DNA of 34,511 nucleotides from Balneolaceae bacterium. GTDB taxonomy: Bacteria; Bacteroidota; Rhodothermia; Balneolales; Balneolaceae. Positions 1 to 34,511 of the stretch are shown piece by piece. The position numbers and the translations under genes are program-made. Location of the stretch: assembly GCA_020832285.1 (NCBI GenBank), contig JAFIFB010000003.1, positions 1-34,511 of the forward strand, given 5' to 3'. How positions within the stretch are numbered: the first letter of the stretch is position 1; the number at the start of each line of letters is the position of its first letter. The notes below the pieces were generated by a model, which saw nothing but the letters and a program-made list of their open reading frames with translations, made no database searches and was not told the origin of the DNA.

Positions 1-130
1 CCGAACAAGTGAACTCTAAAATTCAGCAGTTAAAATCTATTTCGAAAGGCTACCGAAACTTTGATAATTTCCGAAATGCCATACTGTTCTATTTTGGAAA
101 ATTAGACCTCTACCCACAAGGTTTCCCGTA

Positions 131-290
131 GAACCAAAAAATGTTATAGCGCAAGCGTTCCGCTTGCACCATTTTTGTCTCGATACTCACATAGATTTGA
201 CCATTAAACCTCCGATTCCAATCGATGTTTTTCACAAATCCATCAGGAGGTTTTGGACTCTCACTTGTCCCCGGGTTCCGCAAAAAAAGC
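131..290. repeat. Dispersed hairpin repeat, copy A
   Basis: No convincing gene lies in 1-504. This stretch contains a perfect hairpin, GCAAGCG-ttc-CGCTTGC (152-168), followed by a longer stem in which AAACCTCC (206-213) pairs with GGAGGTTT (247-254). The order of motifs (an AAAAAATGTTAT start, a CGCTTG stem, a TTGT.TCG..ACTCAC stretch, the CCTCCGATT/GGAGGTTTT stem, then CCCCGGGTT.CGCAAAA) recurs at 30775-31076, where about 140 extra bases sit between the first and second stems. It is therefore a dispersed element rather than local chance. It resembles the REP-like intergenic repeats common in Bacteroidota; no transposase is attached. The short ORFs here on both strands are not supported. Confidence 0.55.
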
Positions 291-504
291 TGGATTTCTA
301 TACCCAAATGAATTAATAGGTACAAGATTTTACGATTCGAAGCCTTGTCAATTGCCAACTGTCCACTGGATACTGGCTGCGGGCTTGTTATTTGTGATTT
401 TGTCAAATACAGTCGTTTATTTAAGGGAATCCCATTTCAATTAATTTTTATCGCACAGGATTTTATTTTAAAGAACTCCATTTAACTAATCTGTTTTCTG
501 TTTC

Positions 505-1020
505 ATGAATAAAGAGACCTCGTTGAAATGGTCTGTGCCATTTCTTTTGTGTATCGTGGCTGTTACACAAATTTTACTTTCGCATACAAAACATCTAACT
601 CCCTGGAAAGGCGGCGGTTTTGGAATGTTTGCTTCCATCGACCGGATGGAACGCAGAGTACTACACATTACAGCTGAAACAGAGTTGGGGAAATATGTTA
701 TTGACCCGGAAATCATCATCAGTAACAGAAGGGAATTTTCACGAATTCAGGCAATGCCTTCCGAAAAAAAAATAAAATCAATCCACGATAAGGTTCGGAA
801 TTCAGATTGGGCTGTGGATTCAACCGCTGCACCCCCATCTGTTTATCATGAAAATTTAAAGGAGATGGACTACAGTATCTATCCGCTGAAATTGGTTTCG
901 GGTGATGGAGATGAAGAGATTCGTGAAATCAGGAAAGTGCATGTTGTAATGAAAAGAATGGTTTTTAATAAAGGAAGTAATGTGATACAACTCACAGATT
1001 TAATCAGCTTTGAGGAATAG
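505..1020 (+). CDS. Membrane-anchored hypothetical protein, partner of the next gene
   Basis: 171 residues starting at ATG 505. There is one hydrophobic N-terminal segment (about residues 9-27), then a soluble, mostly polar domain. A conserved-looking block with a PWKGGGFGMF motif lies just after the membrane segment (about residues 33-42). From memory such a motif is found in short proteins encoded next to HTTM (vitamin K-dependent gamma-carboxylase-like) membrane proteins. The stop TAG (1018-1020) directly abuts the ATG of the next gene, so the two are almost certainly co-translated. Function is unknown; a role as an accessory or periplasmic part of the neighbouring membrane protein is inference. 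No clear Shine-Dalgarno site precedes it, as is usual in Bacteroidota. Confidence 0.75.
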   Translation: MNKETSLKWSVPFLLCIVAVTQILLSHTKHLTPWKGGGFGMFASIDRMERRVLHITAETELGKYVIDPEIIISNRREFSRIQAMPSEKKIKSIHDKVRNSDWAVDSTAAPPSVYHENLKEMDYSIYPLKLVSGDGDEEIREIRKVHVVMKRMVFNKGSNVIQLTDLISFEE

Positions 1021-1908
1021 ATGATCCGCAAGGTTACAGATAGATTATCGGAGTTCAACAAAACCTGCCTGAATGACAGATTTTTGGAGCTGATTTTACT
1101 GATGACATCCGTAATGCTTCTTCTTTTTATGAGGCATACATTTATACTTTCAACTACACTTCTACTATTTATACCAGCCGCTCTTTTATTCAGAAATCTT
1201 TTGGACTCGAAAGTTTTCTGGATACTGCTTTCAGTGCTCATGATTACCGGTTTTATCCGGATCTGGTATTCGGCCGACAATCACACCTATCTTACAATTT
1301 ACTGGGTGCTTGCGATCACACTCTGCACATTTTCAGCAAACCGTTTACAGGCAATTTCTTTCAATGCACGGATCTTGATTGGCCTTTGCTTCTTTTTTGC
1401 CACTCTCTGGAAGTTTCTATCCCCGGAATTTACAGACGGAACTTTTTTCTATTTTACATTTCTGACCGATACCCGCTTTTTTGAATTTGCCGAGCTGACC
1501 GCAGGGGTGGATGCGGGGATGAGATCTCATAACCTATTGGTTTACAACGTACTGAATGATCCGATGGGACGTTCGGTTGCCGGCGGATTTGAAAGCACAC
1601 CGTTTTTATCGGCAATTTCGGTTTATATGGTCTGGTGGACCATTTTTCTAGAGGGATGGATTGCATTGGCTTTTCTGGCTCCACTCAAATCCAAAATTTC
1701 TAAATGGCGGGACATTCCTCTGATTATCTTCATGATCACCACTTACCCTATCGCCACTGTGAGCGGGTTTGCATCGTTACTGGCCGTAATGGGTTTTGCA
1801 CAGTGCAGGGAAAGTAATAGCTGGATGAGGCCAGTGTATCTTACAATTTTTATCGCAGTGCCGCTTTTTAATCTTCCGTATCTCAAAGTTCTGCTGGATC
1901 TTTTGTAA
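1021..1908 (+). CDS. Multi-pass membrane protein, HTTM-like
   Basis: 295 residues, with roughly eight hydrophobic segments spread over the whole length. The centre contains an LCFFFATLWKFLSPEF stretch (about residues 122-137) of the kind seen in HTTM/DoxX-like membrane proteins, where a helix ends in a W-K-x-x-x-P/E turn. The match is by general appearance and by the partner gene, not by a decisive motif; the lysine-rich active-site signature of true gamma-glutamyl carboxylases was not found. The gene begins one base after the stop of the 505-1020 gene and ends in front of a strong hairpin terminator. Likely an inner-membrane protein of unknown substrate. Confidence 0.7.
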   Translation: MIRKVTDRLSEFNKTCLNDRFLELILLMTSVMLLLFMRHTFILSTTLLLFIPAALLFRNLLDSKVFWILLSVLMITGFIRIWYSADNHTYLTIYWVLAITLCTFSANRLQAISFNARILIGLCFFFATLWKFLSPEFTDGTFFYFTFLTDTRFFEFAELTAGVDAGMRSHNLLVYNVLNDPMGRSVAGGFESTPFLSAISVYMVWWTIFLEGWIALAFLAPLKSKISKWRDIPLIIFMITTYPIATVSGFASLLAVMGFAQCRESNSWMRPVYLTIFIAVPLFNLPYLKVLLDLL

Positions 1909-1911
1909 ACA

Positions 1912-1947
1912 AAAATAGCCTCTCTCATTTCTGAAAGAGGCTATTTT
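1912..1947. terminator. Bidirectional rho-independent terminator
   Basis: AAAATAGCCTCT (1912-1923) pairs perfectly with AGAGGCTATTTT (1936-1947) around a 12-base loop. The A-run on one side and T-run on the other let it work in both directions. It sits between the convergent membrane module (plus) and icd (minus), 3 bases past the stop of the former. Confidence 0.85.
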
Positions 1948-1967
1948 CTGGCTGTCAACCGAAAGGG

Positions 1968-3215
1968 TTACATATTTTTTACGATCTCTTCGCCGAATTC
2001 AGAGCATTTCAGGAGGGTAGCACCTTCCATCAGTCGCTCAAAATCGTATGTTACACGCTTGCTGCTGATCGCGGTTTCAAGTCCTTTTTCTACCAGGTCG
2101 GCGGCTTCACCCCAGCCGAGGTAGCGGAGCATCATCACTGCGGAGAGAATCAGAGAGCCTGGATTCACTTTATCCTGACCGGTGTATTTCGGCGCAGTTC
2201 CGTGAGTAGCTTCAAATACGGCAATTCCGCTGTCGTAGTTGATGTTAGCACCTGGAGCAATACCGATACCGCCCACACAGGCAGCCAGAGCATCGGAAAT
2301 GTAATCGCCGTTCAGGTTCATCGTGGCAATCACATCATACTCGGCAGGGCGCGTTAGAATTTGCTGCAGGAAAGCGTCAGCAATTACATCTTTCACCACA
2401 ATGCCATTTGGCAGTTTACACCACGGGCCGCCGTCAATTTCTTTAGCACCGAACTCTTCTTTGGCCAGTTCATAGCCCCAATTCTTGAAGCTTCCCTCAG
2501 TAAACTTCATGATATTGCCCTTATGAACCAGTGTCACACTATCGCGCTTCTGGTCAATGGCATAATTGATCGCCGCACGAACCAGGCGCTTGGTACCTTC
2601 AATCGAAATAGGTTTGATACCCAGTGAAGATGTATCAGGGAAACGGATATTTGTGGTGCCCTGTTCATTCATCAGGAAATCCTTCAATTTCTGATTCTCA
2701 GGTGTTCCGGTCTGATACTCAATTCCCGCATAAATATCTTCGGTATTTTCGCGGAAGATCACCATGTCGGTCAGCTCGGGCTGACGCACCGGGCTTGGAG
2801 TTCCCTGGTAATATTTGACAGGGCGTACACACGCAAAAAGATCCAGTTTTTGTCGAATTGCCACATTCAGCGAACGAATACCGCCACCAACAGGAGTCGT
2901 AAGAGGTCCCTTAATACCTACCAGGTACTCCTGAAATGCTGTGAGTGTATCTTGAGGGAGCCAATCGTCATTGCCGTAAACTTCAAGGGCTTTTTCACCA
3001 GCATATACTTCAAACCAATTTATTTTTTTCTCACCGTTGTACGCTTTTTTCACAGCACTGTCCACCACATGCTTCATGGCCGGTGTAATATCAATTCCAA
3101 TACCATCACCTTCAATAAACGGGATTATAGGATCATTCCCCACGTTTAGCGAACCATCATCATTTTTCTTGACAATGGAACCTTCAGAAGGTCTTTTCAA
3201 TTTTTCAAAACTCAT
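1968..3215 (-). CDS. icd: Isocitrate dehydrogenase, NADP-dependent
   Basis: 415 residues, essentially the length of the E. coli enzyme (416). It oxidises isocitrate to 2-oxoglutarate and CO2 in the TCA cycle, in the cytoplasm. The substrate loop [13 protein letters not shown] places Ser115, Asn117 and Arg121 at the positions of E. coli Ser113, Asn115 and Arg119. Ser115 is the site that isocitrate dehydrogenase kinase phosphorylates in E. coli, though no such kinase is in this window. The C-terminal half has [18 protein letters not shown] and VTYDFERLM; the Lys-Tyr pair and the later Tyr/Arg are the NADP-selecting residues, so NADP use is expected. Transcribed alone on the minus strand, ending at a shared terminator. 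The ATG (3215) gives the expected N-terminus. Confidence 0.97.
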
Positions 3216-3780
3216 TCCAATTCAAATTTTTGGTTAGCATTTATTTTATCCGTTAAAAATAGTGAAAATCAAACGAATTTGTTTAACCGAAATAATTTTT
3301 GGGTGTAAACAAAGCAAATGACTTGTATTTGCTCTTTCAGATTAAGATTGGGATTTAGTGCCACAAGTGTCGTTTAAAAGGTAAAACCACGGATAAGTCA
3401 TCGGTCGGTTTTTCGAATAATGGGATAATTAATATGATTGAGCTAATCCCGAATTAACCCGAAAGAGTAATCTACCACACTATTACAGATAACAGGATAC
3501 CACACTGCATTATTCAGTAACAGATTAATTTGATGTAATTTATTTATAAACAGTTGGTTAAAGGCAATTAATTTTTTAAATATGCAGGCAAAAAGAGAAA
3601 CGGGGAGATTGTAAATTCTTTGAAAAGTTATTGGGATTGGTGCCGGACACGGATCCAGGAGAGTTTGATAAACGATTAACCGGGTTAGTGATCTGGTAAA
3701 AAAACATTCATTATTTTATGTGAATTTGTATTCTTTTTAGCATTTTGAGAATGTAATCATTCAACTAAACAGGTAAGACA
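3216..3780. other. Intergenic region between divergent icd and an oxidoreductase
   Basis: 565 AT-rich bases between two genes that face away from each other, so both promoters should lie here. No ORF of convincing length or family was seen on either strand. I could not place a Bacteroidota-type -33/-7 promoter pair with confidence, and no strong hairpin or repeat was found. Confidence 0.6.
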
Positions 3781-4875
3781 ATGGCGCAAAACATTTCTCG
3801 TAAAGATTTTTTGGTCAAGGCAGGATCGGCACTGGCGGTTTCATCAATTGGTTTTCCATCCATCATTATCCCCCGAAGAAATGAGAAACTGGGAGTTGCA
3901 CTGGTGGGGCTTGGAAATTACAGCACGAATCTACTGGCACCCGGCTTGCAGGAAACCGAGCATTGTGAACTCCGCGGGATCGTTACCGGTTCACCCGAAA
4001 AAATTCCGGTTTGGCAGGAGAGTTATGGCATAAAAGACCGCAACGTTTATAATTATGAGAATATGTACCAGCTCGCCAATAATGACGAGATCGACATTGT
4101 CTACATCGTGCTTCCCAATAACATGCATGCCGAATACTCAATTCTCGGGGCCGAAGCGGGAAAACATGTTTGGTGTGAAAAGCCAATGGCTATGAATGCT
4201 GAAGAATGCCGTGAGATGATACGTGTGGCCGATAGCAACAGAGTGCAGCTGACTATTGGTTACAGAATGCAGCATGAACCCAACACCCAAACCATTATTG
4301 GCTATGGACAGGACGAAACATATGGCAAGATCACGGAGATACGGACAGGCGGAGCATTTAATGGAAATTTCCAGGAGGGGGTCTGGCGTACGGTTGCCAA
4401 AATGGGTGGTGGCGCTATGTACGATATGGGCGTCTATCCTCTGAATGCAGCCCGTTATTCATCCGGATTGGAACCTGTGGCAGTAAGGGCTACGCAATGG
4501 ACAGACAGAACAGAGATGTTCCCCGATGTGGATGAACACACCGACTTTGATCTTGAATTTCCGGGCGGAATTATTGCTACATGTAAAACCAGCTTTGGGA
4601 AATCCATGAATTATCTTGAGATCGATTGTACAGATGGCTGGTACCGTCTGGAACCTTTTTTATCCTATACTGGTGTTCAGGGAGAAACCAGCAGCGGGAC
4701 CCAGCTGCCTGAAGACCCAAATCATCAGCAGGCACGCCAGATGGATAACGATGCACTTGCTATTAAAAATAACACCCAGCCCATTGTGCCGGGAGAGGAA
4801 GGGCTGGCCGATATGGTAGTTGTGGATGCTGTTTTTGAATCTGCAGCTAATGGCGGTGATTGGATTCGGTTGTAG
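3781..4875 (+). CDS. Gfo/Idh/MocA-family oxidoreductase, exported
   Basis: 364 residues. The N-terminus has SRKDFL followed by a hydrophobic run, a twin-arginine-like signal in which the second Arg is Lys; export by Tat is likely but not certain. A Rossmann fold begins at about residue 36 with GLGNYS (43-48) as the dinucleotide loop. The EKP motif (133-135), whose lysine is catalytic in the family, is in WCEKPMA. The C-terminal half carries a GGGAMYDMGVYPLN stretch typical of glucose-fructose oxidoreductase relatives. It probably oxidises or reduces a sugar using bound NADP, but the substrate cannot be read from sequence. ATG 3781 is preceded by AACAGGTAAGACA, which may hold a weak ribosome site. 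It appears monocistronic. Confidence 0.88.
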   Translation: MAQNISRKDFLVKAGSALAVSSIGFPSIIIPRRNEKLGVALVGLGNYSTNLLAPGLQETEHCELRGIVTGSPEKIPVWQESYGIKDRNVYNYENMYQLANNDEIDIVYIVLPNNMHAEYSILGAEAGKHVWCEKPMAMNAEECREMIRVADSNRVQLTIGYRMQHEPNTQTIIGYGQDETYGKITEIRTGGAFNGNFQEGVWRTVAKMGGGAMYDMGVYPLNAARYSSGLEPVAVRATQWTDRTEMFPDVDEHTDFDLEFPGGIIATCKTSFGKSMNYLEIDCTDGWYRLEPFLSYTGVQGETSSGTQLPEDPNHQQARQMDNDALAIKNNTQPIVPGEEGLADMVVVDAVFESAANGGDWIRL

Positions 4876-5258
4876 CTCTTGTTCAAAAAAAGAAAGATAG
4901 CTGGCTTAAATTGGTGAGAATAATCACTGTGCCCGTCCAATCGGCATAGGAAATTAATCATTTGTCTATTGATGATGATGCTCTCAAATTCACAGACTCA
5001 GTGACTTTCCGGGTAAGCTCAATCTGAAAGGTAGAGTACACATATCTTCATTGTGGCTACATTATCTACCATGAAATATGGTCGCGGGGTAAGATGTATC
5101 AAAAATGGTGATGTACGTAGCGATAAACCAATCTCTTGTTATTTGTGTATAGCAGAGGCTAAACAAAAGCCGGAACGAACTCTTTCACTGATAAGTTTAG
5201 ATATCCGTTATTTAACGGGAATATTTTTAATAACCCACCTCACATTTGCCCACTCTTT
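4876..5258. other. Intergenic region, no supported gene
   Basis: 383 bases between two plus-strand genes. A GTG-initiated frame at 5053-5277 exists but has no family resemblance, overlaps the next gene's start and uses codons unlike its neighbours, so I do not call it. A small stem, CCGTT-attt-AACGG (about 5205-5218), is too weak to call a terminator. Confidence 0.5.
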
Positions 5259-6176
5259 ATGGATCAAAAAAAAATGAAGAAAAAAGTAGTAGTTGCTGGT
5301 GCCACTGGAAATTTGGGCGGGAAAATTGTGAAGGCTTTATTAGCGAGAGGAGCAGAGGTTACGGCAATCACTCGCCTGGAAACTGAAAAACAGAAAATCC
5401 TTGATTTAAGGGAAAAAGGTGTTGCTGTGTTTCAGGTTGATACAGACAATCAATCTGAAGTAGCAAAATATTGTAAAGGGGCCGATTGTGTGGTTTCTGC
5501 ACTGGCCGGTTTGCGTGAGACGATAATGGTCACTCAAAAAGTTCTTCTTGATGCTGCCATTGAGGCAAAAGTTCCCGCTTTTATACCGAGTGATTATTCT
5601 ATTGATTTCACGAATTTGGTGGAAGGTGATAATAGAAATCTGGATTTAAGACGAGAATTCCATCACTATCTTGATGAGGCACCTATTCAGGCCACAACCA
5701 TCTTTAATGGTGCATTTATGGAATTGCTGACAACAGATATGCCCCTGATACTGAATAAGCAAAAACGAATTCTCTGCTGGGGTGATCCGAATCAATTTTT
5801 AGAATTTACAACAACCCATAACATTGCTGAATTTACTGCCGAAGCAGCAATGGATGAAAACACTCCAAGATATTTGCGAATTGCGGGAGACAGATTGTCG
5901 TGTAATGATTTCGTGAATTTACTCACAGAACTTTCAGGGAAAAAGTACAAACTGCTCAAGCCGGGAGGGATTAAATTATTTAACATTTTGATAAAAATGA
6001 CCAGGTTTTTCTCACCTTCGGAAAAAGAACTTTATCCGGCCTGGCAGGGTATGCAATATATGAGAGACATGATGGAGGGCAGAATTAAATTTCAGGAATA
6101 TGCCAACGACAGGTACTCAGCGATTAAATGGACCTCGGTAAAAGAGTTTCTAACTGATGAAGAAGCAGATCTGTAA
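5259..6176 (+). CDS. NmrA-like NAD(P)-binding reductase
   Basis: 305 residues from ATG 5259; ATG 5274 gives a 300-residue version beginning directly before the first beta strand and is equally plausible. The Rossmann loop GATGNLGG (14-21) follows the strand KVVVA. Further on are features of the NmrA/isoflavone-reductase-like atypical short-chain dehydrogenases: a VVSALAG strand end and a PSDYSIDF segment after the fourth strand. Such proteins either reduce small aromatic or quinone substrates or sense NADP redox state. No Tyr-x-x-x-Lys pair typical of classical SDRs stands out. The two candidate starts are separated by an unbroken run of nine A, which could favour slippage. No operon partner. 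Confidence 0.85.
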   Translation: MDQKKMKKKVVVAGATGNLGGKIVKALLARGAEVTAITRLETEKQKILDLREKGVAVFQVDTDNQSEVAKYCKGADCVVSALAGLRETIMVTQKVLLDAAIEAKVPAFIPSDYSIDFTNLVEGDNRNLDLRREFHHYLDEAPIQATTIFNGAFMELLTTDMPLILNKQKRILCWGDPNQFLEFTTTHNIAEFTAEAAMDENTPRYLRIAGDRLSCNDFVNLLTELSGKKYKLLKPGGIKLFNILIKMTRFFSPSEKELYPAWQGMQYMRDMMEGRIKFQEYANDRYSAIKWTSVKEFLTDEEADL

Positions 6177-6474
6177 TTAAGTCAATAACTTTTGATAATG
6201 CATAAGATAATCATGGGTAAGGCACAGAATCGTTCTTCTTACTATATTCCATTCCCTTTTTTACCTTTTGCTATCTTATATTGCTCGTGGCAATCAACAA
6301 GTGCATAAAAAGTATATTTAAACATAAGCTTCGTGCTTATGAAATCGTTATAGCAAAATAATATGTCCGTGTAGTCGAAAACGGAAGGTTTACTTTGATT
6401 TGATTGTCTGCCAGAACTCAATTTGCAGAAGTTGTTAAAAAAATAAATTGCGATTTAACTTTTACTGTTCAAAT
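6177..6474. other. Intergenic region with a short perfect hairpin
   Basis: About 300 bases without a gene. It contains the perfect stem CATAAGC-ttcgt-GCTTATG at 6323-6341, flanked by AAA on both sides. It has no T-run and sits well before the next gene, so it looks more like a small REP than a terminator. Confidence 0.55.
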
Positions 6475-8718
6475 ATGATGCTTCACTATAGAAAGTCTGC
6501 CGCAACGCTGATTACAGCACTTCTATTTCTTTTTCATTCACCGGCACTTTTTTCCCAGGCTTTACAGGAGTATCAAAGTTTACAGCATGCACTGTTTTCG
6601 GCAGGACAGCTGGTAGGGGAACAGGGCCCGCAAAATGTAACGTGGATCGAGGGCGGAGAACGGTTCTCCTATATGCAGCAGAATTTTTCGGAACAGAGCC
6701 GCGAAATCAGAGCTTATAATCCGGCCAGTGGCAGCGATGAACTGATTTTCAGAACTACTGATTATACATTTCCGGGAACCGATGATCCGTTTGATTTTCG
6801 TTCATTTCAATGGTCCCAGGATTTTCGGTTTCTGGTTTTTCAAACCAACTTTACACCGATTTACCGCTATTCAGGAAACGCCGATTATTACTACTACTCT
6901 CTCGAAGAGAGTACACTCGATCTGATCGCTTCAGATGCTTTCACCGCTGAGCTTTCACCTGACGGGCAGCAGGTGGCCTATCACAGAGATGGTGAAATGT
7001 TTGTTTTTGATCTCAACACCGCCGAAGAGACGCAGCTTACGTTCGATGCGGAAGAAAACTTCTATAACGGGCGTTTTGGGTGGGTTTACGAGGAGGAATT
7101 TGGCCAGGTTCAGGCCTGGAAATGGTCACACGATGGTAACTATATCGCTTACTGGCAAAGTGATGAGCGCCATGTTCAGCGGTTTGTTTCTACAGATTTT
7201 GAAGGCAGTTATCCCGAATATACCGACATTCCCTATCCTAAAGTGGGTGAAGAGAATCCCTACGTCCGTATCGGTGTGATTAAGGTTGAATCCGGAGAAA
7301 AAAGGTGGATGGATATTGACCTCAACGACGGACTCATTCCCAGAATTTACTGGACAAGTAACCCGGGAGAATTGGCTGTGGTAAAAATGAACCGTCAGCA
7401 AAACCATCTTGATCTTTATTTTTACGATGCAGAAACCGGCCGGGGCACTCATATCATGGAAGAGAACTCATCAGATGGCTGGATTGATGTTTACGATTTT
7501 TTTGCCGGAATAGACGACTATTTCTTTTTCCCTGAAGACAGAGACGAATTCTTCTGGATATCCGATCGGGATGGATTCAAACATATCTATCGTTACGGTT
7601 ACGACGGTGAGCTTGTCAATCAGGTAACCAGCGGTAACTGGGAAGTCACCAACGTTCACGCCGTGAACTCCGGCCAGAACAGAATCTATTACGAATCAAC
7701 AGAAGTGAGTCCGCTCGAAAGACATCTCTACTCTATAGGTTTTGATGGAACAAGCAAGAGACAGTACAGCGATGAACCGGGCAGACATTCTTTTGATATG
7801 GGGCCGGATGGACGTTTTTATCTCGATTCCTGGTCAAATACCGATACACCAACTCAAGTGGAACTGTGGACAACAGAAAACGGAGGCGAAAAACTCGAAA
7901 AACTCGTGGATAATCAATCGGTGAAAGATTACATCAGAAGATATGTCTATTCGCCCAGAGAACTGTTTTCTTTTACTGCGACCGACGGGCAGGAACTGGA
8001 TGGTTACATTATCAAACCGATTGATTTTGATCCGGATGTAACCTACCCGCTTATTTTAATGGTCTACGGAGGACCCAGTGCGCAGGGTGTGTATAACGAG
8101 TTTGATTCAAACCCATGGATTCAGTTTTTGGCTCAGCAGGGGTATGCCATCGCCAATGTAAACAACCGGGGAAGTGGGGGGTATGGGCGCGATTTTGAAA
8201 AATCGGTATATCTGCGTCTTGGTAAAAAAGAGGCGTTCGATTTTGCAGAAACTGCCAGGTACCTGGGTTCATACGACTGGATTGATGAAAAACGAATTGG
8301 TATCAGGGGTCACAGTTACGGTGGCTATATGGCAGCTTTGACGATGGTGCTTTATCCAAGCGTCTTTAAAGCAGGAATTGTAGGTGCACCCGTAACCGAT
8401 TGGCGGTTATATGATACAATTTATACTGAACGATATATGGGCCTTCTCGAAGATAATAAAGAAAATTATATCGAAACATCCGTTATAGCACATGCAAGCA
8501 GGCTTCAGGGGAATCTCTTTGTTGCACACTCCTCAATGGATGAGAATGTTCATATCCAGAATACGATGCAGATGCTGACCGCATTTACCAATGCCGGTAA
8601 AGATGTGGATCTCAGAATCTATCCGCCCGGCGCACATGGTGTTGCCTATAATCAGCAGAGTTATATATTGCTTCATCAGGCTTATACCAACTTTTTGAAA
8701 CGCCATTTACGTCCCTGA
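6475..8718 (+). CDS. Dipeptidyl-peptidase IV-like S9 serine peptidase
   Basis: 747 residues from ATG 6475; an upstream in-frame TTG (6448) would only prefix a signal peptide and is rejected. Residues 1-29 form a signal peptide ending near SQA, so the protein is exported to the periplasm or outer membrane. Residues about 60-520 are the DPPIV-type beta-propeller, with the YEEEF motif (Glu206-Glu207 numbering from this start), the paired glutamates that hold the free N-terminus of the substrate. The C-terminal alpha/beta-hydrolase domain has GHSYGGY with Ser614, then SSMDENVH with Asp689, then PGAHGV with His721, a complete triad. It should remove X-Pro or X-Ala dipeptides from peptides. Monocistronic. 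Confidence 0.93.
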   Translation: MMLHYRKSAATLITALLFLFHSPALFSQALQEYQSLQHALFSAGQLVGEQGPQNVTWIEGGERFSYMQQNFSEQSREIRAYNPASGSDELIFRTTDYTFPGTDDPFDFRSFQWSQDFRFLVFQTNFTPIYRYSGNADYYYYSLEESTLDLIASDAFTAELSPDGQQVAYHRDGEMFVFDLNTAEETQLTFDAEENFYNGRFGWVYEEEFGQVQAWKWSHDGNYIAYWQSDERHVQRFVSTDFEGSYPEYTDIPYPKVGEENPYVRIGVIKVESGEKRWMDIDLNDGLIPRIYWTSNPGELAVVKMNRQQNHLDLYFYDAETGRGTHIMEENSSDGWIDVYDFFAGIDDYFFFPEDRDEFFWISDRDGFKHIYRYGYDGELVNQVTSGNWEVTNVHAVNSGQNRIYYESTEVSPLERHLYSIGFDGTSKRQYSDEPGRHSFDMGPDGRFYLDSWSNTDTPTQVELWTTENGGEKLEKLVDNQSVKDYIRRYVYSPRELFSFTATDGQELDGYIIKPIDFDPDVTYPLILMVYGGPSAQGVYNEFDSNPWIQFLAQQGYAIANVNNRGSGGYGRDFEKSVYLRLGKKEAFDFAETARYLGSYDWIDEKRIGIRGHSYGGYMAALTMVLYPSVFKAGIVGAPVTDWRLYDTIYTERYMGLLEDNKENYIETSVIAHASRLQGNLFVAHSSMDENVHIQNTMQMLTAFTNAGKDVDLRIYPPGAHGVAYNQQSYILLHQAYTNFLKRHLRP

Positions 8719-8909
8719 TAGTTTTCACCGAAACCATTATAAACTGACAAAACCAGAATAAGTATCTTGAGTATGGAATGATTCCGAATGGACTCGTCAG
8801 ATGACTTACCCTTTTTTTTCACGACAGTAGCTGCTTTTGATGGTGAATAGAATATTATTGGGGAATTCAGTTCTGCCAGTGGCAACTATCAACCCGAACA
8901 TTTCTTGTA

Positions 8910-9356
8910 ATGATTAATCCCGCCGAACAGAATATGCGGGCAGCTATTGAGGCTGCTGAAGAGTTACAAACACCATTCGGTGCTGCGTTGGCAATGGGAG
9001 AAGAACTGTTTGCCACAGCGGCATGTCGTATCAATGATTTAGCGAACCCCGAAAAACATGCAGCTTTCATGGGGATTCGTGAATTGAATGAAAGGCTTCG
9101 TAAAAAAAATTTGTCTGGTTTTATCCTCTATACAACCTGCGAACCTTCCCGGGAGAGTATCAAGGAAGCCGAGGGTGCCAATATATCTACAATATTTTTT
9201 GGATGCTCTCATTCAGAAGTATCCAGATATGTCTCTGCAGAATATTACAAACCGGAAGATCTGAATTTTGATGATTCTACTGTTGAGATGATTGGCGGAA
9301 TATTGAACCTGGAGTGCATTCAGCTATTAGATCGTTTCACCGATGAGGATTCATAG
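8910..9356 (+). CDS. Deaminase-fold protein lacking catalytic residues
   Basis: 148 residues. The overall pattern follows guanine deaminase/tRNA-adenosine deaminase relatives: an N-terminal helix, PFGAALA strand (residues 22-28), helix with His50, then an LYTTCEP strand. The signature residues are changed. The HAE motif reads HAA (50-52), losing the proton-shuttling glutamate, and the PCxxC zinc motif reads P-S-R-E-S (79-83), losing both cysteine ligands; His50 alone remains. A Cys at 77 and another at 89 lie nearby but not at the ligand spacing. By family knowledge it should neither bind the usual zinc nor deaminate. A regulatory or binding role, or decay, is inferred. The frame is intact to its stop. 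It is followed closely by the convergent potassium channel gene. Confidence 0.75.
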   Translation: MINPAEQNMRAAIEAAEELQTPFGAALAMGEELFATAACRINDLANPEKHAAFMGIRELNERLRKKNLSGFILYTTCEPSRESIKEAEGANISTIFFGCSHSEVSRYVSAEYYKPEDLNFDDSTVEMIGGILNLECIQLLDRFTDEDS

Positions 9357-9377
9357 TAGCACAAGATGCGGACGAAA

Positions 9378-11090
9378 TTAACTTTTCTCATTTTCATATT
9401 TTTTTGTGAACAAAGCCTCTCCTTCAGAAGAACCGATCAGGATAATGTCTTGATTTAGTTTTAGTTTTCGCTGCGGCTGAGGGCTTACAATCATTCCCTT
9501 ATCCTGGCATTTGATTGCAACAATCGTGCAACCTGTTTCCTGACGGATGTTTGACTCAACCAGATTTTTGCCGGCCAGTTTATGATTTACTTTATGATTA
9601 AAAATGTTGAGCCCCTCGGCCAGTATCAGTACATCCTGGCCTTCTATAATATTAAATATGGAGTTAGCACCCATTGAAGCGTAGGACATCACGAAATCAG
9701 CTCCTGCACGATGCATGGTCTTAATATTTTTTTCGAAGTTGGTGCGGCTGATGATCTGCATATTGGGGCTGAGCTGGCGGCAGTATATGGTAAGGTAAAT
9801 ATTTACATCATCATCATGTGTGGTAATCAAAACAGAATGAGCGTCCTCGAGTCCGGCTCTTTTCAGAACGGAATGATCAGCGGCATCTCCAAGAATAAAT
9901 TTTTCCTTATCAAAAATTCTGGAGGGGTCTTTGTCAATAATGCGAAAATCAATGTGCCTTTCACTAAGTGATTTTGATGCAGCAAGCCCAACGCGTCCTG
10001 CACCAATAATAATGATAGGATTATCTGAAACGTGATAGATACTTACCAGTTCATCGTAATTTCTGAGCTGATCTACCGATCCTGCCAGTACCAGCACCGT
10101 TTTTTCTGTGATAACCGACTCGGGGTGTGCCTGTTTAAATTCTCCTCGTTCCCAAAACCCTACAACAGTAGCCCCAGTGGTTTCACGAAGGTTGCTTTCT
10201 CGCAGAGTTTTACCAATCAGAGGGGTTTCCTGGGCAGTGGCCTCTCCGAATACCAGGTCGTCAATATGGCCAATCACATGCACCCGGGCATTTCCCCCGA
10301 GGGTTCTGCGGGCTAACGAACGACCAAGAATATCTCCGAGCTGAAGTACATGGTTGGCTCCGGCGAGTTCAAGAATATCCACAGAATCTGCCGAAGCCGC
10401 CGTGGCTACAATTTTTACGTTTGTATTATATTCTCGTACAGTAAATGTTACATTGGTGTTGACCGTATCCGTTCCAGAGGCTACCACCATTTTTGCTTTT
10501 TTAATATTTAGTTTTTCATAGGTGTCAAAATCAGTGGGATCGAGATTGACTACCTTATAACCCGAGTCAGAAATTTCGAGCGCATTGTGCAGGTCATCTT
10601 CGAGAATTACATAATCAATTTTATAGGATTCAAGCTTTTTGATGAGTGTTTCCGTAACCGAATTAAGATTGGTTATGATAACATGATCTTTAACATGGTC
10701 AGCAATCTTCTTGGGTGCTCTTGATTCGTTCTGAGCTTTCATCCACGGTGCGTAAAAAAATTCGATAAACGTAAAGGGCAGCATTACAAGCAAGAAAAGA
10801 ACCCCTGAAAAGAGTACAATCATCGAGTAAATACGCCCTATATCTGTAGAGAAAACAATATCTCCGAAGCCAAGTGTAGACATGGTAACCAGTGTCCAGT
10901 AAAATCCGCTGACAATGGAGTGCTCGCCTTCGGCACCTTCATAAATCATTACGGCTTGAAACAAAAGAGAATAAAAGACATACATAAAAACCAGCAACGA
11001 CAAAAACTTTAGGAGTTTTCGGATGTTGGTTCTTGTTCGCCTGTTGGCAAAAAAGTATGAAAGTTGGGAACTGGAATAATTCACGGTCAA
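9378..11090 (-). CDS. Potassium channel with tandem RCK (TrkA-N/TrkA-C) domains
   Basis: 570 residues. Two transmembrane segments (about 28-50 and 86-110) flank a pore helix and a selectivity filter TLGFGD (72-77), a variant of TVGYGD. The cytoplasmic part holds two RCK units: TrkA-N1 (about 130-240), TrkA-C1 (about 270-340), TrkA-N2 (about 355-470) and TrkA-C2 (about 490-565). N2 has the nucleotide loop GAGRVG; N1 has TNLNSV in that place and has lost the glycines, so probably only the second domain binds NAD or another nucleotide. The layout resembles tandem-RCK channels such as GsuK of Geobacter. Four copies should form an inner-membrane channel. Monocistronic. Confidence 0.92.
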   Translation of the reverse strand: MTVNYSSSQLSYFFANRRTRTNIRKLLKFLSLLVFMYVFYSLLFQAVMIYEGAEGEHSIVSGFYWTLVTMSTLGFGDIVFSTDIGRIYSMIVLFSGVLFLLVMLPFTFIEFFYAPWMKAQNESRAPKKIADHVKDHVIITNLNSVTETLIKKLESYKIDYVILEDDLHNALEISDSGYKVVNLDPTDFDTYEKLNIKKAKMVVASGTDTVNTNVTFTVREYNTNVKIVATAASADSVDILELAGANHVLQLGDILGRSLARRTLGGNARVHVIGHIDDLVFGEATAQETPLIGKTLRESNLRETTGATVVGFWERGEFKQAHPESVITEKTVLVLAGSVDQLRNYDELVSIYHVSDNPIIIIGAGRVGLAASKSLSERHIDFRIIDKDPSRIFDKEKFILGDAADHSVLKRAGLEDAHSVLITTHDDDVNIYLTIYCRQLSPNMQIISRTNFEKNIKTMHRAGADFVMSYASMGANSIFNIIEGQDVLILAEGLNIFNHKVNHKLAGKNLVESNIRQETGCTIVAIKCQDKGMIVSPQPQRKLKLNQDIILIGSSEGEALFTKKYENEKS

Positions 11091-11286
11091 TTTTTTATTT
11101 GAATCTGGTCAAAATATGATCTCTGTATCAAGATATCCATTTTATGTATTGAAAAATGAAACTCATGGTTGTTTCATTAGCCCGGATTTCTCACACTAAA
11201 TATGTTAAACGAAGTATAAAATATTGATGTAAATTACTTTATGATCCAAATTTGGTGTCTATGAAAGAAACACCCTGTTTTTCTGC

Positions 11287-11388
11287 GATATTTTCCCCTC
11301 AGCTTCGTTGAATCTAAAATAGCGTGCTCAACGTACTCAGGTACGTATCCGCTGCCATTTTATCTTCGCCTTGCTGAGGAAAAAATCT
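11287..11388. repeat. Imperfect palindrome of about 100 bases
   Basis: The left arm (GAT.TTTTCC..TCAGC, then CG, then AAAATAGCG) is the approximate inverse complement of the right arm (CGCTGCCATTTT, then CG, then GCTGAGGAAAAAATC). The centre is ACGTAC-tcag-GTACGT (11331-11346), a perfect stem. It lies between the divergent channel gene and the next plus-strand gene, and its right end runs straight into a copy of the TTGGTG repeat. Confidence 0.6.
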
Positions 11389-11443
11389 CTTGGTGAGAAA
11401 ACCGGGTTAGCAATTCATACCCCGAAATCGTTACATTTCGGGA
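11379..11443 (+). repeat. TTGGTG intergenic repeat, copy 1
   Basis: One of four related copies. Core: TCTC-ttggt-GAGA mini-hairpin (11386-11398), then ACCGGGTTAGCAATT, then a copy-specific perfect stem CCCGAAAT-cgttac-ATTTCGGG (about 11422-11443). Other copies are at 14011, 16367 and 24019, all in this orientation and all between genes. Confidence 0.6.
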
Positions 11444-11478
11444 TTCAATTTAAACCGGAAAGTGTCACGTAATTATCT

Positions 11479-12723
11479 GTGTATCGGTACATTTTTACTG
11501 TATTAATCATTTTATCGGGACTGGGAACAGCGCTGGGACAAAGCTCAGAAAGCCTTAAACCTATACCCAACGTTTATTTGGACTGTGGTGCGTGCGATGT
11601 AACGTATATCCGTTCAAATATTGCATTTGTGAATTATGTAAGGGATCAGGATGATGCCGATATCTACCTCCATATTATTCATCAGAGGACCGGAGGGGGT
11701 GGGCTTGAATACACAATGATTTTCCGGGGTATGCGTGACTTTGCCCAACAGACCGATACCCTCCGATATGTTTCATCCAGCACCGATTCAGGCGATGAGC
11801 GTCGATCAGCTCTGAACCGGTACATCAAAATAGGGCTGGTACCATTTGTATCACAGACAGTTGCCATCCGCCACCTGGATGTTTTTTTTCAGCGTCCGGT
11901 TGACACAGTTGATGATGACGATGAACCACTGTACGATCCCTGGCGTGGCTGGGTGTTTGATGCAGATGTGAGATCGTCGCTGAACGGCGTCTCAACAGAA
12001 AGGAATTTTGGATTATATTCCGGCTTTTTTGCGGAGTGGATTACACAGGAATGGAAAATTCGTGCCAGAGTACGGGGTGAAATAAATCGAAGACGGGTAG
12101 AACTTTCTGATGGTATCCGCCGCAGTAAACGCGACTGGGGTGAATACTGGGGGCTCTATGCTTACGGTATAAACGATCATCTCTCGCTTGGGCTCTATAC
12201 GCAGGCAAATTTTGCAAGAAACAGCAATCTCAAATCCAATGTCGAGGCGTCTCCGGCCATTGAGTATAATTTCTTTCCTTACGGTGAATACCAGGAACGG
12301 CGCTTTTTTATCCGTTATCGCATTACTCCGAGTTACCGGGTTTATTATGAAAGAACCGTTCTTGGTCAGGATGAAGAATTCCTGATTCACCAGAACCTGT
12401 TTGTAAACCTGCGGTACGACAGGCCGTGGGGTCGGGTAAATGTGAACATGTCGGGTTCAAATTATTTTCACGATCTTTCATTAAACCGATTTGAAATCAG
12501 CCCCTCCATGAATGTAAGGATTGTGAGAGGTTTTTCAGTTAGTTTGTCTGGCCGATACCGAATTATTAACGATCAGATATCACTGCCGGGTGCCGCTCAG
12601 GGAGATGAATGTTTCGCCCTCGGCAACTGCCAAAGGCCAACGTCTTTTGATTATAGTGTTTCGTTTGGACTTTCCTACACTTTCGGTTCCATCTACAACA
12701 ATGTGGTAAACCCGCGCTTCTGA
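11479..12723 (+). CDS. Exported outer-membrane protein of unknown function
   Basis: 414 residues from GTG 11479, the only start that keeps the signal peptide (residues 1-20, ending at GQ); a stop lies three codons upstream. The N-terminal domain (about 28-150) has a VYLDCGACD stretch and IAFVNYVRDQDDADI, followed by a TGGGGLEY block. I recall this combination from hypothetical proteins of Bacteroidota, Gemmatimonadota and Acidobacteriota, but know no function. From about residue 155 to the end, short alternating amphipathic strands rich in Tyr, Arg and Gly, ending in F, look like an outer-membrane beta-barrel. rlmN follows 57 bases later on the same strand. Confidence 0.75.
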   Translation: MYRYIFTVLIILSGLGTALGQSSESLKPIPNVYLDCGACDVTYIRSNIAFVNYVRDQDDADIYLHIIHQRTGGGGLEYTMIFRGMRDFAQQTDTLRYVSSSTDSGDERRSALNRYIKIGLVPFVSQTVAIRHLDVFFQRPVDTVDDDDEPLYDPWRGWVFDADVRSSLNGVSTERNFGLYSGFFAEWITQEWKIRARVRGEINRRRVELSDGIRRSKRDWGEYWGLYAYGINDHLSLGLYTQANFARNSNLKSNVEASPAIEYNFFPYGEYQERRFFIRYRITPSYRVYYERTVLGQDEEFLIHQNLFVNLRYDRPWGRVNVNMSGSNYFHDLSLNRFEISPSMNVRIVRGFSVSLSGRYRIINDQISLPGAAQGDECFALGNCQRPTSFDYSVSFGLSYTFGSIYNNVVNPRF

Positions 12724-12780
12724 TTACTCTGCAAAAAGAGCCGGATTATTGATTGCCGAGGATTGTTCATATCTTTAAAT

Positions 12781-13902
12781 ATGGAACATCAAATCAACAA
12801 AGCCGAACAGAAAAAAGATTTCAAGTCACTGACTAAAAGCGAACTGGCATCCCTGCTGGAAGAGTTCGGACTGGCATCCTACCGGTCTGATCAGGTTTTT
12901 CAATGGCTTTACCAAAAAGGAGCGGATTCATTTCAGGAGATGACCAATCTTTCCAAAGAACTCAGGAGTGAACTGGATGAAGCTGCGGTGATCAGAAAGG
13001 CTACAGTTTTTAAACGCCAGGAATCGAAAGACGGCACCATCAAATTTCTGTTTCAGCTCGATGATCCCAACGAATATAAAGTAGAGGCTGTGCTCATTCC
13101 CGATTTTTATGATGACGGCACAGCGAACAGGCTGACAGTCTGCGTGTCATCACAGGTGGGCTGTATGTTCGGATGCACTTTTTGCGCTACAGGTAAGATG
13201 GGCTATTTCCGCAACCTTACACATGGTGAAATTGTGGACCAGGTACAGGCCATTAATGAAGTGACTGAAGAGAGGTTTGGTAAAAAAATCACCAATATCG
13301 TCTATATGGGCATGGGAGAACCTTTTCACAACTACAAAGCGGTGATGGAATCGGCACGAATTATTTCCGATCCACTCGGAATCGATCTCTCGCCACGGCG
13401 AATTACTATCTCAACTGTGGGCCTTACCAAACAGATTAAACAACTGGCCAGGGAGAGTCTCGGAGTGAACCTGGCTATTTCCCTCCACGCTGCCGATGAC
13501 GAGAAGCGAAATCAGATCATGCCAATCAACGAATCGCTGAACCTCGAAAAGCTTGAAGATGCGGTGAAATTCTATTTCGATCAGACTCAAAAACCGGTCA
13601 CGTACGAATATCTGCTTTTTGATGGATTCAACGATTCTATTGACGATGCTAAAAAACTGGTGCAAATTGCCCGATGGGCTCCATCCAAGGTAAACATCAT
13701 CATGTATAACAACGTTGCCGGAGTGGAGCTGAAAAGAGCCAAAGAAGGTCGCCTGAACCATTTCATGAAAGCCTTATCAGATGCAAGTGTTACAGCCACC
13801 GTGCGCCGCAGCAGGGGAGATGATATTGATGCAGGCTGCGGCCAGCTTGCCATTCGTGAGGATGGGATAAGAGGGAAGAGTTTGGTGAAAGAGGCAGAGT
13901 AG
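12781..13902 (+). CDS. rlmN: 23S rRNA/tRNA adenine-C2 methyltransferase RlmN
   Basis: 373 residues from ATG 12781. The frame stays open to an upstream TTG at 12763, which is less likely. A radical-SAM enzyme that methylates C2 of A2503 in 23S rRNA and A37 in some tRNAs. The iron-sulfur motif CMFGCTFC places Cys128, Cys132 and Cys135; Cys121 in VCVSSQVGC and Cys353 in DAGCGQL match the two catalytic cysteines of the family (E. coli Cys118 and Cys355). GMGEPFHNY is the SAM-binding GGE-like motif. Length and ends match the family. It appears to be its own unit. Confidence 0.97.
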   Translation: MEHQINKAEQKKDFKSLTKSELASLLEEFGLASYRSDQVFQWLYQKGADSFQEMTNLSKELRSELDEAAVIRKATVFKRQESKDGTIKFLFQLDDPNEYKVEAVLIPDFYDDGTANRLTVCVSSQVGCMFGCTFCATGKMGYFRNLTHGEIVDQVQAINEVTEERFGKKITNIVYMGMGEPFHNYKAVMESARIISDPLGIDLSPRRITISTVGLTKQIKQLARESLGVNLAISLHAADDEKRNQIMPINESLNLEKLEDAVKFYFDQTQKPVTYEYLLFDGFNDSIDDAKKLVQIARWAPSKVNIIMYNNVAGVELKRAKEGRLNHFMKALSDASVTATVRRSRGDDIDAGCGQLAIREDGIRGKSLVKEAE

Positions 13903-14010
13903 TCAGTATTGAGACTGCTATTAATAATTTTTTTCTATTTACCCGTATTTCGTTTCACTCGGTACTTACAGAAAAAATTAATGAATAAACCTAACAATTT
14001 GATTATTTAC

Positions 14011-14075
14011 GCCTTGCCCACAACCAAATTTCTTGTTGAGAAACGCGGGTTAGCAATTGCGAGACAATTGCTTTC
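14011..14075 (+). repeat. TTGGTG intergenic repeat, copy 2
   Basis: Reads GCCTTGC at 14011, as copy 1 does at 11368, then TTTCT-tgttg-AGAAA (14029-14043), then CGGGTTAGCAATTG. Here the copy-specific palindrome is AGCAATTG-cgaga-CAATTGCT (about 14052-14072). Compared with copy 1 the mini-hairpin bases differ on both arms and still pair, which suggests selection on structure. It sits between the convergent rlmN and DUF2459 genes. Confidence 0.55.
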
Positions 14076-14112
14076 CTGAAAATCAATCAATCTGTTTTAC
14101 TTAATGACATGA

Positions 14113-14751
14113 TCACTCAAGAAGCTCTCCTTCTTTACGGGCCTGTTGAATTACGTTGCCGGAAGTTAATGAGTAGGTTGGTGTAATGGGAAAGCCGGTT
14201 TGGCGAAGGGCACGTGCGGTCCAGGTATTGGATGTTTTGGGGAGATAGTAACGGCCGTTTGCCTCATAAAAAGAGCTGTTGGAGTAAAGTCCGTCAGCCG
14301 CGTAGATCACTTCACCATCGCTGTCTCTTCGGAACCGGTCGGCGACAAATTCGCCCAGTTTTTCGGCACCTTGCTCACTAACCTTTACCCTCACAATTCT
14401 GCTGGCGTAGAAATATCTCTCAACCGGCATGTCGATTCCCACCACATGAATCACACTCCGCGTAGGAAGTACAGCCGCACGCATCATCAGCCAGAAACCG
14501 GCTTCGCTGTCGGTGTAGTAGCGGCCATCGCCCCAGCCGAATTTCAGGAATGTAGATTGAGGGATGTCTGGATGTTCTGGCAACAGGTGTTCAATGTAGA
14601 TTTTTTCTATCGCAATTCCCACATGCCAGCCGTGACCTACAAGATAAACCGGAACCGGTCTCTTCTCAGGATCTTCGGGGTACAGATCTTTTACAGGGCC
14701 AAGGCAGCCGCATATAAAAATCAAAGATATCGGAATCAACAAACGAATCAT
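14113..14751 (-). CDS. DUF2459 / TIGR02117-type lipoprotein
   Basis: 212 residues from ATG 14751; an in-frame TTG 14 codons upstream would put 14 residues before the signal peptide and is rejected. The hydrophobic N-terminus ends in ICGC (Cys16), a plausible lipobox, so the protein is probably a lipoprotein. The body matches DUF2459: VYLVGHGWHVGIAI near the start of the domain, then LKFGWGDGRYY, then LPTRSVIHVVG. The family is conserved but uncharacterised; a link with polyhydroxyalkanoate genes has been noted in some genomes, with none visible here. Convergent with rlmN. Confidence 0.85.
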   Translation of the reverse strand: MIRLLIPISLIFICGCLGPVKDLYPEDPEKRPVPVYLVGHGWHVGIAIEKIYIEHLLPEHPDIPQSTFLKFGWGDGRYYTDSEAGFWLMMRAAVLPTRSVIHVVGIDMPVERYFYASRIVRVKVSEQGAEKLGEFVADRFRRDSDGEVIYAADGLYSNSSFYEANGRYYLPKTSNTWTARALRQTGFPITPTYSLTSGNVIQQARKEGELLE

Positions 14752-14876
14752 AGATCGAATAAAATAAGGCAGAAAATAGAGTTTATAGAACAATGAGTGA
14801 AGAATAGGAGTTTCAGAAAGATTTTAAGAGGCCCTTTACTAAATTATCGTCAGATTTTATTGAATTATTTTTCCAC

Positions 14877-15013
14877 CGTACAACGGGCAGCTTGCCCGTT
14901 CCTCAGATCTGTGTGCAAAATGAAACTTTCTATGAAATCGTGTTTTGTTGATCTAAATTTCACCCTCGGGCTTATTTCAGGTTCAGGAGTGTCGGACAAG
15001 CTGTCCGGCGTAC
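14877..15013. repeat. BIME-like pair of inverted REP hairpins
   Basis: AACGGGCA-gct-TGCCCGTT (14882-14900) and CGGACA-agc-TGTCCG (14993-15007) are hairpins. Read on the opposite strand, the second begins GTACGCCGGACAGCTTGTCCG, alignable with GTACAACGGGCAGCTTGCCCG of the first, so they are inverted copies of one unit with about 90 bases between. This head-to-head arrangement is that of bacterial interspersed mosaic elements. A small ORF across it (14797-15051) is not supported. Confidence 0.65.
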
Positions 15014-15047
15014 AAATTTTTTTAATCTCAATCCATTTCGCAAATCG

Positions 15048-16292
15048 ATGAAAAAAATAGTACTCTTTTTTATCACAATAATAATCTTTTCAGTAATTAT
15101 GGAAACCGCACATTCTCAGGACCGTCAGCGCGTCCGTGATCTTGGAATCAAAACGGGTATACTTGAAACCGGCCATTGGAATGCTATCACTGATGTGGAC
15201 GGCGTGAGAGTGGGACACGAAACAATCATCGAAGGGGATGAAATCCGCACCGGAGTCACCACGATTATTCCTCATTCCGGGAATATGTTCCGCGACCGTG
15301 TTCCGGCGGCAGTTTATGTGGGTAACGGCTTCGGCAAGGCGCTTGGATTTACCCAGGTTCAGGAACTGGGCGAGCTGGAAACACCGCTGGCTCTTACCAA
15401 TACGATGAGTATTTTCACGGTAGCAAACGGTGTGGCCGATTATATGCTGAACCTCCCCGGCAATGAAAATGTGTTTTCTGTAAACCCGGTGGTGGGTGAA
15501 ACCAACGATGGATGGTTGAATGATATCCGGGCAAGAGTTGTGGAAATCGATCATGTATATAAAGCGATTGAAGCCGCCGAAAGCGGACGGGTGGCCGAAG
15601 GTAATGTAGGTGCAGGAACCGGAGTGCGTTCACTCGGATTTAAATCGGGTATCGGAACTGCATCACGCCAGCTTCCAAAAGACCGGGGAGGATACACAGT
15701 TGGTGTGCTGGTGCAGTCGAACTTTGGTGGCATTCTGACCATCAACGGAGCACCAGTGGGAGAGGAACTGGAAAATCATTATATGGCGGCGAGTATGCAC
15801 GAAAGCGATCCGCGACAGGCGGATATTTCGTACGAAAATATTGCCGCTCTTGAAAATTATTCTCCGAGTAATCAAAGTGTCCGGTCTGATCCCAACGAAG
15901 ATGTGGACGGCTCCATCATGATCGTTGTAGCGACCGATGCACCCATCACCTCACGGAATCTGGAACGGCTTGCCAAACGTGCGTTCCTGGGGATTGCACG
16001 AGTGGGCGGATTTGCCTCCAATGGAAGCGGCGATTATGTGATCGCTTTTTCCACACACCCCGATGTGAGAAACAACCTGGATAATACCGGCCTCACCCAA
16101 ACCAATATCGAACTGAAAAATGATGCGATGACACCGTTCTTTCTTGCAGCCGTTGAAGCCACTGAGGAAGCGATTCTTAACTCTGTTTTCATGGCTGAAA
16201 CCATGACGGGAACACAGGGTCGAACAATTGAGTCTATACCGGTGGACGAAGTAATGGAAATATTAAAAAAATACCGGGCTGTGGAGCCTTGA
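15048..16292 (+). CDS. P1-family (DmpA/BapA-like) aminopeptidase, exported
   Basis: 414 residues from ATG 15048, with a signal peptide (about 1-23, ending HSQ). It belongs to the DmpA/beta-aminopeptidase family of N-terminal nucleophile hydrolases, which are made as a precursor and cleave themselves before the nucleophile. The self-cleavage site is Gly288-Ser289 in DGSIMIVVATDAP, making Ser289 the N-terminal nucleophile of the small subunit. WNAITDVDGVRVGH near the N-terminus and GSGDYVIAFSTH near the C-terminus are family blocks. It should release N-terminal residues, possibly D- or beta-amino acids, from peptides in the periplasm. Monocistronic, preceded by the inverted REPs. Confidence 0.93.
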   Translation: MKKIVLFFITIIIFSVIMETAHSQDRQRVRDLGIKTGILETGHWNAITDVDGVRVGHETIIEGDEIRTGVTTIIPHSGNMFRDRVPAAVYVGNGFGKALGFTQVQELGELETPLALTNTMSIFTVANGVADYMLNLPGNENVFSVNPVVGETNDGWLNDIRARVVEIDHVYKAIEAAESGRVAEGNVGAGTGVRSLGFKSGIGTASRQLPKDRGGYTVGVLVQSNFGGILTINGAPVGEELENHYMAASMHESDPRQADISYENIAALENYSPSNQSVRSDPNEDVDGSIMIVVATDAPITSRNLERLAKRAFLGIARVGGFASNGSGDYVIAFSTHPDVRNNLDNTGLTQTNIELKNDAMTPFFLAAVEATEEAILNSVFMAETMTGTQGRTIESIPVDEVMEILKKYRAVEP

Positions 16293-16366
16293 TTTATCAT
16301 CATGGGCTGTAAAGTAGAAGCGGAACGCTCGTGAGGATGTCCAAGAAGTGCGTTTCAAAATCTTAA

Positions 16367-16460
16367 AACCAAATTTCTTGGTGGGAAATACGGGCTAAAT
16401 AATTTAGGCAGGTTTTAGATAATTTTGTCTTTTTAGACAGCCTCGGTCGTCGGGAACGGC
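16367..16460 (+). repeat. TTGGTG intergenic repeat, copy 3
   Basis: ACCAAATTTCTTGGTGGGAAATACGGGCTA (pieces from 16368): the mini-hairpin arm pair is TTTC/GAAA, again changed yet paired. Downstream a copy-specific stem TGTCT-tttt-AGACA lies near 16426-16439. The GGGTTAG part reads GGGCTAA here, so this is the most diverged copy. Between the P1 peptidase gene and ddl. Confidence 0.45.
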
Positions 16461-16547
16461 AACGGTATCAGCATTATACATCACAAAAAAGAGTTCCACA
16501 ATTTACAGCCCAACTTTGTATCATCTGCTTTTTAATCATACAAATAC

Positions 16548-17735
16548 ATGGAAAAGAAAACCCTGTTAGTTGCATTTGGCGGAGCATCGCCTGAACATGA
16601 AGTTTCAGTTATTACTGCACACCAGGCGATTGCAGCACTGCAAGAAGCCGGTCAATTTCAGATCAAACCACTTTACATCACCAAATCCGGGCGATGGCTG
16701 ACCGGCAGTGCACTCCTGAACCTGAAGAATTTTGAGGATCTGAAAAAACTGGAATCGGAACTAACCCCTTGTCATTTTGCTCAAAATGAATTCGGACTTT
16801 CGTTTTTGAGAGAGGAAAAGACAGGTTTTTTCTCTAAAGCTGCTGAGACTTCGGTTTATGCTGTACTGCTCGGGTTTCACGGTTCAAAAGGAGAGAACGG
16901 GTCGTTCCAGGGCGTTTGTGAGATGTACAATCTGCCCTATACCTGCTGTGGTGTATTAGGGTCAGCCGTGGGCATGGACAAGGTAACGGCAAAGTCGATC
17001 TGCCGGAGCAATAAAATTCCTGTAACCGAAGACGTGAATTTTCTGGAAGAGGATTGGGTCGGGAATCGGGAGGAAATCATCGGCAGGGTTGACGAGCTTG
17101 GTTATCCACTTATTGTGAAACCAGTAAACCTGGGCAGCAGTATTGGTGTAAAAATCGTAAAAAACCGGGATGAAATGTCTGAAGCTGTGGAGACGGCCTT
17201 CCGGTACGACCGCCATATACTTGTGGAAAAAGTGATTTCTCCGCTGATGGAAATCAACTGCTCGGTACTGGGTTCAGGCAAAGATTTACGTACAAGTGTA
17301 TGTGAACGCCCTCTCGGAAAGGAAGAACTTCTTTCGTTTCAGGATAAATATTTAAGTGACGACGCAGCAAAAGGAATGGCATCGGCCGACAGGGTGATTC
17401 CAGCCGATATACCAGAAGAGTTTTCGGCCGAAATCCGGGAAATTTCCAAGAAAATATTCAGGATACTTTCGTGCAGCGGGGTTGCACGGCTCGACTTTCT
17501 GGTAAACGCAAAAACTCATGAGTTCTACTTCAATGAAATAAACACCATTCCGGGATCATTTTCGTTTTACCTGTGGAAAGAGTCCGGACTGGAATTTGAT
17601 GACCTGCTTCTCGAATTAATAGAACTGGCTGTTCAGGAGCATCAGAAAAAAAGCAGACGGATTCAAAGCTACGAAACAAACTTATTGAGCAAAAAAGCCG
17701 TTAAAGGCATAAAAGGACTTAAAGGTACCAAATAG
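16548..17735 (+). CDS. ddl: D-alanine--D-alanine ligase
   Basis: 395 residues from ATG 16548. It joins two D-alanines with ATP to make the dipeptide end of the peptidoglycan precursor; cytoplasmic. The N-terminus has FGGASPEHEVSV, the binding loop of the first D-Ala. The ATP-grasp centre has KPVNLGSSIGVKIV, and the metal-binding end is FNEINTIPGSFSFYLW with the Glu and Asn expected. It is slightly longer than E. coli DdlB because of a basic C-terminal tail (about residues 370-395) rich in Lys and Gly. The stop TAG directly abuts the ATG of the next gene, so the three genes ddl, lipoprotein and nadK form one operon. Confidence 0.96.
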   Translation: MEKKTLLVAFGGASPEHEVSVITAHQAIAALQEAGQFQIKPLYITKSGRWLTGSALLNLKNFEDLKKLESELTPCHFAQNEFGLSFLREEKTGFFSKAAETSVYAVLLGFHGSKGENGSFQGVCEMYNLPYTCCGVLGSAVGMDKVTAKSICRSNKIPVTEDVNFLEEDWVGNREEIIGRVDELGYPLIVKPVNLGSSIGVKIVKNRDEMSEAVETAFRYDRHILVEKVISPLMEINCSVLGSGKDLRTSVCERPLGKEELLSFQDKYLSDDAAKGMASADRVIPADIPEEFSAEIREISKKIFRILSCSGVARLDFLVNAKTHEFYFNEINTIPGSFSFYLWKESGLEFDDLLLELIELAVQEHQKKSRRIQSYETNLLSKKAVKGIKGLKGTK

Positions 17736-19217
17736 ATGACTCTAACAACCAGAACATTTTTATACTTCCTGCTCCCTTTCGCTTTCATTCTGCACTCCTG
17801 CGGAACCACTACAGACACCGTTGAAGTGGTAGATACCACACCCAGGGCAGAACGGGCTGAAGAAGAAGTTGATGAAGAAGACGAATTTTATGAACTGCAT
17901 ATCGGTGTTATCGATCCGGTTACCAATTTCGATCCACTCTATGCCCGCAATCTTAGCACACAGCGGGTATTAATGCTGCTCTACGATGGTCTGATGAAAC
18001 TGGACAGCAACGGGGACCCTCAGCCTGCTTTGGCGCGGGAAGTGGATGTTTCAGATGACGGCCATGTATATACATTTACGATCAACCGGGATATTTTTTA
18101 CCGGGACAGCCGGGTGTTTACTGCCGGAGTGGGACGAAGAATTCATGCAAGTGATGTGAAATGGGCTTTCGAAAGAGCTGCCCGTGCAGCCCACCCACCG
18201 TTAGCCGCAGAACTGCTGATGGACATTCGCGGCTACGAAAACTATTATCTCGAACAGCGTAATATTTATGATCCGGAACGCCGCGTATTACAGGAGGTGA
18301 GCGGAATACGGGTAGTTGATGAACAAACGGTGCGGATTGAGCTAAATAATCCAGATCCGGACTTTCTGGCAAAACTTGCTTCTCCAAACCTGTTAATTTA
18401 TCCCCGTGAAGCCGTTCGCAACAGCGAAGACGGTCTTGCCAAACGCCCTGTAGGAACCGGACACTATGAGCTGAACAGAATGGAAGAAAACCGGGTGATT
18501 CTGGTAAAAAATCAAAGTGAAAACAGCCTCGACAGGGAAAACCGGCCCGTGATAAACCGGCTTGAGTTCAGATATTTTAATAATGAAGAAGAACTTTACC
18601 AGGCATTCACCGATGGCGACCTCGACTGGATTCCGGAACTGGGACCTCTGGCCTCCAGCCGGTTAACAAACGAAAGTTACGAACTCAGGCCGGATTACCG
18701 CGATTCTTACTCACTGTCTCCGCAAAATAGCGAACGGATTACCGCATTTTACCTGAACCGGCGTGCAGTGGTGAATCACGACTGGCTCAGAACAAGAATT
18801 GGATATTTGACGAGGGAAGATCTTTCCATCCGCGGGGAAATAAACCTGAATAATGAAAGATTTATGTTAGTTGATGATGCCGAGCCAGAAGCTGAATACT
18901 TTATTGCCTATACGGAAAATTTTGTAGCAGAAAATATTTTAACTCAGCTTCAAAATCTGATATTCCAGCCTGATTCCGAATTGGTTTTCTTTGATATAAG
19001 AGTAGTTACACGCAGAACTTCAATCTATACTGAATTGACAGACAGTATGCGACAGAAATGGTATCCAATCAGCGGGGATTACTGGTTGCGGGTTGATACA
19101 AAAATCCTGAGCTTATATAAGCCACATGTAACCGGTATACAAACATCCGCTGTTCCCTGGAATCTGTATCTGCCTGAGATCAGGGTGCGAAACGGAGAAA
19201 CTGTTTCCATTCAATGA
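17736..19217 (+). CDS. SBP_bac_5-type peptide/solute-binding lipoprotein
   Basis: 493 residues. A lipoprotein signal ends LHSC (Cys22). After an acidic linker (about 38-55, Glu/Asp-rich) the body matches oligopeptide/nickel-binding ABC-transporter proteins: DPLYARNLSTQRVLMLLYDGL near the start, then the ALAREVDVSDDGHVYTF block (motif pieces at about 90-110), a PVGTGHYEL block, and a final substrate-lobe part. No permease or ATPase gene is beside it, so it is an orphan binding protein. It lies between ddl (abutting, no gap) and nadK (ATGA overlap), an odd place for one. The substrate is unknown; a link to cell-wall peptides is inferred from ddl only. Confidence 0.85.
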   Translation: MTLTTRTFLYFLLPFAFILHSCGTTTDTVEVVDTTPRAERAEEEVDEEDEFYELHIGVIDPVTNFDPLYARNLSTQRVLMLLYDGLMKLDSNGDPQPALAREVDVSDDGHVYTFTINRDIFYRDSRVFTAGVGRRIHASDVKWAFERAARAAHPPLAAELLMDIRGYENYYLEQRNIYDPERRVLQEVSGIRVVDEQTVRIELNNPDPDFLAKLASPNLLIYPREAVRNSEDGLAKRPVGTGHYELNRMEENRVILVKNQSENSLDRENRPVINRLEFRYFNNEEELYQAFTDGDLDWIPELGPLASSRLTNESYELRPDYRDSYSLSPQNSERITAFYLNRRAVVNHDWLRTRIGYLTREDLSIRGEINLNNERFMLVDDAEPEAEYFIAYTENFVAENILTQLQNLIFQPDSELVFFDIRVVTRRTSIYTELTDSMRQKWYPISGDYWLRVDTKILSLYKPHVTGIQTSAVPWNLYLPEIRVRNGETVSIQ

Positions 19218-20095
19218 AATTCTGCATTATTGCAAACCCCGAAAAGTATTCCATTCAGGATCCCCTCGCGCGAGTGTTGCAATGGTGTGGTAATAATGGT
19301 CATATACTCCACCTTTCAGCTGAACTTGAAAGACATTTCCCAAAAGTTACCCTGAATAGTGCTGCGTCCGTCGTTCAGAATGAGCAGAAGGCAATCGGTC
19401 TTTCTGATGTGATTATCGCAATGGGCGGAGATGGTACTATGCTCCATACAGCCCATCTTGTAAAAGATAAAGAGATTCCGATCCTGGGAATCAACACGGG
19501 GAAGCTTGGATTTATGGCAAATATCCAGCCCGCACAAATCGAAGAGGCAATGGAGTGTGTGGTGAATAATAAGTATCGTATTGATGAACGCTCTATGCTG
19601 GAGGCCAAAACAGCTGAAGGGAATTACTACTTTGCATTGAATGAATTTCTTTTTTCAAAAAAAGATACCTCATCCCTCATATCTGTTGAGGTGGAATACG
19701 ACGGATTATTGATCAATAATTACTGGACGGACGGGCTGATCATCTCCACACCATCCGGGTCAACTGCCTACAATCTTTCTGCCGGCGGACCGATCGTGGT
19801 ACCCAATACTCCGGTTATGGTTTTGACCCCAATCAATCCCCACACTCTTACAACCCGACCGCTTGTGCTACCGTCTGATCGCCCGCTTACAGTCAGACCC
19901 GGTAATTCCACAAGCGAGGAGCATATTCTGTTCTCATGTGACGGAATAAACCTGCCGCAAAACAGTAAACTTGACATAAATATAAAACAGAGCGATTTTT
20001 CAGTGAGCCTGATACAGCTTCCCGGACAGAATTATTTCGAAACACTCAGAAATAAGCTGATGTGGGGATTTGATAAACGAGAGGCTCAAAACTGA
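19214..20095 (+). CDS. nadK: NAD kinase
   Basis: 293 residues from ATG 19214, whose first bases overlap the previous stop in ATGA. It makes NADP from NAD and ATP. GGDGTMLHTA (71-80; Asp73 catalytic) is followed by INTGKLGFMA, a NEFLF strand, and TPSGSTAYNLSAGGPIV, the conserved glycine-rich block of NadK. The N-terminal ANPEKYS loop is a short variant of the usual. Last gene of the ddl operon; a stem AGCGGAT-tcat-ATCCGCT lies just past the stop. Confidence 0.96.
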   Translation: MKFCIIANPEKYSIQDPLARVLQWCGNNGHILHLSAELERHFPKVTLNSAASVVQNEQKAIGLSDVIIAMGGDGTMLHTAHLVKDKEIPILGINTGKLGFMANIQPAQIEEAMECVVNNKYRIDERSMLEAKTAEGNYYFALNEFLFSKKDTSSLISVEVEYDGLLINNYWTDGLIISTPSGSTAYNLSAGGPIVVPNTPVMVLTPINPHTLTTRPLVLPSDRPLTVRPGNSTSEEHILFSCDGINLPQNSKLDINIKQSDFSVSLIQLPGQNYFETLRNKLMWGFDKREAQN

Positions 20096-20121
20096 ATACT
20101 TTATGAAATGAACCTGAATCG

Positions 20122-20139
20122 AGCGGATTCATATCCGCT
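20122..20139 (+). terminator. Possible terminator of the ddl-nadK operon
   Basis: AGCGGAT (20122-20128) and ATCCGCT (20133-20139) form a perfect 7-base stem with a TCAT loop, 26 bases past the nadK stop. Only a short mixed tail (TTATGATG) follows, so it lacks a strong U-run. Confidence 0.35.
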
Positions 20140-20287
20140 TTATGATGTTTGGTTATATTTCAGGTTGGGACAGCAGAGATGATTGTGGATGTTTACCAAC
20201 GGCAGGCCGGGAAAATTGGTCTGACCCGGCCGCACTCTTCATCGAACAGATTTAAAACACTTAACTAATCACTTAAAAGAAAAAATC

Positions 20288-21244
20288 ATGAAAGTAACTG
20301 TAGTAGGAGCAGGTGGAAATGTAGGGGCAACCGTAGCATTTACACTTGCCGAAAGAGATTTTGCTAAAGAAGTTGTAATGGTTGACATCGAAAGAAAAGA
20401 GGGCGATAAAACATTTTATCCTTCAAAAGGGCGCGCACTGGATCAGTGGCAAACCGCACCGATCTCAGGTTTTGATACCCGCCTGACCGGCACCGTTGAT
20501 TATAAAGACACCAAAAATTCCGATGTATGTGTGATAACAGCTGGTGTGCCGCGTCGGCCAGGTATGAGCCGTGATGACCTTCTGGAAATTAATGGTAACA
20601 TCGTAAAAACCGTAACTGAGCAACTGGTAAAATATTCACCCGATACAATCATCATCGTGGTTTCCAACCCTCTGGATGTGATGACATACGTTGCCCACGC
20701 TGCCAGCAACCTCAATCCAAAAAAAGTGATGGGAATGGCCGGTATTTTAGATACGGCCCGATACCGCGCATTTCTGGCTGAAGAGCTGAATGTGTCTCCC
20801 AAAGATATACAGGCACTGCTGATGGGCGGCCACGGTGACACAATGGTGCCGCTGCCAAGATACACCACAGTTTCCGGAATCCCCGTAACTCAGTTAATCG
20901 ATGAAGATAAACTGAATACAATTGTTGAAAGAACCAAAGGCGGAGGCGGTGAAATTGTAGGCCTGATGGGAACTTCGGCCTGGTATGCTCCCGGTGCAGC
21001 CGCTGCGCAGATGGTTGAGGCAATAATGCTCGATCAAAATCGTATTTTCCCATGTGCAGCCTATTGTGATGGCGAGTTTGGCATCAAAGACCTCTTTATC
21101 GGTGTGCCTGTAAAACTGGGGCACGGCGGCATTAAAGAGATTATTGAGGTGGATCTTGACGAAGGTGAAAAAGAACTTTTAAGAGCATCAGAAAACGCAG
21201 TCCGTTCCACTTTGGAGGACTTCAAAAAGCTGATGGATAAATAA
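20288..21244 (+). CDS. mdh: Malate dehydrogenase
   Basis: 318 residues from ATG 20288, preceded by AAAAGAAAAAATC. It oxidises malate to oxaloacetate with NAD in the TCA cycle. The NAD loop is GAGGNVG (7-13) with Asp33 selecting NAD over NADP. An insertion of roughly a dozen residues follows strand 2 (RKEGDKTFYPSKG). The substrate residues are AGVPRRPGMSRDDLL with Arg89/90 and, from the catalytic pair, His182 in GGHGDT. It belongs to the LDH-like MDH group. Icd is also in this window but 17 kb away, so they are not in one operon. A strong terminator follows. Confidence 0.95.
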   Translation: MKVTVVGAGGNVGATVAFTLAERDFAKEVVMVDIERKEGDKTFYPSKGRALDQWQTAPISGFDTRLTGTVDYKDTKNSDVCVITAGVPRRPGMSRDDLLEINGNIVKTVTEQLVKYSPDTIIIVVSNPLDVMTYVAHAASNLNPKKVMGMAGILDTARYRAFLAEELNVSPKDIQALLMGGHGDTMVPLPRYTTVSGIPVTQLIDEDKLNTIVERTKGGGGEIVGLMGTSAWYAPGAAAAQMVEAIMLDQNRIFPCAAYCDGEFGIKDLFIGVPVKLGHGGIKEIIEVDLDEGEKELLRASENAVRSTLEDFKKLMDK

Positions 21245-21288
21245 ACCGCAAAAAAACGAAGACATAGGCTCTTCACTACTTGCATTTT

Positions 21289-21325
21289 GCCCCAATCCGG
21301 GATTCCGGGTTGGGGCTTTTTTTTT
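21289..21325 (+). terminator. Rho-independent terminator of mdh
   Basis: GCCCCAATCCGG (21289-21300), loop GATT, then CCGGGTTGGGGC (21305-21316) with one G-T wobble pair, followed by nine T (21317-21325). Starts 45 bases past the mdh stop. A textbook intrinsic terminator. Confidence 0.93.
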
Positions 21326-21556
21326 GCTTGGATCTGTTTAAAGTCAGGAATAATAAAGCACTTCAAATCATATGGTTACATTACGTTTATCATATTTACT
21401 GTGAGATATCCGGGTTGGTCGATTTAAAGTGATAATGAGCTGAAAAAGAAATGATGCTTTAATGTAAAACAATGTGAAGAAATGCAGGAAAATGAAATCG
21501 TAATGAATGATTTCGTTTATTTATTTGTGGTAAAATTAAAAATCAGCTTACAAATA

Positions 21557-23911
21557 ATGTTTTCTTTTAAAAAAATCTTTCTTCTGTCTGTTTTTCTTTT
21601 AGCTTCACAAATTGTTTGGGGACAGGATACCGACGCTGCAATTATTGAGGGGATTGTAGAAGATGAAAGTGGCAATTCGATTCCCGGTGCCACTGTTTCT
21701 ATAATGATTGGTGATGAGCCTGTGAGCGGCATCGCCACCGACCAGGAGGGATATTTTGAACTGGAAGTTGAACCAGGTACCTATCTGTTCCGTGCCAGTT
21801 ATGTTTCTTACTCCACGTTTGAAAAAGAAGTGGAACTCACAGCCGGTGAACGACACACTGTTGAAACTATTCAGCTGGGTGAAGAAACTCACCAATTAGG
21901 TGAAGTCGTGGTGGAATCGCAGACAGCCGATGTGGAAATGCGCTTTGACCGCAGAATTTATCGTGCTGATTCAGATATTGAAGCGATGGGAGGATCAGCC
22001 CTTGACCTGATCGATAACATCCCTTCCATTGAAAGTGATATCGAAGGAAATTTAAGTCTTCGGGGCAGTGAAAATGTAACAGTACTGATCAACGGGCGCT
22101 CTTCGTCTCTATTAAGTGGAGGAACAGAAGCACTTGCTGCACTGCCCGCAGAAAGTATTGAACGCGTAGAGGTGATACCAAATCCATCGGCACGCTACCA
22201 GGCTGAAGGAGATGCCGGTGTGATCAATATTATTCTGAAGAGAAACCGGATTGCAGGGATCAACGGCTCGGTATTGGGACGAACCGGTATACCCGGAGAT
22301 CATCGGTTATCTACCAATCTGAATTTTATGACCAACAATGTGAACTGGTTTACAAATATTGGAGTGAGACATCGCGACCGTCCTTCCGAAGCGTTCCGTT
22401 TCCAGCAGTTTGAATCACCCGACACCTCTTACATGTATAACCAGACACAGGACAGAATGCGCAGTGAACTGAGAGGAAACATACGTGCAGGGGCTGAAAT
22501 CTTTCTGGGCGAGCGCAGTACACTCACACCATCTGTTTTCTTTAGAGTGAGAGACCGGACTAATCAGACCGACACATTTTACAGCGATATGGACCTTCTG
22601 GCGAATCCCATCCGTGAAGTGATGCGAGAAGAGGATTTGGATGAAGACCGCATGGATATGGAGTTCGATCTTGCTTTTGAAAGGAGGTTCGATGACGAAA
22701 ACCGACTACTGAGAGTGGATGCCCGAATCGACCACCGTCCGGAATGGGAATCAGGTAATCTTTTTGAAGAGAATGTTATGACAGGGCAAATGCTCGGCTA
22801 TCAAAGAACCGACATCCGGGAAAACCGGACAAGAATACAGTTTAATGCAGATTACATTCATCCCCTTGGCGACCGCGCAGAACTGGAGCTTGGCGGGCGT
22901 TCGTCCATGCGTTGGGTTGATAATCGCTACGATGTGGAAGAACAGGCAGGTGGTGAGTGGATACCCGTGGAGGATTTTAGTTCAGATTTTAATTACGATC
23001 AGAGTGTGCATGCTCTTTATGGGATTTTTTCCACACAAATCGGTGATTTTTCAATCCAGACCGGTTTGCGGGCTGAACAAACAACCATCGATACGGAAGT
23101 AACAGGTACCGGTGAACAGGCCACGCAAAACTATTTTGATATCTTTCCAAGTGCCTTCCTGGGATATGAGATTAATGATGAGAATACGGTGCAGCTGAGC
23201 TACAGCCGACGTTTTTCCCGGCCGAGAATTCGGTCGATTTTGCCATTTTCCAATTTCAGGGATTCAAGAAATATTTTCACCGGTAATCCGGAGCTTGAGC
23301 CTGTCTATTCCGATTCTTATGAAATCAGCTATCTTCGTTTCTGGGAGTCTGGCTCAGTAACCACATCGTTATACCACCGTTACCGGACCGGTGTAATTGA
23401 AACGATTACCGACGTAGAAGAGGGTGGGGCCACCCGGCGGATGCCGTTTAATCTATCCACCCAATCGAACTGGGGAGGCGAGGTTGCCATTAGCCAAAAC
23501 CTCGGAAGTTCTGTCCGGTTACGCGGGAGCGTCAATCATTTTCAGTCTGAAACAGACGGATTTTTACATGGCCAGGAATTTTACCGCTCATCCGATGTAA
23601 CATTTGGAAGAATGCGGTTACAGTGGAGAATTCTTGAAGGATTCAACTTCCAGGCCACTTACCGATACAGCGGACCAAGAAGCACCACACAGGGCAGTCG
23701 CGACGGAACGTATCATGTGAATTCAGCGATCTCTAAAGAGTTATTCGATGGGGATGCCACAATTACCATCAGTGGTTTCGATATTTTCAATACACGCGGC
23801 ACAACCAACATTATCGATCAGCCTGGTTTCTACTCGGAAAATGAAAACCGTTGGCGAACCCGTTCCCTTCGCCTCAATTTCGTGTACCGCTTCAGTCAGT
23901 TTGATTCCTGA
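21557..23911 (+). CDS. TonB-type outer-membrane beta-barrel receptor
   Basis: 784 residues from ATG 21557; the longer frame from 21482 has a non-signal prefix of 25 residues and is rejected. Signal peptide 1-22 ends VWGQ. Residues about 28-110 are a carboxypeptidase-regulatory-like beta sandwich (GNSIPGATVS and GYFELEVEPGTYLFRASY). Residues about 130-215 are the plug, with LDLIDNIPSIE and a VEVIPNPSARYQAEGDAG motif. The rest is a 22-strand-type barrel ending in F-D-S, with an RNRIRG-like turn typical of the OMP_b-brl family. Its substrate is unknown. No SusD partner is present, so this is not a SusCD glycan pair. No close operon partner. Confidence 0.88.
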   Translation: MFSFKKIFLLSVFLLASQIVWGQDTDAAIIEGIVEDESGNSIPGATVSIMIGDEPVSGIATDQEGYFELEVEPGTYLFRASYVSYSTFEKEVELTAGERHTVETIQLGEETHQLGEVVVESQTADVEMRFDRRIYRADSDIEAMGGSALDLIDNIPSIESDIEGNLSLRGSENVTVLINGRSSSLLSGGTEALAALPAESIERVEVIPNPSARYQAEGDAGVINIILKRNRIAGINGSVLGRTGIPGDHRLSTNLNFMTNNVNWFTNIGVRHRDRPSEAFRFQQFESPDTSYMYNQTQDRMRSELRGNIRAGAEIFLGERSTLTPSVFFRVRDRTNQTDTFYSDMDLLANPIREVMREEDLDEDRMDMEFDLAFERRFDDENRLLRVDARIDHRPEWESGNLFEENVMTGQMLGYQRTDIRENRTRIQFNADYIHPLGDRAELELGGRSSMRWVDNRYDVEEQAGGEWIPVEDFSSDFNYDQSVHALYGIFSTQIGDFSIQTGLRAEQTTIDTEVTGTGEQATQNYFDIFPSAFLGYEINDENTVQLSYSRRFSRPRIRSILPFSNFRDSRNIFTGNPELEPVYSDSYEISYLRFWESGSVTTSLYHRYRTGVIETITDVEEGGATRRMPFNLSTQSNWGGEVAISQNLGSSVRLRGSVNHFQSETDGFLHGQEFYRSSDVTFGRMRLQWRILEGFNFQATYRYSGPRSTTQGSRDGTYHVNSAISKELFDGDATITISGFDIFNTRGTTNIIDQPGFYSENENRWRTRSLRLNFVYRFSQFDS

Positions 23912-24018
23912 TGTAAAGTCTCACAGCTTCTCATAAAAGAACAGGATGGGCAGGCTTGAAATACGGTGAGCTTTTCGAATCGATGAAAAATACCGGCTTT
24001 GAAGGCATGTTACAGCGA

Positions 24019-24122
24019 AAAAAAATCTCTTGGTGAGGTAACCGTGATAGTTGCTCGACTGAATCTATTCGTCTCGTCACGGTGCTCTGCTCCGTGACGG
24101 CAAAGGCAGCTCTGCTGCCGGA
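24019..24122 (+). repeat. TTGGTG intergenic repeat, copy 4, with two hairpins
   Basis: Core TCTC-ttggt-GAGG with ACCGTGATAG after it. Two hairpins follow: CGTCACGG-tgctctgct-CCGTGACG (24075-24099) and GGCAGC-tct-GCTGCC (24105-24119). They share a CTCTGC-type loop and are five bases apart. Between the TonB receptor gene and priA. Confidence 0.6.
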
Positions 24123-24269
24123 AAAGGGTAGTGGATTTGATATTGGATGAAGCGTAGCTGCGGGGAGGGTGTTACACAGCAGAGTAGTGTAACGAGGATA
24201 AAGGCCAGAACCGCTGATAACCCGATAAAATCCATTACAATTGCCTGCCATATTCCATAGCTTAACGGA

Positions 24270-26696
24270 ATGGCAAAAATGTATGTAGATATCGCATTTC
24301 CCACGGCTGTGAGACGGCTGTTTACCTATCATACACGAGAATCGGAAAAGATAGTGCCGGGAATGCGCGTGTGGGTTCCGCTTCGCAATGAATTCGCAAT
24401 TGGTATGGCTGTACAGGTTCATGACCGCAAACCGAAATTCGAGACCAAACCGGTTCAGAAAATCCTGGATGAAGAGCCGATTATGAGCCAAACCATGATT
24501 CAGCTCACCGAGTGGATTCACCGTTTCTATTACTGCAGCTGGGGTGAGGCGATTCAGGCTTCGCTGCCAGTTGGATTGAATTTTGCATCAGAGAAAAAAC
24601 TGCGCGTAAAGCCAGGTTTTAAAGAGGATCTGAACGATGAAGATCAGGAGCAGTTACGTGATATTGAAGAAGGAGATTATACGCTGAAACAGGCCCAGAA
24701 ACGATGGCGTGAAGGCTCCGGAAAACGATTTCTGAACAAGGCACTGAAAAACGGCTGGGTGCAGGCCTGGGAATATCCCCGCCAGAAGGTGGATTACAAA
24801 AAAGTAAAACACTGGAAACTGGCTGGATCGGTTAAACCGGAGAGTGTCCTTGAGGAGCTGTCGGATGCCGAACGGTCGTATAAATGGGTGGAAGCGTTTG
24901 AAAAACTCTGCAACATGGATTTACCAAAATCTCATCAGGATTTGCTAAGCGATGAGCTCTTTACGCCTTATACCCTGAGCCGAATCGAAAAAGAGGGGTG
25001 GATCGAATCGGCTGACCTGCCCGTGCAGACAGACACGCAGCGAAATGGTATCCATGAGCCGGACAAAATCAAAACGCTCTCCGATCAGCAAGAAGAGGCG
25101 TACCGGCAGATAAAAAAACCGCTGGATGAGGAAAAATTTAAAAGTTTTTTACTGTTTGGTGTTACCGGTTCGGGAAAGACAGAGGTTTACATCCATGCCC
25201 TGAAACACACTCTTGAGCAGGGACGGGGCGGACTGGTACTGGTTCCTGAGATCGCCCTTACACCACAGACAGTTCAGCGGTTTTACCAGATTTTTGGTGA
25301 TCAGATCGCCGTTCTTCACAGCCGCCTGAGTGACCGCGAGCGGTTCGAGGCGTGGCAGAGTCTGAAGTCGGGGGATAAACGGATCGCAATCGGTCCGCGA
25401 TCGGCAGTATTTGCCCCGGTGCAAAATCCCGGCCTGATTGTGGTAGACGAAGAGCACGACAGCTCCTACAAGCAGTACGATCCGGCTCCCCGATATCACG
25501 CTCGCGATGTGGCGGTGATGCGGGCTCACATGGAAAATGCCGTGGTGGTGCTGGGGTCGGCCACACCCGGGATGGTATCGGTAAAAGCGGTGATGGAAGA
25601 GAAACACACTCTGTTGCAGCTTCCCCTGCGGCCCACCGGTACGATGCCGCCGGTGGAAACACTGAATCTGATCGAATATAAAAGTGCGATGAAAGGCCCG
25701 TTGACGGTGGAGCTTTACCAGGAGATCGAAAAAGCACTGGAGCGCAAGGAACAGGTGATTTTGCTCTACAACCGGCGCGGTTATGCTTCTTTTTTGCAGT
25801 GCGAGGATTGCGGCCACATTCCGCAAAGTCCGGAAAGTTCCACGAGCCTCACCTATCACAAAAAGAAAAATATTCTTCTGGACCACTACAGCGGCTACTC
25901 CCGCCGCGCTGATACCCGGTGTGAGCTGTGTGAATCGGAAAACCTGGTGTCGAAAGGAAGCGGTACGCAGCAGGTGGAAGAGGAGGTGGAGAAACTGTTT
26001 CCCGAAGCACGGCTGCTGCGAATGGACCGCGATTCCACATCCGGTAAATTCGGCCATCAAAAAATTTATGAGCAGTTTTTAAGCGGTGGCTCAGATATTC
26101 TGATCGGTACGCAGCTCGTGGCGAAAGGGCTGGACTTTCCCAATGTAACGGTGGTGGGCGTGATCAATGCCGATACAGAACTGGCATTCCCTTCGTTTCG
26201 GGCCGGGGAACGGATGTTTCAGCTTTTGAGCCAGGTGGCCGGGCGAGCAGGGCGTGCAGAAAAACCGGGAGTGGTCTATGTGCAGACCTGGAAACCCGAT
26301 CATCCCGCTATCAAATGTGCACAGACTCACGATTTTAAAACCTTTGCCAAACAGGAACTGGCCAGCCGTGAATCGCTGCATTTCCCACCGTTCTCGCGGA
26401 TGGTTGTGTTTCGGTTTAAATCGCCCTCGTGGAGCAAAGTACAGATGGTGGCCGACCGTTTTTGTGATGCTATGCGAATGATTACCGGTGAGAATGTAGT
26501 GATGGGCCCTTCACCTTCGGTGATTGAATGGATGAGCGGACAGTATCAGTGGGAGGCAAACATCAAACTGAGCAGAAATTATAATGCTCACGCTATTGAA
26601 AAATTGCTGGATGCAATTTTCAAAAAGTACGAATCGATCAAGCCAAAAGGAGCCTCGGCAGTGCGTGTAAATGTGGATGTGGATGCGGTGGAGTGA
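24270..26696 (+). CDS. priA: Primosomal replication helicase PriA, one zinc site altered
   Basis: 808 residues from ATG 24270. PriA restarts stalled replication forks as a 3'-5' DNA helicase. The N-terminal DNA-binding domain runs to about residue 115. The helicase core starts near 275: Walker A GVTGSGKT (297-304), then DEEHDSSYKQ, then VAKGLDFPNVTVVG and the arginine-finger motif QVAGRAGRA. In the zinc region eight cysteines are expected; four remain as Cys511, Cys514, Cys551 and Cys554. The other four positions read Ser520, Ser523, Asp538 and Ser541, with the spacing of E. coli PriA kept exactly. By the published PriA structure these four belong to one zinc site. The frame is long and intact, so the gene is likely functional with one zinc. 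Confidence 0.95.
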   Translation: MAKMYVDIAFPTAVRRLFTYHTRESEKIVPGMRVWVPLRNEFAIGMAVQVHDRKPKFETKPVQKILDEEPIMSQTMIQLTEWIHRFYYCSWGEAIQASLPVGLNFASEKKLRVKPGFKEDLNDEDQEQLRDIEEGDYTLKQAQKRWREGSGKRFLNKALKNGWVQAWEYPRQKVDYKKVKHWKLAGSVKPESVLEELSDAERSYKWVEAFEKLCNMDLPKSHQDLLSDELFTPYTLSRIEKEGWIESADLPVQTDTQRNGIHEPDKIKTLSDQQEEAYRQIKKPLDEEKFKSFLLFGVTGSGKTEVYIHALKHTLEQGRGGLVLVPEIALTPQTVQRFYQIFGDQIAVLHSRLSDRERFEAWQSLKSGDKRIAIGPRSAVFAPVQNPGLIVVDEEHDSSYKQYDPAPRYHARDVAVMRAHMENAVVVLGSATPGMVSVKAVMEEKHTLLQLPLRPTGTMPPVETLNLIEYKSAMKGPLTVELYQEIEKALERKEQVILLYNRRGYASFLQCEDCGHIPQSPESSTSLTYHKKKNILLDHYSGYSRRADTRCELCESENLVSKGSGTQQVEEEVEKLFPEARLLRMDRDSTSGKFGHQKIYEQFLSGGSDILIGTQLVAKGLDFPNVTVVGVINADTELAFPSFRAGERMFQLLSQVAGRAGRAEKPGVVYVQTWKPDHPAIKCAQTHDFKTFAKQELASRESLHFPPFSRMVVFRFKSPSWSKVQMVADRFCDAMRMITGENVVMGPSPSVIEWMSGQYQWEANIKLSRNYNAHAIEKLLDAIFKKYESIKPKGASAVRVNVDVDAVE

Positions 26697-26699
26697 GAT

Positions 26700-26872
26700 G
26701 AAATAAGGCCAACCAACCTTTCAGCCTGATTTTGCGGACGGGACAACTCCACTCGTTTCAGCTCGGCCAGGAACTGCTTAATGGTGAGTTCGTGCCAGGT
26801 TTCGAGTTTGCGGTTGCGTTTTTCGATATCGAAGTTGGGTGCGATAAAATGAATAATCGTTTTATTTAACTT
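26700..26872 (-). pseudogene. C-terminal scrap of a type IIG/Eco57I-like R-M protein
   Basis: An open minus-strand frame with no start, from just after a TAA at 26875-26873. It reads IIHFIAPNFDIEKRNRKL, then ETWHELTIKQFLAELKR, then runs into the complement of the priA 3' end. A pattern of N-R-x-L-E-x-W followed by F-L-x-E-L-K-x is what I recall near the C-terminus of Eco57I-type restriction-modification enzymes. The rest of that protein is absent. It lies at the downstream border of the AT-rich segment and touches priA, so it looks like a deletion junction. Confidence 0.4.
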
Positions 26873-26902
26873 TTAATATCAGAAAGCATTTGCAGGCATT
26901 AT

Positions 26903-27769
26903 TTAATAAACTCCTGAAAGAAATTCACTGAACTTCCCTACATTTTTATCTTCCAGTTCTTTCTCTTCTTCTTCAAAAAGCTCCCAGGGTTTGAGTTTAA
27001 ATGGACGGGTATTGTCATGATGCAAATCGTAAATAACGTCCTTTTGTTTACTTCCTGCTGGCTCATTAAAATAAACAACATGTCGTCCCTTCGTATGTAA
27101 ACCTAAGTTACCTGACAACTCGGCAAGTCCACTTATTAATGCCCGAATTTGATATACTTTATTCTCAATAGTGTAATGATCAGTTGTGGTATCTATTACA
27201 TTCCCGGAATAAATTTTGCCATTCGCACCGATATAATCCACTTGATGATTTCTTAAAATTGATTTTACCCGGTCTTTAGGAACCCGATATTTGATATCTA
27301 CCCGTTCAGACACTCTGGATGCTCTTAACGTTTCTTCAACTTTTTTTCCAAATACAACAGTTTCCTTTTCTTCAAAACCGTAATTCTTATCCACCAACAG
27401 TTTAAAGAGTGAGTCAAAATCATCAAGCTTAAAGTCACCAATATTCTCTTCCGGCTTGGAATAAAGTATCAAATTGTTGCTGTAGCGATTTAGATAATCG
27501 AAATAACTGTTTGTAAATGGATCAACATCAAAAGCCTCTTTCTGGTTTTTATCTTTCGATAAGCTATCTATCTTCCTTTTTATATTCTTGAGGAGCTTTT
27601 CAACAGAATCTACAGCTTCGCTATTAATTATTTTTGAGGCCATTTTCAACTTGTCCTCAGAATAATCAAACAGCGGTTTCCGATTGGCATTCAAAAACAT
27701 TCCAATTGCTATTTTCTCATCTGATATAGATTCAGATTTCAAATATATGACACTATAAAAGGGTTTCAT
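26903..27769 (-). CDS. Unrecognised protein encoded with the HipA-like kinase
   Basis: 288 residues, no family that I can name. The ATG (27769) overlaps the TGA of the upstream gene in ATGA, so it is translationally coupled to the HipA-like gene. The N-terminus, MKPFYSVIYLKSES then EKIAIGMFLN, has the short Y-x-x-V strand and an E-x-x-x-I-G-x-x-x pattern that I recall from DUF3037-type partners of HipA-like kinases; that likeness is weak. A Lys/Glu/Asp-rich middle (about 60-110) is followed by an alpha/beta part. It is charged and has no signal peptide or membrane segment, so it is probably cytoplasmic. It could be an antitoxin-like or substrate partner of the kinase; this is inference. Confidence 0.8.
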   Translation of the reverse strand: MKPFYSVIYLKSESISDEKIAIGMFLNANRKPLFDYSEDKLKMASKIINSEAVDSVEKLLKNIKRKIDSLSKDKNQKEAFDVDPFTNSYFDYLNRYSNNLILYSKPEENIGDFKLDDFDSLFKLLVDKNYGFEEKETVVFGKKVEETLRASRVSERVDIKYRVPKDRVKSILRNHQVDYIGANGKIYSGNVIDTTTDHYTIENKVYQIRALISGLAELSGNLGLHTKGRHVVYFNEPAGSKQKDVIYDLHHDNTRPFKLKPWELFEEEEKELEDKNVGKFSEFLSGVY

Positions 27770-28005
27770 GACTTTTCCCGTAAGTATTTAATGTAATCCG
27801 TAACCTGTTTTCTTATTTCTTGCAACCTTGCTTCGGATGTTAAAAATCTCAGTATATAATCTGTAGCTGCGTGATCCTCATCCCACGAGTCCGGATAAGT
27901 TTGGCTTATTGATCTTAATAATTCGTCAATATTTAAACCATCAATGACAGAGAATAATTTCTCCATTTCTTCATGCAAATTGTCTTTAGAAACCAATCCA
28001 AGCAT
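27766..28005 (-). CDS. C-terminal part of the split HipA-like kinase
   Basis: 79 residues if translated from ATG 28005. Reading the same frame upstream gives 12 more sense codons and then the TAA (28044-28042) that ends the N-terminal part, with no shift. The piece YPDSWDEDHAATDYILRF is like the C-terminal helical end of HipA-like (HipA_2-type) kinases, where a P-x-x-W motif is followed by helices ending before the stop. Either this is the tail of a gene broken by one nonsense change, or it is made by restart at ATG 28005. It ends TGA and overlaps the ATG of the next gene. Confidence 0.65.
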   Translation of the reverse strand: MLGLVSKDNLHEEMEKLFSVIDGLNIDELLRSISQTYPDSWDEDHAATDYILRFLTSEARLQEIRKQVTDYIKYLREKS

Positions 28006-28041
28006 CTCATAAGCATAATTTGTGCTAAGAAAGCCATTAGA

Positions 28042-28581
28042 TTATACATCTATTTCTGTTGTAATGTTTTTAAACGAATGTTCGGCTATTTTATTAAACG
28101 CTTCAAAATGATCAAATACCACTAATTTTTGTGTTTTCCCCCTTGTTAAAAAAAGATTGTAATTTTGAGCAGTCCGATCATTATTTCCGACCCACAAATC
28201 AAATAATCCAATTCTGAGCAAATGTTCCGGAAATTCTATTCTATTGAATTCATGTTTACTAAATACAAAGTCAAGTTGAGTAAGTTCATTTACCACATTT
28301 TGGGCCTTTTTTGAACCAAAAGCAATCTTTCCCTGGTTCATGTGATTTCTGAATTGAAAATTTTCCGGTACAGGATGATTTCCAATTTCAACATAAGCTA
28401 TTTCGGGTGTTTCAAGATGAAACTTTTTGGCTAAAAAATGGCAGACAATTTCTGCTATTGTACGATTGTATTTTACAAAGTAAACATCCAGTCCACGTTC
28501 CGATCTGCAGATAGCTTCAACCGGGCGATTATGCGTCTCTTTTTGACTTTTTAGTTGTATGGACTGAACGTTTTTTATCAC
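28042..28581 (-). CDS. HipA-like kinase, N-terminal and catalytic part
   Basis: 179 residues from GTG 28581, overlapping the TGA of the upstream small ORF as GTGA. The N-lobe has VYFVKY (likely ATP lysine) and a helix LAKKFHLETPEIAYVEI. The catalytic region reads LWVGNNDRTAQNYNLFL, with the N-D-R loop, and then VVFDHFEAF, the metal-binding Asp-His. These are the HipA_2-type kinase motifs. The frame then stops at TAA in the middle of the C-lobe and continues in the same frame into the next piece; together the two would make about 271 codons, the usual family length. HipA kinases phosphorylate tRNA synthetase or other targets and act in toxin-antitoxin or defence roles; the target here is unknown. 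Confidence 0.75.
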   Translation of the reverse strand: MIKNVQSIQLKSQKETHNRPVEAICRSERGLDVYFVKYNRTIAEIVCHFLAKKFHLETPEIAYVEIGNHPVPENFQFRNHMNQGKIAFGSKKAQNVVNELTQLDFVFSKHEFNRIEFPEHLLRIGLFDLWVGNNDRTAQNYNLFLTRGKTQKLVVFDHFEAFNKIAEHSFKNITTEIDV

Positions 28582-28799
28582 ACACCCCCCTCCGCAACCT
28601 TCACCTCCTCCTCACTCAACCCATACAACTCATACACCATCGCATCAATCTCTTTATCCGTTTGGGCAATTTGGGTTTTCAGTTCACCGGCTTTGGTTTT
28701 TTGTTCGGTGACGTACTCTATCCACCCAAATGCTTCGATAGCAGCCACTCCCACCTTCAGAAGAAATGCCTTCAGTACCGCACTTTGAAAGTAAGCCAT
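28578..28799 (-). CDS. C-terminal remnant of an R-M protein, or small standalone protein
   Basis: 73 residues from ATG 28799. The end, LKTQIAQTDKEIDAMVYELY then GLSEEEV, is very like the extreme C-terminus of Eco57I/type IIG restriction-modification enzymes, where a helix leads into D-x-x-V-Y-x-L-Y-G-L-x-x-x-E-I. The first 25 residues are a plausible but unrecognised helix. An in-frame stop lies two codons upstream of the ATG, so the large N-terminal part is missing. It overlaps the next gene by four bases. Either a truncation product kept because it sits in the operon, or a real small protein built from this end. Confidence 0.55.
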   Translation of the reverse strand: MAYFQSAVLKAFLLKVGVAAIEAFGWIEYVTEQKTKAGELKTQIAQTDKEIDAMVYELYGLSEEEVKVAEGGV

Positions 28800-29073
28800 T
28801 ATTTATAGTTGTTTTTCCATAATCAATAATCTCTCAAACAGTATAGTAAATGCCGTCCTAATCAGAAACTAAAAACCCCTTACGCACATTTACAAAGGAA
28901 AACACCGTGAATACTGACAAGGCCTTCTTAAGCTGATAGTTGAAATCAAATCATCCGGAAAAAATGCAATTCGTTTTGCCATTCTTCAAAAAGTTTAATT
29001 ATGTTTCTCAGGTTTAATTAATAAAGCTGCTGGTTCAAACCCGGATAACAACCTCTTATAAAAGTCTGCCTGA

Positions 29074-30693
29074 ATGGAAAATTTTATCACAATTACTACC
29101 TTTTTGCTTTTTATCGGAGGTGTGGCCATCCTTACTTATTACTGGGTTCGCCGCCAGGACAATACGTCTCTCGAAGGATATTACCTTGCCGGCCGAAACC
29201 TGAGTTTTCCACTCATTGCCGGTTCATTACTGCTGACCAATCTTTCCACCGAACAGCTTGTCGGCCTGAATGGCTCCGCGTTTATTGACGGATTGAGTGT
29301 GATGGCCTGGGAAGTGATTGCCGTGTTGGCCCTGGTATTGATGGCTTTGTTCTTTTTGCCCCGGTTCCTGAAAAGCGGTATTGCAACCGTTCCGCAATTT
29401 TTGGGACTGCGGTTTGATCATGGTACTCAGGTGATTGCAAATCTGATATTTCTTGGTGCTTATGTGGCAATTCTGCTGCCGATCATTTTATACACCGGGG
29501 CCACCGGGCTCTCCAGTATGCTCGATTTGCAGACACTCACCGGGCTTGAATCGGAAGTGTCGGTAATTTGGGTGACGGTATGGATTGTCGGCTTGATTGG
29601 AGCCAGTTATGCTCTATTTGGCGGCCTGGGTTCTATTGCAGTATCTGACTTGTTGAATGGAATCGGGCTTTTGATCGGTGGTTTTCTGATATGCTGGTTC
29701 GGCCTTCAGGCAGTGAGCGGGGGAGAAGGTATTATTCAGGGATGGCAAATCCTGGGTGAGGCACACCCGGAACGTTTTAATTCCATCGGCGGGCCCGATC
29801 AGTCCGTCCCTTTCTCTACACTCTTTACGGGAGTTCTTCTGCTGAACGTTTTTTACTGGTGTACCAATCAGCAGATTATTCAGCGAACATTCGGAGCCAG
29901 CAGCCTTGCAGAAGGCCAGAAAGGTGTGCTGCTGACCGGAATGCTGAAACTTCTCGGCCCTCTCTATCTGGTGATACCCGGTATCATCGCTTTCTATCTT
30001 TATGGCGATACTGATATCCGTGCAGACAATGCTTACGGGGTGTTGGTCAGAGACGTGCTTCCATCCCCGTTAACAGGCCTCTTTGCCGGTGTGATGGTAG
30101 GGGCTATTCTAAGTTCATTTAACTCCGCTCTGAATGCAACAACCACGCTCTACGGCTACGGTCTGTATAAAGCCGTTCTCAAGAAAGATGCCACCGATGC
30201 ACAGATTGTAAAAGCCGGTAAGCGGTTCGGATGGGTGATTGCCATTGCTTCCATGTTTATCGCACCGCTTCTTATTGGCCAGGAAAGTATTTTTGTTTAT
30301 CTCCAGCAGATGAACGGCATCTATTTTATCCCGATACTGGCGGTTGTTCTTGTGGCCATATTGGCACCGAGGGTTCCGCCACTGGCAGCTAAACTTGCTT
30401 TGGTAATCGGCTGTCTTGGAATTGCGGCCGGATATTTTGTCCCCCCTTTCAGTGGCTGGGTGCTTGCCGTTACAGAATTTCATTTCCTTGGAATTGCTTT
30501 CCTTGTCCTGGTGTTCCTGATGCTGGTTGTCAGTTTCTACAAACCGCTGGAAAAACCCTGGGAGCAGGAATACTCCGGTGATGTGGATATGACCCCATGG
30601 AAATTTGCTGTGCCGGCCGGGATTGTACTCGTGGTGCTGGTACTGCTTATTTATACCCTCTTTGCCGATCTGTCGATACTGTTCGGCGGATAA
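29074..30693 (+). CDS. Sodium:solute symporter (SSS/SLC5), YidK-type
   Basis: 539 residues with about 13-14 transmembrane helices. The N-terminus has LEGYYLAGRNLSFPLIAGS and LTNLSTEQLVGLNG (about 34-66), both nearly the same as in E. coli YidK as I recall it. Later FYWCTNQQIIQRTFGASSLAEGQKG and GAILSSFNSALNATTTL (the sodium-site helix 8 region) also match. It should carry a sugar or other organic solute with Na+ across the inner membrane; the substrate cannot be told. No neighbouring catabolic genes. Monocistronic. Confidence 0.92.
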   Translation: MENFITITTFLLFIGGVAILTYYWVRRQDNTSLEGYYLAGRNLSFPLIAGSLLLTNLSTEQLVGLNGSAFIDGLSVMAWEVIAVLALVLMALFFLPRFLKSGIATVPQFLGLRFDHGTQVIANLIFLGAYVAILLPIILYTGATGLSSMLDLQTLTGLESEVSVIWVTVWIVGLIGASYALFGGLGSIAVSDLLNGIGLLIGGFLICWFGLQAVSGGEGIIQGWQILGEAHPERFNSIGGPDQSVPFSTLFTGVLLLNVFYWCTNQQIIQRTFGASSLAEGQKGVLLTGMLKLLGPLYLVIPGIIAFYLYGDTDIRADNAYGVLVRDVLPSPLTGLFAGVMVGAILSSFNSALNATTTLYGYGLYKAVLKKDATDAQIVKAGKRFGWVIAIASMFIAPLLIGQESIFVYLQQMNGIYFIPILAVVLVAILAPRVPPLAAKLALVIGCLGIAAGYFVPPFSGWVLAVTEFHFLGIAFLVLVFLMLVVSFYKPLEKPWEQEYSGDVDMTPWKFAVPAGIVLVVLVLLIYTLFADLSILFGG

Positions 30694-30764
30694 CTCAAGT
30701 TCCGAAAAATGGTGATGTAGTGGCTGCAAATAAGTTTTATTTAAAAGTGATTCTGGTTGCGGGT

Positions 30765-31100
30765 TGCGGGTTTTAAAAAATGTTATGAGCGTCCCGCTTG
30801 TGCCACCTTTATTTGTTTCGCTGCTCACTGCTCACTGCACAATACACTATACCCGAACCTTATCAACAACCCCAGGCCCTTTGCGGTTACCCTTCTGCCT
30901 GAACATTGGCCTGTACCTGATTTTAAATCGAGCCACCCTTCTGGCAAGAACCGCAGAAATACCTACCTCTCAAATAAAATTGAACATATAACCTCCGATT
31001 TAAACCGATGTTTTTCACAAATCGAGTCGGAGGTTTTTGGTTTTGGGCTTACTCTTATCCCCCGGGTTTCGCAAAACCACTACACTCGGGGCTATTTGAT
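30765..31100. repeat. Dispersed hairpin repeat, copy B
   Basis: The stem AACCTCCGA (30990-30998) pairs with TCGGAGGTT (31027-31035). A second stem CCCCGGGT / ACTCGGGG (about 31051-31086) follows. The 5' motif AAAAAATGTTAT.AGCG..CCGCTTG (30775-30800) and the CCCCGGGTTTCGCAAAA end match copy A at 131-290. In copy B roughly 140 bases of unrelated sequence separate the two shared parts. ORFs crossing it (for example 30757-31224) are not supported as genes. Confidence 0.55.
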
Positions 31101-31421
31101 GGCTGCCCGCTTTGGGGCTCATTCAGGGGTAAGCACCAAACCAAGTGAATTGGTACGGATGCTTTGTACAAAATCGAGTATCGTTCAATCGGAAATCGTT
31201 AAATCGTTATTCAGGCAATGCTAAATCAAAATAAATGGAAGGCAGAACAGGAAGCTTATCCAGTAGTTTAAATAATGGATGCAGCACTAAAAAGCGTTCT
31301 TAAAAGATAATTAAGATCGATTTTTAAGATTTTTCGGAAGTTGAGATAACCCGGTAAACGGAAATGAGACAATTTGGAATCAGTATCATGATACAACAGA
31401 TTCATTTTTCCGAAATCAAAA

Positions 31422-31454
31422 AAACCTCCAAGGTTTTTGAAACCTTGGAGGTTT
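31422..31454. repeat. Perfect hairpin AAACCTCCAAGGTTT repeat
   Basis: AAACCTCCAAGGTTT, loop TTG, AAACCTTGGAGGTTT: a perfect 15-base stem. This type of hairpin is common between genes of Bacteroidota as I recall. The centre of the window repeat family CCTCCGA/TCGGAGG is similar, so the two may be related. Confidence 0.65.
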
Positions 31455-31463
31455 GCCTGAATA

Positions 31464-31503
31464 AAAAAAGGCAGCCCCGATAACTATCAGGACTGCCTTT
31501 TTA
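31464..31503. terminator. Bidirectional terminator at the end of katG
   Basis: AAAAAGGCAG at left and CTGCCTTTTT at right pair across a loop, with further CC/GG pairs inside. A-run and T-run flank it, so it can end transcription from either side. It lies about 70 bases past the katG stop (minus strand). Confidence 0.85.
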
Positions 31504-31573
31504 GATTTTGTTAAATGAGTTTCGGGTGTACTGGCATGGGTTCAATATTAGAACCCGGCCGCAAACAGTGAAA

Positions 31574-34340
<2,767 letters not shown>

Positions 34341-34511
34341 ATGCACGATTCTGTATCTCGACTTTCAGTATTAACTCTCTTTTGTTTTTTGATGGCCATC
34401 TCTCTGTCAATGGCCGAAGGTTTAGCAGAAAACACCGGGCAATCCGATTTAAATTTGGCTGGTAACTTTAGCGGTTACGTAACCATGGAAAATGGAGAAC
34501 AGCAAAAAGTT
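34341..34511 (+). CDS. Partial gene: start of an exported protein
   Basis: 57 codons from ATG 34341, with no stop before the window ends. The N-terminus has a basic residue, a hydrophobic stretch (about residues 9-24, VLTLFCFLMAISL) and then SMAEG, a Sec signal peptide. The mature part starts near AENTGQSDLNLAGN. The family is not recognisable from so little. The preceding AAAATTATTTAAA stretch is AT-rich without a clear ribosome site. Confidence 0.6.
   Translation, partial: MHDSVSRLSVLTLFCFLMAISLSMAEGLAENTGQSDLNLAGNFSGYVTMENGEQQKV

Follow-up and report, generated by a model that had tools for sequence, protein, structure and literature searches.

A deaminase-fold protein of Balneolaceae that has lost its catalytic glutamate and zinc cysteines is probably a retained pseudoenzyme

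We report on a gene in a 34,511-nucleotide stretch of DNA from a Balneolaceae bacterium, referred to throughout as the window. By synteny the gene descends from a Balneolaceae deaminase gene of the TadA/guanine-deaminase type with one domain, and it probably encodes a retained pseudoenzyme. Its fold core has diverged no more than the cores of intact copies of the same gene, while the segments that make up the active site have drifted far.

Results

The gene and its lost motifs

The open reading frame at 8910-9356 starts with ATG and stops with TAG. The gene, the two motif positions and the neighboring genes that serve as syntenic anchors are as follows.

6448-8718, + strand: dipeptidyl peptidase IV (DPP IV)/S9 gene, upstream syntenic anchor (PF00930, 7.9e-91; PF00326, 3.3e-53)
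8910-9356, + strand: putative deaminase-fold pseudoenzyme of 148 amino acids (PF00383, AlphaFold2, structure matches)
9057-9065, + strand: H50-A51-A52 replacing HAE; catalytic glutamate lost, zinc histidine kept
9144-9158, + strand: P79-S80-R81-E82-S83 replacing PCxxC; both zinc cysteines lost
9378-11090, - strand: K+ channel gene with TrkA domains, downstream syntenic anchor (PF07885, PF02254, PF02080)

A preliminary description of this DNA had pointed to the changes from HAE to HAA at residues 50-52 and from PCxxC to PSRES at residues 79-83, and both were confirmed. It had also held that the catalytic glutamate and both cysteine ligands were gone from a frame of full length, and this agrees with the alignment of orthologs described below (A1), where E52, C80 and C83 occur without exception in the 15 intact rows, and where the rows measure 137-149 amino acids against 148 for the window protein. 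The motifs were sought in both other reading frames of 8910-9356 and were absent from them. Compensating frameshifts are therefore not the cause of HAA and PSRES, and an artefact of this kind, or a double frameshift, was rejected.

Despite the lost motifs, the window protein matches PF00383 at E 4.5e-6, with 26.9 bits against a curated cut-off of 25. By fold and profile score it thus belongs with the zinc-dependent cytidine/deoxycytidylate/purine deaminases, but A52 stands in place of the catalytic glutamate of HxE, and S80 and S83 stand in place of the zinc ligands of PCxxC. Its sequence matches in the PDB are TadA, guanine deaminases and guanosine deaminases. The protein does not belong to the TadA family as defined by NCBIfam PRK10860.1 (27.5 bits against a cut-off of 150), and in the deaminase tree five TadA rows split off at 100/100 without the window protein clustering among them. 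Three GuaD-like rows form a group of their own (99/98) that does not include it either; the window protein and its orthologs, 18 rows together, make up a group separate from the GuaD-like rows, although weakly held (94/61). A promoter scan gave results near chance, no terminator was found, and no Rfam families or tRNA genes were found in the window.

One orthologous gene between conserved neighbors

Of 92 family genomes searched, 17 matched at E 1e-9 or lower, the window genome (G000; 5.33 Mb in 130 contigs) among them. They gave alignment A1 its 18 rows, two of them contributed by G014. The DPP IV and K+ channel genes both flank 13 of the 17 other ortholog copies; on the stretches fetched, L040 and L043 had the DPP gene only, L048 the channel gene only, and L047 neither. 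The window gene itself lies between these two genes, and the common synteny of the copies therefore identifies them as one orthologous gene. In G020, G026, G022, G019 and G011 a single contig carries both flanking genes and the gene is missing, so it is dispensable in the group. In G017, the closest relative by neighbor genes (channel 87%), the contig begins at the channel-gene end, and the DPP matches were only distant paralogs (29-32%). In G025 just the first 38 residues of the ortholog are present, at a contig end.

Several further features were observed at these loci. Of the two ortholog copies in G014, one is followed by trkA/trkH (L040) and the other lies beside the K+ channel gene (L036). 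Eight loci (L033, L034, L035, L037, L040, L041, L042 and L044) carry trkA and trkH on the same strand 3' of the deaminase gene, with the families checked by Pfam on L044 only, and in several loci the two genes separate the deaminase gene from the channel gene. The window genome had no match to the trkA of L044 at E 1e-30, and a link to Trk potassium uptake was therefore dropped. In four loci (L033, L036, L038, L039) an open reading frame like those of 23S rRNA intervening sequences (PF05635, checked on L038 only) lies between the DPP IV and deaminase genes, which hints at an insertion at that spot. Elsewhere in the window, a 179-aa HipA_2-like kinase open reading frame is found at 28042-28581 on the - strand (PF20613, profile positions 17-160 of 240), and after it, also on the - strand, comes the open reading frame 26903-27769, which had no Pfam match at E 0.001. 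A DUF2459 protein, whose function is not known, is encoded at 14113-14793 on the - strand (PF09601, E 1.4e-34).

Loss of motifs among orthologs and other deaminases

The preliminary description had proposed to check whether HAA and PSRES are conserved in homologues. They are not: HAE and PCxxC are both intact in 15 of the 17 other ortholog copies in A1. The remaining two have lost the glutamate with their cysteines intact (HAV with PCSDC in G012; HAA with PCPMC in G039), giving a loss of glutamate in 3 of the 18 copies, and within A1 the loss of cysteines is confined to the window copy. The losses in the window protein extend beyond the motifs to N39, T41, D46, T48, A49, M82, S85, A86, W89, I101, I104, Q110 and I111, none of which varies among the 15 intact rows. 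The intact copies share 37 invariant columns, of which the window protein has lost 16 and G012 has lost 17. The two proteins have 13 of these lost columns in common (Fisher p 2.2e-4; 7.1e-4 when columns 85 and 86 are left out).

Deaminases outside the ortholog group served as a control. HAE and PCxxC are kept in 43 of 43 non-orthologous genes (41 from the same genus and one each from G039 and G091), a count that leaves out three genes, two of which have both motifs while the third, from G091, has HAE and PSPIG. The 43 include the TadA-like and GuaD-like paralogs of the window genome itself, the former named by its position in the tree, and both are intact. A contig search of named genomes with the window protein alone as query gave no match. 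An alignment-based contig search, the seed patterns of which favor intact motifs, gave at least 80 named loci; among the matches listed there were 68 HAE, 9 HGE, 2 HSE and 1 HAA, PCxxC was present in 80 of 80 loci, and L049 was the best match. Loci L049-L052 lie on the same contigs as G009, G014, G015 and G039 and add no new ortholog. At the level of the phylum, 22 of 394 genomes examined matched at E 1e-8; the 39 loci inspected included five that repeat a gene already among them and one ortholog copy already counted. One more altered copy came to light, that of G091 (L158:4997-5434), a distant nucleoside-deaminase homologue from another family of the order with HAE kept and PSPIG for PCxxC. 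It groups with other nucleoside deaminases in the tree, outside the ortholog group of the window protein.

A conserved core and drifted active-site segments

Identity to the intact orthologs is distributed unevenly along the window protein, as the following segments illustrate (window to intact copies, against the value among intact orthologs).

8934-9023, + strand: conserved fold-core segment, residues 9-38, 0.66 vs 0.64
9024-9068, + strand: diverged segment, residues 39-53, 0.24 vs 0.75; N39 to C, D46 to N, T48 to E
9111-9146, + strand: conserved fold-core segment, residues 68-79, 0.89 vs 0.90
9147-9185, + strand: diverged segment, residues 80-92, 0.19 vs 0.81; W89 to G, and I84-K85-E86 common to G012
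9210-9284, + strand: diverged segment, residues 101-125, 0.14 vs 0.40; Q110 to A, I111 to E

The other core segments are residues 93-100 (0.47; intact 0.53) and 126-145 (0.36; intact 0.39), and residues 54-67, which are intermediate (0.40 vs 0.53), were placed in neither the core nor the motif set. Mean identity to the intact copies is 0.593 for the core and 0.185 for the motif segments of the window protein, against 0.50-0.65 and 0.52-0.64, respectively, for the 15 intact copies. The segments were drawn after the window protein had been inspected, and G012 is therefore the only test of them. Its means are 0.556 for the core and 0.190 for the motif segments. The individual core segments, in order along the protein, give 0.62, 0.64, 0.52 and 0.41, of which the second (68-79) is clearly under the intact level of 0.90, and the diverged segments give 0.21, 0.25 and 0.15. 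G039 (core 0.497, motif 0.444) lacks the pattern seen in the window protein and G012, and may be a recent or a different case.

The window deaminase has a mean identity of 42%, compared with 46-60% for the other deaminases except G012 (40%), whereas the neighboring genes of the window average 71% (DPP) and 72% (channel) against 13 relatives. Codon positions 1 and 2 of the window gene differ by 0.34-0.50 and position 3 by 0.60-0.71, the third positions being near saturation. The lower difference at positions 1 and 2 is consistent with constraint, but is not decisive.

One loss or two

The resemblance between the window protein and G012 raises the possibility that they represent a single pseudoenzyme lineage, through transfer or hidden paralogy. 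This would concern origin only, and is compatible with a retained pseudoenzyme. The neighbor-protein tree separates the two, placing the window with G004/G014/G008/G002 (93/98) and G012 with G005/G016 (100/100). In the deaminase tree both have very long branches, and once the diverged segments are removed the remaining core groups G012 with G005 and G016 (97/99), apart from the window. Moreover, the two proteins agree in just 4 of the 30 columns that are novel in both (with G039 added to the copies compared, in 3 of 27). The I-K-E block at 84-86 accounts for three of these four and V108 is the fourth, all absent from the 15 intact copies, and they speak for a common origin, as do the two copies in G014, which demonstrate that duplicates existed. 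A clade of window and G012 was also not rejected by AU tests, whether on all columns (p 0.527, with the constrained tree slightly better, and 0.289 in a second run) or on the core only, where the forced clade is worse by 12.4 log units (p 0.114). The same holds for a grouping of the window with its neighbor-gene relatives (p 0.324, 0.255 and 0.179). Taken together the trees would favor, without establishing, separate losses in the window and G012 over one, and we regard a single lineage as somewhat unlikely. If the two were nevertheless of one origin, G012 would not count as an independent replicate.

Neutral simulations argue against decay

Neutral evolution was simulated with substitutions only, without indels or selection, and run to the observed overall identity, in 1200 runs per protein (four starting genes with 300 runs each). 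Mean core identity in these runs was 0.40-0.44, and the observed core was reached in 0 of 1200 runs for the window protein and in 0 of 1200 for G012. The frame remained free of stops in 133 of 1200 runs at the divergence of the window gene and in 95 of 1200 at that of G012, and the open frame alone is thus weak evidence of retention.

These results bear on whether the gene is simply decaying, that is, whether the enzyme is unneeded beside two intact paralogs and this copy drifts, its frame open so far only by chance. Such a process would fit the five genus members in which the flanks are kept and the gene is gone, the 3 of 18 ortholog copies without glutamate, the low identity of the deaminase next to that of its neighbors, and an open frame that chance leaves in no small number of runs. 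It does not fit a core as conserved as that of intact copies, in the window protein and G012 alike, which no neutral run reproduced, nor a window gene with no stop and no frameshift, and we consider decay distinctly unlikely. The preserved core, the collapse of motifs and pocket, and the outcome of the simulations together argue against plain decay or recent inactivation and for a retained pseudoenzyme. Recent inactivation had been anticipated in the preliminary description for the case of a single altered copy among intact homologues; what we find instead is glutamate loss also in G012 and G039, and motif segments in the window protein that are far diverged. The earlier reading of a protein kept rather than decaying is accordingly supported by the core, the simulations and the similar pattern of G012, and weakened insofar as the motif changes are not conserved.

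Predicted fold

In keeping with the preliminary description, which had seen the fold pattern as preserved, AlphaFold2 predicted a deaminase fold for the window protein with confidence (pLDDT 88.8, pTM 0.86; 97.1 and 0.92 for the intact ortholog L049), from input homologues that were almost all intact. Besides the window protein itself, the predictor's alignment contained 63 homologues, of which 62, all but L052, are intact by motif; this input will have raised the confidence, and the window model is therefore not independent proof of folding. Its low-confidence parts are residues 41-50 (73) and 111-120 (64), both diverged, and the C-terminal residues 141-148 (70). Among solved structures it matched guanosine deaminase 7dbf best, at 2.5 A over 139 and Z 19.7, and then the TadA structures 2b3j and 7cph at Z 18.9, whereas for the intact-ortholog model TadA and guanosine deaminase were tied at Z 21.6-21.9. 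The window protein is thus alike in fold to these enzymes (Z 18.9-19.7, at 19-24% identity over aligned residues), but differs from them in being without catalytic glutamate and zinc cysteines.

A new active or metal site, formed by the gained C39 and H101 with the kept H50 and C77 and serving metal binding or other catalysis, seems very improbable. In its favor, columns 39 and 101 are invariant N and I in the 15 intact orthologs, and C39 and H101 presumably lie near the old pocket; against it, G012, with similar losses, has S and I at these columns.

Discussion

Our results favor a retained pseudoenzyme, and the question is what such a protein could do. Given the chemistry established for this family, the missing glutamate and cysteines rule out the zinc-hydrolytic reaction. 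With one of three ligands left the usual mode of zinc binding would be closed to the window protein, and with the glutamate also gone it would not catalyze zinc-hydrolytic deamination. The lost invariant positions around the motifs are, we assume, those that line the substrate pocket in TadA and GuaD structures; since these pocket positions are lost as well, the sequence makes purine binding, or a role as purine sensor, appear unlikely. Constraint acts on the core and not on the pocket, and for this reason contact with another protein would be our best guess. The protein may be a dimer partner or a regulator, and candidate partners, put forward more tentatively, are the two intact deaminases of the genome (TadA and GuaD-like) or another protein. 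By analogy with ADAT2/ADAT3, the intact TadA-like and GuaD-like proteins would be the natural candidates.

Inactive deaminases have been described before, and in two accounts, on ADAT3 and CDADC1, glutamate is likewise required for deamination (PMC8216470, PMC12088426). ADAT3 is presented as the structural subunit of ADAT2/ADAT3 in PMC7713142. According to PMC8216470, its catalytic glutamate is replaced by valine, and it still holds zinc and is capped by its own C-terminus. The window protein resembles ADAT3/Tad3 in being a non-catalytic protein of deaminase fold with the glutamate replaced (alanine in the window, valine in G012). It differs in that ADAT3 holds zinc, carries an additional domain at its N-terminus and is the partner of ADAT2, whereas the window protein has lost both cysteines and consists of a single domain. 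Defined by kept zinc ligands and a replaced glutamate, a Tad3/ADAT3-like protein is therefore not what the window encodes, but the G012 ortholog, with HAV and PCSDC, would qualify by motif. The N-terminal domain of CDADC1, as described in PMC12088426, is comparable as an inactive deaminase domain with an architectural role in which HAE has become HAG, but it binds zinc via H109, C134 and C137, and an active domain is part of the same protein. The syntenic Balneolaceae orthologs, such as L049 and L050, have the locus and fold core of the window protein, but in them HAE, PCxxC and the pocket are present.

In titles and opening abstract lines of the open-access literature we found no bacterial zinc-free pseudoenzyme of the TadA/GuaD type, nor did we find a characterized member of the Balneolaceae syntenic deaminase group. 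Inactive versions of enzymes are discussed in PMC7159879 and PMC3482391, none like the window protein in the portions available. It is tempting to suppose that one chromosomal locus was turned at least twice, separately, into a zinc-free or glutamate-free deaminase-fold protein with a new, selected role, as a bacterial parallel to the eukaryotic ADAT2/ADAT3 split with parallel release of the same residues; we offer this tentatively, as a rather doubtful proposition.

The described dead deaminases that we found are partner domains from eukaryotes in which zinc is retained, whereas the window protein is bacterial and has lost the usual ligands. Because related species have intact orthologs at this locus, it would be a clean system for the change from an enzyme to a binding protein, and the retained pseudoenzyme that the window probably encodes bears on whether bacterial deaminases also use dead partners.
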